This document shows, one piece after another, positions 1-64,000 of a stretch of DNA of 64,000 nt; within the stretch, counting starts at the first letter, position 1; every line of letters begins with the position of its first letter. The position numbers and the translations under genes were made by a program. The notes beneath the pieces are model-generated. The model saw nothing but the letters and a program-made list of their open reading frames with translations, was not told where the DNA came from and made no database searches. Origin of the DNA: Methylomagnum ishizawai (GTDB lineage: Bacteria; Pseudomonadota; Gammaproteobacteria; Methylococcales; Methylomonadaceae); NCBI GenBank assembly GCA_945861705.1, contig CAMAVM010000015.1:1-64000 (forward strand), read 5' to 3'.

Positions 1-2
1 CG

Positions 3-119
3 GCCAAGCTGAGTGTTATTGATTATTTGGCCTTTTACAATGGCAAACGATCTCATTCAAAATTAGGTTATCAATCCCCGTTGCAATATGAACGGGATTT
101 TTATAGGAAAGCTGTCTGA
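3..119 (+). mobile_element. C-terminal end of an IS3-family transposase (OrfB), cut by the window edge
   Basis: The frame starting at base 3 is open up to a TGA at 117-119 and gives 38 residues, including YLAFYNGKRSHSKLGYQSP. This is the typical end of the rve-type integrase core of IS3-family OrfB, where a 'Y.NxxRxHs.Lgy.sP' stretch follows the catalytic Glu. The rest of the transposase lies left of the window, so the subgroup and whether the element is intact cannot be judged. The following bases (about 124-149) look like the right terminal repeat of the same element. Confidence 0.8.
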
Positions 120-123
120 AAAA

Positions 124-149
124 GTGTCCGGTTTTACTTGACCATTACA
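124..149. repeat. Probable right terminal inverted repeat of the IS3-family element
   Basis: Directly after the transposase stop comes gtgtccggttttacttgacc. Its reverse complement ends in accggacac, which resembles the ends of IS3-group elements that read inward to ..GGACAC. The left end is outside the window, so the match between the two ends cannot be tested. Confidence 0.55.
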
Positions 150-443
150 ACATTATTATGCGAAAAATTTGAGCGTAATATTGTTGAATTTCCCAAGTAA
201 ATACCTGTTTTTATAAGCTTCTTATAGGAACACTATTCTGTAAATAATTGCGGACATACGAACCTTATTTTAAAAAGGATAAAATTTCGGGGGGTCGCTA
301 TATTGGCAAAATCTTGTTTTGGCAATCCTAAGACTGCCCAATACCGGCTTCGACTTGGCAGTCATGAGTCATGCTTCACTCAAGTTCTATCAAACGGGTA
401 TAAGACTTATTTTTGGCGTAGATCTTTCGGTTTTTCATCATTA
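150..443. other. Gap of about 290 bases without a gene
   Basis: I see no coding frame here. An imperfect hairpin (arms about 332-341 and 355-363, gactgcc paired with ggcagtc) lies roughly 80 bases downstream of the lipoprotein stop codon. It could terminate that minus-strand transcript, but it has no clear T-tract. Confidence 0.5.
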
Positions 444-2285
444 TTAGTGTAGTCTTTTCAAGAATTCCGAATCTATCCGGCAACCGCCAGTTTCAGGATG
501 ATCCATTATATCTTGCTCAAAATCTCGATACGAGGGTGACTGAAATGCAATGCGGTTTATTTTACCTGCGGAGAACTCAAATTCCATCGCGCCCCCTTTC
601 GCACGTAAACTACCTGGCTGTGTAGTAAACAATAAAACGCCCGTGTTGCCAACCGGTTTGCCCATTTGTTCAGGAATAACACGCGCACAACTCAGTTCGT
701 TGAAAGCTAAACCGGAAAATACCTGCACCAGCTGATGTGCATTGATAATCAGACCTGCGCCAGGAACTGGGTTCGGTGCTGGCGTAATTGCTAATGGCTC
801 AAGTTGCAATAATTTTTCCAGACCAAAATCACCTAAATGATTTTGCAACAACACCGTCCCATCACCATTTTTTGCCGTGTTTAATAAGGGGAAGATTTGA
901 CTTTCCATTTCTGCTTTATTGGGGTTTTTAAGCACGGCAAGCAACTGCCGTTCTATTGATTTAAGCGGCATAAAAAACTGTTCTTTTTTCTGGCTGGAAT
1001 CGCCCATCTGCGCCCAGTCGGATTCTGTGTTGACTGTCAGCCCCATCGCTTTCATAACTGCGTAATCATTAACGGCAAGGCACACATCAAAGTTTTTGCT
1101 GCGATAATCTTGCAAGGTCTTCGCGTTACTGTTGTTGCTTTGGACTTTTTGCGCTGTGATGTTGTAGTTTTTCCAGTCCGCATTGTTAACCAAGAAGTAA
1201 TAAATATAGGCATTGCGGTCAAATTTATTGAAGCCCAAGTCTTTCAGCACGACCTTCAATTTACGGCAATTATTTTGTACATCCTCGTAATTTTTCCAGT
1301 CCGGTTTTAAGTTGGGTTTTTCAGGATGTTTGGATTGCTCAATAAGCTGCTGCAAATTGATTTCACCTGTACCCGATTTCATCGGCGATTGGCTGATCTC
1401 TATCAGCGAAAGATCACGCGCATCCGGTATACCATCCGCCTTTGTTTTGAGCAGTAAAGACGGGGTGATTTCTGGATAAATCCTTAATTCGCCCAACGGC
1501 TTGGCGTCAGAACTTAGGATATTGATGCCACCTTCTGCAACTGCGTAAACCTTGAACACGGTTTCATTCAGTGTGCCAGTTTTATCTGAGTACCTGACAA
1601 GTGCTGGCAGGGAGTGCGATTCTTTGCTGTGATTTTCCGAAGGTGTTGGCGCAGGCGCTGCTTGGGTTTGCTGGTTGTTGTTCAGCCATTGACCGGCAAA
1701 CTGCCCCAAAACCGCAACGCCCATGCCCACACCCGTAAAAGCCAATAAACTGCTGGCTGCTGTGGCCTTATTGACCAGTCCCGCGACATCCACATCACTA
1801 TTGGCACTGGAATAAACACTGTAATCAACCGAGGTTTCCTTACCGGAATCCAGTCGCATCCAGGGCGTAAGATTAAGTTTTTTGGCATCAAACTTAAAAT
1901 TACATTTCCCATTGGTCGCTTGGTAGGAATAACCGACGGCTTCGGTATTAAATTTGAGGATACTGTTACGGAAATTGAAAATAAGCGCAGAAGACAAGTC
2001 GCTCTTTTTAAATGATGGTGTGATGCTGTCGCAACCACTTTTTAAGACATTGTCACCCTTAAAATCAAATTCGGAAATCAGCCGCACATAATAATCGTCG
2101 CCATCAATGGACTGAAAGCCAGCTAAAGCCTGAAATTGATGTGTTTTGGTGGATTGCGCGGAATTGGGGTCATTGCTTACGCCAGTAGGATAATCAACAG
2201 TAAGTTGCCGAGTTTGAGTGCATCCTGCTAACACTGCGCCGACTAATAAACTAAGCCTTAAAGATGAGTTATAACGAATTGACAT
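444..2285 (-). CDS. Predicted lipoprotein of unknown function, 613 aa
   Basis: The N-terminus is a lipoprotein signal: a positively charged start, a hydrophobic stretch and the lipobox LAGC with Cys at about residue 22, so the mature protein should be lipid-anchored. A second hydrophobic, Gly/Ala-rich segment lies near residues 170-200 (LLAFTGVGMGVAVLGQFAG), followed by a Gln/Pro/Ala-rich linker. I do not recognise the family. Residues 300-420 hold an Asn/Lys-rich globular region and the last 100 residues end with two Cys (SCARV and GGCR). It is a lone gene with no operon partner; the IS3 remnant lies beyond its 3' end. The coding frame is long and intact, so the gene is probably real. Confidence 0.75.
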   Translation of the reverse strand: MSIRYNSSLRLSLLVGAVLAGCTQTRQLTVDYPTGVSNDPNSAQSTKTHQFQALAGFQSIDGDDYYVRLISEFDFKGDNVLKSGCDSITPSFKKSDLSSALIFNFRNSILKFNTEAVGYSYQATNGKCNFKFDAKKLNLTPWMRLDSGKETSVDYSVYSSANSDVDVAGLVNKATAASSLLAFTGVGMGVAVLGQFAGQWLNNNQQTQAAPAPTPSENHSKESHSLPALVRYSDKTGTLNETVFKVYAVAEGGINILSSDAKPLGELRIYPEITPSLLLKTKADGIPDARDLSLIEISQSPMKSGTGEINLQQLIEQSKHPEKPNLKPDWKNYEDVQNNCRKLKVVLKDLGFNKFDRNAYIYYFLVNNADWKNYNITAQKVQSNNSNAKTLQDYRSKNFDVCLAVNDYAVMKAMGLTVNTESDWAQMGDSSQKKEQFFMPLKSIERQLLAVLKNPNKAEMESQIFPLLNTAKNGDGTVLLQNHLGDFGLEKLLQLEPLAITPAPNPVPGAGLIINAHQLVQVFSGLAFNELSCARVIPEQMGKPVGNTGVLLFTTQPGSLRAKGGAMEFEFSAGKINRIAFQSPSYRDFEQDIMDHPETGGCRIDSEFLKRLH

Positions 2286-2473
2286 GTATTAAACCTTGTA
2301 CCGTAGTTATACGATAAATCGAGCTAAGGAAGGGTGTAGCCATAGGGCTTTGCTGGAGGCTTTATAATTTTTTATTTTTACCGGACACTGAACACAGCCT
2401 ATAAGGAATCTGGGTATAATCCGCTTTATAATGCCCCATGCGACATACTACCAAAAAATCACCTGCCGTTCAG

Positions 2474-3244
2474 TTATTCATAGGCATTAATCTTCAACAA
2501 ATGCTCTAAACTGACAATTTTATAGCCATTTTCTTTCGCAAAATTAAGCGTTTGCTTTAATACCTGGATAGTTTTATCCGACGTATCATGAAATAAAACG
2601 ATAGCCCCAGGTTTTATTTGCTCTTGTACATGCCGAGTTATGAGATGTGCAGGTTTGGCCGTTGTATCGAACGAGCGGATAGACCAGCCGATGATGTTGT
2701 AATTCAAACCATTCGAAGCTTTGGCAAGGTTTGGCGTGATTACTCCATAAGGTGGACGGAATAATTTCATGCGTTTGCCTATGATATTGAACACACTTTC
2801 CGCGGTCTGGTTTAGTTCATCCTTAAAACCTTGCACATTTTTAAAGTCCACAAAATAAGAATGTGTGTAGCTGTGGTTGCCGATACTGTGTCCATCTGCA
2901 TCTATCTGTTGCAAGATATTTTCATTGCCTTGAATGTTTTTGCCGATGACAAAAAAAGTTGCAAAGGCATTGTATTGCGCTAATGTTGATAGCACCTGTG
3001 GGGTGAATTCTTGGTGTGGGCCGTCGTCAAACGACAGGGCGATTTGTTTTTCTGCAATATCTGTATAACAATGCGCTGGGGCGAAAAAGTTGGATTGAAT
3101 GCTTGCCGAACCGTAAATGAGTAACCCCAGAAAAATTGCACTCGGCAATAGCAGCCACACTAGACTGACTCCGAAAAGCACGTACGACAACCCTATAAGG
3201 CTGATGGCGATGATGAAACTTGTGCTTGTTGATTTAAAGGTCAT
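2474..3244 (-). CDS. Membrane-anchored polysaccharide deacetylase (NodB domain)
   Basis: This should be a metal-dependent deacetylase acting on N-acetylated glycans in the periplasm or at the surface. Two hydrophobic segments occupy residues 8-50. The NodB domain follows with all five motifs: SFDDGP (Asp73, Asp74), the metal-binding HSIGNHSYTH (His124, His128), RPPYG (Arg163), the IIGWSIRSFDT segment and LFHD (His219, Asp220). The complete motif set argues for an active enzyme. It lies just downstream, on the same strand, of the truncated RND/MMPL exporter, separated by a hairpin, so the two may once have formed one envelope-export cluster. The substrate (peptidoglycan, chitin-like or exopolysaccharide) cannot be told from sequence. 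Confidence 0.88.
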   Translation of the reverse strand: MTFKSTSTSFIIAISLIGLSYVLFGVSLVWLLLPSAIFLGLLIYGSASIQSNFFAPAHCYTDIAEKQIALSFDDGPHQEFTPQVLSTLAQYNAFATFFVIGKNIQGNENILQQIDADGHSIGNHSYTHSYFVDFKNVQGFKDELNQTAESVFNIIGKRMKLFRPPYGVITPNLAKASNGLNYNIIGWSIRSFDTTAKPAHLITRHVQEQIKPGAIVLFHDTSDKTIQVLKQTLNFAKENGYKIVSLEHLLKINAYE

Positions 3245-3298
3245 CCAATGTTGTTAATCCGATATGTGGTTAATTGCTGAAATAGATGTGAGAGCGTT

Positions 3299-3326
3299 GT
3301 AAAGACGCAAGATTTTGCGTCTTTAC
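3299..3326 (-). terminator. Perfect 12-bp hairpin at the end of the exporter remnant
   Basis: gtaaagacgcaa (3299-3310) and ttgcgtctttac (3315-3326) pair perfectly around a 4-base loop. The right arm overlaps the TAA stop of the exporter remnant. No T-tract follows on either strand, so this may be an mRNA-stabilising or Rho-dependent structure rather than a classic intrinsic terminator. Confidence 0.45.
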
Positions 3327-4933
3327 TTGTGTTTAGCTCTGTGCCCAACCAATGGCGAACACAGCAATGCCGTTAAAATACCCGTCGCGACGGTAAAACC
3401 AAAGGCATGGACAATTTCTGTTGAGCTTATCGCCAATAAGCCAAAAGCCAGCAGTGTCGTCAATGCGGAGAGCGTTACCGCCAGCGAAGTGCTAATGCGT
3501 TTGTCTTCACGGTCTGAATCCAGCGAAGCTTGTTTTTTCCGGGAATCGTCAGCCATAAAAAAGAAAATGGCATCATCAACGCCTATGCCCAACACCAACA
3601 AAAGCGCGAATAAATTAAACAGGCTAAACAATTGGTTAAACCAACCCATCATAGCTAACGATACCAGCGCCGCAACCACGGGAATTGACGTTATATTCAG
3701 CGCATTACGCCAGCCGAATTTGAATCCCAAGCCAGTGAAGACCAATAAGTAAGCCGCTGTTAATAGCAGACTGACCCAGATTCTATAACGCGCAAACAGT
3801 GAGGATAATTCCTCAACCTGATCGACCCAGGTGACACCTTGCAGGTTTTGTAGGGCGGATAAAGCCGATAAGTCGGTGATTCCGGTTAATGCGACTCTGC
3901 TTAGGCAGCGTTCTTCATTGCAACCCATCCATAATTGCTGCTTTGCTTCATCGGTAGTTGCTAGCCAGTCAGGCAGTAAAATAGACTTGTTTTTTGCGTC
4001 ACTAAACTGCTTTAGTTCGGCGTTAATGGCCTTATCATTAAAGCCCAGTCCCGTCATATAGTCTTTTACCAGACCGGATTTATACAGGGTATTGTCTAGC
4101 AATTGGTAATTCGTTTTTTGGGTATGTTTATCAGACCAGTAATCACTGAGACCTTGGTAAGCCGAAAGCTTATTTTGAAGGATTAATGTTTTAAGGTGCT
4201 TAAGCAGCTGTTGTTCATTTTGATGCCAGTCATTGAGATTGCTTCCCGATACCAGGAAAAACTGATTTTCCTGGCTTATCCGCAGTAATTGCTTAATCTT
4301 ATCAGCGGTTTCCATTAATGTAGTGGGCGCTGATTGTAACAAGCGCACATCATCCCGAGGCGACAATTGCCATAATCCGCCCAGTATAAAAACCACCAAG
4401 AGCGGAATTATCCAGCGTCGGTTTTTTATCAGCCAGATCGGCCAATGCTGTTGCCAGTAGTTGGCGATTTTCAAAATGACGGGTTCATGATCTGGTTTAA
4501 AGCCAGTCAGCAACAACGGAAACAGCAAAACCACCGTAAGCCAGGCGACTAACAGGCCGATGGCCGAAAACAGTGCGACTTCCTGTAAACCAGGAAAAGG
4601 CGAAAACACCAGCCCCGCATAGCTCAACAAATTGGTCAATAAACCGATAACCAGCCCAGGAAATATGTAGCATAGCCCATTACGTGGTTGCCAATTTTTG
4701 GAACCGAAACTGTCACAAACAAAATGCAGCGCATAATCATCAGCGACTCCGATCAAACTGGCACCGAAAACCAGGGTAATAATATGTATTTTGCCAAAAA
4801 CAAGCACACTTACGACTAGCGCAGCAAACAGGCCGCTACCGATTGCCAGAAACGAGAGCATCAACGGTCTTGGACTGCGAAAAGTCAGCAACATCAACAC
4901 AATATAAGTTGATTCCGGCCGTGCCGCGACCAT
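3323..4933 (-). pseudogene. RND/MMPL-type exporter lacking its N-terminal part
   Basis: The 536-residue frame matches the C-terminal two thirds of the predicted-exporter group of the RND superfamily (MMPL-like, COG4258 type). It opens inside a transmembrane helix (YIVLMLLTFRSPRPL), continues through ASLIGVADDYALHF, and contains the second periplasmic domain (about residues 190-370) and the second helix bundle with LLVLGIGVDDAIFFFMAD. Family members are usually near 770-800 residues with an N-terminal helix and a first periplasmic domain of over 200 residues, which is missing here. The first six residues do not look like the family, and a TGA lies two codons before the ATG. The missing part is replaced by non-coding DNA and a 153-bp inverted-repeat element. 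I infer a 5' deletion leaving a non-functional remnant. Confidence 0.8.
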
Positions 4934-4972
4934 TCGTCAAGGCACTCCTGAAGACCGTAAAACGGATTAAAT

Positions 4973-5125
4973 GTAGGGCGGATTAGACGGACTATCCTTC
5001 TTGTTTATCCTTTGGGGGCGGCGAAATCCGCCAACTGCGGTAACCAACGAAATGGCGAATTACGACGCGCGAGAAATCTTTACATTCATGAGGATAAGTG
5101 GATTTGCGCGTCTATTCCGCCCTAC
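4973..5125. repeat. MITE-like element with 17-bp terminal inverted repeats
   Basis: gtagggcggattagacg (4973-4989) and cgtctattccgccctac (5109-5125) are inverted repeats with one mismatch. They bound a 153-bp segment that has its own internal palindrome (ggcgg..ccgcc near 5017-5031). There is no transposase inside. The size, matching ends and lack of coding capacity fit a non-autonomous miniature element or a REP-type dispersed repeat. It lies exactly between the broken exporter and the antiporter gene. Confidence 0.6.
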
Positions 5126-5149
5126 GATGCTACTCCAACTCGTAACAAA

Positions 5150-6370
5150 ATGAACCATTCACAGCTCCACGCATTCTTCATGCAAATAGGCGTGATGCTG
5201 GCGGTAGCCTGGCTATTCGGTTATCTGATGAAAAGGCTTGCCCAACCTGTCGTACTGGGCGAATTGATAGGCGGTATTCTGTTAGGGCCGACACTGCTGG
5301 GAACTGTCTATCCCGATGCCTATATCTCGCTATTCTCAACCGATAAGGCCATCACCACGAGTGTTGATGCCTTGCTTAAAGTGGGAATGCTGTTTTTCAT
5401 GTTCGCGGCTGGCCTGGAAATCAATCTCGTCCATTTTCGGCACTGCAAATTCATTATCGCCTCAACCAGCCTACTGGGTGGTGCGCTGCCATTCGCACTG
5501 GGCTTCGGCATGGTGTTATTGTTTCCCGAACTATGGGGACAAAATGACCGTCCCCTGCTGCTCGCCCTGTTCATGGGAACAGCATTGTCGATTTCAGCAC
5601 TCCCGGTGATTGCCCGAATACTGATGGACCTGAATTTGCTTGGCACAAGAATCGGGATGACGATCATGACCTCTGCGATGATTAACGACTTGATCGGCTG
5701 GTCGTTGTTCGCATTCATATTGCGTAATTTGGGGCAAGATGATCCCACCGGCAATATTCTTTCCACGCTCACCCTGGTGCTTGCCTATGCCACACTGATT
5801 CTGGTTGTCGGGCGCTGGCTAGTGCAACCCTTTCTGTTCCATATCCGTTTTTTTCAGGACTGGCCCGGAGGATTATTGACCTTTGTATCAGTGTTGATCA
5901 TGCTGGCGGCGGTCGGCGCTGAAAAAATCGGTATCCACGCCATTTTCGGTGCCTTTCTGGTAGGCATGGCATTGGGTCAGGATCAGAACCCTGAGCAGGA
6001 AAAGCCTATCTATTCGATGATCCAGCCCTTTGCCCTTAACTTTTTTGCCCCGCTTTATTTTGTTTCCGTAGGCCTCAAGGCGAATTTCTCCAGCCAGTTC
6101 GACGGCATCCTGGTGCTGGCGGTATTTCTTATTGCCTGTCTGGGGAAAATTCTGGGTGCAGGGCTAGGCGCTAGGCTTGGCGGTATGCGCTGGCGAGAGG
6201 CGCTGTCTGTCGGCGTTGGACTGAACGCCCGAGGGGCCATCGAAATTATTCTAGCTTCAGTCGCGCTCGAACACCAGCTAATCGACCAACGCATCTTCGT
6301 AGCCCTGGTGTTGATGGCATTCGCCACGTCCATCATCAGCGGTTCACTATTGAAGCACCTAGTTAAATAA
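5150..6370 (+). CDS. Kef-type monovalent cation:proton antiporter (CPA2 family)
   Basis: This is a Na+/H+-exchanger-domain membrane protein of 406 residues with about 12-13 hydrophobic segments. The helix with ALPVIARILMDLNLLGTRIG followed by SAMINDLIGW is the signature of CPA2 carriers, with the Asp of 'INDLIGW' in the ion-binding position. The protein ends directly after the membrane domain and lacks the TrkA-N/RCK nucleotide-binding domain of KefB/KefC. I start at the ATG at 5150 (MNHSQLHAF). The frame is open 46 codons further upstream, but that extension is encoded by the inverted-repeat element and has no family character. It probably contributes to K+ or Na+ and pH homeostasis; the ion is not predictable. 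Confidence 0.88.
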   Translation: MNHSQLHAFFMQIGVMLAVAWLFGYLMKRLAQPVVLGELIGGILLGPTLLGTVYPDAYISLFSTDKAITTSVDALLKVGMLFFMFAAGLEINLVHFRHCKFIIASTSLLGGALPFALGFGMVLLFPELWGQNDRPLLLALFMGTALSISALPVIARILMDLNLLGTRIGMTIMTSAMINDLIGWSLFAFILRNLGQDDPTGNILSTLTLVLAYATLILVVGRWLVQPFLFHIRFFQDWPGGLLTFVSVLIMLAAVGAEKIGIHAIFGAFLVGMALGQDQNPEQEKPIYSMIQPFALNFFAPLYFVSVGLKANFSSQFDGILVLAVFLIACLGKILGAGLGARLGGMRWREALSVGVGLNARGAIEIILASVALEHQLIDQRIFVALVLMAFATSIISGSLLKHLVK

Positions 6371-6780
6371 GGGAAATGTAGCAAGATTAGTCCGGTTTGC
6401 GCTTTTTCTGGTCTTCACCGCGTTGGTTGATTTGAGCCTAATAAATTATCAATGGCGAATTCGTATCATAAGTGGGTTATTCTGCATAAAGGTACGTAAC
6501 GCACCATAGGAATTCAAAATTTCACTTCCAGAGCCGTTGTGGGATTTTGTATTAACTATTGCGGCAAATACCCTTAAGTTTCTGTCTTTGAACCACTCAA
6601 TGGCTTTTAACAACAGCGTTGCACAAACAAACGTTTGTGCAACGCTCACGGGATTACCGTCCAATAAGGCATTGCGGCTTGCATAAATATATTGCATAGT
6701 AATATTTATTTGCAACAGGTTTTAGCAACGAGGCAAACTCTTTAACTGGGTTTTACGTTCCATTGCCCCCTAAAGCCACT
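6371..6780. other. Gene-poor stretch with a strong palindrome
   Basis: A 14-bp perfect hairpin (agcgttgcacaaac at 6615-6628, complement at 6633-6646, loop of 4) sits here. An 88-codon minus-strand frame (6449-6715) spans the palindrome. It resembles no family I know and I do not call it a gene. The far right end (6781 onward) is the displaced 3' end of the next gene. Confidence 0.4.
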
Positions 6781-7972
6781 CTAAGGAGCGTACTGATCAA
6801 AGAGAGGATCAATACGTAGGTAAGTGGCAGAATAACTTTTGTAGCAGCATTACCCGTAATTTCAGCCAATATTTGTACTGGACACCCCCTTGTTCCTGAT
6901 AATGTATTTGGGGGGGTGAACTCGGTGTAGTGGTAACTGAGGCATCCAATTTACCATAAGTTCCGAGGTCGGTAATGGCAAAATTACCGATTGCCGCCGC
7001 CCCAGTAACCTTATTACCAGCAGAGTCCGCTCGCCACAACGTAACGGAGGTCGCTATGGATTGCCAGTTATGCACAAAACCGCTAACGTCATACTTACAC
7101 TGGTCTGATTTATTGAGCCATCTCGCTTTCGCTGAGGTAATACTTGTCTCGGCAGTGGTAGGATTAAGCAATGGAGCGGCATCTATATCCGCATTCCAAT
7201 AATAGAATTTGGAAGCCGCAGTGACGGGTATAGGTGCGTAATAGCCCTGGGCGAACACAGAAGCACTAGCATTGCTGCCAGTGCCGGTTAGATTGGTTTT
7301 AAACCCATGATTAGTGATAGCCCCAGGAATCCTAGTATCGGCTAGTGCTTTTATATCTAATCCAAGGCTATTAAGCGATAGAGGAAATGCACCAGGAAAC
7401 TTGGTTCCCATTTTTATAAAATCACCAACAGCCGAACACGTCAAATTAGAGCAGAGGGGATCGGTGACCGTTCCCAAAACGGCGTACTCTGCCCCCGGAT
7501 CGACTTGTATATTGTTGAGGATTATCAGTTTAACTTTATAACCATCAACAGTATCGGTATCAATAGTCATTTTCCCCGCCGCTGTCACAGTACCTCTGAG
7601 GAAACCGTTTTGGCCTCGACCGGGCAGAACGGGTGTTGCACTTAGTTGGGCAAGCGTCAACCCGGCTTTGGTTGAAGACCTGACTATTTTAGGAGGATCA
7701 AGACCATCTTGAGCGGCTACAGGGGTAACGAGACCATTGACGGTGATCGTGCCAAGCACAGCCGGAACAGGTGGAATTGCATTCGGGTTAGCCGGGATAG
7801 GTGTCGTGTTGACAGCAGTAAGCACACCTGTTATTTCAAAAGGGTAGGTTTCTAAATCAGCCAGAATAGAGGGTGACACAAACAATCCGCCCATCCCCAG
7901 TATCGCAATAACAAGACGGAAATAAAGAGGTGTTATATCGCTTTTATTTCGTAACATCTTGAATGTTCTCAT
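6781..7972 (-). pseudogene. Exported protein of unknown function, copy 1, with two frameshifts near the 3' end
   Basis: The frame from 7972 has an export signal (hydrophobic residues about 18-38, SPSILA) and about 350 residues of beta-rich, Thr/Ala/Pro-rich sequence. It is clearly paralogous to the protein encoded at 10591-11361 (shared NN-QVDPGAEY, DFIKMGTKFPG, SKFYYWN, ARWLNKS-QC-YDV). The uninterrupted frame stops at 6809 with an unrelated tail. The expected ending can be read by switching frame twice: at the seven-G run 6910-6916, giving GCPVQILAEITGNAATKV, and again near 6829-6840, giving LRIDPLFDQYAP with a stop at 6781-6783. Both shifts are in the same direction. This is either real decay or indel error in homopolymers. 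No function can be assigned. Confidence 0.6.
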
Positions 7973-8054
7973 AAGGGTTTGTCAGAGAAAGTGGTTTGAT
8001 TGGAATATCTTTTATATTCAAACAATTAACTCAACTAAATAGCCATTTTTAGCA

Positions 8055-9050
8055 CTATTGAACATGCTGGCGGATTTCGTTTAAGAGTTGAAATGCACGG
8101 CTTCTGACCGCACTATCCGGCAAATTGCTTGCCCAATGTATTGCCTCGTCAGGATTTAGGTCATACCAACGGACAATAAACCTATCCGTGGCACCGAGGT
8201 CTGGTGTCATGCCTTGTGCCAGTAAGTCCTCCACGAAGAGTCCCGTATCAGCAAGTGATCGGCTCGGCCAGGAATCAATTAATACCTCAGCAGCACGGTA
8301 ACGCTCGGATGAATCCGGCCAATGGGTCACCCATTCGGCGGCCTGGGTAGGGTCGGTTTGGGCTTTTTCTTGCACCAAGTGAGTCAACAACCCCCGGCGT
8401 AGGTCGCCCTTCGGCAAACGAACCGCTTCCTCAGTGACCACATCGATTAAGTGCGGGTCTTTCGTGTAGTTGAGCATAGCGAGAGCGTGGCCTTTGATTT
8501 GTTCATCATCCAGGCTGAATGCCCAATTAGCCGCAGCCACCGGGTTAAGTTCCCCCCACGTCCGCATCAGTTCATCTAATAGCCGAAAACTGTTCGGTAA
8601 TAATAAGGTATATTCTGGCAATTGGCTTAACGCTTCCAAGACAAAATCCGCAGCACTGGTCGGGTTTAACCGAGTCAGTCTGGCAATGAGACGGCCTTCC
8701 AACACATTTCGGGCAGGATCGCCCACGGGCATAAATTGCACGGAAGCCAGCAATTGCCCAATAAAGTCGCCCCGCGTTTCTCCATCGATGGCGATAAGCA
8801 TAGCCATTGCTTGTTTCAGGGATGACGGGTATGTTTTTAGAAAATTGTCTAGCCACTCTTTTGCGGTCAGCGGCTGTGTGTATTGGTTTTCCGCTCCCCT
8901 ATTCAATTGTTTTTGTGCTTGCCCCTGTTTTTCAACAGGAAAGGGTGATTTGACCATACTGTTTGAAGCATCACTTAACCGTTGATTTTCAGTTGCGGTA
9001 ATCAAGGTTGGTGTAATGATTTGCCAGTGCGAAATCGAAAAAGCAGCCAC
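8055..9050 (-). CDS. Helical-repeat protein of unknown function, N-terminally anchored
   Basis: The protein has 331 residues from a GTG start, with a short hydrophobic N-terminal stretch (AAFSISHWQIITPTLI), a polar Gln/Asn-rich linker to about residue 60, and then helical repeats. Several repeats share the pattern 'NP..AA.WA..L.D...R..A' (for example NPVAAANWAFSLDD, DPTQAAEWVTHWPDS, NPDEAIHWASNLPDS), about 35-40 residues apart, suggesting an alpha-solenoid. I do not recognise a named family. A stop lies four codons before the GTG, so the start is uncertain and the N-terminus could be shortened. It sits among exported proteins of unknown function, perhaps as a periplasmic protein-protein interaction factor, but nothing shows this directly. 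Confidence 0.65.
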   Translation of the reverse strand: MAAFSISHWQIITPTLITATENQRLSDASNSMVKSPFPVEKQGQAQKQLNRGAENQYTQPLTAKEWLDNFLKTYPSSLKQAMAMLIAIDGETRGDFIGQLLASVQFMPVGDPARNVLEGRLIARLTRLNPTSAADFVLEALSQLPEYTLLLPNSFRLLDELMRTWGELNPVAAANWAFSLDDEQIKGHALAMLNYTKDPHLIDVVTEEAVRLPKGDLRRGLLTHLVQEKAQTDPTQAAEWVTHWPDSSERYRAAEVLIDSWPSRSLADTGLFVEDLLAQGMTPDLGATDRFIVRWYDLNPDEAIHWASNLPDSAVRSRAFQLLNEIRQHVQ

Positions 9051-9159
9051 ACTGATGATTGCCTACATTGACAGGACAGGCCGTGATTTGGTGGAATTAA
9101 TAAGGGACATCAAGACCTCGCTTAATAAAATTGCTTTGATTATCGCTGGTCATCACGAA

Positions 9160-9184
9160 GGCGTACTGCCTTGGGCAGTACGCC
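9160..9184 (-). terminator. 11-bp hairpin downstream of the FG-GAP gene
   Basis: ggcgtactgcc (9160-9170) and ggcagtacgcc (9174-9184) pair perfectly around a 3-base loop, 26 bases beyond the stop codon of the minus-strand propeller gene. No T-tract follows, so intrinsic termination is only possible. Confidence 0.45.
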
Positions 9185-9210
9185 AACATAATATCCAAGG
9201 CTAACTCGGA

Positions 9211-10430
9211 TTAAGGCGCGATTACCCGGTAAACTTCAGTCTGTCTGGGCGTTGGTCTAAAAATATTCATCCTAGTTGTCATAAGGGTATTGCCAGAGAT
9301 TGAGACACCAGAACCGAAGACCTCCTCACTGCTTTTTGTGTTAATTCTTGACAGCAAGCTCCATTGGCTACCAGTGCGCTTAAAGACATCGAATGCACCT
9401 GGAGTGCCGATTTTGCCACCACCACCATAATTTAATGGCATATCAGCTACCGCAGCGGTATCGCCACTGATGTCTAGGCTAAAACCAAAACCATTGCTAC
9501 CGATATTTTTTGGGTCCGTCAACAATGCCTGTTCACTCCAGGTGGAGATCGTGCGTTGAAATACATAAACGCGTTTTATATCTTTCGATGCAGAAAGATT
9601 TTGGGTTCCGACCAAGATGGTATCACCGTTTAGCGCAACCGAATTACCGAAGTCCACTATATTCGCCGTGAGTGGGGTGACAGGCACCAATTTAGATTGT
9701 TGGCTCCAAATGCCTGTGGTGCGCTTAAATACTAAAACATCGCCTTTTGTTGGGGATTCTTCGCCTGCCGCCAAGGTGTCGCCATCGATCGCAACACTAC
9801 GACCAAACCTGATGCTAGTTGCACTTCCCTTCAATTGCGCTTGCTTTTGCCAAAAAGGTACTCCCGTTGCTGATAATTTCCGTATATAGACCGATACGTT
9901 AGCGACACTGTTTGAATCATTTTGACAACCGATAGCAACACTATCGCCGCTCACTGAAACAGCAGAAGTCGGTTGGAGTTGAGGGTAAACAGGCCCCAAT
10001 ATTTTGGCTTCTTGCCGCCATATAGTCCCCGTTCTACGAAAAATATTGGTTGCACCACTGCGCTGCCCTGTCGGCGTATTTATAACGCCAATATCAGCTA
10101 CCACTGCGGTGTTGCCATTGAAGGCGGTAAGCCCACCATAACTTAGGGTGGGTAGTCTGTGGGAACAAGCTTTGCCTGCTGTTGCCAGACACCGCCATTG
10201 CGCTGGAACACATAGGCGGTTGTGGTCGTGAAGGCTGCGCCAGATGCGGTAATTAACGCCGTATCACCACTCACTTTAGGTGAGCTTATCAGCCCAGGCA
10301 GCAGCGTAGCTTCTAAAATTACTCCGCCCGTTGTAGTGTTGCCTCCGCCTCCGGCAGCATTTGCATCGGCAGCTAGTGCAAGACCAACAAGCGTTATAAC
10401 TGCACATAAAAAGTTTATTGATGTAGACAT
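9211..10430 (-). pseudogene. Secreted FG-GAP/beta-propeller protein split by a frameshift
   Basis: Two minus-strand frames join into one protein. The first starts at the ATG at 10430 (aagga is placed correctly before it) with a signal peptide ending ADANA, and encodes the first repeat up to LVPTD near 10150. It then runs into a stop. The second frame is already open there (LPTLSYGGLTAFNGNTAVV) and continues to 9211. Together they give about 405 residues of repeats of the type 'FG.SVAI.GDT...G', with 'VYVFQR....W..QA.L' between them. This is the FG-GAP/integrin-alpha type propeller pattern. One +1 or -1 shift at about 10145-10165 explains the break. The region has no long homopolymer, so a real mutation is plausible. 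Function: probably extracellular binding; unknown. Confidence 0.6.
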
Positions 10431-10590
10431 AATAACATTCCTTACTAAAATGACTCTCCGCAGGATACTTTGTAAATCTCGGATCAATTTAATTGAAATT
10501 TCAACTGACAATATATTCTGCGGTGATGGTTTAATATAAAATTCAGAACTTATTGATATTCCTTTGATTATTAAATCACATATTCCTTAT

Positions 10591-11361
10591 TTAAGGAGCG
10601 AATTGGTCAAAGAGTGGATCAATGCGTAGCGTAAGCGGTTCAGCAGTAAATACTGTCGGTGTGGCTGTAATTTCCGCCCGTACGTTTACTGGGCAGCCAG
10701 TTGTTACATTTATTAGGGCAGGATTCACTGATGTAGTAGTTGAAACGTCCCATTTTCCAAAAATATCACCGAGACTTGTTACTGCCACAGTACTAATAAC
10801 TGGCGCAGTAGGAATTTTAGCTCCTGTTGCATCTGCCCGGTATAAAGCTACAGAAAGTCCTGTAGTGCCAATAGGGTCGTGAACAAAGCCGCGCACATCA
10901 TATCTACATTGCCCTGATTTATTTAACCATCTAGCCTTGGCTAAAGTGATACTTACCTCTCGGACATTAGGGTTCAATAGTGGAGCCAAATCTATATCCA
11001 AATTCCAGTAATAGAATTTAGAAGCTGCTGTTGTAGGAACGGGGGCATAGTAACCATCCGCAAGTGCAGTTAAACCTAGAATCGCAGATCCAGCGCCTGT
11101 TAAATTTGTTTTAAATCCTTTAGTTGTTATAGCACCGGGAATCCTAATATCGGTCAATACTTTAAAATCTAGGCCTACTGGATTAAGCGACAAAGGAAAC
11201 GTACCAGGAAATTTAGTGCCCATTTTTATAAAATCCGCAGCGCCAGTACATGTTACGTTAGTGCATCTGGCTTCGGTGACCGATGCCAAAACTTGGTATT
11301 CTGCCCCGGGATCGACTTGTACATTATTGACAATGTGTCCGCTAGACTGGGGCAAGATCAC
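10591..11361 (-). pseudogene. Copy 2 of the exported unknown family, missing its N-terminal third
   Basis: The protein is colinear with copy 1 from NNVQVDPGAEY to the end LRIDPLFDQFAP, and its 3' end is intact (GCPVNVRAEITATPTVF). However, it begins at MILPQSSGHI from a GTG with no signal peptide. Copy 1 has about 150 more residues at this side, including the export signal. The homology stops abruptly at about 11330, and the sequence beyond encodes an unrelated frame. I infer that a recombination or deletion removed the 5' part. Copy 2 therefore preserves the C-terminus that copy 1 has lost, and copy 1 the N-terminus that copy 2 has lost. Confidence 0.6.
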
Positions 11362-11527
11362 TTAAGGTATCGTCGGAAAAACCGTTCAAATAAGATTTGG
11401 TTGCATTTTTACGGTTAAGATACTGATTTCGTATTTTTTCAGTAAAAGCTCCCTCATCAGGAGTAGGACAATTATCAATATCATCAAGGGTAAGTAGAAC
11501 AACCCTTGATCCTGCGACCAAAATTCA
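11342..11527 (-). pseudogene. Fragment of an unrelated, unidentified coding sequence at the junction
   Basis: The minus frame between a TGA near 11526 and the TAG at 11342-11344 encodes about 61 residues without a usual start codon, including LLTLDDIDNCPTPDEGAF and FSDDTLSDLAPV. The composition looks like real soluble, acidic protein. It touches the point where copy 2 of the exported family loses homology, so it is probably the tail of a gene brought in by the rearrangement. I cannot name the family. Confidence 0.3.
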
Positions 11528-11559
11528 TTTGAAGTTGGGTAAGGATGGTTCTTTTGGCA

Positions 11560-12333
11560 TCAACTTAGCCCAAATAAAGTACGAAAATTCTCAGTTGATT
11601 GTTTCGCTATGTTGGTGAACGACGTGTCACGTAATTCAGCGATGTGTTCGGCGACATAGCGAACATACAGAGGATAGTTGGGTTTGCCACGTTTTGGAAC
11701 GGGTGATAAGTAAGGTGAATCCGTTTCAATCAAGAATCTGTCGGCGGGAACTTTTTTTGCGACTTCCTTGATTTCTTTGGCATTATTAAACGTCACGATG
11801 CCAGAGAATGAGATATAAAAACCTAAATTCAACGCACCTTGGGCAAATTCCCAATCTTCGGTAAAGCAATGAATAATACCGCCGACTTCTGAAGCATTTT
11901 CTTCCTGTAAAATGCGTAGCGTGTCTGCTTTGGCTTCGCGGGTGTGAATGATTAACGGTTTTTTCAGGATTTTTGCGGCGCGGATATGATTTCTAAATCT
12001 TTGCTGCTGCCAGTTTAAACCACCTTCGCTACGGAAATAATCAAGCCCCGTCTCGCCTATGCCTATTACTTTATCCAATTGACCTAAAGCGATGAGTTCA
12101 TCAACTGTTGGATCTTTACCGTCCTGCACATTAGGATGAACGCCAACTGTTACCGATATTTGCGGGTAATCTGCCACCATTGCCAACATGGCTGGATAAG
12201 TTTCCAAGTCGATAGCAATGGTCAATAAATATTCAATCTGGCTATCACTGACCGCAACCATAAAGTTAGCGAAGTCATTCTGATAAGGTGCTAGATCAAT
12301 TCGATCAAGGTGACAATGGGAATCAATCAGCAT
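11560..12333 (-). CDS. tatD: TatD-family metal-dependent DNase/hydrolase (YcfH type)
   Basis: The 257-residue TIM-barrel hydrolase has all expected metal ligands: DSHCHLD (HxH) at residues 4-10, Glu of GIGETGLDYF, His of LIIHTREA, His of GIIHCFTE and Asp of LIETDSPYLSP. The YcfH subgroup of TatD proteins acts as a 3'-5' exonuclease or related phosphoesterase. It is the last gene of the fab-holB block on the minus strand, about 70 bases after the PilZ gene. The same order holB-pilZ-tatD is widespread in Gammaproteobacteria. Confidence 0.93.
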   Translation of the reverse strand: MLIDSHCHLDRIDLAPYQNDFANFMVAVSDSQIEYLLTIAIDLETYPAMLAMVADYPQISVTVGVHPNVQDGKDPTVDELIALGQLDKVIGIGETGLDYFRSEGGLNWQQQRFRNHIRAAKILKKPLIIHTREAKADTLRILQEENASEVGGIIHCFTEDWEFAQGALNLGFYISFSGIVTFNNAKEIKEVAKKVPADRFLIETDSPYLSPVPKRGKPNYPLYVRYVAEHIAELRDTSFTNIAKQSTENFRTLFGLS

Positions 12334-12406
12334 TGCGAGGTTTTATGTTGTGGCATTTAAAATAAGGCTTGGGTTTTGAGAACCAAGCCAAAGAATTCGG
12401 GATTGT

Positions 12407-12757
12407 TTACATGGTGTGGGTTGAGCGGTCTGTACTTAACGCACCGGCAAGATAATTTTCTATCTTAGCTCGCGCTAAACCGCCGTCTTGATCGCTAAAT
12501 TGAACGCCAATACCGCATATCCGGTAGCCTGATGACCCTGCTGGCGTTTTCCAGATGACTTTTCCGGCAATTGGCAAGCGTTCCGTTTCTTCCATTAAAT
12601 TCAACAACATAAACACTTCTTGCCCCATTTGGTATTCCCGATCAGTCGGAATAAACAAGCCACCGTTAGTCACAAATGGCATGTAAGCTTGATATAAGGC
12701 ATTTTTGTCTTTAATCGCAAGTGACAAAATACCTTGTCTGGGTGCTGCTTCTGCCAT
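12407..12757 (-). CDS. pilZ: Type IV pilus PilZ-domain protein
   Basis: This 116-residue single-domain PilZ protein has the fold signature 'G.G(I/V)(Q/E)F' (CGIGVQFSDQDG) and MLLNLMEETERLPIAGKVIWKTP. It lacks the RxxxR c-di-GMP switch ahead of the domain, as does classic PilZ of type IV pili, which works by protein contacts with the pilus ATPase system. It begins 2 bases after the holB stop codon (12760), so it is translationally linked to holB. This holB-pilZ order is typical of pseudomonads and relatives. Confidence 0.88.
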   Translation of the reverse strand: MAEAAPRQGILSLAIKDKNALYQAYMPFVTNGGLFIPTDREYQMGQEVFMLLNLMEETERLPIAGKVIWKTPAGSSGYRICGIGVQFSDQDGGLARAKIENYLAGALSTDRSTHTM

Positions 12758-12759
12758 TG

Positions 12760-13752
12760 CTAGGTTCTCCCGTTAAGTTGTTGCCATTGTACTAAAATTT
12801 CTTCCAACATCATCTGGAAATTGACCTGTGTATCTAGCTGGCGACGACTTGAAAGTAAGTGATCGTAAAGCTTATACAGGCTTTTCAAGTGTAGTTGTTG
12901 CGCCAATTCTTGCAGGTTTTTTGCCATATCCTGATTGCATAATTGCGCCTGATTGCTGCCACAAGCACATTTGATTACATCGCTCGTCCAGGAAATCAGC
13001 CAGTTTAGCAATTCTGTTTCCGGCAGTTTTTGCCATTTTTCTGAAATTAATGCAGGATAGATACGGTTTTTTGCTATTGCCAGCCAGTCATTAAAACAGT
13101 CTGTTCTTTGCTTTAGGAGCGGCTCATCGATGATCTGCTGGGTGGTGAAAATGCCGCCGCGCACTAAATTTAAGCGGGTTTCCTGGTTGTCGTGAATGCC
13201 CTGCCCACTCAACCAATCGTACAGTATGTGTTTTTCAGGCAACGTGACCGATAGCTTTTGGCAACGGCTGATAATGGTTGCCGGTAATTTATTCGGTTTG
13301 TTGCTTATCAGGATAAAAATTGTGCGCTCGGTCGGCTCTTCCAGGCACTTTAAGAAGGCGTTTGCTGCATGCGTGGTCATAGCATCCGCCGGGTTGATGA
13401 TAAGCACCCGATAGCTTTCAAACTGTGGTTTTAAGTAAGTATCAGTAAGCAGTTGCCGTATCTGGCTGATAGCAATGGATTTTTTGTCGTCGTCCGGTTT
13501 GATTTGGATTAAGTCAGGATGCGTACCCGCCTTGATTAACAAACAACTATTGCACACACCGCAGCACGAGCCGTCAGCGTGCATGTTGGAACACAGCAAA
13601 GAATAAACAAATCGCTTGGCTAAGGCATGTTTACCCAAGCCACTCGTGCCTGTAATGAGCAAAGCCTGCGGAATGCGATCTTGCTGGATATAGCTGAACA
13701 GTGAATTCCAGCTCTGCTGCTGCCACGGCGATGGGTTATTGATTGCGGTCAT
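12760..13752 (-). CDS. holB: DNA polymerase III delta' subunit
   Basis: This is the clamp-loader subunit of the replicase, 330 residues. The N-terminal AAA+ fold has GTSGLGKHALAK in the Walker A position, a zinc module with four Cys (C-x(8)-C-C-x-x-C-x-x-C near residues 53-69) and the 'ISRCQKL' sensor/arginine-finger SRC motif. The C-terminal helical domain (about 210-330) forms the clamp-loader collar. The start ATG overlaps the tmk stop by four bases (ATGA, 13749-13752), so the two are translationally coupled. Confidence 0.92.
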   Translation of the reverse strand: MTAINNPSPWQQQSWNSLFSYIQQDRIPQALLITGTSGLGKHALAKRFVYSLLCSNMHADGSCCGVCNSCLLIKAGTHPDLIQIKPDDDKKSIAISQIRQLLTDTYLKPQFESYRVLIINPADAMTTHAANAFLKCLEEPTERTIFILISNKPNKLPATIISRCQKLSVTLPEKHILYDWLSGQGIHDNQETRLNLVRGGIFTTQQIIDEPLLKQRTDCFNDWLAIAKNRIYPALISEKWQKLPETELLNWLISWTSDVIKCACGSNQAQLCNQDMAKNLQELAQQLHLKSLYKLYDHLLSSRRQLDTQVNFQMMLEEILVQWQQLNGRT

Positions 13753-14381
13753 ACAAGCAAGGGTTTTAATGCACCAACAATCGCTTGTTGCACGTCGGTC
13801 AAGGCTTGGTCGGCCTGGATAATTTTGATGCGTTCTGGGTATTGTTGGGCTTGGTTTAAGTAAACTTGCCGAACTCGGTTAAAGAATTCGACCTGTTCTG
13901 ACTCAAAGCGGTCTAGCTGCCCTGCCCTATTTTTTGCCCTCGCCATACCGATTGCAATTGGCACATCAAGCAATAAGGTTAAATCTGGCCGTAAATCCGC
14001 TTGTACGAAATTTTCTAGCCATTGGATTGCTTCCAGCGACATACCGCGACCACCGCCTTGATAAGCATAAGTAGCATCAGTAAAGCGGTCGCACAAAACC
14101 CATTGACCTTGTGCCAGGGCGGGTTTGATTACATGATTTAGGTGCTGCGCTCTGGCGGCAAACATCAACAGGATTTCGGCATGGCTGGTAACTGGCTCGT
14201 CATTGCTATGCAGCAACAAATCCCGTATTTTTTCAGCGAGTTGAGTGCCTCCAGGTTCGCGTGTTACGACGACAGGAATGTTTTGGCTGAGTAGATAATC
14301 TTTGATGAACGGGACGTTGGTGGTTTTCCCAACCCCTTCCCCGCCTTCCAGCGTAATAAATTTTCCGTTGGGATTCATCAT
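13749..14381 (-). CDS. tmk: Thymidylate kinase (dTMP kinase)
   Basis: The enzyme phosphorylates dTMP to dTDP for DNA synthesis. The 210-residue protein has the P-loop LEGGEGVGKTT, the DR(Y/F) motif within LCDRFTDATYAYQGGGRG, and a lid region (RAKNRAGQLDRFE) rich in arginines, as in bacterial type II enzymes. Its ATG overlaps the mltG stop (ATGA at 14378-14381). Two adjacent Met codons make the exact start ambiguous by one residue. Confidence 0.94.
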   Translation of the reverse strand: MMNPNGKFITLEGGEGVGKTTNVPFIKDYLLSQNIPVVVTREPGGTQLAEKIRDLLLHSNDEPVTSHAEILLMFAARAQHLNHVIKPALAQGQWVLCDRFTDATYAYQGGGRGMSLEAIQWLENFVQADLRPDLTLLLDVPIAIGMARAKNRAGQLDRFESEQVEFFNRVRQVYLNQAQQYPERIKIIQADQALTDVQQAIVGALKPLLV

Positions 14382-15373
14382 TTTCTATGCTTCTGGAAGT
14401 CATTCACTGCCTTGTTATGTTCAGCCAAGGAAGGTGAAAATTGATGGCTACCATCACCTTTTGCTACAAAATACAGGTAGTTAGCTTTTTCGGGGTGTAA
14501 GACTGCATGTATGGCATCACGCCCCGGCATGGCTATCGGTGTGGGCGGTAAGCCCTGGATGACGTAGGTGTTGTAAGGTGTCTTGGCGGTCAAGTCGTTT
14601 GCCCTGATGTTGCCATTGTACTTGTCGCCCATGCCGTAAATGACGGTGGGGTCAGTTTGCAATAACATGCCTTTTTCCAGTCGGCTGGTAAATACGCCAG
14701 CAATCATCGAGCGCTCCTGTTTTGCTCCGGTTTCTTTTTCCACGATGGAAGCCATAATTAGGGCTTCGTAAGGGGCTTTATAGGGCAGATCGGCTGCTTT
14801 GCTTTGCCATTCCTGAGCTAATACGGACTGCATTTGTGCGTATGCCATTTTTAATATCGAAATATCGGTGGCATTTTTTTCAAAATGGTAGGTATCAGGG
14901 AAAATCCAACCTTCGGGTATTTTTTCATTTACCCCTAATAATGAAGATAGTTCTCCAACATTTTCTTTTTTAAGGGTTTTGTAGATATTAGGATGCTTGT
15001 CTATTGCCAGTAAAATTTCCTTCAAACTCCAGCCTTCAGGAAAGGTAATGGTATATTTCTTCGCCCTGCCCTCAGCAAATATCGTCAATATTTGCGGCAT
15101 CGTCAGGTCAGTTGTCAGTTCGTATTCGCCGGCTTTAAGGTTGTTGATTACCCCTTGCTGATAGGCAATCACTTTAAACCAGAAGTTATCGACAGCAATA
15201 TTTTGGGCAAGCAGCTTCTTGGTGATTTTGCTAAATGAATCGCCTTTTTCTATTTCAACAAGCAATGTGTTTTGCACTACTGGCTTGTTGATGGCGTTGT
15301 AATAGCACATCCCTATCACGACTGGCGCGAACAATAGAGCTATCACAATGCTTATGGTGATGTTACGCCACAC
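14378..15373 (-). CDS. mltG: Endolytic murein transglycosylase MltG
   Basis: This inner-membrane enzyme cleaves nascent peptidoglycan strands and releases them from the synthesis complex. There is one N-terminal transmembrane segment (about residues 5-27), a LysM-like region (LVEIEKGDSFSKITKKLL) and the YceG domain. The catalytic Glu lies in SIVEKETGAKQER, and the late motif TPYNTYVIQGLPPTPI is typical. At 331 residues the length is normal. Its stop overlaps tmk and its start overlaps the pabC stop, so pabC-mltG-tmk-holB form a tightly coupled run. Confidence 0.94.
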   Translation of the reverse strand: MWRNITISIVIALLFAPVVIGMCYYNAINKPVVQNTLLVEIEKGDSFSKITKKLLAQNIAVDNFWFKVIAYQQGVINNLKAGEYELTTDLTMPQILTIFAEGRAKKYTITFPEGWSLKEILLAIDKHPNIYKTLKKENVGELSSLLGVNEKIPEGWIFPDTYHFEKNATDISILKMAYAQMQSVLAQEWQSKAADLPYKAPYEALIMASIVEKETGAKQERSMIAGVFTSRLEKGMLLQTDPTVIYGMGDKYNGNIRANDLTAKTPYNTYVIQGLPPTPIAMPGRDAIHAVLHPEKANYLYFVAKGDGSHQFSPSLAEHNKAVNDFQKHRK

Positions 15374-16194
15374 TATTGCACCTGCCTTTTCATTTGCATC
15401 AGGTAAGCTTGAAGTTGCTTGGTCAACTTACCCACAGCAAAATTGGCGTTTTCTATCTGCTTAACAGGCCAAATACCGATAATGGAATTACAGACGAACA
15501 CTTCATCAGCGTTAAGCAACTCGTCTTTTTTGAAGTCATGCTCGATTAGCGTCAGGTTATGCTTAGTTGACAATTGTTTGATAATGCCACGCATAACACC
15601 CGAAACACCCGCAAAATGCAGCGATGCCGTATACATGCTGTTGTCTTTCACGTAGAAAAGATTGCTCATCGTGCCTTCAATCACCTGGTTGTTGATGTCC
15701 AACATTATACCTTCTTGTATCGTAGGATCATCCCATTCGGCACGCGCCATGATTTGTTCGAGTCGGTTGAGGTGCTTGATACCAGCTAATGCGGGGTTCA
15801 ACCCCAATCGAGTAGTGCAAAAACGCGCATTAATGCCTTGCTCTACGTGGGTTTGGGGATATTCTGGGTGAGGATGTAGGCTTATGACGCGGGTTAGTTG
15901 GATAGTTTCTGGCTGTCGATAGCCTCGACCGCCAGTGCCGCGAGTGATGATGATTTTGAGGACAGCTTTTTGAGCTGGCTTACAAACATTGGCGATTTCG
16001 TCGGTAAGTAGCTTTATGTCGGGATTGGGGATTTTTAGCCTTAAACAATCTGCACCTAATCGACTTAAGTGTTGCTCCAGAAATATTGGCTGTCCATCAA
16101 GGACTTCAATGGTTTCAAACAACCCATCACCGTATTGGAAGCCGCGATCATTGACCGCAATGTGATCAGCTTCTACTCCATTTATCAGGATCAT
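15373..16194 (-). CDS. pabC: Aminodeoxychorismate lyase
   Basis: This PLP enzyme (fold type IV, BCAT-like) converts 4-amino-4-deoxychorismate to p-aminobenzoate and pyruvate for folate synthesis. Visible family features are 'NDRGFQYGDGLFETI' near residue 15, the catalytic Lys region IKHLNRLEQIMAR, and 'VIEGTMSNLFYV' binding the PLP phosphate. I choose the ATG at 16194 (MILINGVEAD), which fits the family's start. A GTG five codons upstream (16209) is possible. It follows fabF by 37 bases in the classic fabF-pabC-mltG order. Confidence 0.92.
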   Translation of the reverse strand: MILINGVEADHIAVNDRGFQYGDGLFETIEVLDGQPIFLEQHLSRLGADCLRLKIPNPDIKLLTDEIANVCKPAQKAVLKIIITRGTGGRGYRQPETIQLTRVISLHPHPEYPQTHVEQGINARFCTTRLGLNPALAGIKHLNRLEQIMARAEWDDPTIQEGIMLDINNQVIEGTMSNLFYVKDNSMYTASLHFAGVSGVMRGIIKQLSTKHNLTLIEHDFKKDELLNADEVFVCNSIIGIWPVKQIENANFAVGKLTKQLQAYLMQMKRQVQ

Positions 16195-16231
16195 GGCAGA
16201 GTTGATCACATAAACGCGATGGATTTAAGCG

Positions 16232-17476
16232 TTATTCAAAACGTCTGAACACCAAAGAACCGTTCGTGCCACCAAAGCCAAATGAATTAGACATGGCAAC
16301 ATCAATTTTCATGTCCCTAGCTATGTTCGGTATAAAATCCAGGTCACATTCCGAATCCTGGTTGTCCAAATTAATGGTTGCCGGAGCGATTTGGTTTTTG
16401 ATGCTCAATGCCGTCAATACCGCTTCAATACCACCCGCCGCACCCAGCATGTGACCAAGCATGGATTTAGTTGAGCTGATTGCAACTTTATAAGCATGGT
16501 CGCCCAATGCGGTTTTCATGGCTTGAGTTTCACCGAGATCGCCCGCAGACGTTGATGTGCCGTGTGCATTGATGTAATCAACAGCTTCGGGATTCAGGCC
16601 GGCATCACGTAAGGCATTTTGCATACACCGTGCCGCACCTGCCCCGCCTGGTGATGGCGTGGTCATGTGGTAAGCGTCACCACCCATGCCATAACCCACT
16701 AATTCGGCATAAATTTTTGCACCACGGGCTTTAGCATGTTCCAGCTCTTCAAGCACGACTACACCAGCACCATCACTCAACACAAAACCATCACGGTCTT
16801 TGTCCCAAGGTCGGCTAGCGATTTGTGGGTCATCGTTACGGCGTGATAAGGCTTTTGCTGAAATAAAACCACCCATCGCAGTGGCCGACGAAGTACAGCG
16901 TTCTGCGCCACCCGCGACCATTACATCTGCATCGCCGTACTTAATCAATCTGGCGGCATCACCGATATTATGTGTGCCGGTTGTACAAGCCGTAACAATC
17001 GCAAAATTAGGCCCTTTCATGCCGTATTTAATCGAAAGGTTGCCCGAAATCATGTTAATGATATTGCCAGGAACAAAAAAAGGTGAAATCCGCCGTGGTC
17101 CACTTTTATCGTAAAGTGCATAACATTCTTCTATGCCGGTAATGCCACCAATACCTGATCCAATAGCAACGCCAATGCGTTCGGCATTCGCCTCGGTAAC
17201 TTCAATTCCAGAATCTTCAATCGCCTGACAACCCGCAGCAATGCCATAATGGATAAAACCATCCATACGTTGGGCATCTTTTGCAGGAATGTATTGGGTA
17301 ATATCAAAGTTTCTTATCACACCGCCAAAAGTGGTCGCGAATGATGATATATCGAAGGAATCTATGCCACTAATACCGCTGCGACCATTAATGATACCCT
17401 CCCAAGTCTCTGATACCGTGTTAGCAAGAGGTGTTATAGCACCTAATCCGGTTATGACAACTCGACGACCGCTCAA
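16232..17476 (-). CDS. fabF: 3-oxoacyl-ACP synthase II (KAS II)
   Basis: The enzyme elongates acyl-ACP with malonyl-ACP and controls temperature-dependent unsaturation in relatives. The 414-residue thiolase fold has the catalytic triad Cys (VTACTTGTHN, about residue 163), His (INAHGTSTSAGD, about 303) and His (STKSMLGHMLGAAGG, about 340), and the C-terminal SFGFGGTN loop. It lies about 95 bases downstream of acpP. A strong hairpin between the two may reduce fabF expression relative to acpP. Confidence 0.96.
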   Translation of the reverse strand: MSGRRVVITGLGAITPLANTVSETWEGIINGRSGISGIDSFDISSFATTFGGVIRNFDITQYIPAKDAQRMDGFIHYGIAAGCQAIEDSGIEVTEANAERIGVAIGSGIGGITGIEECYALYDKSGPRRISPFFVPGNIINMISGNLSIKYGMKGPNFAIVTACTTGTHNIGDAARLIKYGDADVMVAGGAERCTSSATAMGGFISAKALSRRNDDPQIASRPWDKDRDGFVLSDGAGVVVLEELEHAKARGAKIYAELVGYGMGGDAYHMTTPSPGGAGAARCMQNALRDAGLNPEAVDYINAHGTSTSAGDLGETQAMKTALGDHAYKVAISSTKSMLGHMLGAAGGIEAVLTALSIKNQIAPATINLDNQDSECDLDFIPNIARDMKIDVAMSNSFGFGGTNGSLVFRRFE

Positions 17477-17531
17477 TGTAATAGTCCGTATGAAAAAAGG
17501 TTAAGGTGGGGGATAAAGGGGTGGTAAAACA

Positions 17532-17560
17532 AGTGGATGAACGATGATCGTTCATCCACT
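17532..17560 (-). terminator. Intercistronic hairpin between acpP and fabF
   Basis: agtggatgaacga (17532-17544) and its exact complement (17548-17560) form a 13-bp stem with a 3-base loop. On the minus strand it is followed by a T-rich stretch (ttgtttt). It starts 11 bases after the acpP stop codon. It is well placed to act as a partial terminator or 3' stabiliser that makes acpP mRNA more abundant than fabF mRNA. Confidence 0.7.
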
Positions 17561-17571
17561 GATGATCGAGT

Positions 17572-17802
17572 TTAGGCGTTTTTTGTCACGTAATCAATAG
17601 CTTGCTGAACAGTAGTGATTTTTTCAGCTTCATCGTCTGGAATTTCGCATTCAAATTCTTCTTCAAGTGCCATCACGAGTTCAACTGTATCCAGAGAATC
17701 AGCACCTAAATCGTCAACGAAGGAAGCATCGTTAGCGATATCTTCTTTAACACCCAATTGCTCTGCAACAATTTTTTTAACTCGTTCTTCAACATTACTC
17801 AT
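17572..17802 (-). CDS. acpP: Acyl carrier protein
   Basis: This is the 76-residue acidic carrier of growing acyl chains. Ser36 in the DSL motif of [20 protein letters not shown] is the phosphopantetheine site. I place the start at the ATG at 17802 ([11 protein letters not shown]) because gagga lies at a good distance upstream and the product length is canonical. An upstream in-frame Met at 17823 would add seven non-conserved residues. Gene order fabG-acpP-fabF is standard. Confidence 0.96.
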
Positions 17803-17910
17803 AATTATATCCTCAATCAACACAGTTTATTTTTTATAATCAGTCGGTTACACTGCGGTGTTAGTTAGTTATTGGAAATCCCGTGTCCGGCAATTCCAGA
17901 CGGCGGGGGA

Positions 17911-17940
17911 ATTATACTTGATATTGCGAAAATCTCACAA
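17911..17940 (-). promoter_or_regulatory. Sigma70-type promoter of acpP
   Basis: On the minus strand TTGTGA (17935-17940) and a perfect TATAAT (17911-17916) are separated by 18 bases, about 110 bases upstream of the acpP start. It begins just after the fabG stop codon, so it would drive acpP (and fabF) separately from the upstream operon. Confidence 0.7.
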
Positions 17941-17942
17941 TA

Positions 17943-18671
17943 TTACGGCATGAATAGACCACCATTGACGTGAAGGGTTTCTCCAGTGATGTAGGCTGCG
18001 CCTTCCGATGCCAAAAATGCCACGGCATGAGCCACTTCACTGGCTGCACCTAACCTTGACAACGGAATGGAAGCCAACAGCGCGTTTTTAATGTCGTCGC
18101 TCAATTCCTTGGTCATATCGGTATCAATAAAGCCAGGTGCAACAGTATTGATGGTGATATTGCGCGAACCGACTTCCTTTGCCATCGATTTAGCAAAGCC
18201 TATCATACCCGCTTTCGCTGCGGCGTAATTGGCTTGTCCGGCATTTCCGGTCGCACCGACCACGGAGGAAATATTGATGATGCGCCCAGTTTTGGCTTTC
18301 ATCATGCCACGCAACACCGCTTTGCTCATGCGAAATACGGATGTCAGATTGGTGTTAATGATGTCATTCCATTCCTCGTCTTTCATACGCATCAACAAGT
18401 TATCGCGGGTAACGCCCGCATTGTTGACGAGTATGGTTGGCGCACCAAAATTATCATTGACTGTTTTAATGACTTCATCAATGGAATCAGCATCGGCAAC
18501 ATTCAACTTCAAGCCTTTGCCATTTTCAGCCAGATAGTCTGATATGGCTTCTGCACCGCCGTCCGTGGTTGCTGTACCCACAACAAAGAATCCATCCTCG
18601 ACCAATTTTTCAGCAATTGCCTTGCCAATACCACGGCTGGCACCTGTTACCAAAGCGACGGGTTTAGTCAT
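17943..18671 (-). CDS. fabG: 3-oxoacyl-ACP reductase
   Basis: This is the NADPH-dependent short-chain dehydrogenase of fatty-acid elongation, 242 residues. Motifs are the nucleotide-binding VTGASRGIGKAIA, NNAG (LVNNAGVTRDNLLM), Ser of INISSVVG and YAAAKAG with the catalytic Tyr and Lys, then the C-terminal ITGETLHVNGGLFMP. It overlaps fabD by eight bases (18664-18671), showing translational coupling. Confidence 0.96.
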   Translation of the reverse strand: MTKPVALVTGASRGIGKAIAEKLVEDGFFVVGTATTDGGAEAISDYLAENGKGLKLNVADADSIDEVIKTVNDNFGAPTILVNNAGVTRDNLLMRMKDEEWNDIINTNLTSVFRMSKAVLRGMMKAKTGRIINISSVVGATGNAGQANYAAAKAGMIGFAKSMAKEVGSRNITINTVAPGFIDTDMTKELSDDIKNALLASIPLSRLGAASEVAHAVAFLASEGAAYITGETLHVNGGLFMP

Positions 18672-19614
18672 TGAGTTGCTCCAATACTTTGTTTAAGGAC
18701 TCTGGGTCATAAATTGCTAAGTGTTCGGCCTCTTTGACGATGCGTTTGTCTAAGCCCGTTAACACCTTGCCTGAACCGCATTCTACAAAAATAGTTACGC
18801 CTTTATTGTGCATTAGATCGATGCTTTCTACCCAACGAACAGGTTTAAATAACTGCTCTTTTAACGCATTGCGGATAACTTCCGGCGCGGTGTGTGATTC
18901 TACATCCACATTGTGAACTAACTGCATTTTCGGCGTAGCAAGCGCGATGTCCTGCATATATTCATCAAGCCTGTCCGCTGCCGATTGCATCAATGCACAG
19001 TGCGAAGGGACGCTAACAGGCAATAATACCGCCCGTTTTGCACCCGCTTCTTTTGCTGCCGAAGCCGCCCGTTCGACTGCCGCCTTGTGTCCGGCAATGA
19101 CGACTTGACCAGGCGAGTTAAAATTAACGGCTGAAACGACTTCTGTTCTGGCAACAGTCGCGCAAATTTCGATTACTTGTTTGTCATCTAAACCTAAGAT
19201 TGCCGCCATAGCGCCCACGCCTGCGGGTACGGCTTCCTGCATAAACCGCGCTCTGGCTTCAACCAGTTTGACGGCATCTTCAAAAAACAATGCACCCGAG
19301 CAAACCAGAGCCGTATATTCACCCAGGCTATGTCCAGCCATCCAAGCCGGACGAATGGTACTATGATTACACCAGACTTCCCACACCGCCACGCCTGCTG
19401 CAAGCATGACTGGTTGGGTATTTTGGGTTTGGTTAAGGTCATCTTCTGTGCTGTTAGCAACGAGATCCCAAAGGTCACGTCCTAATACAAAAGAAGCCTT
19501 ATCAAAGGTTTGTTTGACTTCAGGATAATTTGCCGCCAATTGGGTCAACATGCCCACGGATTGCGAGCCTTGTCCTGGAAAGACAAAAGCCAGATTTTTT
19601 TGTTGTTCACTCAT
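18664..19614 (-). CDS. fabD: Malonyl-CoA:ACP transacylase
   Basis: The enzyme loads malonyl groups onto ACP. The 316-residue acyltransferase shows FPGQGSQ at the N-terminus, the nucleophile Ser in GHSLGEYTAL, the catalytic His in VPSHCALM and FVECGSGKVL near the end. It sits between fabH (14 bases upstream) and fabG (overlap). Confidence 0.95.
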   Translation of the reverse strand: MSEQQKNLAFVFPGQGSQSVGMLTQLAANYPEVKQTFDKASFVLGRDLWDLVANSTEDDLNQTQNTQPVMLAAGVAVWEVWCNHSTIRPAWMAGHSLGEYTALVCSGALFFEDAVKLVEARARFMQEAVPAGVGAMAAILGLDDKQVIEICATVARTEVVSAVNFNSPGQVVIAGHKAAVERAASAAKEAGAKRAVLLPVSVPSHCALMQSAADRLDEYMQDIALATPKMQLVHNVDVESHTAPEVIRNALKEQLFKPVRWVESIDLMHNKGVTIFVECGSGKVLTGLDKRIVKEAEHLAIYDPESLNKVLEQLND

Positions 19615-19628
19615 GTATTTATTGCTGT

Positions 19629-20597
19629 TTAATATTTGATTAGCGCAGAACCCCAGGTAAATCCCGCGCCAAATGCTTCCAATAAAATTGTTTGTCCGCG
19701 TTGGATACGTCCATCACTAACACCTGCATGCAGAGCTAGCAGAACAGATGCAGAAGACGTATTGCCCTGTTCTTCCAAAGTGACGATGACTTGATCCATG
19801 GACATTTTCAGTTTTTTTGCCGTGGCTGCAATAATTCGGATATTAGCCTGGTGTGGCACCAGCCAATCGACTTCTGATTTGTCCATATTATTGGCTTCAA
19901 GCGTTTCATCAACAATGCGTTCCAAGGTATTGACTGCCATCTTAAAAACCTCATTGCCACGCATATTGATAGTGCCTAATTCATGCTTATTGGATTCGGT
20001 AGCGGCTTGCGGATTGGGGCAATAAAGCATGTCTTCATAGCCGCCATCGGAATAGATATGTGTGGATAACACACCTGCTTCATCAGACGCACCCAGCAAT
20101 ACAGCCCCTGCCCCATCGCCAAATAAGATGCACGTACCACGATCTGACCAATCAACAATACGTGAGCATATCTCAGAACCTACGATAAGCACGTTCTTGA
20201 CCGCACCCGTCTTAATATATTGGTCGGCAATGCTCAATCCATAAATTGCACCCGAGCAAGCCGCCTGGACATCAAAAGCTACGCAATGTTTAATTCCTAA
20301 ACGGTGTTGGAGTAAACATGCCGTACTGGGATAAACTCGATCAGGTGTACCTGTGGCGACGATGATTAAGTCGATTTCATTAGGCGTAATTTGGGCGGTG
20401 TTTATCGCCTGTCTTGCGGCGATTTCGGCCATGCTAGAAGCCGTCTCATTTACACCCGCTATGCGCCGGCTCTTAATACCCGTACGTTCGTAAATCCAGC
20501 TATCGGAGGTGTCAACGGTTTGCGATATGTGTTCGTTGGTACGGATTTCTTCAGGCAGATAGCCACCTGTTCCTAGCACTTTTGCATAACGGGTCAT
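19629..20597 (-). CDS. fabH: 3-oxoacyl-ACP synthase III (KAS III)
   Basis: This enzyme starts each fatty-acid chain by condensing acetyl-CoA with malonyl-ACP. The 322-residue protein has the catalytic Cys in [13 protein letters not shown], His in VPHQANIRI and Asn in [11 protein letters not shown], plus the family start '[13 protein letters not shown]'. Its ATG overlaps the plsX stop by four bases (20594-20597). Confidence 0.95.
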
Positions 20598-21622
20598 GCG
20601 TTTTTTCTCAGAGTCAGGGATTTTTCTACTTGTTCGCTTATCTTTCTTATAACATCTTGTTTTACTTCAAGTTCGGCAAGTTTAATGGCTGTCTTAAATG
20701 CCAGTGCATCCGCTCCACCATGACTTTTGATGACCAATCCCCTAAGCCCCAAAAAACTTGCGCCGTTATATAGGCGGGGATCAATACGATCTTTAAATGA
20801 CTTAAGAACCGGTAAGGCAACCAATCCTGCCAGTTTAGTGCAAATATTTTTAGAAAAAGATTCTTTGAGCAAGGTGCTAATCATTTTTGCCGCACCTTCA
20901 ATGGATTTCAGTGCCACATTGCCGACGAAACCATCACAGACTATCAGATCAACCTCAACATTGCCCGCATTGAGTGAGTTGCCTTCGACATAACCGATGT
21001 AGTTCAAGGATGAGCTTTCCAGCAGTTTCGCCGCAGCCTTGACCTGCTCATTACCTTTTACGTCTTCTTCGCCGATATTCAACAAGCCAACCTTGGGATT
21101 TTCAATATTTTCGACTGCTTTGACCAATTCATTGCCCATAACAGCAAATTGATAAAGGTGTTCTTCCGTACAATCGACATTTGCGCCCAAATCGAGGACA
21201 TGCGTATGTCCATAAATTGATGGAAGTGTGGAAATAATGGCTGGGCGGTCTATGCCAGGAATCATCTTTAACACAAACCGGGCGGTTGCCATCAATGCGC
21301 CGGTATTGCCGGCGCTGACACAAGCATCTGCGCGACCTTCATGGACTAGATTGATAGCCACCCGCATCGAGGAATCTTTTTTATTTTTCAGTGCCTTGGA
21401 GGGCGATTCATGCATTTCAACCTGCTGAGAGGCATGTTGGATGACTAGCCTTTCATGAGCGGGGGATTGGTTTTGAGCTAAATGCTGATTGAGAATGGCC
21501 GTATCACCAACCAATATCAACGTTAAGTCTGGATTGTTTTTTAAACATTCCAAAGACGCAGGTACAGTCACCTTGGGGCCGAAATCACCGCCCATTGCAT
21601 CTATCGAGATCGTCAAACTCAC
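20594..21622 (-). CDS. plsX: Phosphate acyltransferase PlsX
   Basis: This peripheral membrane enzyme converts acyl-ACP to acyl-phosphate, the acyl donor for PlsY in phospholipid synthesis. The 342-residue protein begins [12 protein letters not shown] and contains [10 protein letters not shown] and [15 protein letters not shown], the family signatures. It links L32/DUF177 upstream with the fab genes downstream. The gap to rpmF is 85 bases. Confidence 0.95.
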
Positions 21623-21707
21623 GCTAAAGAAGTACTCCGAAATAATTAGCTTAGGATAAATTAACGGAAAACCGCCAACAACACACTAAAGCAAAACTGT
21701 AGAATAA

Positions 21708-21890
21708 TTAATCTTCAACATCTGTAGTAACGATTTGACGACCTTTGAAATAACCATCGGGCGTGACGTGGTGACGCAAATGAGTTTCGCCTGTCAATGG
21801 ATCTTGGGCTAATGTTCTTGCGGTTAAGGAATCGTGCGAACGGCGCTGGCCGCGTCTTGAACGTGATACTTTACTCTTTTGTACTGCCAT
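21708..21890 (-). CDS. rpmF: Ribosomal protein L32
   Basis: This is a 60-residue, very basic protein of the large ribosomal subunit. [20 protein letters not shown] is the normal L32 start. No zinc-binding Cys pairs are present, so it is the Cys-free form. Its start overlaps the end of the DUF177 gene by 20 bases, the usual arrangement in this phylum. Confidence 0.96.
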
Positions 21891-22428
21891 CGGGGGTCTC
21901 CAGTTTGTTTTGGGTTTTTAAATCGGCTAATTTGGAAAAAGGGTTTTCTTTTGTTGCCTGAACGGTTTTAAGTAGTGCTGTAGGCTTATTATTAGGCATA
22001 TTGGGTGCTACACAATCATCTTGGTGTTTCGGAATGCTAGGTAAAATAAGCAATAACTCATCCTCGATGATGCTCACAAGCGGGATTTTACCTTCTTCAA
22101 TGAGCAGCAACGGTTCATAATCATCTGGTAAATTGTTTGCCCGTTCCAATGTGCTAACAATACCTAGCTTAATATCGCTACTTACAGACCACTCCAAAGG
22201 CTCTAAACATCTTTGACATTTCAGTGCCAGAACAGCAGAAATATGCCCATCAATCGTAGCCAACCTGCCTTCCCTGCCAAAAAATAACTTAACAGAAACA
22301 TTGCCGACATCATTAGACAGCAAACCAGCAACCCGTTCTAAGCTACTTACAGGCAATTCTCCTTCAATATTGGCGTTCCTATCTGCCAGTAATAAAGGGT
22401 CTATGAATTTTGGCAAGCGAGCTAACAT
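21871..22428 (-). CDS. yceD: DUF177 protein (YceD family)
   Basis: The product is 185 residues and always found beside rpmF. The family is linked to 23S rRNA/ribosome maturation in plants and bacteria, but its biochemical role is not established. Family features seen are the Cys pair in [12 protein letters not shown] and the acidic stretch [21 protein letters not shown] choose the ATG at 22428 ([14 protein letters not shown]). A longer frame would begin with TTG at 22482 and lacks family character. A good promoter ends only about 10 bases before this ATG, implying a very short or absent leader. Confidence 0.85.
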
Positions 22429-22784
22429 AACCGCAGAATGATATAGGTAAACGGCGAATTCGTCAAATTTACAATTAGGCAAATCAACACTTTGCAGGAA
22501 AAATTTAGGACTTTTGAATCGTATTTAGTTTAAATGTGGGGCAAAAACTGAATTTCAGAAATCATTTTTTAAGAAATGCGCTCGCGCGGTTGCTTTACTC
22601 AAAACCTTGATAAAAATAACATTGGGAAATGTTAAATGTCTGATTCAACTTACTGGTTCGAGTAACTCGCTACAGACAGAATAAACCCGCAACTACTTGT
22701 TTTGAGTCTGTTCAAGACTTATTCATTAGGCAGACTGTCTTTTTTGTCGTTATTGGACGTTACCAAGTATAAATTTGGTAACGT
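22429..22784. other. Intergenic region of about 350 bases between yceD and the phosphorylase gene
   Basis: The part next to yceD contains its promoter. The rest is AT-rich with no convincing gene. A 9-bp hairpin (cgttaccaa 22758-22766 with ttggtaacg 22775-22783) directly follows the stop codon of the phosphorylase gene and may mark its transcript end, although no T-tract follows. Confidence 0.5.
22438..22466 (-). promoter_or_regulatory. Sigma70-type promoter of the yceD-rpmF-plsX-fab operon
   Basis: On the minus strand TTGACG (22461-22466) and TATCAT (22438-22443) have the optimal 17-base spacing. The predicted transcription start falls within a few bases of the yceD ATG. Confidence 0.6.
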
Positions 22785-23528
22785 TCACAGATTCATAGCT
22801 ACAAATGTCTTCAACAATTCAGCCGCATTTGCCATGCCTTTATGCAGATTCTGTTCGATTTCAGCCATCGTTATCTCACCTTCCGTTTTTCCGGCCGCCC
22901 AGTTTGCGACCACAGCCACAGCCACATAATTCATACCTAACTCCTTCGCCAGAACCGCTTCTGGCATACCCGTCATACCGACCAAATCGCAGCCGTCTTG
23001 CTCCATACGCTTGATTTCCGCCGCTGTTTCTAGTCGTGGACCTTGGGTACAACCATAAGTGCCAATTGGACTAATGGCGATACCTGTTTGCTTGGCGGCA
23101 TGGATCAACTTGGAACGGAGCGTCTGGCTATAAGGATAGCTAAAATCAATATGTGTGACCGGATCGTTTTCATCCTCAAAAAAAGTGTGCTTACGCCCGT
23201 AACTGTAGTCGATGATTTGATCGGGAATGGCAATATGCGCTGGCATCATTTTGGATGTAATACCACCAACCGCCGCAACAGCAATGATGCTTTCCACACC
23301 GAGTTGTTTTAGTCCCCACAAATTGGCGCGATAATTGATTTTGTGGGGAGCAATGGCATGGGGGTTGCCGTGCCGGGCAAGAAAAACGACTTCTTTGTGA
23401 TTTAATTCCCCTATGATGAAATCCGCTGACGGTGCGCCATAAGGCGTGTTAATTTGCTCGCTTTTTATTATTTTTAAATCAGCAAGTTGCGAAAGACCTG
23501 TACCACCAATAATGGCTAACCGATTCAT
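22785..23528 (-). CDS. S-methyl-5'-thioinosine / methylthioadenosine phosphorylase family enzyme
   Basis: This 247-residue purine nucleoside phosphorylase of the MTAP family has IIGGTGL (phosphate loop), LARHGNPHAIAPHKINYRAN, YGCTQGPRLETAAEI and DLVGMTGMPEAVLA. It salvages methylthio-nucleosides left by polyamine or quorum-signal synthesis. Pseudomonas has a close relative (PA3004, specific for methylthioinosine) beside nagZ, and here nagZ is also two genes away, so I favour methylthioinosine; the exact substrate is not proven by sequence. The start overlaps the preceding phosphoribosyltransferase gene by four bases. Confidence 0.85.
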   Translation of the reverse strand: MNRLAIIGGTGLSQLADLKIIKSEQINTPYGAPSADFIIGELNHKEVVFLARHGNPHAIAPHKINYRANLWGLKQLGVESIIAVAAVGGITSKMMPAHIAIPDQIIDYSYGRKHTFFEDENDPVTHIDFSYPYSQTLRSKLIHAAKQTGIAISPIGTYGCTQGPRLETAAEIKRMEQDGCDLVGMTGMPEAVLAKELGMNYVAVAVVANWAAGKTEGEITMAEIEQNLHKGMANAAELLKTFVAMNL

Positions 23529-24073
23529 TGCCCTACTTCCTTACAAGCATAAATGCCTGCCGCGTTACGTAAATAGCCTTTGTAATCCATACCGTAGCCA
23601 AATAAATAACGGTTTTCTATCTGTAAGCCAACGAAATCTGCCTGGATGGGCTTATCATGATCGAGCAGCTTATCGACCAAGGCCGCACAGTAGACTGCAA
23701 TTGCGCCCTGCTCCATGCAGTAATCCCGTATAGCCGCTAAGGTAATGCCTTCATCCAAGATGTCATCAATGATCAGAATCGTCCGGTCTTTTAACGGTGT
23801 TCCTGGTTTTAACACCCATTCAATCACGCCACCAGATGTTTGGTTTTGATAGCGGCTGGCATTGATTGCATCTATGTTGAGGGGAAAAGCGAGTCGTGTT
23901 AATAACTTACCTGCGGCAACAATGCCGCCATTCAATACGCACAACACAAGCGGATTACTGTTTGCTAACCTCGCATTGATCTCAGTAGCCATGTTATCAA
24001 GCGCCGCCTCAACTTGTTCTTCGCTATACAGCAAATCGGCAGTTGCCTGAATGTGTTGAATTTCTTTAAGCAT
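23525..24073 (-). CDS. Hypoxanthine-guanine phosphoribosyltransferase
   Basis: This 182-residue type I phosphoribosyltransferase has the PRPP loop ILIIDDILDEGITL, the early LCVLNGGIVAAGKLL loop and the C-terminal region ENRYLFGYGMDYKGYLRN that contacts the purine. It converts hypoxanthine or guanine to IMP or GMP. Hypoxanthine is also the product of the neighbouring methylthioinosine phosphorylase, so the two would act in sequence. It overlaps nagZ by eight bases. Confidence 0.9.
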   Translation of the reverse strand: MLKEIQHIQATADLLYSEEQVEAALDNMATEINARLANSNPLVLCVLNGGIVAAGKLLTRLAFPLNIDAINASRYQNQTSGGVIEWVLKPGTPLKDRTILIIDDILDEGITLAAIRDYCMEQGAIAVYCAALVDKLLDHDKPIQADFVGLQIENRYLFGYGMDYKGYLRNAAGIYACKEVGQ

Positions 24074-25085
24074 AACTGGAAACGAACTCTCTGATTTGGT
24101 TTGAAGCTTGCCGCCATTTCACGGTATCCAACAATTGTTCACGGTTAAACTGCGGTTTACCACGCATTCCGGATAGCCGCTGTTCCCTGAGTAAATCGTT
24201 GGAAATGGGCAAAGCATCTAGCACTTGTTCAGCAGCGGATGGATTGTTGCACACTAACAGCATGTCACAACCTGCTTGCTGAGCCAATCGCACACGTTCA
24301 GGAAAACCTCCCGCAGATGCCGCGCCTTCCATACTCAAGTCATCACTAAAAACCACGCCATTAAAGCCTAATTCCTTACGTAATATTTGCTGTATCCAGA
24401 ATGGTGAAAATCCGGCTGGATTAGGATCAATATTTTTATAGACTACGTGAGCAGGCATGATAGCTTCCAAACCTTCACCAATCAGCGTTTTAAAAGGCAA
24501 CAAGTCCTTGGCACGAATACTGTCTAAATCCCGCTCATCAACGGGCAAAGCCAGATGCGAATCTACCGCCACTGCACCGTGACCTGGAAAATGCTTGCCC
24601 GTCGCCGCCATGCCTGCCGCATTCATTCCTTTCCTGAAGGCACTCGCAAGCGCAGTTGCCAGTATGCATTCGGTAGAAAAAGATCGGTTGCCGATGACAT
24701 CACTGATACCGCAATCAATATCCAACACCGGCGCAAAACTGAAATCAACGCCCACTGCCAGCAGTTCTGCCGCCATCAGCCAACCTGCGGTTTCTGCCAA
24801 TTCCGGCGCATTCGCATAACAACAGGCAGGTGGCAAGCGCGTAAAACCATTTTGAAACCGTTGCACCCTGCCACCTTCCTGGTCTACCGCAATCAAAATC
24901 TGACCGTTCCGCGCTTTACGAATGCTGTCAATTAGCTGCATGACTTGTTCAGGGTCTTGATAATTACGAGCAAAGAGAATAACCGCGCCGGTATTGGGAT
25001 GATTTATCACGCCTTTTTCATGCTCGGTCAGTGCTAATCCAGCCACATCCAACATAATCGGGCCAATGGGGTATTCAGTAATCAT
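24066..25085 (-). CDS. nagZ: Beta-N-acetylhexosaminidase NagZ
   Basis: This cytoplasmic GH3 enzyme of peptidoglycan recycling removes GlcNAc from anhydro-muropeptides. The 339-residue protein has the family loop KHFPGHGAVAVDSH carrying the catalytic His, and the nucleophile Asp in VVFSDDLSMEGA. The start MITEYPIGPIMLDVAGLALT is typical. It is the first gene of the salvage operon nagZ-hpt-phosphorylase. Confidence 0.94.
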   Translation of the reverse strand: MITEYPIGPIMLDVAGLALTEHEKGVINHPNTGAVILFARNYQDPEQVMQLIDSIRKARNGQILIAVDQEGGRVQRFQNGFTRLPPACCYANAPELAETAGWLMAAELLAVGVDFSFAPVLDIDCGISDVIGNRSFSTECILATALASAFRKGMNAAGMAATGKHFPGHGAVAVDSHLALPVDERDLDSIRAKDLLPFKTLIGEGLEAIMPAHVVYKNIDPNPAGFSPFWIQQILRKELGFNGVVFSDDLSMEGAASAGGFPERVRLAQQAGCDMLLVCNNPSAAEQVLDALPISNDLLREQRLSGMRGKPQFNREQLLDTVKWRQASNQIREFVSSYA

Positions 25086-25198
25086 GATTTTATTGGATTT
25101 CGATATTGTTGTTTATTGCGATCTGATTGCTGACGTTATACTAATGTATCTGTTGCTTGATTGCAGCTAAAAGATAATTTTTGTGGGGAGTTTTAGCA

Positions 25199-26080
25199 AT
25201 GAATTGGCAAGCTATTGTAGAAAACATTGAAAATGCAACGGGTGCAGCTTTCAAGTTGATAAACGCCAAATCCCTAGCAGGTGGCGACATCAATTCAGCT
25301 TATTGCTTGCAAGGTGTGGACAAATCTTATTTCGTTAAATTAAATCGAGCAGAGTCGGTAGAAATGTTTGCCTCCGAAGCAGCTGGGCTAACTGAACTTG
25401 CCGCTACCTCCACTGTACGAACCCCCTCCCCTGTCGTACATGGCATCTCGGCAGCTAATGCTTTTCTGGTACTGGAATACATCGAATTCGGATCATCCAG
25501 TAAAACCTCTGATCGTCTGTTCGGGCAACAACTGGCTTTGCTACATCAGCAACAGCAACCGTATTTCGGCTGGCATCGGGACAACACTATCGGCAGTACG
25601 CCACAACCCAATAGCAGTAATGGCGATTGGATCGAATTCTGGTGTACTCATCGTTTGCAACATCAGCTACAGTTAGCAGCCGCAAAAGGTTACGGTGGAC
25701 GCTTACAGGCGAGCGGGGAGCAACTTTGCGAAAAACTCACCCAATTTTTCGACAACTACCAGCCACATCCTTCATTATTGCATGGGGACTTATGGGGTGG
25801 AAATGCGGCGATAGATAAGCAAGGCAATCCAGTCATATTCGATCCTGCCTGCTATTACGGCGACAAACAAGCGGACCTCGCCATGACCGAATTATTTGGC
25901 GGCTTCAGCCAGGATTTTTATGCCACTTATCGGGATACTTGCCCTATTGATACGGGCTACACGACGAGAAAAAAACTTTACAACCTTTACCATATCCTCA
26001 ATCACCTGAACTTGTTCGGTAGCGGTTATTTAAGTCAGGCCGAAAACATTATTTCTAGCTTATTAAGTGAAATTCGTTAA
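25199..26080 (+). CDS. Fructosamine kinase / ketosamine-3-kinase family protein
   Basis: The 293-residue protein of the aminoglycoside-phosphotransferase fold probably phosphorylates protein-bound ketosamines (deglycation) or a small-molecule sugar. Visible motifs are the ATP-binding SLAGGDINSAYCL and YFVKLNR, the catalytic loop LLHGDLWGGNAA and the metal-binding Asp in VIFDPACYYGDKQADLAM. I start at the ATG at 25199 because ggggag sits at the right distance. It is transcribed divergently from nagZ and converges on the carbon-uptake operon. Confidence 0.88.
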   Translation: MNWQAIVENIENATGAAFKLINAKSLAGGDINSAYCLQGVDKSYFVKLNRAESVEMFASEAAGLTELAATSTVRTPSPVVHGISAANAFLVLEYIEFGSSSKTSDRLFGQQLALLHQQQQPYFGWHRDNTIGSTPQPNSSNGDWIEFWCTHRLQHQLQLAAAKGYGGRLQASGEQLCEKLTQFFDNYQPHPSLLHGDLWGGNAAIDKQGNPVIFDPACYYGDKQADLAMTELFGGFSQDFYATYRDTCPIDTGYTTRKKLYNLYHILNHLNLFGSGYLSQAENIISSLLSEIR

Positions 26081-26109
26081 GGGTTAAATCTGTAACTTGA
26101 TCATAAGGC

Positions 26110-26137
26110 GGAGAGACAAACCTAGGCTTGTCTCTCC
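26110..26137. terminator. 10-bp hairpin between convergent genes
   Basis: ggagagacaa (26110-26119) pairs with ttgtctctcc (26128-26137) around an 8-base loop containing cctagg. It lies 30 bases after the fructosamine-kinase stop and about 110 bases beyond the end of the minus-strand operon, so it may serve both directions. Confidence 0.55.
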
Positions 26138-26245
26138 AAAACACCAATCGACCCGAAGGATTGAAGTCGGCAAGACCTGTAACAAACACAGGTTATCCAT
26201 TACCCAAAATCCGTTAAGACAGCAAATACAGACAAGCCCTTACAT

Positions 26246-27784
26246 TTATTCCAATGACCCAATCCCTGCAACCTCATCGCTTTTCACAGGCTGCTCCAAT
26301 ATCCTAGACAACCATGCATCGGCGGCTTTTTCATTGGTATGTAGGATAAGGTTGGGGAAGAATCCGAATACCAGAACCAGTAAGGCAGGTACGCACAACA
26401 GGAGCAATTCACGGCGGCGCAAATCCTGTAGTTGTTGCACGGTTTGGTGAATGATGGGACCGAAAAACGCCTTGCGCGTGAAATCCAACATGTAGGCTGC
26501 ACCCAGTACGGCAGCGGCGAGCGCAGCAATGCCCAGGCTGGGATGGGCAACTAAGGCACTGATAATTAGCAGCAATTCCGCAGGGAAACCGCTGGTGCCA
26601 GGTACGCCAATACTCGCCAAGACAAACAGAAAATAGAAACACGTCAATTTTGGCATGACTTTAGCTAAACCACCCAAATGCACGGTTTCCGTACTACCCA
26701 AGCGATGTTGGATAAATCCCGCAATTAACATCAGCGAGCTGGCGACTATCGTAAAGTTCAACAATTGGAAGATCGCACCTTGTATGCCTTGCATATTCAA
26801 CGAAGCGATACCGACAATCACCAAGCCGACATGGCTAACGCTAGAGTATGCCAACAAACGCCGCAGGTTGGTCTGGTACAAAGCGATCAATGCGCCATAA
26901 ATAAGGGTAATAGCACCCAGCACGCCCAGTATCCAACTGTATTCGACGGCGGCAGAAGGGGCAAGTGGCATGGTGAAGCGGATAATGCCGTAAGCACCCA
27001 GTTTCAATCCGGTCAATAAGGCCGCGATTTGGGGTGAGCTTTCCATCGTCGCCGTTGGCATCCAGGTATGGAATGGTATTAGCGGCGTTTTGACGGCGAA
27101 TGCCAGCAACAGCAACAAAAACACCGTGCCTTGCAAGTCATCCGGCAAGGGTTTTTCGAGCAAAGTGGGCAAGCTGAAAACCAGTTGTGTACCAACACCG
27201 TCTGCAGGTGCGGCAGCATTAATTGCCAACATCACAATGGCTACCAATAAAGCCGCGCCGCCGAATAACATGAACAAGGTGTATTTGACCGCAGCTATGC
27301 GCCGGTGTGGGTCAACACCCCACAAGCCGATCAAGAAGAAGATAGGCGGCAAAGTAAGCTCCCAAAACAGGAAGAATAGCACCATATCCAAGGCGGTAAA
27401 TACGCCGATGGTAATGCCTTCCAGTGCCAGTAACAAGGCGTAGTGAAATGGCTCCAAGTGCTGCACCGAATTCCATGATGCCACGATAACCATGAGCGTG
27501 ACGAAAGCGGACATGGGCAGGAACAGAACCGAAATTCCGTCAATACCCAACAAATATTCTACATTCAGGCCGGGTATCCAAAGATGGTGTTCAAGCAATT
27601 GAAACTGCCCGTCATCAGGGTTAAACCAGTGAAAGGCCAGCAAAGATAACAATAATTCAATGACCGCAAACGATACGGCGATTGTCCTGGCACGTTCCTT
27701 ATTGCCGAAAAATCCGGTAGCTAATGCACCCAGTAATGGCAGAAAAATTAGCAAAGTAAGTAAGGGGAAATCCGTTGTACTCAC
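26246..27784 (-). CDS. NuoM/ND4-like proton-translocating subunit, last gene of the DAB-type operon
   Basis: This 512-residue membrane protein with about 14 helices has the proton-translocating 'proton_antipo_M' core. The residues essential in complex I are kept: Glu142 in LFWELTLPPIFF, Lys232 in FAVKTPLIPFHTWMP and Lys261 in GLKLGAYGIIRF. It starts with GTG overlapping the preceding stop (27781-27784), so the gene is coupled to the ND4-like gene upstream. No hydrophilic complex I subunit or NuoA/H/J/K homologue is nearby. I infer that it supplies proton flux to the DabA complex. An alternative is a stand-alone proton/cation antiporter. Confidence 0.85.
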   Translation of the reverse strand: MSTTDFPLLTLLIFLPLLGALATGFFGNKERARTIAVSFAVIELLLSLLAFHWFNPDDGQFQLLEHHLWIPGLNVEYLLGIDGISVLFLPMSAFVTLMVIVASWNSVQHLEPFHYALLLALEGITIGVFTALDMVLFFLFWELTLPPIFFLIGLWGVDPHRRIAAVKYTLFMLFGGAALLVAIVMLAINAAAPADGVGTQLVFSLPTLLEKPLPDDLQGTVFLLLLLAFAVKTPLIPFHTWMPTATMESSPQIAALLTGLKLGAYGIIRFTMPLAPSAAVEYSWILGVLGAITLIYGALIALYQTNLRRLLAYSSVSHVGLVIVGIASLNMQGIQGAIFQLLNFTIVASSLMLIAGFIQHRLGSTETVHLGGLAKVMPKLTCFYFLFVLASIGVPGTSGFPAELLLIISALVAHPSLGIAALAAAVLGAAYMLDFTRKAFFGPIIHQTVQQLQDLRRRELLLLCVPALLVLVFGFFPNLILHTNEKAADAWLSRILEQPVKSDEVAGIGSLE

Positions 27785-29358
27785 TCGTTGGCATCCTTGT
27801 CATCAGCGACATCATTATCAACGGTAGGTTCTGCTTCGTATTGCTGGGAACTGTGTACAGGATACTGGCTGACCAACTCGGCAACATCCTTCTCAATCAA
27901 ATTCAGCAAAGGCATCGAATTCAAGCCCGTGCCAATATGCAAGGCGCAGATCACAAAGGCGATTATCCGCTCTTGGACGATGGTCTTCTCATTACTGGCG
28001 TAGTGGATATGGCGTTTGGATGCTGCCAGGAACATACGCTGGAATGCCCACAGCAGGAAACCCGCAGCCAGGACATGCCCAGTCAAGATAGTAACGGCAA
28101 CAGCCCATTCGTGTTCCTCGATAACGCCTTCGAGTAGAAGATGCCCTGCATCAAAACCCAAAGATCCCGGCATAATGACAGTGCTTAAGGTGGTTATCAG
28201 AAATAACATCGCCAAAGCCGTATGGCTATCAAACAGATTGCCCAAGCGGGGGATTATCGCGGTGTTGGTTTGTTCATTAATCAGGCCAATACTGAACAAC
28301 ATACCGACAGAAGCCAAGCCATAAACCAGGGACAACAATAATGTCCCTTCCGTGCCGGAGGTATTGAAACTAAATAGCCCGTAGACGAGCATCCCCGTAT
28401 GGCTAATGGTGGCAAACGCCAATAAGCGGTAGGCATTATTTTGCATGAACGCCAATAATGCGCCGTAAAAAATACTGATAAGGCTTAGTATCAAGATATA
28501 GTTTGCCCATTGCTCCGCCACGCCAGGAACGAGCGGAAAGATAAACCGGATCATGGCATACACGCCTAATTTCAAGCCGATGATGAATACGGTCATGCTG
28601 GTCAATTTGCTTTGTTCAGCCAATAGTGGCAACCAGCCATGAAACGGGAACAAGGGCATACGGATGGCAAAGCCGTAAAACAGCAAGATGAAAATCAAGG
28701 TTTCGTCATGCAGGTAAGCATTGTTGCTTTTTAAGGTCAGCAAGTCGAAGGTCAATTCATGTTCGGAATCGATCAAGCCGAACGCCAGCAATAAAAAGCC
28801 GCACAAAGTCAGGAACAGGCTGGCACCAAAATATTGCATTAACCTAGCAAGCAGATGGCGTTTTTTCTGATCCAAGCCCGACTGCCGGGTGACCAACAAA
28901 ATCGGCAGCAATTCCAATGCGCTCAAAAACCAGAACTGCAATACATTTAAGGCACAAAACGCTGCGATAAGTATTGTTTCATAGCCCAGCACACAGGCAA
29001 TTAAGCGGCTGTCCCCCGCCGTCCGGGTTGCAGAAAGATAGATCAAAACCAACAAAGCTGAACAGGCAATCAGCGGGATAAACAAGATATTCAAGCCATC
29101 GACACCGACACTGTAACTTAGGCCGAATAAGCTGAACTGTTCCGCAAATTGAATGCCCGTCTTGTTGTCATCAAATACAGCCAGCAGATACAAGCATAAT
29201 ACAGTGTTTATCAATGTTGCAACATAACCCAAGCGCATCGACAGCACGGATGAGCTTGAATACAAAACCGCAATCAAGGCGAATAACGGAACGGCCGTCA
29301 TTGCCGTCAACAACGGAAATCCGGCGGATTCTGACCATAAGGACACTTGTGTGAGCAT
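27781..29358 (-). CDS. Divergent NuoM/ND4-like subunit with Arg in place of a key Lys
   Basis: The 525-residue polytopic protein belongs to the same antiporter family as its neighbours but is more diverged. The usual WE pair is replaced by ALELLP (Glu149 kept, Trp lost). The broken-helix Lys of the family is Arg233 in FAIRMPLFPFHGWLP, while the second Lys (Lys263 in GLKLGVYAMIRF) is kept. The C-terminus is an acidic tail (about the last 25 residues). It lies 2 bases after the NuoL-like gene and overlaps the next one, so it is clearly part of the operon. It may form a proton channel of altered function or a structural spacer in the membrane arm. Confidence 0.82.
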   Translation of the reverse strand: MLTQVSLWSESAGFPLLTAMTAVPLFALIAVLYSSSSVLSMRLGYVATLINTVLCLYLLAVFDDNKTGIQFAEQFSLFGLSYSVGVDGLNILFIPLIACSALLVLIYLSATRTAGDSRLIACVLGYETILIAAFCALNVLQFWFLSALELLPILLVTRQSGLDQKKRHLLARLMQYFGASLFLTLCGFLLLAFGLIDSEHELTFDLLTLKSNNAYLHDETLIFILLFYGFAIRMPLFPFHGWLPLLAEQSKLTSMTVFIIGLKLGVYAMIRFIFPLVPGVAEQWANYILILSLISIFYGALLAFMQNNAYRLLAFATISHTGMLVYGLFSFNTSGTEGTLLLSLVYGLASVGMLFSIGLINEQTNTAIIPRLGNLFDSHTALAMLFLITTLSTVIMPGSLGFDAGHLLLEGVIEEHEWAVAVTILTGHVLAAGFLLWAFQRMFLAASKRHIHYASNEKTIVQERIIAFVICALHIGTGLNSMPLLNLIEKDVAELVSQYPVHSSQQYEAEPTVDNDVADDKDANE

Positions 29359-29360
29359 CG

Positions 29361-30935
29361 TTAAAATGCCACCAGCAAGGTAATGAAGACCAGCAAGACC
29401 AGATAACGTGGCCTGAGTACCAGGGTTTCAAATTTGTTGGCGAGATGCCCCATCTTTCGGCCAAAATGCAGCGCATCTTTGCTCACACCTTGCAATACCA
29501 GGCGATCCTCAAACCAGTGAACCAAGCCCGCTATCCGGTTTGTTAACGCACTCACCAGTCCCAATCCTACGACAAATGTCTTGCCGCTATTCCCTGAATC
29601 CGCATCTAACTTTGCGCCCAAAGCCCGTTCTTCCAATTGCGCCAACGAGGATGCCGCGTTAATGGCAGGAGCGGGTATGCCCATAAGCCGATCAACAATA
29701 TTATCGTCAAAATAACTGAGGTCGCGCGCCAAATGCCGGACTGGCTTCACCAATGCCCAGTCGGTGATTTGTTCGACCCAAAACCGCTGCAAGGATGCCA
29801 CAAACAGCCAACGCTTGTTTGCCAACATCGGCGCAACGGGCTTTATCGGGTTGTCCCTGACGTTGAACATCAGCGAGGGAGCGGTCAATACCAGATAGCA
29901 ACGGACAACGGCATGGGCGCAAAGATGCCAACTCGCCAACTGCCAAAATCCCAGACCGCATTCCAGGAACATCAAGCCCAATTGCCCAGAGGTAGCAAAC
30001 ACCAGCGAACTCTTCACGTCGGTCTGGGTTAGGCCAATGAAATAACTGTATAAGGCCGTGGTCGTGCCAGAAAAAATCAGCAAAGCCATAACCAAGGGCG
30101 TATGGCTAATCAACGGTGCTAACGTGATTATCAGGAAAACACCCGCATGTATCATCACTGCCCCATAAAAAGCCGCGCTAGACGGCGTAGGCCCTTCCAT
30201 TGCCCGCGCCAACCAAGGCGAAAACGGCAATTGCGCGGATTTTGCCAAGGCCGCGACCGTAAAACAAAGGGCAATGGCTGTGGCTTCGCCTTTGCTTAAG
30301 TCAGTAGCCGCCGCATTAATGTCAGACCAATTAAGGCTTTCGACCCAGGCGTAACTCAACCCAATCCCTAAAATAAATCCGGCATCGCCTATCCGGTTAG
30401 TCACAAATACCTGGGTCGCATTAGCAACGGCAACCGGACGGTTATAAGCATAAGAAATCAATAGGTAAGAACATAAACCGGCAATTTCCCAACCCACAAA
30501 AGTCCCCAGGGCATTCCTTGATAGAACCAACATCAAGATAGCTGATGAAAACAGGCTCAAGATAAAAAAGAAACGGTGGAATCCGACTTCTCGGTGCATG
30601 TAATTGATTGAAAATCGCGTTATGACCATGAGCAACACAGCAAACAGCGCAGACAGTTTGACGCTGAAACCTGCCGTAATGAAACCAATATCAATCTTCA
30701 AGGTATCGCTGTCCAACCATAAGGCAACGTCAAACGTGCCATTATTTCGTTGCAGCAAATCCGCACCCAATAAGGCCAACGCCAATAAGCTTGACATGCT
30801 GATTGCCCAAGTTGCAGTCAAAGCGGTGAAGGTCTCACTGGCTTCACCTTTGATTGCACCAAACTGATGCCCAATGCCGATAATAGCAGAGGCAAGAAAA
30901 GGCATGAGCGGGATTAAAACGACTAGGGCATCCAT
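29361..30935 (-). CDS. dabB: NuoL/Mrp-like membrane subunit (DabB candidate)
   Basis: This is a 524-residue NuoL/ND5-type antiporter protein. GWEIAGLCSYLLI holds the conserved Glu (residue 150), and AKSAQLPFSPWLARAMEGPTP holds Lys232. The late-helix motif that is HAFFKALLF in NuoL reads HAVVRCYLVL here, so Lys becomes Arg345. A gene of this family directly next to DabA is the hallmark of DAB, in which DabB couples the proton motive force to CO2/bicarbonate accumulation. The C-terminal 150 residues are extended and amphipathic. I start at the ATG at 30935; a TTG five codons earlier is possible. No clear Shine-Dalgarno is visible. Confidence 0.85.
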   Translation of the reverse strand: MDALVVLIPLMPFLASAIIGIGHQFGAIKGEASETFTALTATWAISMSSLLALALLGADLLQRNNGTFDVALWLDSDTLKIDIGFITAGFSVKLSALFAVLLMVITRFSINYMHREVGFHRFFFILSLFSSAILMLVLSRNALGTFVGWEIAGLCSYLLISYAYNRPVAVANATQVFVTNRIGDAGFILGIGLSYAWVESLNWSDINAAATDLSKGEATAIALCFTVAALAKSAQLPFSPWLARAMEGPTPSSAAFYGAVMIHAGVFLIITLAPLISHTPLVMALLIFSGTTTALYSYFIGLTQTDVKSSLVFATSGQLGLMFLECGLGFWQLASWHLCAHAVVRCYLVLTAPSLMFNVRDNPIKPVAPMLANKRWLFVASLQRFWVEQITDWALVKPVRHLARDLSYFDDNIVDRLMGIPAPAINAASSLAQLEERALGAKLDADSGNSGKTFVVGLGLVSALTNRIAGLVHWFEDRLVLQGVSKDALHFGRKMGHLANKFETLVLRPRYLVLLVFITLLVAF

Positions 30936-31013
30936 ATAGTTATAAGGCAAGCGGACGGGGCAAACAAATGAATGTACCCAGTATGACAGCCAGTGTCATT
31001 TTTTTAATTCTCC

Positions 31014-34000
31014 TCACCCTAGCCTCTCCCTTTGGAGAGGGCTACTCGTAACTCCTGCAAAATCAGGTTGTTGAATCAATGCAGGCGGAACAGGTAAAGT
31101 CTGGTTGCGGTAACAGTCGGGTGATTTCTCAAAAACCGGAAGTTCTTTTGCTTCTGCTTGCCAAGGGACAAAGCCTACGCCTCGCTCAAAAATGAAGATT
31201 TCACCTGTGCCAGGGTCTATGGTACTTAAGAGTATCCAACCACCCGCTATTAATTCCTGCAAACTAGGCTGCCTTGCATAAATTTCTTCCAAGATGCTCG
31301 TTTTCGCTTCGACCATAAGCTGCAAACGCATGGCCTCATGGATTTCGATCATCTGGCTGGGTAATCCTGTACGCAAATCACTGGTCGTGCCTTCCATAAC
31401 ACCAAACAGTCCGACAATATTGTGTGGCACTTTTGTCCCACAGCCTAAACGGTCATTATTGACGGTGGAAAAATAATATTCCAGGTTAATCCCTGCGCCC
31501 ACGGGGCCGACGTTGAGCAAGATGCCTTCGACAATTTTGCCGTCCGGGTCTTGCGTCGGATCGTATGAAATTAGGAACACACGGCGGTCAAAAAAAGCAC
31601 CTTGCGTGACCGAACGCCGTCCGATCACCGCAGATGCGTTGGTGCAGTGGCCCAATTCAGGCCGTGCTTGGGAGAAATCAGTTGACCGCTCTACGATATG
31701 CGTCAATGCTTCAGGAAATTCTGGATTACGCGGGGCAGAAGCCAAACGTCGGGAACGCTCATGCGCTGACATATATCGTGCGTGCTTTAATTGCTGTTGT
31801 AATTTTGATAAGGCTTCCTGCTTTTCTTTAGGGACGGTATCGGTATCGTACCAGCTAATTTCTTCGTTACAGGTATTGTGTTCCGCGCCCACGAACCAAG
31901 TCCCGTCAGGAATATGGATATTGCGTTCAGCCAGGCGTTGACGGATTTCAGGTCGGTTAGCCATTGCCGCAAAAACCCGTGCATTAGGCCCACCATGCCG
32001 ACCGCTACATGCGCCGCAATCATAAGCAGCCAGGTGGGGATTGTTTTGGCTCATGGAACCATGCCCCATCAGGACGACCAAGGGGGCAAAACCGTAGGTC
32101 AAGCCTGTGTTTCGGAAAAAACCAGCCACACGATCCGCCTGTTCGCTTTCGGTAAAGCCCAGTTTAGGTTGTTCTGGTGTGGCAACAGTTTCATTATCTG
32201 TTGACGTAAACATCAGTTGGGTTTTGACCGTGCCGGATACCGCTTTAGCCGCCTTTACTATTAACTTGTTCTGGGGCAAGGGGATAAGGGATTTGCTAAG
32301 TAAGCCCAGCATAGTGAACGGTGCCATCACATTGACGATAAGCTGTGAGGATAGCAGGTTTCGCCTTAATCCATGATGTAACAGGTTTGCCAAGCGCTGG
32401 TTCAGTTTCCGTCCGTGCTGATGGCGTTGAAGCGGTTGCTCTTGCCCTGCTTGAGGCAATTCTTGGACTTCATGGGCAGGGGTTACCACTATCGGACATA
32501 AGGGCGTAACTCTCGCATCATCCAAGCCCTTGTAATTCATGGCAACGCCAAAGAATCCGGCAGCCCCCAAAGTTTCGATAGCCGGATTGTGCTCTTCCAG
32601 ATGGCGGCGGAAACTCTCTTCGCGTTCATCCATGCAGAAGACGATTTGTGCTTCGGGCGAATTTTCCCGTTTTGCCCAACGACCTCGGTTATGGTTGGCG
32701 CGTAACGCTTGAAATAAATCTTCCCGATAATGCCGTTCATACGCAACCAGCCAGACTTTACTGTGTTCTTTCAGGTTGAACTCATCCAGACTCTTCAAGA
32801 ATACCAACAAGCCTGATTTGCCTAATTGCTTTATATGCTTTTCATTCAATCCCAAGTGTTGGCAAAGCCGGAACAACCGCCAAGCGGAATTGTTGACGGT
32901 GTTATCAACCGATTTTTCCGCCATCGGGCTGGCTTGCCAGGTGTAGATGAGGTCAGCCAAATATTGCCAGTCAGTGCGGCATTGCCGCTCAGTACCTGCA
33001 CGTAAGGTCAGCAATTCCGCCTGTTGCGTAAGATATTCCGGCAACGCGCCTTGATACAAATGCTGGCGCACCACGAATTCAGACAGATTTTTGCTGAAAT
33101 AAGCCTGTAAGCTGCTGATTTTAGCTTCGCACTTCCAGACTGCCCGGCACACTTGGTTCAGCCAAAGCCTGTCTAAGGTCAGGCGGATCGCCAAATAATC
33201 CGCCAGATCAGGAACCACATTATTTGCCGTATAGTAAAGGGGATGTTGCTGCCGCCAGTTAATCATCCCTGCCCAGCCAGGCAATTCCAAGGCAAGGCGG
33301 CGTAAATAACCTTCCCATCGCGCCTGTGGCAATTCAAGATGTTCCAGTTGCAAGATGATGTTGTCGATGGCATTTTCGGGCAACTCGGCCATGATTTGCG
33401 GCCAATCAGGCAATTCATGCAAGAACGGGTAGGCATCGTATTGGGCTATTTTTCGCCACGCGCCGTACAGTCCTAACTGACTGCATTCTGGCAGTTGCCA
33501 TGCGGCAACACCTTCGTCCAAGGCTGAAGCGCACAGTCGAATCATCTGTGGGCGAATGTTTTCTAAAACATCTTTACCACTCAAAACCAACACAAAACCA
33601 CGCAAGCTGATGCTGTCGCCAATTTCGTTAAACGTGTGTCCCAATGCCTTTCTTGCAGTCTCTTGGGTTTGTTGGTGGGCGGACGCAGAATCGCAGGATT
33701 CATCCAGCCAACACTCGGTTTGTTCCAGTGACAAATCCAGCATATTCTCTGGATGCAAAGCCTCCGGTTTTAATTCCAGTTGCTTGCAAAGGCTTTCCCA
33801 AAGCTGCCTGATTGGATTTTCAGTCGCAATTGTTTTGGCTTTATTCGACCCATATGATTCTTTTCGGACATTATCAGGCACGTCGGCTTGAACAGTGTCC
33901 AGCACAGCCAGTTCTTCAATTTGCCAGTTTAGTTGGCTAAGGCTGATCGTTTGCAGGTCATATAACAAGGCAATCCGATAAATATCTTTGCGGTATATGG

Positions 34001-34334
34001 CCTTATCATCCAGGTTAAACACGATTTCTTCGTGCCTTAATTTTGGATTATGGGCGAAAGCGGCCGTTAAATCCTCATCGTTAATCCGTCCCTGATTATA
34101 AAACTCGCGGTTTTTGGATTCTGGTTGATACGCAGAGATTCCCGTCAGCTTTTCTGCTTCTTCAAGCGCTTCCTCAAACGGCAGGTGTTGGTAACCGTGC
34201 AAGGTGTTGTGGTGGACGAAATCCTGGATCGGCGCTTGGGCCGGCAGGACATGATCCAAATGTGCCAATGCCTTGACGACAAGCTCACGGTCACTTAAGG
34301 CAACACTATCAAATCCTTGGTGCAATCCAGACAT
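31014..34334 (-). CDS. dabA: DabA, probable inorganic-carbon transporter subunit (UPF0753/DUF2309)
   Basis: This 1106-residue protein is the beta-carbonic-anhydrase-like catalytic subunit of DAB systems, thought to hydrate CO2 vectorially at the cytoplasmic face with proton-motive force supplied by DabB. All candidate zinc/active-site residues are present: Cys567 and Asp569 in FCMDEREESFRRHL, His758 in LMGHGSMSQNNPH and Cys773 in YDCGACSGRHGG. The His-Cys spacing of 15 matches the Halothiobacillus DabA pair. It belongs to the long class of about 1,000 residues. The N-terminus also fits (PAQAPIQDFVHHNTLHGYQH). I prefer the ATG at 34334, 5 bases after the upstream stop, over the overlapping TTG at 34343. 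The last residues come from a small palindromic repeat. Confidence 0.93.
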   Translation of the reverse strand: MSGLHQGFDSVALSDRELVVKALAHLDHVLPAQAPIQDFVHHNTLHGYQHLPFEEALEEAEKLTGISAYQPESKNREFYNQGRINDEDLTAAFAHNPKLRHEEIVFNLDDKAIYRKDIYRIALLYDLQTISLSQLNWQIEELAVLDTVQADVPDNVRKESYGSNKAKTIATENPIRQLWESLCKQLELKPEALHPENMLDLSLEQTECWLDESCDSASAHQQTQETARKALGHTFNEIGDSISLRGFVLVLSGKDVLENIRPQMIRLCASALDEGVAAWQLPECSQLGLYGAWRKIAQYDAYPFLHELPDWPQIMAELPENAIDNIILQLEHLELPQARWEGYLRRLALELPGWAGMINWRQQHPLYYTANNVVPDLADYLAIRLTLDRLWLNQVCRAVWKCEAKISSLQAYFSKNLSEFVVRQHLYQGALPEYLTQQAELLTLRAGTERQCRTDWQYLADLIYTWQASPMAEKSVDNTVNNSAWRLFRLCQHLGLNEKHIKQLGKSGLLVFLKSLDEFNLKEHSKVWLVAYERHYREDLFQALRANHNRGRWAKRENSPEAQIVFCMDEREESFRRHLEEHNPAIETLGAAGFFGVAMNYKGLDDARVTPLCPIVVTPAHEVQELPQAGQEQPLQRHQHGRKLNQRLANLLHHGLRRNLLSSQLIVNVMAPFTMLGLLSKSLIPLPQNKLIVKAAKAVSGTVKTQLMFTSTDNETVATPEQPKLGFTESEQADRVAGFFRNTGLTYGFAPLVVLMGHGSMSQNNPHLAAYDCGACSGRHGGPNARVFAAMANRPEIRQRLAERNIHIPDGTWFVGAEHNTCNEEISWYDTDTVPKEKQEALSKLQQQLKHARYMSAHERSRRLASAPRNPEFPEALTHIVERSTDFSQARPELGHCTNASAVIGRRSVTQGAFFDRRVFLISYDPTQDPDGKIVEGILLNVGPVGAGINLEYYFSTVNNDRLGCGTKVPHNIVGLFGVMEGTTSDLRTGLPSQMIEIHEAMRLQLMVEAKTSILEEIYARQPSLQELIAGGWILLSTIDPGTGEIFIFERGVGFVPWQAEAKELPVFEKSPDCYRNQTLPVPPALIQQPDFAGVTSSPLQRERLG
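31023..31040. repeat. Small palindromic repeat inside the 3' end of dabA
   Basis: cctctcc (31023-31029) and ggagagg (31034-31040) form a 7-bp stem with a 4-base loop, flanked by tag/cta. Such 'ctctcccttt ggagag' palindromes occur as dispersed repeats in many proteobacterial genomes. Here it encodes the last residues of DabA (SPLQRERLG), so the C-terminus was probably altered by its insertion. Confidence 0.45.
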
Positions 34335-34339
34335 GGCTA

Positions 34340-35809
34340 TCAATCAGGTGTACCACTTATAAGTTGATTCAACTGTGCAATAGTTGCCGCAGAAAGTTCA
34401 ATCAAGGGTGCAGGTAGCAAGCCGAATAACACTATCCCCGAAACCAGGATACCGGCAGCCAACAACTCATACGCCCGTAAATCCTGGATATGCAGCAGTT
34501 GCGGACGCACCGGCCCCGTAAACAACAAGGTGATGGTGCGTATGGCGTAGGCGGCGCTGATCAGGATACTTATGCTGAACAACACCATCAACCATCCCCA
34601 CTGCTGAAAACCACCGATTAACGTGTGCAGTTCGGCAATAAAGCCGACCGAACCGGGCAAGCCCATTGCAGCGAATAATGTCAGGGCCATGAACACTGCA
34701 AAACGTGGCATAACCTGAACGAGGGAACTGTAATCCTGGATGTTGCGGGTATGGGTGCGTTCGTACAACAAACCAACCATGAGGAACATCGCGCCAGCAA
34801 TCAGCCCATGTGCCGTCATTTGCAAAACTGCACCCTTCAAGCCCGTCTCGTTGAGTGCGGCTATGCCAAGCAAGACGATACCCATGTGGCTGACGGAAGA
34901 ATAAGCCACCATCGCTTTCAGATCTGTTTGCCGCCACGCCAGCAAGCCGCCATAAATCATCCCGAATAAGGCCAGGAACACCAGCAAGGGCTGCAAAACA
35001 TGGGCGGCTTCAGGCAACATCGTCACGATTCTTATCAAACCATAAGCACCCATTTTCAGGAGGATACCGGATAGCAAGATACTGATGGGGCTGGGGGCTT
35101 CGACGTGGGCAAGCGGTAACCAGCCATGCAGGGGGAAAATCGGCATTTTAACGCCGAACCCGACCAAAAACCCAAGGAAAGCCAGCACTTGCAAGTAGCC
35201 AGGCATGTGCTGGGCAGCCAAGTTCATTTTGGTCATCAAAGAATCATGCCCCGGCACATACTGGTAAATGGCGATAAGGCTCAACAGCATAAAAACCGAG
35301 CCGCCCATCGTATACAAGACAAAATTGAGGCTGGCGGCATGTCGCCGCTTGCCGCCCCAGCGGTCAATCAGGATAAACAAAGGGATTAACGTAAGCTCCC
35401 AGAAAATATAGAAAAACCGCCAATCTTGGGACAAAAACACCCCCAACATGCCGAACTCAAGCATAAGGATACAGATATGGTAGCCCTTAATCCCTTTGGT
35501 TAGGCTGAACGAAGCCAATAAGGCCACAGAAGTCAGCAAGGTTGCCAGTAAGACCATAGGTGCAGACAAGCCATCCACCCCTAACGAATATGCACTGCCA
35601 AGTTTGGGGTTAAGGACAAAAAACTCTTTGAATTGCAAGCCAGCATTGTGTTGGTCGTATAAAGCAACCACGAAAAGACTGACTAAAAGGGCAATAAAGG
35701 TGACCGCATTGGCTATCCAACGGATGAGCTGGGTATGATGGCTTGGGATGAAAATAATAATCAACGCCCCAACAGCAGGTGTCCAAAGTAGAATGCTGAG
35801 TATTCCCAT
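34340..35809 (-). CDS. NuoM/ND4-like proton-translocating subunit, first gene of the DAB-type operon
   Basis: The 489-residue polytopic protein has the NuoM-like core. Glu138 (FYIFWELTLIPLFIL), Lys221 (GFGVKMPIFPLHGWLP) and Lys252 (LLKMGAYGLIR) match the essential NuoM positions Glu144, Lys234 and Lys265 of E. coli with a constant small offset. It ends 5 bases before the dabA ATG. It is as canonical as complex I NuoM, which makes it the best candidate for an active proton pathway beside DabB. No Shine-Dalgarno is obvious before the ATG. Confidence 0.87.
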   Translation of the reverse strand: MGILSILLWTPAVGALIIIFIPSHHTQLIRWIANAVTFIALLVSLFVVALYDQHNAGLQFKEFFVLNPKLGSAYSLGVDGLSAPMVLLATLLTSVALLASFSLTKGIKGYHICILMLEFGMLGVFLSQDWRFFYIFWELTLIPLFILIDRWGGKRRHAASLNFVLYTMGGSVFMLLSLIAIYQYVPGHDSLMTKMNLAAQHMPGYLQVLAFLGFLVGFGVKMPIFPLHGWLPLAHVEAPSPISILLSGILLKMGAYGLIRIVTMLPEAAHVLQPLLVFLALFGMIYGGLLAWRQTDLKAMVAYSSVSHMGIVLLGIAALNETGLKGAVLQMTAHGLIAGAMFLMVGLLYERTHTRNIQDYSSLVQVMPRFAVFMALTLFAAMGLPGSVGFIAELHTLIGGFQQWGWLMVLFSISILISAAYAIRTITLLFTGPVRPQLLHIQDLRAYELLAAGILVSGIVLFGLLPAPLIELSAATIAQLNQLISGTPD

Positions 35810-36098
35810 CAGTATATGTTGTTCGAATTAGTTTGGGCTGTTGATCGAGTATTAAGCTATTTTACCTGTTAATCTATCTATTTAGCCAGAAAATCAGGGC
35901 TAATCGCCATTATCACACAATTAAAATAAGCAACATATATGCCATGTTATGAAAGTCTGCCGTATTGTTTGAAGCGCGTGGAACGGCGATGCCTCGCTAA
36001 ATTGTTGAGTTCTAGCTCTGAACCAACAGTGGTTTAAATGAACCAAAATCATCGGTGCATTTGAACCAATTCATTTTAGGCAATTACCATTCGACAGC
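35810..36098. promoter_or_regulatory. Upstream region of the DAB-type operon with three TGAACCA repeats
   Basis: This 289-base gap separates SulP from the operon. TGAACCA occurs three times on the plus strand (36019-36025, 36039-36045, 36062-36068), spaced 20 and 23 bases, about two helical turns each. The repeats could be a binding array for a regulator, or could belong to the 3' region of the SulP transcript. I see no strong sigma70 promoter match. Confidence 0.4.
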
Positions 36099-37706
36099 TT
36101 AGTGGGAAATAGGGGCGGTATCTTCTATTCCAACCAATTCTTGATGTTTTTTTATTTTTTCCTTGCCATATAAATCAATGGCTTCAACGGTAATATTACT
36201 GTCTGGCGACGAAGCAATAAAATCATCAATGGTTTCAAGTATGTCGTAATCGATAAATTGGGCTTTTTGGGCATCAATTGTGACTGTGCTATTTTCTTCA
36301 ACCAACAAAATGAATTTTCTAAGTAGTGCCTTATTGAGGAAAGAAACGTCTTTATTAAGCGTTATCAGGTAATGATTACCCGTTTTGGTTTGGGTTTTAG
36401 TCAACGTAATAGCCGCGTGGTAGTTCGCCCTTATTACAAAGAATAAACCGATAACCATGCCAATCGCCATACCTTTGAGCAAATCCGTCGCCAATATTGC
36501 GCCAACGGTAATAACGAACGGCAACAGTTGACTCATACCCTTATGGTAAAATTCCACAAACATCGAAGGTTTAGCCAACTTATAACCTGTGTGCAATAAA
36601 ATTGCCGCCAAACAAGCCAACGGAATGGCGTTAAGATGGCGTGAGAAAAATAGGACGCTGATTAGCAGAAAAATGCCATGTACAAAACAGGACAAGCTGG
36701 TTTTCCCGCCCGCGTTGATGTTTGCAGAACTACGGACAATAACCGCCGTCATAGGTAAACCGCCAAGTAACCCGCTGATAATATTGCCCATGCCTTGTGC
36801 CTTAAGCTCACGGTTGGTCGGTGTCAAGCGTTTTAACGGATCGAGCTTATCGGTGGCTTCCAGGCTTAATAAGGTTTCCAGGCTGGCGATAATTGCGATA
36901 GTGAACGCGACAACATAGACTTGGGGATTGCTTAAATGGCTGAAGTCTGGAAACACTAAATGGTTAATAAAATCAGCAGGATGCGCTGATACCGGTAAGT
37001 TAACAAGATGTTCAGGATTAACCTGCCAATCGGGCGCAAATCTAGCCGCAAGTAAATTGAAACTGACTCCCCACACAACAGTGAGCAAAGGCCCAGGTAT
37101 TAGTTTCAATAACACTTGCTTCTTAAACCAGGGCAATTCCCAAACGATTAAGATCAGCAAACCGATAACGCTAATAACAACCGCCCCAGGCGAAATGGCA
37201 TGTAAGGAATCAAACAGTTCAAAAAAGCTCGATTCCGCCGTTTCCGCCATATAATCTTCATCGCCCTCAAAACTGGCATCATAACCAACCGCATGTGGAA
37301 TCTGTTTGATGATGAGAATCAAACCAATAGCCGCCAACATGCCTTTAATGACGGCAGAAGGAAAAAAAGCACCAATAATTCCAGCCTTAAAAAAACCCAA
37401 TATCAGTTGCAAAACACCCGCTAAAACGCAAGCCACTAGAAAAGCCGGAAGGCTACCTAGCGTTTGTATGGCATTGAAAACTATTACAGTAAGCCCAGCG
37501 GCAGGGCCCGAAACGCTCAGTTGCGACCCACTAAGCCAAGCCACCACCAAGCCACCCACTAAACCCGCAATCAAACCAGAGAATAAAGGTGCTCCCGATG
37601 CCAGGGCAATGCCCAAACACAGCGGCAAAGCGACCAAGAATACGACAATTCCAGCCGGGACATCTTCTTTAAGATGGCGAAAATAATAGCGTGCTTGATG
37701 TATCAT
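36099..37706 (-). CDS. SulP-family inorganic anion transporter, probable bicarbonate uptake
   Basis: The 535-residue protein has a UraA-fold membrane domain (about residues 1-410, 12-14 helices) and a C-terminal STAS domain (about 425-520). The start DVPAGIVVFLVALPLCLGIA and SGSQLSVSGPAAGL belong to the SulP branch often found next to carbonic anhydrases in autotrophs. Position directly upstream of a DAB operon supports HCO3- as substrate; sulfate cannot be excluded by sequence. I start at the ATG at 37706, preceded by a strong aaaggag. A longer in-frame ATG at 37736 lies within the palindrome upstream. Confidence 0.88.
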   Translation of the reverse strand: MIHQARYYFRHLKEDVPAGIVVFLVALPLCLGIALASGAPLFSGLIAGLVGGLVVAWLSGSQLSVSGPAAGLTVIVFNAIQTLGSLPAFLVACVLAGVLQLILGFFKAGIIGAFFPSAVIKGMLAAIGLILIIKQIPHAVGYDASFEGDEDYMAETAESSFFELFDSLHAISPGAVVISVIGLLILIVWELPWFKKQVLLKLIPGPLLTVVWGVSFNLLAARFAPDWQVNPEHLVNLPVSAHPADFINHLVFPDFSHLSNPQVYVVAFTIAIIASLETLLSLEATDKLDPLKRLTPTNRELKAQGMGNIISGLLGGLPMTAVIVRSSANINAGGKTSLSCFVHGIFLLISVLFFSRHLNAIPLACLAAILLHTGYKLAKPSMFVEFYHKGMSQLLPFVITVGAILATDLLKGMAIGMVIGLFFVIRANYHAAITLTKTQTKTGNHYLITLNKDVSFLNKALLRKFILLVEENSTVTIDAQKAQFIDYDILETIDDFIASSPDSNITVEAIDLYGKEKIKKHQELVGIEDTAPISH

Positions 37707-37722
37707 GTTTAGCTCCTTTGAA

Positions 37723-37740
37723 TTAAGTGTAAGCACTTAA
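37723..37740. promoter_or_regulatory. Palindromic operator-like site just upstream of the SulP gene
   Basis: ttaagtg (37723-37729) and cacttaa (37734-37740) are perfect inverted repeats with a 4-base spacer, ending 17 bases before the start codon. The position next to the ribosome-binding site fits a repressor operator, or an mRNA hairpin. Confidence 0.45.
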
Positions 37741-37840
37741 TGTAGTATTGAATCAAAATAATATGCAACTGAAATACGTTTACACTCTTCACGCTGACAC
37801 TAAAACGACAACATGAGTTCCAGATTACCCTCAATCTTGA

Positions 37841-38545
37841 CTATTTGAACTGCCTGCTGAAAAAAACCATGAATAGTGGCAATGATGAAAACCAACAAAC
37901 TGCCAAAGCAAAAACATCATGACTGAAAAAATGGGCACCACGTATTTCCTGATTGATGCCAAAAATAAATCCGGTAAGCAATCCAGCCGTTAAGCCCTGA
38001 TATTTATACTCCGGCTTAACCAGCAAAAAGAAAAAATACAGACTGACAAAGGTAAAGCCAAGCCCTGAATGACCTGATGGAAAGCAATGCCCCACAGTTA
38101 AGCGGTCATCAATAGCATCGAACAATCGGATATGTGGTTTATTGCCCCCAAATAGTGCCAAATCCCAAGGACAATAGATGTGGGTATGGCTTTTTAGATA
38201 AGTGATGATAAACGGCCCAGCCAAACTGGCGAACAACAAAAAAGTCAGATGACGGCGATAAGCGTAAAAAGCGGATTTCGAACGAAAAGCTGTCAGCCAA
38301 CAAAGCAGCAAAACAATCCCAATGGCATACACAATATAACGTCCGACCTTATGCAAGACGGTTTGGGTTAGCCAATGTTCCCGATAAGGCCATTGATGGA
38401 GTTCCACGTTGTAAAAATGGCTGGCTAACCAAACATCCAATTGCGTAAATTCCAAGCACAGCTCAAGCAATAGCAAGGCAAACATTGGTAGTAGCAGATG
38501 GTTTTTGATGAAATTGTCACTTTTAATGGTTATTTGGGTAGGCAA
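37841..38545 (-). CDS. PAP2-family membrane phosphatase
   Basis: The 234-residue protein has about six helices and the acid-phosphatase/lipid-phosphatase motifs in modified form: K-x6-CP (KSHTHIYCPWDL, with Cys where Arg is usual), PSGH (CFPSGHSGLGF) and REIRGAHFFSHDVFA with the catalytic Arg and His. This RGAHF-SH variant is common in a proteobacterial PAP2 subgroup. Likely substrates are lipid phosphates or undecaprenyl/lipid A phosphates; not resolvable. It is upstream of SulP on the same strand with a 134-base gap holding the SulP control region, so it is probably a separate unit. Confidence 0.85.
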   Translation of the reverse strand: MPTQITIKSDNFIKNHLLLPMFALLLLELCLEFTQLDVWLASHFYNVELHQWPYREHWLTQTVLHKVGRYIVYAIGIVLLLCWLTAFRSKSAFYAYRRHLTFLLFASLAGPFIITYLKSHTHIYCPWDLALFGGNKPHIRLFDAIDDRLTVGHCFPSGHSGLGFTFVSLYFFFLLVKPEYKYQGLTAGLLTGFIFGINQEIRGAHFFSHDVFALAVCWFSSLPLFMVFFSRQFK

Positions 38546-39193
38546 AGCAATCCTTAATTTGTATTGAACATCATTCGTATAAACATTAGCTAATAGGGGA
38601 AACCTTTATATTTTTTGTCTGTTGTTAATTCATCCCAATCCAAGCCCCTCTAGCAACAGGTCATTTTATCGTAAGGTCATAAATTTTTTTTCGTCTATTT
38701 GTCTGTGTTGTCTGAGTAATAGCAACATCTACAATCTTCGATTTGCGACATTGTAAGAATCAGAGGATAAGAAATCGCTTTTTCCATCACTTATTAAGTA
38801 GTTATACCTATTGATTAATTCTGTAATATTAATTTATGATACATTCTTAACCGTAGCTTAAGGACAAAAGATGGTTTGTAATTTATCTCCATGCTGGTTA
38901 AAACTGCTCTACAAGCGGATACGTTGTCATTTTTTCTATTGACAATTACAGTTGTTAATTAATGTCCGCCGGCTTTGCCGATAGAAAAAATAATTGCAAT
39001 AGAAATATGAGGTTGAACACCCTTTTTAACTTGTGCTTTCGATACGTTTTGTGCAGTTAGTTAAGCCCTTAATATCGAAACTTGAGTTAAAACGGCGATT
39101 TTTTTTAAAATGAAGTTATTTTTACTACTTTAACAGCATGGTAGAAAACACCTTCCATGACAGAATCATTAACTTAATAAGGAGTTCAACGCT
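38546..39193. other. AT-rich intergenic region of about 650 bases
   Basis: No large gene is visible. It must hold the promoters of the PAP2 gene (minus) and the lipoprotein gene (plus; aaggag lies ahead of its ATG). A 23-codon frame at 38871-38942 has a well-placed aagga and encodes a basic peptide (KLLYKRIR). It is only a candidate small gene. The density of A/T runs suggests regulatory or transferred DNA. Confidence 0.4.
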
Positions 39194-39454
39194 ATGAAAA
39201 TACAATTCGTCAAGCTTGGCATCGTTGCCTTTTTGGCTTTGTTAGTTGGAGGATGTATCGTAAACCCGACTCCAAATGCCGGACATTTTTCGATGTCTGA
39301 AGCGGAAACCAAAGCCGCCCAATATAATTCATTACAAACCTTCAATGCAGATCGAGAAGCTCATCGAGCCGTACTAAGAGATGAAGCAGAAGTGAGAGCC
39401 TGGGAAAGCAATATTACGCGCCCAAATAACGTCATAATCGTTCCACGTCGATAG
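39194..39454 (+). CDS. Small lipoprotein of unknown function, 86 aa
   Basis: The N-terminal signal ends with lipobox LVGGC (Cys at residue 21). The mature part of about 65 residues is polar and helical, rich in Ala, Glu and Arg, and ends with a basic tail. aaggag sits 10 bases before the ATG. A second, similar-sized lipoprotein gene follows 53 bases later, so the two probably form an operon. I do not recognise a family. Confidence 0.75.
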   Translation: MKIQFVKLGIVAFLALLVGGCIVNPTPNAGHFSMSEAETKAAQYNSLQTFNADREAHRAVLRDEAEVRAWESNITRPNNVIIVPRR

Positions 39455-39507
39455 CTTATCGATAATAACGTATTGCAATAAATTTACATTTTAATAGGAG
39501 AATAGCT

Positions 39508-39816
39508 ATGAAAAAATTTATCTTACCTCTACTTGGTTCAGTTTTAATTGCCAATTTAGCCACTGGCTGTGTTGCGACCCCTGCCGGCCCAAGTATAGGC
39601 TCATTGGGTGCAGGATCGGATACCGCTTACTTGAATGCCTCTCGTGGTCGTGCCGATGCACAGGTGACTGCTGTTCAAGCCGAACAATACAGGCGGCAAC
39701 AAGCTATAGTCAGTGACGAAATGGCACTGGAGCAACAAAAACGCCAAAATACCTTACAAAACACCAATGGTCTTCTGCAAGGTATTGGTACTATTATGCA
39801 AATGGTGCCACGTTAA
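39508..39816 (+). CDS. Small lipoprotein of unknown function, 102 aa
   Basis: A signal with lipobox LATGC (Cys at residue 21) is followed by a Gly/Ser-rich linker and a Gln-rich helix (residues 50-90, QVTAVQAEQYRRQQA), probably coiled-coil. aggag precedes the ATG. It looks like a structural envelope lipoprotein, partner of the gene upstream. The function is unknown. Confidence 0.75.
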   Translation: MKKFILPLLGSVLIANLATGCVATPAGPSIGSLGAGSDTAYLNASRGRADAQVTAVQAEQYRRQQAIVSDEMALEQQKRQNTLQNTNGLLQGIGTIMQMVPR

Positions 39817-39839
39817 TACGTCAGCAATAGACAACTGTC

Positions 39840-39877
39840 GATTTCGTTATCCTGCCACAGGCGTGGATAACGAAATC
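39840..39877. terminator. 13-bp hairpin between convergent genes
   Basis: gatttcgttatcc (39840-39852) and ggataacgaaatc (39865-39877) are perfect inverted repeats with a 12-base loop. They lie 24 bases after the lipoprotein stop and just before the end of the opposing gene. It is probably a bidirectional terminator, although the T-tract is weak. Confidence 0.6.
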
Positions 39878-39885
39878 ACAACCTG

Positions 39886-41745
39886 CTATTGCTGAATGGA
39901 ATGCTCTATAGGAAAAGGATAACTGCCCTTTCGGATATTGAAAAACGCCAACTCTGGCAGACTCGTTAAAACGCCTCTAGCTCCAATTTTAAGCCCCCTG
40001 CCCTCGTCGAGTGGCAAGCTAAACAACCCCCATACACTTTGACTGGTAGCTGCTAGGGTATTGACCGCACCAAACAACGGCCTAAGCAAAGCTGCATCAT
40101 CGGTAAAAAACACAAACCAGGCATCATCGGGATTATGGTTGTAAAGGCTAGAGCTGAATACGTTCGATTCACGGGCATACACCCAGCTATCGACTTCCCT
40201 ATCATACATCTTGGTCAATTCTTGTTGCCTGTAAGCTGGCAGTTCCCTGATGTTGACGACCTTATACGTCTCTTGTACCGAGTCAAATGCTTGAAATGGG
40301 ATAAAATTTAGTTGGGGATCAACAAATCCGCCCAGCATCTGTTTGGATTGCCCCGCTACCGCTTCGTTGATGTTTTCCAAAAGTGCGGTAACGCAATTTT
40401 TAGTCAATAAGTGGTAGGCATTACGGTCACTGTCTTCCTTAAGTTGACGTTCTCCTGCCAACTCCTGATAATTCAAGGCAGCTTCTAGCTGTTCTGCGGA
40501 CAAATCCGTTAATAAAAAACGGGTTAGAGGAATGCTTTTATTGGGCAGTGCTTGTTCGCTTTGATAACGTAATTCTCCTGTTTTGTCGCTTTTTAACCAT
40601 TGTTGGTAACGGTTTGCGGCTATCTCCAGATTTACGTAACGTCGTTCATAAGCACCTGAACCTTCATCTAAGTCAGAGAATGCTTCAAGCATATCTTTTA
40701 AATCATTACGACGCTGCTTTTGTAACTGTTCTGCATAAAGTGCTAGCTGTTGCTGGGGGATAGCAATGACTTTTTCGTCCGTATCATCCAGAAATGTCCA
40801 ATGCCGGGTTTGTATGGAGTGTTCGATAACGATCAACCGTGCCAAAGTTACAAACAAGGCATAGCCCCAGTCAGGTCGTTTTGAAACCATTAATGATTGG
40901 GCTGAGAGCAGTAAATCATGTCGGAATGTTTCCGCTAGACGTATTTCTGCATCATTTAGCTTCATGCCAGGTAGACTGACTTCAAAACACGCGCTGTTCG
41001 TCAAAGATTGAGCCTTCTGCAAAACCTGTAAGGCTAGAAAACCGTTCAGCAAATCACTGTAACGTTCAGAAAAAGCATAGTGGGAAGGGTTGGTTGAGTT
41101 ATCATTTATTTGAGTCAAAGGAAAAAGCTGGCGTAGTGCTTTATCCGTTGCAATAATCTTTTGCGCCAGAAACTCTTTACCATATCTCCCTTCAAGTTGC
41201 TGTTTTAACTTAGCTATGATGTTTGTACTTGTGCTTTTCGTAGCGCATTCAGCAGACGCTTTTACAGCACCCAAATTACCATCGCCGTAAAACAAACCAG
41301 CCCCAGGTGACTTTAGCGATGTTTCTGATCCTAATGCAGATAAAGCCGATACAGGCTTACCTGCTTTCCATTCCAATAAAGCCTGTAATAAAGCTTGGTC
41401 TTGTTCTAACGCTTTTAAATGCTTTAGTTGCTGTGTCTGCCCGAAAAACCGCACCTTAAAATAACTGCTTATGCGGTCATAAGCAGTATCTGACACCTCA
41501 ATATCGGCAATATGTATGGTGCGGTTTTGCAGCAATTGATAATTAACCCGAAAGGCTTCGGCTTTGTGTTTAAACAGTCGAATCAGCGCATTTTCGTATT
41601 GGTAGTGGTAAACATCATCACCTAACTGCACGGCAACATGCCCACCACTTGAATTACCTTCGCTGGCTTCTATGTATAAAAATTGGACTATCTTGGCATG
41701 TGCGCTACCCGCAAATAACAGCAATCCCAATAACGCAACTTTCAC
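39886..41745 (-). CDS. Large exported protein with a DUF4105/LRAT-like papain fold
   Basis: The 619-residue protein has a signal peptide ending GSAHA. Residues about 30-80 read SSGGHVAVQLGDDVYHYQYEN with a candidate catalytic His36. A second motif, LLTKNCVTALLENI, places Cys451 far downstream. In DUF4105-type and permuted NlpC/P60 (LRAT-like) proteins, the H comes first and the NC motif second, so I infer a thiol hydrolase or acyltransferase in the periplasm or outer membrane. The long middle section (about 100-430) is helical and of unknown role. It follows a Ser-rich lipoprotein gene by 12 bases and should be co-transcribed with it. The family assignment is by motif only. Confidence 0.65.
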   Translation of the reverse strand: MKVALLGLLLFAGSAHAKIVQFLYIEASEGNSSGGHVAVQLGDDVYHYQYENALIRLFKHKAEAFRVNYQLLQNRTIHIADIEVSDTAYDRISSYFKVRFFGQTQQLKHLKALEQDQALLQALLEWKAGKPVSALSALGSETSLKSPGAGLFYGDGNLGAVKASAECATKSTSTNIIAKLKQQLEGRYGKEFLAQKIIATDKALRQLFPLTQINDNSTNPSHYAFSERYSDLLNGFLALQVLQKAQSLTNSACFEVSLPGMKLNDAEIRLAETFRHDLLLSAQSLMVSKRPDWGYALFVTLARLIVIEHSIQTRHWTFLDDTDEKVIAIPQQQLALYAEQLQKQRRNDLKDMLEAFSDLDEGSGAYERRYVNLEIAANRYQQWLKSDKTGELRYQSEQALPNKSIPLTRFLLTDLSAEQLEAALNYQELAGERQLKEDSDRNAYHLLTKNCVTALLENINEAVAGQSKQMLGGFVDPQLNFIPFQAFDSVQETYKVVNIRELPAYRQQELTKMYDREVDSWVYARESNVFSSSLYNHNPDDAWFVFFTDDAALLRPLFGAVNTLAATSQSVWGLFSLPLDEGRGLKIGARGVLTSLPELAFFNIRKGSYPFPIEHSIQQ

Positions 41746-41757
41746 CCTTTAAAGTCT

Positions 41758-42240
41758 TTAATTGTCATAGCCTTCTTGAATATCACTCATCTTGCCGCTA
41801 TCGCCATTGGTAAACTGCCTTTTGTAATTATCGTACTGAATACCTGAAATATTAGCTTTTTTTAGACCCTTGCCGATAGCTCTATAAGTTTTTGGATTGG
41901 CTTCCCAATCCACGATGCCGTTCTGTGAGGCAACATCACTGATGCCTTTCATAAAAGCGTGTTGATCGGTATGGCTGGAATTAGTACGCATATACGTCAC
42001 CGTGAAATCTTTGACTTCATTTTCGTAACGATTATCGTCTATCTTTTTCTCATCCTTATCGTTGTTTTTGCTGGAAGATGTTGAAGAATCTGAAATACTT
42101 TCCGAACTTTTGGCGATAGAACCCGCGCTATCTGAGATTGAACCAACACTATTGGATATGGAACAGGCGTTGAGGGCAAGCACAGCACACGCACCAAGAA
42201 CCACAAAACATATTGTTTTTAAACGACTTAAAGCAACCAT
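41758..42240 (-). CDS. Ser-rich lipoprotein of unknown function, 160 aa
   Basis: The signal peptide has lipobox LNAC (Cys at residue 26). Residues about 27-60 are a low-complexity Ser/Ile/Asp stretch (SISNSVGSISDSAGSIAKSS), then a charged DEKK segment and a small C-terminal domain (about 75-160, HAFMKGISDVASQNGIVDWE). It is upstream of the DUF4105/LRAT-like gene with only 12 bases between, suggesting a shared envelope function. I cannot assign one. Confidence 0.75.
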   Translation of the reverse strand: MVALSRLKTICFVVLGACAVLALNACSISNSVGSISDSAGSIAKSSESISDSSTSSSKNNDKDEKKIDDNRYENEVKDFTVTYMRTNSSHTDQHAFMKGISDVASQNGIVDWEANPKTYRAIGKGLKKANISGIQYDNYKRQFTNGDSGKMSDIQEGYDN

Positions 42241-42488
42241 AACCTCTCCAAAGTATGCGAATAACTGTACGACAAAGACTTAAAACCCTACAAACCCTAA
42301 AATCGGCAAGCAGCCAGCAATTGCTTTCCCGTTTAACCTGCGGACATCGTACCAGTTTATCGCTAGGGTTTGAATCTTTCTAACCCAACAATACCGCCGA
42401 AGGTTTACGATAACGAAAACTCTGGCTTGCATCGCAAGACCGTCATATTATAATCCCTGTGTTTTTTACGATCATTAAGGAAATAAAT

Positions 42489-43052
42489 ATGAAGAAATTT
42501 TGCCTGACCATTTCGCTGCTGCCTTTCTTGTTCGCGGCGACCGCCTACGCGCACGGCCCCGTACGCCAAAAAGTTGAGGAAAAAATCACCATTAATGCAC
42601 CCGCCCAAAAGGTGTGGGGCATCATCAAGGAATATGGTGATATGTCGTGGTTACCTGCTGTTAAAAGCACTACCGTTAACGGCGGCAACAGCGAAGGCGC
42701 AACCCGTGTATTGACTTTACAAGACGGTGGCACGATTACCGAAGAGCTCAAAAAGTATGATGAAGGCAAAATGTCTTACGCTTACAAAATATCAGAAATG
42801 AGCACTGCAAAAACCATTACCCACGCCGGCGCTGAAGAAAAAGTACCTGTTTTGCCAGTAGACAACTATGCCGCCAGCATAGACTTGGAAGCGAAAGGCG
42901 AAGCCACGCTGGTCACATGGAAGGCGGGCTTTTACCGTGCCTATGTCAACAACAACCCACCACCAGAAATGAATGAAGAAGTTGCTAATACTGCGGTAAA
43001 AGGCATTTTTAAAGCTGGGTTGGAAAATCTAAAGTCTTTGGCTGAGAAGTAG
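42489..43052 (+). CDS. MxaD-like SRPBCC-fold periplasmic protein
   Basis: The 187-residue protein has a signal peptide ending ATAYA and a single START/SRPBCC lipid-binding-fold domain (EEKITINAPAQKVWGIIKEYGDMSWLP). MxaD of methylotrophs is of this family and aids electron transfer between methanol dehydrogenase and its cytochrome. Homologues also accompany other PQQ enzymes. I start at the ATG at 42489 with aagga upstream. The YVTN propeller gene follows by 28 bases, so both act in the periplasm, probably in quinoprotein-based alcohol oxidation. The link is from family context, since no dehydrogenase is in the window. Confidence 0.8.
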   Translation: MKKFCLTISLLPFLFAATAYAHGPVRQKVEEKITINAPAQKVWGIIKEYGDMSWLPAVKSTTVNGGNSEGATRVLTLQDGGTITEELKKYDEGKMSYAYKISEMSTAKTITHAGAEEKVPVLPVDNYAASIDLEAKGEATLVTWKAGFYRAYVNNNPPPEMNEEVANTAVKGIFKAGLENLKSLAEK

Positions 43053-43080
43053 AATTACCTCAGCAAATCAGGCCAATAAG

Positions 43081-44043
43081 GTGCTAAAACCAAAATACCT
43101 TTCAGTAGCCATCGCGTTACTTACCGCTGTTTTGGTCACACCGCTTGCGGCAGCGCCTTTTGCCTACATCAGCAATCAACTGGATGACAGCGTATCGGTT
43201 ATTGATACGCAATCAGGCAGTGTCGTTGACACCATTGCCGTTAAAGGCAAACCGGCTGGTGTTGCGGCATCGCCAGATGGCAGCAAAGTCTATATCAGCA
43301 CACCAGAAGCCAAGGGTTTTGCTGTTATAGACACCAAACAGCGCAAAGTCATCACCACAGTCAACGTTAGCGAAGGCTCATTAGGAATAACTGTTAGTCC
43401 AGATAGCAAGCATATTTATGTTGCTGACTGGTATAACAACACTGTCTCGGTGATTGATGCCGACAGCTTAAAAATCGTCGGTTCGATTGCTGTGGGACAA
43501 TCGCCATCTGGCCTAATGGTTAGCCCCAACAACCGCTGGCTGTATGTCGCCAATCGCATTGATAATTCGGTTTCCAAAATCGACACCTATAAGCTGGCTG
43601 TTGTAAAAACGGCACAAGCTGGTGAACACCCCTTTGGCTTGACGCTCGACACCCGTGGCGACCGCCTGTATGTCGCTAATGTAAAGAGTGACGATGTAAC
43701 TGTCATTGAAACCGCGACGATGAAGGCCATTGCCAATGTAAAAGTCAATATGCTGCCTTATGCAACCGCCTTGGCACTGAATGACAGTCGTTTGTTTGTG
43801 ACCAATCAGGATGACGGCTCAGTATCGGTGATCGACACGGAAACATTGCAAGAAATCGGCTTGATACCCGTCGGCGAAAAACCCGAAGGCATCAACACCC
43901 ACCCAGACGACCGATACGTCTATGTAGCAAACTGGTTTGACAGCAATGTTTCTGTCATTGATGCCAGGAATTTAAAAGTCGTCAACACTATCAAAACTGG
44001 CGAAGGTAGCCGAGGTTTTGGGCAATTTTTCAGCACACATTAA
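43081..44043 (+). CDS. YVTN-repeat beta-propeller protein, exported
   Basis: The 320-residue protein starts with GTG, has a signal peptide ending PLAAA and about seven 40-residue repeats of the type '.A.V.VIDT.....V..I.VG..P.G...SPDG..vYVAN'. Such propellers are often found beside PQQ-dependent dehydrogenases and MxaD-like proteins, as periplasmic binding or scaffold proteins without catalytic residues. Position right behind the MxaD-like gene and before a small conserved protein suggests one operon of three genes. Confidence 0.88.
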   Translation: MLKPKYLSVAIALLTAVLVTPLAAAPFAYISNQLDDSVSVIDTQSGSVVDTIAVKGKPAGVAASPDGSKVYISTPEAKGFAVIDTKQRKVITTVNVSEGSLGITVSPDSKHIYVADWYNNTVSVIDADSLKIVGSIAVGQSPSGLMVSPNNRWLYVANRIDNSVSKIDTYKLAVVKTAQAGEHPFGLTLDTRGDRLYVANVKSDDVTVIETATMKAIANVKVNMLPYATALALNDSRLFVTNQDDGSVSVIDTETLQEIGLIPVGEKPEGINTHPDDRYVYVANWFDSNVSVIDARNLKVVNTIKTGEGSRGFGQFFSTH

Positions 44044-44064
44044 TATTCTCAATCAGGCAAAACA

Positions 44065-44352
44065 ATGGCAGAAACAGTAGACGATTTAACCGTCAATTAT
44101 GAAGATGGCGGCATTCAAACAGTTAAGGAACTGGACAAGAAAGTCCTGACCAAAGGCGCATGGGCCACATTAATGTTCCGTTATCAAGACTGGAACAATG
44201 CGAAAGGCGAATACGGCCCAGACAAATATACCATCCGCCGTTATCAAAAACAGAACGGCGAATACCGTCAAAAATCCAAGTTCAATATTTCCAGCAAAGA
44301 CCAAGCCAAGAGTATTATTGAGGCTTTGTCGGGTTGGGTTGGGGTTGAGTAA
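44065..44352 (+). CDS. Small conserved-looking cytoplasmic protein, 95 aa
   Basis: There is no signal peptide. The sequence is polar with a compact aromatic core (ATLMFRYQDWNNAKGEYGPDKYTIRRYQ) and a C-terminal helix. The gene follows the propeller gene by 21 bases and is probably the third gene of that operon. I recognise no named family; the composition is that of a real folded protein. Confidence 0.7.
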   Translation: MAETVDDLTVNYEDGGIQTVKELDKKVLTKGAWATLMFRYQDWNNAKGEYGPDKYTIRRYQKQNGEYRQKSKFNISSKDQAKSIIEALSGWVGVE

Positions 44353-44441
44353 TGCAGCAGATTAGGCACAGCAATAGCGAAACCCAATAGCCAAAGTTTC
44401 AATTTAATGGGCTTTATCGCCTTGCACAGCACGGAACAACT

Positions 44442-45557
44442 ATGACTCATAGTACCGAGTTTAATTGCAATTTCATTGATGGTGCGTATCTTGAAATCAA
44501 AGGTGATGACCAGGATGAGTTTATTGTCGAATGCAATGATTTGGATGATCCCGAATTCACTCTGACCTGTGAAATCAAGGGTAACCAATGGGTACGTACG
44601 CCGCACCGATATTTTATCCGCTGGAAAATCAGCGTCTTCGACAAAAACAGCAAGAACCTGTTGTTCCAGCAAAGTTACGACTGTAAAGATCAGCGGGTCT
44701 ATGTCGCTTTTGAATCCAATGCGTTGGGCGATACCTTGGCGTGGTTTCCGGCAGTGGAGGAATTCCGCAAAAAGCATGGTTGTCAGATAATTTGTTCAAC
44801 TTTTATCAATGGCTTGTTCAAAGACCAATACCCTGACATTGAGTTTGTCGAGCCTGGGGAAACCGTCCACGAACTGTATGCCATGTACCGCTTAGGCTGG
44901 TGTTATAAGGAGGACGGCGAATATGATTACAGCAAAAACGTCCAGGAATTCAAAGAGCAACCCTTGGGGCAATCGGCTTATGATATTTTGGGAATTGACT
45001 TTAAGGAGATCAAGCCCCGCCTAAAATCGGTATCTTTGCCGCGCCCAATGGACAAACCCTATGTCTGCATCGGCTTTCATACGACTACGCAAGCAAAATA
45101 CTGGAACAATGCCAGTGGCTGGGACGAAGTGGTGCGGTTTCTGCGCTTTAAGGGTTATAGCGTGGTTTCGCTCTCGCGGGAGGGCAAGGAACACATGGGC
45201 AACAAACTACCCAAAGGTGTTAAGTGCCTGCCGGAGGGTTCGTTGGATGTCGTCATCAATTACCTGCGCCATGCCAAGTTGTACATCGGGTTGGGCAGTG
45301 GTTTAAGCTGGCTGTCTTGGGCTGTCGGTTGCAAAACCTGCCTTATTAGCGGATTTTCCTATCCTTATTCGGAAATGCAGGATTGTATTAGGATTTTTCC
45401 CGAAGGCGATGTGTGTACGGGCTGTTTTAACCGCCATCGGTTGAACCAAGACGACTGGCTGTGGTGTCCAGACCATCAAGATACCCCAAGAATGTTTGAA
45501 TGTACTCGCCAGATAACTGGGCGGCAAGTGATTGGGGCGATTACGCCTTATTTGTAA
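44442..45557 (+). CDS. Autotransporter-type heptosyltransferase (BAHT family)
   Basis: The 371-residue protein resembles the TibC/AAH family, which transfers heptose from ADP-heptose to Ser in beta-helical adhesins in the cytoplasm. An N-terminal beta-barrel-like accessory domain (1-90) precedes a GT-B-like glycosyltransferase core (FESNALGDTLAWFPAVEEF; IGLGSGLSWLSWAVGCKTCL). Near the C-terminus are four Cys (325, 328, 342, 354; C-x2-C-x13-C-x11-C), the iron-binding motif of this family. No autotransporter adhesin is near. The only nearby exported Ser-rich proteins are at 45746-46411 and 41758-42240. The acceptor is thus unknown. Confidence 0.85.
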   Translation: MTHSTEFNCNFIDGAYLEIKGDDQDEFIVECNDLDDPEFTLTCEIKGNQWVRTPHRYFIRWKISVFDKNSKNLLFQQSYDCKDQRVYVAFESNALGDTLAWFPAVEEFRKKHGCQIICSTFINGLFKDQYPDIEFVEPGETVHELYAMYRLGWCYKEDGEYDYSKNVQEFKEQPLGQSAYDILGIDFKEIKPRLKSVSLPRPMDKPYVCIGFHTTTQAKYWNNASGWDEVVRFLRFKGYSVVSLSREGKEHMGNKLPKGVKCLPEGSLDVVINYLRHAKLYIGLGSGLSWLSWAVGCKTCLISGFSYPYSEMQDCIRIFPEGDVCTGCFNRHRLNQDDWLWCPDHQDTPRMFECTRQITGRQVIGAITPYL

Positions 45558-45745
45558 TTCCCCAAGGCTAACTTAAGCACTGAGCGTCATTCGACTAGCC
45601 AAGATAAACAGCAAAATACTCGATAGCCCTGGTGGGTTTATTGAAGTATCAGAGCAATAATTTTGTTCAGGGTTGCTTACAATTAATACCACCCCCACCG
45701 CAACAGCTTATAGCGTTGCGGTAGGGTTAAAAAAGGCTAGGCAAT
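45558..45745. other. Gap with a hairpin between convergent genes
   Basis: accgcaac (45697-45704) and gttgcggt (45715-45722) pair around a 10-base loop, 24 bases beyond the end of the minus-strand Ser-rich gene. It could terminate that gene. No coding frame is seen. Confidence 0.4.
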
Positions 45746-46411
45746 TTACTTAGGCTTAATATTGATTGTGGCTAACAGTACGGGAAAAGCCGCCGTTCCG
45801 CTACCGTCTGCGTCAAACTCGAGTCTAATGGTGCTAGTGGGGCTGAGAACAGGGATAGTAGTCAAGGGTATGCCACCAAGTGATGTTAGGCAAGAACCCA
45901 CTCTCATATGAAGGTTGCCATCCCGTGATCTGGCTCTGAGTTGATAGGTAAACGTTCTTCTGGACTCACCTGTGCCTGCCAATTCACAGACTTAGCCACT
46001 TGGGAAGATGGCACTTAAAGTGCTGATGTCATTATCGAAATTACTTTGGGTAATCAACCCATTTTTAACCTTAATTTTAAGCTCAAGTCTTTGCCTGCTA
46101 CCCTTATGGCTAGAGGTTCGTTTAAAAGATGCTTTGACCACATCCGAAGTAATGCTCGCTGCAAGACGGCACTTGGTTCTAGAACTTGAGCTAGAACTCG
46201 ATGAAGAACTAGAACTTGCGCTAGAACTCGAAGTTGAGCTAGAACTGCTCCTGGAGATACTACAAGACATAGTTGAAGTGCCAGATGAAGAATTGCCGGA
46301 ACTTCCGTTTGAACCGTTATTGTCTGAACCGTCCTTTGCGAACGCAGGTGTTGCTGCGGCTATGCTGCCCACCAGTAAAAAAGCCAATTCTCTGTGTTTT
46401 AATGATCTCAT
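45746..46411 (-). pseudogene. Secreted Ser-rich protein interrupted by an in-frame stop
   Basis: The ATG at 46411 (gagga upstream) opens a frame with a signal peptide (ATPAFA). A Ser-dominated tract with scattered Cys/Thr/Arg (about residues 32-80) follows, then a basic small domain to IFPSG and TAA at 45992-45994. The same frame continues without another stop to 45746, encoding 82 further residues (VCELAG, RARSRDGNLHMRVGSC, then a Thr/Ile-rich beta end). No frameshift is needed, only the single TAA. This is either a nonsense mutation, a sequencing error or a case of readthrough. The Ser tract makes it a candidate acceptor for the adjacent glycosyltransferase. Confidence 0.6.
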
Positions 46412-46847
46412 AAAAATCCTCGTTGGTAAAAATAACGCCTTTAGGCTTGAATTAGCCTCACTGATGAAATTTCAAATTTTGTTGACACCCGTATATGACT
46501 AAAAAGGTCAGAAAGGTTCAATGTCTATTAAATATTTTCGTATCGATAGAGTTAAATGTGCGCCAACAGTATGCAATTAATAAGCTGCAATATCCTTACG
46601 ATACAATAATATCACATGTTTGCCAGCTATCATTCGGCGCAATATGTAGTCGCTGATGCGCTTTTATTTCTTCCCAATAAAAAACACTTGCACATTCGAT
46701 TCCCACGCCGGAGCGTAGAAACGATAAAATGTAGAAACGCAAAATCTTGAACCACTACGAACGTTCCTTTTATGGACATTTTTTAGCAATCCACCTGAGC
46801 TAGGTTATAATTATAAGCAATTTGAACACAGCAAAACACAGCGGATT
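46412..46847. other. Intergenic region of about 430 bases
   Basis: This divergent region should hold the promoters of the Ser-rich gene (minus) and the aminotransferase (plus). I see no gene, no clear terminator and no repeat. It is AT-rich. Confidence 0.4.
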
Positions 46848-48029
46848 ATGAGCATTACACTTTCGAACAGAGTTAAAAAAGTTAAACCTTCACCAACCTT
46901 GGCAATTACCGCCCGTGCCGCAGCTATGCGGGCAGTGGGCAAAGATATTATCGGGCTGGGTGCAGGCGAACCCGACATGGATACGCCAGAACACATCAAG
47001 GCCGCTGCCGTCAAAGCTTTGGATAACGGCTTTACAAAATACACAGCCGTCGATGGCACACCTGGCTTGAAAAAAGCAATCATTGCTAAGTTTAAAAATG
47101 ACAACGGTCTGGATTACACGCCTAAACAAATCTTGGTATCCTGCGGCGGTAAGCAAAGTTCTTACAACCTAACCCAAGCTTTGCTAAATCCAGGTGATGA
47201 AGTCATTATCCCTGCGCCGTATTGGGTATCGTATCCCGACATGGTGTTGCTGGCGGATGGCGTTCCTGTCATTATCGAAACGACGCAAGAACAACGCTTT
47301 AAGATCACGCCGGATCAGCTACGCAAGGCAATTACCCCTAAAACGCGGCTGATCTTTATCAATAGCCCATCTAATCCTTCTGGCATTGCTTATTCTTTTG
47401 ATGAGCTAAAAGCGTTAGGCGATGTGCTAAAGGATTTCCCCAACATCATCATCGCCACGGACGATATGTATGAACACATCCTTTGGGAAAAAGGCACATT
47501 CGTCAATATCCTGAACGCGCATCCTGAGCTTTATGACCGTACCGTGGTAATGAATGGCGTATCGAAAGCCTATTCCATGACCGGCTGGCGTATCGGCTAT
47601 GCGGGTGGTCCAGCGGATTTGATTGAAGCGATGTGTACCATCCAATCGCAAAGCACCTCCAACCCAACTTCTATCTCGCAAGTTGCTGCCGAAGCGGCTT
47701 TGACTGGCGATCAAAGCTTTATCGACCGGATGTGCGTTGAATTCAAGAAACGCCATGATTATGTTTTCGCTGAATTAAACTCCATAGATGGCATCGAATG
47801 TATTCCTACGGATGGAACTTTTTACGTGTTCCCAGATGTCAAAAAATTAATTGCTCGGCTGGATGGCATTGAAGACGATCTTGCATTTTCTGAATATTTG
47901 ATCGAAAAAGCAGGTGTTGCATTAGTGCCAGGTTCTGCATTTGGCACACCTGGGCATATTAGAATTTCTATTGCGACTAGCATGGCTAATTTACAGAATG
48001 CGTTGGAGCGGATCAAGAAAGCAATCTGA
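46848..48029 (+). CDS. Aspartate/aromatic aminotransferase, class I
   Basis: The 393-residue PLP enzyme of fold type I (subgroup I-gamma) exchanges the amino group between aspartate and 2-oxoglutarate. Motifs are GLGAGEPDMDTPEHI, SPSNPSGIAYS, PLP Lys in SKAYSMTGWRIGY and the substrate Arg near the C-terminus (HIRISIATS). It is a single gene. The cupin gene begins 46 bases after its stop and may be co-transcribed. Confidence 0.92.
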   Translation: MSITLSNRVKKVKPSPTLAITARAAAMRAVGKDIIGLGAGEPDMDTPEHIKAAAVKALDNGFTKYTAVDGTPGLKKAIIAKFKNDNGLDYTPKQILVSCGGKQSSYNLTQALLNPGDEVIIPAPYWVSYPDMVLLADGVPVIIETTQEQRFKITPDQLRKAITPKTRLIFINSPSNPSGIAYSFDELKALGDVLKDFPNIIIATDDMYEHILWEKGTFVNILNAHPELYDRTVVMNGVSKAYSMTGWRIGYAGGPADLIEAMCTIQSQSTSNPTSISQVAAEAALTGDQSFIDRMCVEFKKRHDYVFAELNSIDGIECIPTDGTFYVFPDVKKLIARLDGIEDDLAFSEYLIEKAGVALVPGSAFGTPGHIRISIATSMANLQNALERIKKAI

Positions 48030-48075
48030 ACCATTATCGCAACCTGACTCGGCACAGTAATTGGAGAAAATAACG

Positions 48076-48510
48076 ATGAAACCACAAAACCCTGAGCCAA
48101 AAGGCAGTCTTTTGGCTAATTTTATCTACAACCCTGCTCGGAGTTTTATCACCGTTGCGCTGTTATTGCCGTTATTTGTTGTGGTGGAAGCAGTTTCTGC
48201 TGATGATGCCAAACCAGGGTTAATCAGGACAACGCTGATGGAAAATACGGTCGAATTGCCTAGCAAGAGTATCAATTCCAAAGTGATACGCGTCACTTTC
48301 CCACCCGCTTTCAAAACGCCTTGGCACACCCATGAAGGGCCTGGTCCACGTTATGTCGTCAAAGGTAAGCTCAAAGTGACTGAGGATGGCAAAGTCAATA
48401 CCTACTCGGTCGGTGAAGTGTTTTGGGAATCTGGCAAGTTAATGGCAGTTGAAAATGTCGGTGCAGAAACGGCGGAATTGATTATTTTTGAGCTCGCACC
48501 CAGCAATTAG
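48076..48510 (+). CDS. Exported or membrane-bound cupin protein
   Basis: The 144-residue protein has an N-terminal hydrophobic segment (about residues 17-41, signal anchor or signal peptide) and one small cupin domain. Metal-binding residues are seen in TPWHTHEGPGPRYVV (two His and a Glu-like position). Start chosen at the ATG at 48076 (ggagaa upstream). Secreted small cupins occur in many quinoprotein and stress loci; the substrate is unknown. Confidence 0.8.
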   Translation: MKPQNPEPKGSLLANFIYNPARSFITVALLLPLFVVVEAVSADDAKPGLIRTTLMENTVELPSKSINSKVIRVTFPPAFKTPWHTHEGPGPRYVVKGKLKVTEDGKVNTYSVGEVFWESGKLMAVENVGAETAELIIFELAPSN

Positions 48511-48516
48511 ACAAAA

Positions 48517-49176
48517 TCATTCCCGTCCTGATAAAAACGGTACAAAACTCACCGACTCCAACTCTTCAGCTTCATAACCCTTTTCGGAGCGTATGACACG
48601 TTGTAGTGTTTGTCTGCCACCCTCGCCGATTGGTATCACCATCACACCACCCATTGCCATTTGTTGCAGCAAAGTTTCGGGTATTTCAGGTGGCGCTGCG
48701 CTGACCAAAATACCGTCAAACGGAGCATACTCAGGCCAGCCCCAACCACCGTCATTATGTATAAAACTGACATTCTTAATCTTCATGTCCCAAAGATAGC
48801 CCTTGGCTTTTCGCTGTAACGGCAGAATTCGCTCGACGGAATACACATGATCCGCCAATTGCGCGAGGATGGCGGTTTGGTAACCACAACCCGTTCCTAT
48901 CTCAAGCACTTTCGACAAGTGTCCCGCTTTTAGCAAAAGCTCAGTCATTCTGGCAACAATGTAAGGTTGGGAAATGGTCTGGTTATGACCGATAGGTAAG
49001 GCGGTATCTTCATAAGCCCTACTCGCCAAAGCTTCATCAACAAAGATATGTCGGGGCGTGTTCCGCATCACATCCAATACTTTTTTGTTACGTATGCCTT
49101 GCTCGATCAAGCGGTTAACCATGCGGTCACGGGTTCGTTGCGAGGTCATGCCTATTCCTTGTAGGCTTTGGGTCAT
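48517..49176 (-). CDS. pcm: Protein-L-isoaspartate O-methyltransferase
   Basis: This repairs isoaspartyl residues in aged proteins using S-adenosylmethionine. The 219-residue protein has the SAM motif [22 protein letters not shown], and [16 protein letters not shown] start at the ATG at 49176, which overlaps the surE stop as ATGA (49173-49176) and gives the usual length. A longer frame to 49230 would run into surE. The surE-pcm pair is conserved in Gammaproteobacteria. Confidence 0.94.
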
Positions 49177-49934
49177 TGCGTATGCTCCTTGGGCAACCAG
49201 GCACTTAATTCTTCGATACGGCTGTACCAAGTCAAATCTAATTGTAACGGAGTTACCGACACATAACCTGTGCTAATGGCGTAAAAATCAGTCCCTACCC
49301 CGGCATCCTGTTCTGCGCCCGGCGGCCCTACCCAATAAATAAGCCGTCCGCGAGGATCTTTGCCTGTAATGACGGGTTCTGATTTATGCCGTTGACCTAG
49401 CCGCGTGGCTTGATAGCCTTTCAAATCCCTAATAGCAATATCCGGTACGTTGACATTAAGAATAGTGTCTTTGGGCAAAGGCTTGTCGATCAATTGTTTC
49501 AATATTGTGACTGCGACATGCGCGGCAGTTTCAAAGTGCGTCACTTCGCCACTGTTTCCTGCCAAAGAAATGGCAACCGCAGGCAATCCTAAAAACCGCC
49601 CTTCTGTAGCAGCGGCGACAGTACCGGAATACAGCACATCATCACCCAAATTGCCGCCATGATTGATACCAGCAAACACCATATCGGGTTCTTTCTCCAA
49701 CAATCCAGTAATCGCCAAATGTACGCAATCCGTCGGTGTGCCATCCACCTTGATAAAGCCATTTTCCCCTACTGAAGCACGAAGCGGCATTTCCAAGGTC
49801 AGCGAGTTACTTGCCGCACTGCGGTTTTTATCGGGAGCAACCACCGATATTTCAGCATATTGACCTAATGCACTTGCCAATGCAGACAGCCCTTCAGCCA
49901 AGTAGCCATCATCATTGCTTAACAAAATGTACAT
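49173..49934 (-). CDS. surE: 5'/3'-nucleotidase SurE
   Basis: The 253-residue stationary-phase survival phosphatase acts on nucleoside monophosphates. Active-site residues are the Asp pair in [12 protein letters not shown], Ser in [14 protein letters not shown] and Asn in [20 protein letters not shown]. It is the first gene of surE-pcm. Confidence 0.95.
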
Positions 49935-50009
49935 TAATCATCGCCTAGTTGCGGGTTACGCTATAAAATCCAACAATAGTATCAATTTTGGACAACAAAA
50001 CCAGCTTTC

Positions 50010-50570
50010 GTGACAAAAAAAACCATTAGTCCAAAAGATAGTGACCTGTTTCGACAATCCGTAGGAAACGTACGCTCTGTAAAAAGCGACAAAATCGAAT
50101 TAAAGCCAGATCAGCCAAAACCTTATCCAAAGCCACAACCCTATGATCTGAATGAAGATTGGTACGACGACATCGAGCAAAATCTTGACAACGTAAGCCA
50201 TGAAGAGACTCTTAGCTATACCGCACCCGGCATACAAAACAGCGTCCTTGCAAAATTACGTAAGGGATTTTTTGGTGTGCAAGCGGAAATTGATTTGCAC
50301 GGACTGAACAGCAACGCAGCAAAACAACAGCTACTGGACTTCCTGCATGTCAGTACACAGCGCAGTTATCGCTGTGTTCATATTATCCACGGCAAAGGCT
50401 ACCGCTCTTCTGACCCGCATCCCGTTCTCAAAAACCACAGCAACCGTTGGTTAAGGCAACACAAAGACGTACAGGCTTTCTGTTCAGCATCACCAAGACA
50501 AGGTGGTGCTGGTGCTGTTTTCGTGTTGTTGAAAGTATCTAAGGAACACTTCGATAGAGGCGACGAGTAG
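50010..50570 (+). CDS. Smr-domain endonuclease-like protein (SmrA/YdaL type)
   Basis: The 186-residue protein has a disordered N-terminal part (residues 1-75, Lys/Pro-rich) and a C-terminal Smr domain (about 90-175) with the motifs EIDLHGLNSNAAKQQL and IIHGKGYRS. Stand-alone Smr proteins of this kind act as nicking or RNA-cleaving nucleases, some in ribosome rescue. It starts with GTG, directly divergent from surE. Confidence 0.88.
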   Translation: MTKKTISPKDSDLFRQSVGNVRSVKSDKIELKPDQPKPYPKPQPYDLNEDWYDDIEQNLDNVSHEETLSYTAPGIQNSVLAKLRKGFFGVQAEIDLHGLNSNAAKQQLLDFLHVSTQRSYRCVHIIHGKGYRSSDPHPVLKNHSNRWLRQHKDVQAFCSASPRQGGAGAVFVLLKVSKEHFDRGDE

Positions 50571-50571
50571 G

Positions 50572-52257
50572 CTAAGGTTGTTTTAACCTTGTTAAAAGAG
50601 ATAGCGTTAGAACAGCAAGACAGGCTAACCAGCTCAGTAATTGACAGTTGCTTAAGGTGAACGTGACCGCCCAGCCCAGCCTTTCCCCAAGTTCAGGGTA
50701 TGCCTGTATAAAATCACGACCAATCATAAAAGCCCTGATTTCTCCGACTATTAAACCCACCATATAGAACAGAATTAACCAGCCTATGTACTTATGTTGC
50801 TGATTATTTGCAGCATTGGCATCTATTAATCTAGCGAAATTAAAGTTCGATAAAGCGACTTGTTGATTAACTAAACAACGAATGCAGAATAATCCTAACA
50901 ATCCAGCTACCGGTATTACGGCTAGTTCAAACGGAAAACTGGTGTAACGCCCGTCTACTGCTAATACGTAGGTTTTATATAATGCTAACGCAATCACGAT
51001 GAAATAAACCGTGTTAAGCGCAAGGGTTGCGGTTTTATTTGTCTTTTCGTCTATGAGCATCTTGCTTGCTCTGTAGGTAAGCAAGCCAGCAACAACGATA
51101 TTCAACAATACGATTAGCACGGCTTTCATCCTTTGCCAGTCATCGTAGCTGGTGTACCAGGATTTATCGCCATGAAACACCAGTAAGGCGCAAAGCACTT
51201 GAATAAACACAAGGAAAAAGAAGGTGTTAGTCGAAGACTGCTGGTGCAGTTTTTTGGCATAGAAAGCAGTACAACAAAGCATTAAGAGCGATGCAAGCAG
51301 AAATTGATTAAACCATTTCACGTTTTCATAGACTTTTCCAGTCAACGGAAAAACTTCTTCGCGATCTACCGAAAATAATCCCCAATTTGCACCGATTACA
51401 CCTTCCAACTCGCTTTTCCAGGATTGGTTAAAGGCCTCGACGATATTGACATCAAAATGATTATCAGCAGCCACTTTCAACAAACCACGAATGAATGCCG
51501 CCTCATTAACCACACTGGGAACTGCCCAACCGCGCTGCTTGCCGACACTAGGCCAACCGGATTCACCGATGAGAATAGGTTTACCTGGTGAAATGGTTTC
51601 GGCCTCTTTTCGGACTTGCTTATAAATGCGCTCAATATGCGCTGGGGCATTTTCAACCGAAATCGGCTCGTCTTCCCAATACGGCAGGATATGGATGGTA
51701 ATGAAGTCAACTTCCTTAATTAAATCAGGGTGTTTCATGTACATCGACCAAACGTCGGCATAGCTTACCGGCTGCTTGATGCGTTTTTTAACTTCGCGGA
51801 TGTATTCGACCAGTTCCTCCGGCGTTCTTTCTCCACGCAGTAATACTTCGTTGCCGACCATAACACGTTTGATGACATCAGGATTGGCATTAGCAGACGC
51901 AACTAACGCTTCTATTTCCATACGGGAATCTTCCGGCAAATAACCAATCCATGCGCCCTGTATCATGTTCAAGCCATGTTTGCGTGCCAATTCTGGGATA
52001 ACCTTCATACCTAGTGAGCTGGAATAGGTGCGGATGGTGTGGGTTTTGTCCGCCAACAATTTCAAATCTTCGTCGATTTGTTCTGGCGAGGGGAATTGCA
52101 ACAGTAACGGGCTTTGACCTTCCCGAAATGGTGCAAAAGACAGGCTGTTGAGCTTCCCATCTGGGACATCCAACCCTACATCTTGAGGTAGGTTTGTCAA
52201 ATAGCCACACAAGCCGCTGAGTAAAATAATTAGGGTGGAAAATAAAACAATTCTCAT
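50572..52257 (-). CDS. Membrane-anchored glycoside hydrolase family 17 protein (beta-1,3-glucan)
   Basis: The 561-residue protein has an N-terminal signal anchor, a periplasmic GH17 TIM barrel (about 35-310) and a C-terminal bundle of six or more helices (about 320-555). The acid/base Glu is in VMVGNEVLLRGE and the nucleophile Glu in ILIGESGWPS. GH17 enzymes hydrolyse or transglycosylate beta-1,3-glucans. Bacterial forms with attached helices are linked to cyclic glucan or exopolysaccharide synthesis. It ends 1 base after the Smr gene on the other strand, so transcripts converge. Confidence 0.85.
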   Translation of the reverse strand: MRIVLFSTLIILLSGLCGYLTNLPQDVGLDVPDGKLNSLSFAPFREGQSPLLLQFPSPEQIDEDLKLLADKTHTIRTYSSSLGMKVIPELARKHGLNMIQGAWIGYLPEDSRMEIEALVASANANPDVIKRVMVGNEVLLRGERTPEELVEYIREVKKRIKQPVSYADVWSMYMKHPDLIKEVDFITIHILPYWEDEPISVENAPAHIERIYKQVRKEAETISPGKPILIGESGWPSVGKQRGWAVPSVVNEAAFIRGLLKVAADNHFDVNIVEAFNQSWKSELEGVIGANWGLFSVDREEVFPLTGKVYENVKWFNQFLLASLLMLCCTAFYAKKLHQQSSTNTFFFLVFIQVLCALLVFHGDKSWYTSYDDWQRMKAVLIVLLNIVVAGLLTYRASKMLIDEKTNKTATLALNTVYFIVIALALYKTYVLAVDGRYTSFPFELAVIPVAGLLGLFCIRCLVNQQVALSNFNFARLIDANAANNQQHKYIGWLILFYMVGLIVGEIRAFMIGRDFIQAYPELGERLGWAVTFTLSNCQLLSWLACLAVLTLSLLTRLKQP

Positions 52258-52314
52258 GAATACAATTTATATTATGGGTGTAAGGTTTACTGTGCAAAGA
52301 CGATTACCCGTTGG

Positions 52315-53229
52315 CTAATCCTCCCATTCCAATTCCGCATAGGCCTTGGTTACGTTTTTGCGGTGGAATTTGTCGAACAACTTCCATTTTCCCTTAAAAG
52401 ATACTCCAATCGTTGCAACCGCATCTTCCAAAAACACACCTTTTTTTATCGCAGCCCTTACTTCGGCAAGTAAAGCACTTAGGTATGCTTTTTCCGGCAT
52501 CATACTTTTCGGCCAATCGTTAACCAAGGAACCGTGTCCTGGAATGACTATTTTATAGGATTTACTCTCTAACTTGTCCAATTCTGTTAACCAGCCTTTA
52601 AGGCTACCATCAACAGAAGGCAAATGTTCGATAAATAGCAAATCAGACAACCATAAGGTATCGGTTTGCGGATCATACACGCTCAGATCGTTATCGGTAT
52701 GCGCGGCTGGATGCGCGGTCAGTTTTAGAATGCGCTCACCCAAATCGAGATCTAGCTCACCGCTTACAGCAATTTCAGGTGGAATAATATCCTCATCAGT
52801 TAAGGTTATGCCCAGTAATTCCGGTGCTTTTTGGATGTAATAATCACCACGAACTGACATCGCCCGTGCCAGTTTTTCATGCCCAACAAACTTTGCACCC
52901 GTGTTTTTGAACGCCGAATTGCCATAGATATGGTCGGGATGAACGTGGGTGTTAATTACATAGCAAATCGGCTTAGATGTGGTGTTATCTATAGCGTTCT
53001 TCAACGCCATGCCCTGCTCTGGATTGCCGCCCGTATCAACCACAGCCACACAACGCTGACCGACAATAAAGCCAATATTGGCAATAGCCCCATGATTTTT
53101 AGTGTCAGAAAACTCTTGTACACCCCAATGCACATAAATGCCTGGTGCAACTTGGTTTACGGATAATACCGGTGCAGCAAATATTATCTGTGGCAACAAA
53201 ATCACAAACAGAACAAGCACGTTTTTCAT
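52315..53229 (-). CDS. Quinoprotein-relay type zinc metallo-hydrolase (MBL fold), exported
   Basis: The 304-residue protein has a signal peptide (IIFAAPVLS region) and an MBL-fold domain. Zinc ligands are NTHVHPDH (His95, His97, Asp99, His100), His in HPAAHTDND, Asp in LWLSDLLF and His in IPGHGSL. It resembles the metallohydrolases found with quinoprotein electron relay systems near PQQ dehydrogenases. The catalytic role is not established. I start at the ATG at 53229 (MKNVLVLF). Confidence 0.8.
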   Translation of the reverse strand: MKNVLVLFVILLPQIIFAAPVLSVNQVAPGIYVHWGVQEFSDTKNHGAIANIGFIVGQRCVAVVDTGGNPEQGMALKNAIDNTTSKPICYVINTHVHPDHIYGNSAFKNTGAKFVGHEKLARAMSVRGDYYIQKAPELLGITLTDEDIIPPEIAVSGELDLDLGERILKLTAHPAAHTDNDLSVYDPQTDTLWLSDLLFIEHLPSVDGSLKGWLTELDKLESKSYKIVIPGHGSLVNDWPKSMMPEKAYLSALLAEVRAAIKKGVFLEDAVATIGVSFKGKWKLFDKFHRKNVTKAYAELEWED

Positions 53230-53466
53230 CAACAGCCCCAGATTTAAGATAATAGCGACCAGAAAAGGTGGCGATGTGAAATGATAAGGCATTTAAGCCA
53301 GAGCAATCCACTAAAAACCGTATCGCCAATATTGCAAAAAAGCTGAGGCATAATCATCAGCCCTGCCTGCATTCGTGTTATCGCCACTTGCGGATAGCGA
53401 TATTCATTTACGCTCAACTCGCGTAAAATTACGTTAAGATTACCTTACCTCATTAAGTGGAACACT

Positions 53467-53862
53467 ATGAAAACAGTTATTTTTTCCAGCGTCCTGTTAG
53501 TTAGCATTTTGTTATTTTCAGTTACCGCTACTGCTGAACAAGCCGCTGAAGAATGGCAGAATACGACAATTACCGATGCCACTATCAAAAAAATACAGGA
53601 ATCTAAATACGAATATAAAAAATGTGTCGGCGAACAAATGCAGAAGCCAGCGTACCTGAAAATGGACAGTCGCAATGCGACAGACGAAATCATCAAGTAT
53701 TGCGAACCTGTGCTATCAAAAATACGGGAAGTTTATCTGGCTGAAAAAGTGCCTGGTGTGATTGCAGACCGTCATTTGCGGCAAATCCGTATGCAGATAA
53801 CACGTAACGCTTTACAAGGATTAATGTTTGAGCAAGCCGCTCGAAAAGCAGGTCAGCCATGA
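53467..53862 (+). CDS. Small exported protein of unknown function, 131 aa
   Basis: Signal peptide (SVTATA cleavage region, about residue 23), then a helical, Lys/Glu/Gln-rich mature part with two Cys (KKCVGEQ, KYCEPVL), about 30 residues apart and possibly disulfide-bonded. Its stop overlaps the start of the DUF2760 gene (ATGA, 53859-53862). It is the first gene of a three-gene operon with an Hsp70. Confidence 0.8.
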   Translation: MKTVIFSSVLLVSILLFSVTATAEQAAEEWQNTTITDATIKKIQESKYEYKKCVGEQMQKPAYLKMDSRNATDEIIKYCEPVLSKIREVYLAEKVPGVIADRHLRQIRMQITRNALQGLMFEQAARKAGQP

Positions 53863-54539
53863 GTTATCTTGAAACCCTGAACACGACAATGACAGTTGAT
53901 TTGTCGCTTAGACCGACCACGTTTGACATCTGGCATGTGGGTTTGGCTGCTACAGTAGTGGTGTTGATGGCAATTGTCATCTTATTGCTGCTGCTTTTGC
54001 TATTCAGCCGAAGCCGAAATAAGACCGCTTTCCAAGCCGCTATCACCCAACCTTTGCAAGCACAAATTATTGAGCCTACCGTCAAAATCATCGAAAAAAT
54101 CATTGAAGTCGAAAAAATAGTGCAAGCACCGATGCCAGAACCTGTCATCCTCAAGGAATACACGCCGGATGCTGCCTTGCAAGTGCTGGGTTTATTGCAA
54201 AAAGAAGCACGGTTTATTGATTTTCTTAAAGAGGATATTACCGCCTACAACGATGCTGATATTGGCGCTGCCGCACGGGTGGTACATGATGGTTGCAATA
54301 AGGCTCTCAACGAGCATTTCAGCCTTGCACCCATCCGTTCAGAGCAGGAAGGCAGCAACATTACCGTTCCTGTCGGCTTTGATGCCGCCGCTATTCGATT
54401 AACGGGCAATATTGTGGGTAATGCGCCATTTACGGGCAGTTTGGTTCATAAGGGCTGGCAAGTCACTGAAGTGCGTTTGCCAAAACTGACGCAGGGTCAT
54501 AATCCTAATATTGTGGCGGCGGCGGAAATTGAGTTATAA
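53859..54539 (+). CDS. DUF2760 membrane protein
   Basis: The 226-residue protein has one strong transmembrane helix (about 28-52), a coiled-coil linker (EPTVKIIEKIIEVEKI, about 68-90) and a C-terminal soluble domain (about 100-226) typical of DUF2760, which lies near Hsp70 genes in many proteobacteria. The domain ends VRLPKLTQGHNPN. Inferred role: a membrane-bound partner or substrate-delivery factor of the adjacent Hsp70, because the two are separated by only 47 bases. Confidence 0.82.
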   Translation: MSYLETLNTTMTVDLSLRPTTFDIWHVGLAATVVVLMAIVILLLLLLLFSRSRNKTAFQAAITQPLQAQIIEPTVKIIEKIIEVEKIVQAPMPEPVILKEYTPDAALQVLGLLQKEARFIDFLKEDITAYNDADIGAAARVVHDGCNKALNEHFSLAPIRSEQEGSNITVPVGFDAAAIRLTGNIVGNAPFTGSLVHKGWQVTEVRLPKLTQGHNPNIVAAAEIEL

Positions 54540-54586
54540 CCCTTATAATTCTTAGCAATTTCATTTACATACATCCATAATTCCTG

Positions 54587-56431
54587 ATGAATCGCCCTAA
54601 TATGCCAAAATATACCGTTGGAATTGATTTAGGCACGACCCATTGCGTCATGTCATATTCCGACCTTGCTAACTTAAACGATGATAAGTTTACACAGCAA
54701 GTCATGCCAATACCCCAACTTACCGCTCCAGGAACGGTTGAAGATAAGTTGCAATTGCCGTCCTTTATCTACCAAGCCCACGCTGCGGAACTTGCCGAAG
54801 GTACAGCCGTCCTGCCGTGGACGAACAAGCCCCAACATTTGGTAGGCGAAATTGCCCGTAACATGGGCAGCAAAACGCCAATCCGTTTGGTGTCCAGTGC
54901 CAAGAGTTGGCTGTGCCATTCCGGTGTCGATTGCAAAGCGGCGATTTTGCCTTCCGATGCGCCCGAAGAAGTGGAGCGTATCTCGCCGTTCCAAGCGACC
55001 ATCGCTTATCTTCAGCATCTCAAAAGCGCGTGGTTATTTCAACATGCCGATGCACCGCTGGAACAGCAAGATGTTGTCATTACCGTACCTGCCTCGTTTG
55101 ATCCGGCAGCTCGTGAGCTTACTGTAGAAGCAGCACGCGTGGTTGGTCTTGGTCATGCGATTTTGCTGGAAGAACCGCAAGCCGCGTTTTATAGCTGGAT
55201 CGAAAAAAATCATGATAATTGGCGCAAGCAAGTCCATGTCGGCGATATTATTCTCGTCATAGACATTGGCGGCGGCACGACTGACCTGTCGTTAATCGCC
55301 GTCACTGAAAGCGACGGCAACCTGGAATTGACCCGTGTGGCGATTGGCGACCATATCTTGCTCGGCGGAGACAATATGGACTTGGCGCTTGCGTATACTG
55401 TGAAGGTCAAAGTGGAGACGGAAGACAAACCACTGCAACCCTGGCAATTTCAAGCGTTGACGCACAGTTGCCGCGATGCGAAAGAAAAACTGCTCAATAA
55501 CCTGACGATGGATGTCGCCCCAATCGTGATTGCAAACAGGGGTTCTTCGTTAATCGGTGGCACATTACGGACAGAACTTACCCGTGATGAAGTCAATAAT
55601 GTCTTGGTGGAGGGTTTTTTGCCTATTGTTGCCGCCAATGCACGGCCTGTTATCCGCGCCCGAACGGGATTAAGGACATCAGGCTTGCCGTATGCCCAAG
55701 ATGCAGGTATCACCAGGCATCTCGCTGCATTCCTAGCCAAACAACAACGCGCAACTGGGGAGCTGGAAGGCATCAAACTAGCAGAGAATGCCACCTTCAT
55801 ACACCCAACTGCCGTGCTGTTTAATGGCGGCGTGTTAAAGGCAGAATCCTTGGCTGACCGCTTGATGTCTGTATTGAATGGCTGGTTGCAGGAGGAACAA
55901 TCCTCACCAGCACGGCTGTTATCCGGCACTGACCTTGACCTCGCCGTTGCCAGGGGTGCAGCTTATTACGGATTTGTCCGCAAAGGCAAAGGCGTACGCA
56001 TCAAAGGCGGTGCAGCCGCATCCTATTACGTCGGCATCGAAAGCGCCATGCCTTCTGTCCCTGGCATTCCGCCAGAAATCCAGGCCTTATGTATCGCCCC
56101 CTTTGGCATGGAAGAAGGGACGCAACAGGAACTGCCAAACGAAGAATTTGGTTTGGTGATTGGCGAACCAGTGCGGTTTCGCTTTTTTGCCTCTACAACT
56201 CGCCGTGAAGACAGGGTAGGAACGCGGTTAAACCGCTGGAACCGCAATGAACTCTCAGAACTGGCTGAAATCGAAATCACCTTAGCCAAAGAAGGTCGTA
56301 GGTCAGGTGAAGTCGTCCCCGTCCATTTGTGCGCGGCGGTTACGGAAATCGGCACGCTTGAACTGCAAGCCGTGTCCCAAAAAGACAACACGCGTTGGAA
56401 GATTGAATTTGATGTTAGATCAGGGGATTAA
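54587..56431 (+). CDS. Hsp70-family ATPase/chaperone of the DUF2760 operon
   Basis: The 614-residue protein has an actin-like ATPase domain: phosphate-1 YTVGIDLGTTHCVMSY, phosphate-2 VIDIGGGTTDLSL and the adenosine region GVLKAESLADRL. The substrate-binding part (about 420-614) is short and diverged from DnaK and lacks a long lid. Similar operons elsewhere often carry a second, larger Hsp70 with DUF3731, but this one ends here. The start could be 54587 or the ATG at 54602 (MPKYTVGIDLG). A terminator follows at 56473. Confidence 0.88.
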   Translation: MNRPNMPKYTVGIDLGTTHCVMSYSDLANLNDDKFTQQVMPIPQLTAPGTVEDKLQLPSFIYQAHAAELAEGTAVLPWTNKPQHLVGEIARNMGSKTPIRLVSSAKSWLCHSGVDCKAAILPSDAPEEVERISPFQATIAYLQHLKSAWLFQHADAPLEQQDVVITVPASFDPAARELTVEAARVVGLGHAILLEEPQAAFYSWIEKNHDNWRKQVHVGDIILVIDIGGGTTDLSLIAVTESDGNLELTRVAIGDHILLGGDNMDLALAYTVKVKVETEDKPLQPWQFQALTHSCRDAKEKLLNNLTMDVAPIVIANRGSSLIGGTLRTELTRDEVNNVLVEGFLPIVAANARPVIRARTGLRTSGLPYAQDAGITRHLAAFLAKQQRATGELEGIKLAENATFIHPTAVLFNGGVLKAESLADRLMSVLNGWLQEEQSSPARLLSGTDLDLAVARGAAYYGFVRKGKGVRIKGGAAASYYVGIESAMPSVPGIPPEIQALCIAPFGMEEGTQQELPNEEFGLVIGEPVRFRFFASTTRREDRVGTRLNRWNRNELSELAEIEITLAKEGRRSGEVVPVHLCAAVTEIGTLELQAVSQKDNTRWKIEFDVRSGD

Positions 56432-56472
56432 TCGTCCAAAACCTTCCGAGAAGCTTAAAAATCCAAAAATCT

Positions 56473-56499
56473 CCTTTTTCCAGATGCAAAAGGTTTTTT
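56473..56499 (+). terminator. Intrinsic terminator of the Hsp70 operon
   Basis: cctttt (56473-56478) and aaaagg (56488-56493) form a short stem followed by six T (56494-56499). It lies about 40 bases after the Hsp70 stop codon. Confidence 0.65.
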
Positions 56500-56673
56500 A
56501 GCGATTAGCGTTATAAATTGCCATGTCACTAAAGCAAGATACGATACCTAAACTCAACTATCCTCGGAATTACAGAATAAAATTTAGGCTCAAGTAGCCA
56601 AACTTAACAGTCTTTGACTGGATACAAGCCTTAATTCCGCTACACCACACTAATGATTGCTAATCAAAATTCT

Positions 56674-57984
56674 TTACAACACCTCTAAGGCGCGGAAATC
56701 CTGGAATATTTTTTCTCTATTAAGTTTACCGTCACGTTCCAATTCGCTTACTATCGTTGCCATAGTTGACAAGGCACTTTCAATATCATTGAAGGTCAAG
56801 TGCGTGGTAAGACACATCCGCACGCCAGCGTTTTTTTGGGGTACAAGTGGATAATTACAAATACAGGTAAAAAATCCTGCATCCAGCATTCTTTTTACTA
56901 TCTGGTAAGCATTATCTTGTGATCCCGCCCCAAAATAAAAAATGGGCGAAAAGCTATGGTTAACCAGAGGTAGCTCGTTTGCATGAGCATGTTCCCTGAA
57001 AAACTTAATCAAAGCATGCAAAACATTTTGCCTAATCGTTATCTCATCCGTCAAATGCAGCTTGGCAGATGCAATACAAGCACCCAATACTGGCGTGGGT
57101 ATTGGACCACTATAAAGTAATGATGAACCCAGATTTTTTACTAACTGACGGGTTTCAGTATTAGGAAAGACCAAAACACCACCGCAACATCCAAATCCTT
57201 TAGCCAGGGACATTGCCAATACCATTTGGGGATGCAGGGGTTTTTTCTGCAACATTAGTCCTCTGCCATGTTTACCTATCCAACTGATACCGTGTGCATC
57301 ATCAACATAGCAATGAAAGTTCGGATAGCGATCCATTAGCTCATACATTTGTTCAATAGGACAGCCATCACCTAGCATGGAGTAAATGCCATCAGCCATA
57401 TACCAAATTTTTTCGTATTTGTTATGCTGCTTTTTAATAACATCCTCAAGCGCATCCATATTGCTGTGGCGGATCATACCTACCTTAGTGCCTTGGGTTT
57501 GGGCAATTTTCGCCGCATTTTGTACGCTGGCATGAAGTTGATGATCCATAACAATCAAGTCATTGGACGATACTAGTATAGGAATGGCTGATAAAGACCC
57601 TAAAGAGGTGGTTTGTGTCACCAAGGTATGATAACCCGTGATTTGATCCAAAAGTGCCTCAAGCTCTTCATTTAAACCTAAACCTATGTATTGGCGTGAG
57701 CTAGCAAACAGATTGCCGTACCGTGTAATCGCGTCGATACTTCCAATCTTCACCGCCTCACAGGTATCAAGCCCCACATAGCTACAATTTCCGAAATGGA
57801 TCAAATCTTTATCCTGCACTCTTACGATGCGTCCATTATAAGTATCTGACTCAACTTTCAATTGAATAATCCCTAAATCTAGCGCATGTGTAATAGCCTT
57901 TAGGGAGCGTGCGTAATCATCAGTTGCTGGCTTACTCAAAGTAATAGTTCCGAAGCTGGGTGGTTTTAAGAGTATAAGAATCAC
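56674..57984 (-). CDS. Alpha-oxoamine synthase / PLP aminotransferase class I/II (KBL-BioF-CqsA superfamily)
   Basis: The 436-residue PLP enzyme of fold type I condenses an amino acid with an acyl-CoA or acyl carrier thioester. It has GNCSYVGLD, the glycine-rich HASVQNAAKIAQ region, YVDDAHGISWIG with the cofactor Asp, and the Schiff-base Lys in SLAKGFGCCGG. Longer than BioF/KBL by about 40 N-terminal residues. The MADGIYSMLGD motif resembles signal-synthase (CqsA) and lipid-synthase members rather than BioF or KBL. No biotin or threonine genes are near. It stands divergent from a TonB receptor, binding protein and hybrid kinase, so a signalling or natural-product role is possible but unproven. 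Confidence 0.8.
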   Translation of the reverse strand: MILILLKPPSFGTITLSKPATDDYARSLKAITHALDLGIIQLKVESDTYNGRIVRVQDKDLIHFGNCSYVGLDTCEAVKIGSIDAITRYGNLFASSRQYIGLGLNEELEALLDQITGYHTLVTQTTSLGSLSAIPILVSSNDLIVMDHQLHASVQNAAKIAQTQGTKVGMIRHSNMDALEDVIKKQHNKYEKIWYMADGIYSMLGDGCPIEQMYELMDRYPNFHCYVDDAHGISWIGKHGRGLMLQKKPLHPQMVLAMSLAKGFGCCGGVLVFPNTETRQLVKNLGSSLLYSGPIPTPVLGACIASAKLHLTDEITIRQNVLHALIKFFREHAHANELPLVNHSFSPIFYFGAGSQDNAYQIVKRMLDAGFFTCICNYPLVPQKNAGVRMCLTTHLTFNDIESALSTMATIVSELERDGKLNREKIFQDFRALEVL

Positions 57985-58249
57985 TTAGTCTAGCAACGAA
58001 TCAAGTTCTTGCTGGGAATCCCCTTAATTTAATGATTGATAGTCTTAAGAAAATGCTAAACAAGTTGATTTCGCTTATGATTCGATTTGTTTTCCCTGAA
58101 TTTACCGAAGGGCTTTTTCAAACCGCTTAAAAAACAGTTAATTCAGGACGTTAGTCAAATGATTACACAAAAATATCTGCATAATAATTCCACTTAAACT
58201 CAAATTCATCTATAGTTGAACCTATCAGCGATTGACTTTGTGGCATCTA

Positions 58250-60258
58250 ATGAAGCTCTACATACAAGTAAGATTGACCTTAAGTATTGGCATTATGCTT
58301 TTGCAACCTTTAGCCTTTGCTGAAGATGACCTAGCAACCATAAAACCTATAACGGACGACAGTACCGCACAGCTCTTTGCAGACATTCCCTCGGTTTACA
58401 GTGCCTCTAAGTATGAGCAAAAAGTCACTAAAGCCCCCGCATCCATCAGCATAGTGACGGGTGATGAAATTAAAAAATATGGCTACCGTACTTTCGGTCA
58501 AATTCTTAATAGCCTAAGAGGATTTTATAATACCAGCGACCGCACTTATGGGTATGCTGGGGCGCGTGGTTTCGGTTTGCCATCAGACTACAACAGCCGC
58601 TTGTTGCTACTGATAGACGGTCATCGCTTTAATGACAGTATGTTTGATGCTTTTGATACTTCTGAAGGCTTTCCGGTTGACCTAGACATTATTGAGCGAA
58701 TAGAAGTGGTGCGTGGTCCCAGCTCCTCACTATATGGCACTAGCGCGGTATTCGGAGTAATTAATATCATTACCAAACGTGGACGTGACCAACACGGTGC
58801 CAATATCAAATACTCTTATGGCAGTAATGACACCCATAAAACCAGTATGAGTGTTGGCAACCGCTTCAAAAATGGCCTGGAAGCCTTTGTGACCGGCACT
58901 TGGTATGACAGCCAAGGTTATGACAAATTATTCTTCAAGGAATTTGACAGCCCTGCCACGAATAACGGCCTGAGCATTGGCAATGATGGCGAACGTGACC
59001 GTAAATTAATGCTGAAAGCCGCTTATGGCGATTTTTCGATGTTAACAGGAACAAAGATGTCCCTACCGCTCAATTAGGTGGTCTGTTTAATAACCCAAAC
59101 CTAAACGCACATGATCAAGCCACTTTTTTTGAATTAAAATACGACCATACCTTTGAAAACCAACTCAATTTACAATCACGAGTTTCTTATAATAACTACC
59201 GATTTAAGGGGCAATTGCCCCTAGATCCTTCAATTTTAGGGTCAACAATTAATACATCACTAGTCAATAGCGATTGGTGGCGTTTTGAACTGGAAGCTAG
59301 GAAGCTGATGTGGAATGACCACCACATCACCGTAGGCGGACAATATCAAGATAATTTCCATCAATTCCAGACTTTTTTTAATCCTAATATCACATTATTG
59401 AATTCGGATGAAAAAACCTATCAATGGGCGCTATTTGTCCAAGATGATTATGCCATTACTGACGAACTGACCCTGAACGCTGGGGTGCGCTTTGATTATT
59501 ACAGTATTTTTGGCAATACCATCAACCCGCGCGCTGGTTTAATCTACAATCCGTGGCAAAGTACGACCTTCAAGCTGCTGTATGGTCAGGCTTTCAGAGC
59601 ACCTAATCAAGCTGAACTACATAATACCGTTGGTAGTATTACCCCCAACCCAAGCTTACAACCTGAAAAACTGGATACCCTAGAATTTATTGTTGAGCAT
59701 TATTTTACCCAACAGCTACGCGGCGAATTCAACGTGTTTCATACAAAGATCGCTGATAATATCAGTTCAGCTCTGAAAGGTACTCAATCGCAGTATCAAA
59801 ACATTGGTGATGTCGAATCCATAGGCGTTGAAACCCAAATCGAGAATACTTGGGGGGACGGTTTTCAGGGGCGACTCAGTTATTCTTGGCAAGAAACCAC
59901 CAATCAAAAAACTGGCGAACGCTTGACCAACTCGCCTGAACACATGATTAAGGTCAATCTTATAGCCCCGCTATGGCAAGACAAGGTGTTTGTGGGTTTT
60001 GAAACGCAATTTATGAGCAGCCGAAAAACCCCACCAAAACCAGTCAACGGAAATACTACAGGGGGCAGAGTAGGTGATAATGTCATCAGCAATCTCACCG
60101 TTTACACCCAAAACTGGGTTAAAGGGCTAGAGTTATCGGCGGGTGCTTACAATCTCTTCGACGAACGTTATTTTGATCCCGCTTCAGCCGATCACGTCCA
60201 AAATGCCATACAACAGGACGGCTTAACCTTCAGAGTTAAGGGAAGCATGGATTTTTAA
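58250..60258 (+). pseudogene. TonB-dependent outer-membrane receptor with a frameshift
   Basis: Two frames make one receptor of about 670 residues. The first has a signal peptide (QPLAFA), then the plug domain with SISIVTGDEIKKYGYRT, LLLLIDGHRFND and IERIEVVRGPSSSLYGTSAVFGVINIITK, and runs to LPLN. The second frame reads VNRNKDVPTAQLGG from about 59041 and continues through the beta-barrel to the C-terminal Phe (VKGSMDF). A one-base change in the five-T run 59032-59036 would join them. It could be a real mutation or a sequencing error. Start at the ATG at 58250. The gene is followed by an ABC-type binding protein, a common pairing in signal-sensing systems. Confidence 0.75.
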
Positions 60259-60430
60259 ACTATAGTTAAATCACAATTTTCCCTTAAAAAACCCAAAACC
60301 GAAAGAAATCCCAGTGATATTCGATAATAAATCGATTGTTAGCCACGCACTAAGTATTTGTACTAATTGCAGAACTGAGGGGCAGGCTTTAATCTGTACT
60401 TTTACAGTTGGATCACAATGTTTTCGATTT

Positions 60431-61363
60431 ATGCTTTTTAATTTATCAACACACAAAAGATTGCTCGCCGCATTCATCCTCTTTTGCGTGTGGGCTAATC
60501 CGTTACTCGCTGATAAAACGTCCCATATTTTGGTCGTTGCTGGCTCGAATGATGAGCCTTATCAACAAGCGATACGGGGCTTTAAAGAGCAAATCTCCGC
60601 GCATAATTCGCTGAAATTTACTGAGCTTGTCTTATCACAAGTCACTTTATCAGGACTTAAAGAAATAGATCAGATCAAACCCGACTTGATTTATGCCTTG
60701 GGCAACGACGCAACGAAGTGGGCAAGCCAGCAGACCTCCCGCATTCCTATTGTGTCCACAATGGTGCTTAAAGACGATGTATTCAGGCAAGCGGCTAATA
60801 TAACCGGCGTAAGTCTTGGTTATTCGTCAAAAATCCAATTCCAGTGGCTAAAAAAGTTTTTTCCGCAGCAAAAAGCCGTCGCAATCTTGTTTAACCCTGA
60901 TGAAAACGCCGCAAATGTCCAGACCGCTATTGCAAATGGTCAACAAGTGGGCTTTAAACTGGTTCCCATAAAGGTAGACTCACCTAAAGAACTACCTTAT
61001 GCCCTGGAGCAGCTTGCCAGCAATGTCGAAGTGCTATTTGCCATCCCAGATGAAACAGTCATGTCCGTTAACACGGCAAAAGAAGTGCTATTGGCCTCTT
61101 TCAGAAATAAAGTACCTTTGGTTGGACTGTCTGATAACTGGGTTAAATCCGGCGCGCTTTACGCGCTGTCCTCGGATTATGACGATATAGGCAAACAATG
61201 TGCTGGCTTGGCACAAAAATTGTTGGGTGGCGCATCTGTACGGACTATTCCGCCTGAACATCCGCGCAAAGTCGCCTATACTATTAATGCCAAGATTGCT
61301 GAACACATGAATCTGGAAATTCCTGAAGAACTACTAAAAAACGCTAAAATGGTCTTCAATTAA
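60431..61363 (+). CDS. ABC-transporter substrate-binding protein (PF04392 type) without a transporter
   Basis: The 310-residue periplasmic protein has a signal peptide (ending PLLA) and the two-lobed ABC_sub_bind fold: [64 protein letters not shown]. No permease or ATPase is adjacent. Together with the hybrid kinase that follows in the same direction, it probably serves as a ligand sensor rather than importer. Start chosen at the ATG at 60431. The longer frame upstream has no signal-peptide character. Confidence 0.85.
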
Positions 61364-61391
61364 TTACCCAACTACTGCTGAGATCAATCGT

Positions 61392-64000
61392 TTGAGATCA
61401 ATCGCTTCCAAATTTAATATCCTGACTATTTTTCTGATTACGCTGACCGCTTTGCTCACTGGCGGTTATATTATCTGGCAGCATCAAATCAGTACCTTCA
61501 AAAACTTTACCGCACACGGCGAAGAAATCGCCATTATGCTCTCCAAAAACCTCGTTTATGGCGTGTATACCGAAAATCAGGAAGCCATCGGGCAATCGCT
61601 GCAAAGTTTGGAAGACAATCGGGACATCGCTTATATCCTTGTTTACAATAAAGATAGATTAGCCATAACCCAAAAAAACCAGCACGGTTTAGCTAAACTG
61701 CCGCTATTAACTGAAGGCAAATCGCCCATCGACCAGACTCAAACCAGCGAATACACTGACACTAAAGGCAAAAACTTCATCAATATCATCACCCCTGTTT
61801 ATATCCGGGCAGGAATGCCAGGAACTAGCCTTGAGCAGGATTTTACGACGACACGTCCGCATTTGGATGATCCAGAAGTTATCGGTTACGTGCAATTAGG
61901 CATTAGCCAGGCCAGCATTTACAAGGAATCTCGGCGCTTTTTAGTACAAACTTTACTAATTGCACCGTTCACCATCATTCTGGGTATCCTTTTAACCTTG
62001 TGGCAAACACGGCGTATCACCCAGCCGATAAAAAAACTGGTTTCAGCCACGCAAGCAATTGCCAAGGGTGATTTTGGCAAAGAACTGACGATTTCTTCAA
62101 AAACCGATGAGATTGCTGAACTTGCCCAATCTTTTAATAGCATGTCGCAGGATTTGGCACTTTATCAAAAGGAAGTTTTAGCGCATCGTGATATTTTGGA
62201 AGAGCAAGTTACCCAACGTACCTTGGATCTGCAAAACAAAACCAATGAAGCGTTCGAGCTTGCCCACAAAGCGGAAGCCGCCAGCAAAGCCAAAAGTGAA
62301 TTTTTGGCAACGATGAGCCACGAAATCCGTACGCCAATGAACGGTGTTCTCGGTATGACGGAACTATTGCTTCACTCTGAGCTTGGTCTACGCCAGCAAC
62401 AACTGGCAGAAACCACGTTTCGTTCGGCAAAATCGCTGATCGGCATCATCAACAACATTCTCGATTTCTCCAAAATTGAATCTGGAAAATTCCAGTTGAT
62501 GTGCAAAGAGTTTGATCTGCGCCAACTGCTTGAAGAAACAGCAGAAATGTTATCAACTCAGGTTGAACGCGAAAAACTTGAGTTAATATTAAACTTGCCC
62601 TGCGATCTATCCGGAAAAGTCAAGGCCGACGAAGAACGGCTCAGACAAGTATTAGTTAACCTGCTCGGCAACGCACTAAAGTTTACCGAACAAGGCAAAA
62701 TTGAGCTAAAAGTCAGTTGGCTTGCTGGTTCAGAAGCGTCACACACTAAAAGACTGCTGTTTGAAGTCATCGACACTGGCTTAGGTATACCCGAAGAACA
62801 ACAAGCCCAAATATTCGATAGCTTTACTCAAGCTGACAGCTCAACCACCCGTTCCTACGGAGGTACGGGCTTAGGTCTCACTATTTCAAAACAATTAGTC
62901 GCTCTGATGGGCGGTGAATTGACTGTTAAAAGTCGCGTAGGTCACGGTTCTTGCTTCTTTTTTAGCATTCCTATGAATTTCATTGCGGAAGCACCGTCCG
63001 CTCATCATATAGATGTCAGCGTTTTGCAAGACCAGCCGGTTCTAGTGGTTGATGATAATGAGACGAATCGAACCATTCTTTACGAACAACTTACCCATTG
63101 GGGACTACGCTGTCACTGCGTAGAAAGTGGCAGTGCCGCGCTCAAAGCATTGATAGAAGCGGCGAGACTCGATAATCCTTATCCTTGCGTGTTATTGGAT
63201 TATCAGATGCCCGGCATGGACGGACTGACAACCGCCCTTGCCATTCGCATGGAAGTCCGCATTCCACCGCTAACTGTGATCGTTTTAGGATCAGCAAATA
63301 TTGCAATTGATCCCATTCAATACAGTCAATATGGCATCAACGCATTTCTCAACAAACCTATTATTCAAAAACGTTTATTGGGGACCTTGTTTAATGTTTT
63401 CGATCCAAAAGGTCAACAGCTCGCTAATTATCCAGAGCAGCAACCCAATGAAGATGAGATGCAACTGCTTGGAAACATCTTATTGGCAGAAGATAATGTT
63501 ATTAATCAGGAAGTTGCAAAAGGCATACTGAAAGTTATCGGCTGCGAAGTTCAAGTCGCCCAAAATGGCTTTGAAGCAGTAGATATTACCGCCAATACAG
63601 TATTTGATCTCATTTTGATGGATTGTCACATGCCCGGCATGGATGGCTTTGCAGCAACAACCCAAATAAGACAACGCGAACAAGCTCATAATCTGGTGCA
63701 TACGCCGATTATTGCATTGACAGCAGACGTGCAAAAAGGCGTAATCGAACAATGTAACGCCTCTGGAATGGACGGTTATCTCAGTAAGCCTTATACTCGC
63801 AGGCAATTACAACAAACATTAAAAAAATGGTTGCCTCTCAAGCAAACAGTTTTAAAAAATGACGCTAGCATCCATACGAAATATGCTAAAAAACAAAATC
63901 CTACTACCATGCTAGATCCTGTTGCGCTTGAAAACTTACGTCCTTTAACAACAGCCAATGGGGAAAACTTGCTCGATAAAGCCATCGCTTTATTTTTGGA
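61392..64000 (+). CDS. Hybrid sensor histidine kinase (BarA-like), 3' end beyond the window
   Basis: The frame is open from a TTG at 61392 to the window edge (869 residues so far). Order: N-terminal helix; periplasmic CHASE8-like sensor (about 35-160, with [20 protein letters not shown]); second helix; HAMP ([13 protein letters not shown]); HisKA with the phospho-His310 in [11 protein letters not shown]; HATPase with [15 protein letters not shown] and YGGTGLGL; receiver 1 (VVDDNETN, Asp603 in [11 protein letters not shown]); receiver 2 ([10 protein letters not shown], Asp744 in [11 protein letters not shown]); beginning of an Hpt domain. No ATG or good Shine-Dalgarno exists near the start, where a 12-base direct repeat occurs (61379-61390 and 61393-61404). 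It probably senses through the binding protein upstream. Confidence 0.88.

What the first reader, a model, noticed from the sequence alone, without database searches (positions are those of the whole stretch)
26246..35809. DAB-type carbon-uptake operon with four antiporter-like subunits instead of one
In the characterised DAB systems, DabA works with one NuoL-like DabB. Here DabA (candidate ligands Cys567, Asp569, His758, Cys773 intact) is flanked in one tight operon by four distinct antiporter-like proteins: one NuoM-like before it, one NuoL-like, and two more NuoM/ND4-like after it, with overlaps of 4 bases or gaps of 2-63 bases. Complex I has three such subunits, Mrp two, and none of their other subunits are present. 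A membrane arm this long beside a CA-like subunit may change the proton to carbon stoichiometry, or make a redox-independent multi-pump complex. I have not seen this five-gene layout in named DAB descriptions, but cannot exclude that it is known.
Basis: partly seen in the sequence, partly recalled or inferred. Interest (0 to 1): 0.82.

Follow-up and report, generated by a model that had tools for sequence, protein, structure and literature searches.

The report
Carbon-uptake operon with four antiporter-like subunits
A methane-eating bacterium carries a CO2-capturing enzyme gene locked together with four ion-pump-like membrane genes instead of the usual one; the same five-gene set recurs in at least 16 families of related bacteria and appears to be a variant CO2-to-bicarbonate machine whose proton path has moved away from the place known in the two-gene version.

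Summary
Observation confirmed. In a Methyloglobulus-like methanotroph, minus-strand 35809-26246 encodes A (NuoM-like), long DabA, B (DabB/NuoL-like), C and D (NuoM-like). It is not a one-off. The order A-DabA-B-C-D recurs in Methylococcales, in Nitrosospira, Nitrosovibrio and Nitrotoga, and outside the class. All 24 class genomes with C also have DabA, spread over 16 families. Where the genes have come apart, in up to four places, all five are still kept. B and C are fused in one family.

The subunits are not four equal pumps. A and D keep the complete NuoM proton-path residues. C has lost the TM5 and TM12 carboxylates. B is a DabB truncated after TM11, without the periplasmic half-channel. 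DabA keeps its zinc ligands, but the finger glutamate that is essential in DAB2 is replaced. Most likely this is one proton-motive-force-driven CO2-hydrating complex whose proton path runs through the extra subunits. The fixed five-gene set, truncated B, replaced finger glutamate, fusion and co-decay I found in no paper held here. No physical complex or activity was shown.

The parts
34340..35809 (-). Subunit A: NuoM-like antiporter-like protein, 489 aa, with complete NuoM proton-path residues (E138, K221, K252, E393)
   Evidence: ORF; PF00361 1.5e-72; NCBIfam NuoM; residues conserved in 61-62 of 62 orthologs and 29 of 29 of a wider set
31014..34343 (-). Long DabA (1109 aa from TTG 34343; 1106 aa from ATG 34334): beta-carbonic-anhydrase-like subunit with zinc ligands C570, D572, H761, C776; hydrophobic finger about 660-690 carries N671 where DAB2 has the essential Glu444
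   Evidence: PF10070 4e-253; ligands 58 of 58; finger comparison; AF2 model matched to beta-CAs, best CsoSCA Z 7.3
29361..30950 (-). Subunit B: DabB ortholog, NuoL-like TM1-11, TM12-15 missing, low-confidence helical tail and one C-terminal TM (likely start M6)
   Evidence: PF00361+PF00662; hydropathy; AF2 model; Foldseek NuoL over about 360 residues, rmsd about 2; tree with DabBs
27781..29358 (-). Subunit C: divergent NuoM-like protein, TM5 Glu lost, TM7 Lys replaced by R233, TM8 K263 kept, TM12 Glu lost with adjacent invariant H406
   Evidence: PF00361 7.2e-35; residues; sister of D
26246..27784 (-). Subunit D: NuoM-like protein, 512 aa, with complete NuoM proton-path residues (E142, K232, K261, E403)
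   Evidence: PF00361 1.6e-58; residues 84-86 of 86, 27-28 of 28
36099..37736 (-). SulP-family anion permease 289 bases upstream, same strand; possibly a bicarbonate carrier, membership of the system uncertain; a SulP gene lies on 14 of 46 loci with the complete operon
   Evidence: PF00916 6.8e-63; BicA model below cut-off; neighbourhood count

Best explanation
The operon encodes one five-subunit membrane complex of the DAB kind. Shown here: five co-conserved gene families; a zinc-site DabA of beta-CA fold; a truncated DabB (B); two NuoM-like subunits with full proton-path residues (A and D); and one altered NuoM-like subunit (C). Inferred mechanism: DabA docks on B as DabA2 docks on DabB2 and hydrates CO2 to bicarbonate in one direction. 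Protons flow inward down the proton-motive force. B offers only a cytoplasmic half-channel, and the DabA finger has lost its glutamate, so the periplasmic half of the path, and probably further protons per turnover, is supplied by C, D and A in a complex-I-like side-by-side membrane arm. In this methanotroph no RuBisCO large subunit was found, so the bicarbonate would serve carboxylases of central metabolism rather than a Calvin-cycle CCM. The number of protons per CO2, the subunit order in the arm beyond B next to C, and the direction are inferred, not shown.
For: Complete order in 46 of 80 C-selected loci; 18 more are cut by contig ends. Same order in genomes outside the order and outside the class. 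All 24 class genomes with C also have DabA, against 96 of 370 overall (chance 8e-16 ignoring relatedness). All 29 relatives with C have a long-type DabA. Dispersed genomes keep all five; G414 has them in four places. B-C fusion in three genomes of one family. A-B-C-D together with DabA elsewhere in G124. Pump residues in A and D. Zinc ligands conserved. B tail has mostly 1 hydrophobic segment, against 3-6 in NuoL and nearly all other DabBs. Finger Glu in 16 of 17 sampled one-antiporter DabAs outside the Methylococcales short type, but in none of the 58 of this type. Zn-site loss and pump-residue loss tend to coincide. DabA fold comparison gives beta-CA. DAB2 mechanism from PMC13144422.
Against: Co-occurrence counts are not corrected for relatedness. 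One lineage (L225) keeps the zinc ligands while losing pump residues. Short DabAs of Methylococcales also lack the finger Glu (Gln in 14 of 16) although their DabB keeps its late TMs, so loss of the finger Glu alone does not require extra subunits; 28 of 58 DabAs of this type keep an Asp there. The C-terminal tail of B is low-confidence in the model.
Confidence: 0.6

Rival explanations
1. Only DabA and B form the carbon-uptake enzyme, as in DAB2. A, C and D are a separate antiporter that is merely co-transcribed.
For: Two-gene DABs work with one DabB (PMC13144422). B is phylogenetically a DabB.
Against: The splits cut between DabA and B (A-DabA apart from B-C-D in G028, G032, G030), not between DabA-B and the rest. 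B is fused to C in one family. B lacks TM12-15. C never occurs without DabA in 24 of 24 class genomes.
Confidence: 0.15
2. It is an ion-coupled bicarbonate transporter or cation/proton antiporter (Mrp- or MpsAB-like, possibly sodium-coupled) in which DabA is regulatory or supplies substrate, rather than a proton-driven CO2 hydratase.
For: The subunits are homologous to Mrp A/D. MpsAB has been argued to use sodium (cited in PMC13144422). A few lineages keep A-D with a zinc-dead or half-length DabA.
Against: Zinc ligands invariant in 58 of 58 full-length long DabAs of the first set and in nearly all of the wide set. In the zinc-dead lineages pump residues decay too. No Mrp B/C/E/F/G partner beside the operon.
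Confidence: 0.15
3. Reverse mode: an exergonic reaction at DabA drives outward ion pumping through several subunits (the 2017 COGNAT proposal).
For: Number of membrane subunits parallels complex I (PMC5700660).
Against: CO2 hydration at cytoplasmic pH yields too little free energy to export even one proton against a normal proton-motive force (own estimate, no tool). DIC uptake by the homologous DAB2 is sensitive to uncoupling (PMC13144422).
Confidence: 0.05

Closest known systems
DAB2 of Halothiobacillus neapolitanus (DabA2-DabB2, PDB 9rd0/9rd8/9rd9; PMC13144422)
   Same: Homologous DabA (phmmer 2.5e-75) with the same Cys-Asp-His-Cys ligands; homologous NuoL-like DabB
   Different: One membrane subunit against four; DabB2 has 15 TMs and B lacks TM12-15; DabA2 finger Glu444 is essential, here N671; DabB2 has Ile151 where B keeps Glu155 (as in complex I)
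One-antiporter DABs with about 1050-aa DabA (L177-L184, L191), and DAB1 of H. neapolitanus (Hneap_0907-0909, from PMC13144422)
   Same: Long DabA, NuoL-like partner
   Different: Single antiporter gene about 560 aa with 4 late TMs; finger Glu conserved. That these loci are DAB1 orthologs was not tested
YbcC/COG3002 'clade C' operons of the COGNAT paper (PMC5700660, 2017)
   Same: ybcC upstream of nuoL with extra COG1008 (NuoM) and COG0659 (SulP) genes; multi-ion idea proposed there
   Different: The main text gives no fixed five-gene set, residue analysis, truncation, fusion or CO2 function; its supplementary figure was not readable here
Respiratory complex I membrane arm (NuoL/M/N) and cyanobacterial CO2-hydrating NDH-1
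   Same: Homologous antiporter-like subunits; CO2 hydration coupled to a proton-translocating arm in cyanobacterial NDH-1 (general knowledge)
   Different: No redox subunits beside the operon; CA-like subunit is DabA, not CupA/CupB; B belongs with DabBs, not NuoL

Membership tests
DAB / DAC (DabA-DabB CO2-accumulating complexes) | DabA (PF10070) with Cys-Asp-His-Cys zinc ligands in a beta-CA-like fold | tested here: met
   PF10070 4e-253; ligands invariant; best structural matches are beta-CAs, Z 7.3 for CsoSCA
DAB / DAC (DabA-DabB CO2-accumulating complexes) | DabB: a PF00361 NuoL-like membrane protein, orthologous to DabBs | tested here: met
   B groups with DabBs of two-gene DABs, support 0.999
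DAB / DAC (DabA-DabB CO2-accumulating complexes) | Proton-driven CO2 uptake, rescue of carbonic-anhydrase-deficient E. coli | not testable with these tools
   needs experiment
DAB2-type architecture in particular | Finger glutamate (Glu444) in DabA | tested here: not met
   N671 in window; D 28, N 14, other 16 of 58; no acidic residue in the finger in 26 of 33 wide-set DabAs; Glu in most one-antiporter types
DAB2-type architecture in particular | 15-TM DabB with TM12-13 forming the periplasmic half-channel | tested here: not met
   one hydrophobic segment after TM11 in the window B and nearly all B orthologs, at most one in 28 of 29 of the wide set
Respiratory complex I | Redox arm and NuoH/J/K/A next to NuoL/M/N | tested here: not met
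   none among neighbouring genes; genome-wide only PF00361 was searched: four hits, all in this operon
Mrp antiporter | MrpB, C, E, F, G with MrpA and MrpD | tested here: not met
   no such genes beside the operon; not searched elsewhere in the genome

The most novel reading that the evidence does not exclude
A carbonic-anhydrase counterpart of the complex I membrane arm: a widespread five-subunit DAB in which the proton path has moved from DabB and the DabA finger into separate NuoM-like subunits, so that several protons are spent per CO2 and bicarbonate can be accumulated against a steeper gradient.
Probability: 0.35. Interest if true: 0.82.

Novelty: new variant of a known kind. Interest (0 to 1): 0.6.

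Why it matters
It is a natural test of how complex-I-type subunits couple at a distance: a non-redox enzyme that lengthened its membrane arm, with two subunits intact, one altered and one truncated. It also suggests that the finger-glutamate route proposed for DAB2 is not universal. The system is present in methanotrophs and nitrifiers, which matter for methane and nitrogen cycling, and could be a stronger bicarbonate accumulator for engineering.

Tried and rejected
Tree with iqtree2 failed on a thread setting; FastTree was used. The structure library ends April 2026, and DabB2 was not among the rows listed for B. Assembly artefact rejected: same order in single-contig genomes and many independent assemblies. 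Stand-in for a missing complex I rejected as the general role: several genomes have both this system and NuoL/M/N. Literature searches for DabA in methanotrophs or nitrifiers gave nothing relevant. Promoter/terminator scan was at chance level. Rfam and tRNA scans of the window were empty.

Full report
WHAT IS THERE. On the minus strand, 35809 to 26246 encodes A (NuoM-like), DabA, B (NuoL-like), C and D (NuoM-like), with junctions of -4, 63, 2 and -4 bases. Domain searches agree. SulP and PAP2 lie upstream; fructosamine kinase and NagZ lie downstream. The genome (2.45 Mb, 92% complete) has no other Proton_antipo_M gene and no RuBisCO large subunit match, but has beta-carbonic anhydrase matches. 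The best-matching named relatives are Methyloglobulus species, methanotrophs of the Methylococcales.

HOW WIDESPREAD. Among 61 relatives, 34 have DabA. Long DabAs of this type carry the same neighbours in the same order, except where the operon is split or cut by a contig end. A scan of named genomes with the subunit C profile gave 524 relatives; of the best 80 loci, 46 have the complete order A-DabA-B-C-D (one more has B broken in two ORFs), 18 are cut by contig ends, 14 have B-C-D without DabA nearby and one has C alone. Named bearers include Methylobacter, Methylomonas, Methylovulum, Crenothrix, Nitrosospira sp. NpAV, Nitrosovibrio tenuis and Candidatus Nitrotoga. In 370 genomes of the class, 96 have DabA and 24 have C (440 bits or more), in 16 families; every one of the 24 has DabA. 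In 397 genomes of the phylum, 26 have C. Of 14 such loci fetched, 13 of them from outside the class, 11 show the complete order, two are cut by contig ends and one has A-D-B-C. Ordinary one-antiporter DABs (about 1050-aa DabA with a 559-aa NuoL-like partner) are also common.

WHY THE FIVE BELONG TOGETHER. First, co-retention when dispersed: in G028, G032 and G030, A-DabA and B-C-D lie apart; in G348 there are three places and in G414 four, with all five kept; in G124, A-B-C-D is together and DabA elsewhere. Of 20 further genomes with split, cut or odd loci, all had a long-DabA match: 14 full length, two cut at contig ends and four shortened. Second, B and C are one polypeptide of about 1045 aa in three genomes of one family, which argues for physical contact. 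Third, A, B, C and D are each one clade; C and D are sisters (0.99), and B falls among DabBs of two-gene DABs (0.999), not with complex I NuoL. Two other multi-antiporter DABs (L062, L186) have NuoL/NuoM-like partners on separate branches, suggesting independent recruitment.

WHAT EACH SUBUNIT CAN DO. Aligned with E. coli NuoL/M/N, A and D keep all four NuoM proton-path residues (TM5 Glu, TM7 Lys, TM8 Lys, TM12 Glu) almost without exception, and so do 29 and 28 orthologs of a wider set. C has lost the TM5 Glu and the TM12 Glu, has Arg for the TM7 Lys, and keeps the TM8 Lys and an invariant His beside the TM12 site. B keeps the TM5 Glu, TM7 Lys and the Arg/Asp pair, but its sequence after TM11 has one hydrophobic segment against three to six in NuoL and nearly all other DabBs (L185 is an exception that may be an ORF or alignment problem). 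The AF2 model of B is confident for TM1-11 and poor afterwards, and matches NuoL over about 360 residues at about 2 A. The AF2 model of DabA (mean pLDDT 76.5) has CsoSCA and other beta-carbonic anhydrases as its best structural matches; Z of 7.3 alone is modest, but the match agrees with the published DAB2 structure.

COMPARISON WITH DAB2. In DAB2 the DabA finger inserts into DabB2 and its Glu444 is essential; DabB2 TM12-13 and the finger form the probable periplasmic half-channel (PMC13144422). Glu is present in 16 of 17 sampled one-antiporter DabAs outside the Methylococcales short type (L185 has Leu). In 58 five-gene DabAs that position is Asp (28), Asn (14) or another residue (16), never Glu; in the window it is Asn. 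In the wide set 26 of 33 fingers have no acidic residue at all. Together with the truncation of B this implies that the outer half of the proton path is elsewhere, most simply in C and its neighbours. The short DabAs of Methylococcales have Gln there although their DabB is full length, so this step is inference.

A NATURAL EXPERIMENT. In a few lineages (L224; L226, matching Methylovulum miyakonense; L147) DabA has lost its zinc ligands or its whole catalytic half, and in the same genomes pump residues of A, B or D have changed to Gln, Leu, Thr and the like. Across 74 loci, zinc site and pump residues are both intact in 67 (Fisher p=0.001, relatedness not corrected). Of the exceptions, L058 and L155 are D genes broken in two ORFs, L109 has Arg at the His position in a shortened DabA, and L225 is a true exception with pump residues lost but zinc ligands kept. 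This fits functional coupling between the genes. What the degraded versions still do is unknown.

PRIOR ART. COGNAT (Biol Direct 2017, PMC5700660) reported that ybcC (dabA) upstream of nuoL is often accompanied by NuoM and SulP genes, and proposed that subunit number sets ion number. So the general layout and the stoichiometry idea are not new. I found no description of the fixed five-gene system as such in the papers held; subscription papers and supplements were not readable, so this is not proof of absence.

VERDICT. A widespread, conserved DAB variant with a probable five-subunit complex; new variant of a known kind. Complex formation, proton number and direction need experiment.

Noticed in passing
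L224:5128-8157, L226:5474-7576, L147:5767-7356: Zinc-dead or half-length DabA with an open reading frame in genomes that keep A-D genes, whose proton residues are also partly eroded; mostly Methylovulum-like methanotrophs.
   Followed up: partly
L153:8799 (1045 aa), L152:5353, L154:5970: Natural B-C fusion protein in three genomes of one family; D lies elsewhere in these genomes.
   Followed up: partly
L062:7802-16278 and L186:2374-14300: Other DABs with two or three NuoM/NuoL-like neighbours on different branches of the antiporter tree: apparent independent recruitment.
   Followed up: partly
L039:8529-11114 and 13 similar short DabAs: Short DabAs of Methylococcales have Gln where DAB2 has the essential finger Glu444 (E444Q was inactive in DAB2).
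   Followed up: no
L144:9001-10557: Methylovulum psychrotolerans has subunit C alone on a 19 kb stretch.
   Followed up: no
window 58232-59077 and 59215-60258: A TonB-dependent receptor appears split in two ORFs (plug and barrel): a frameshift, decay or assembly error.
   Followed up: no
whole genome G000: No PF00361 gene outside the operon, so complex I seems absent; G003, G004, G020 and G032 also show only four such genes.
   Followed up: partly
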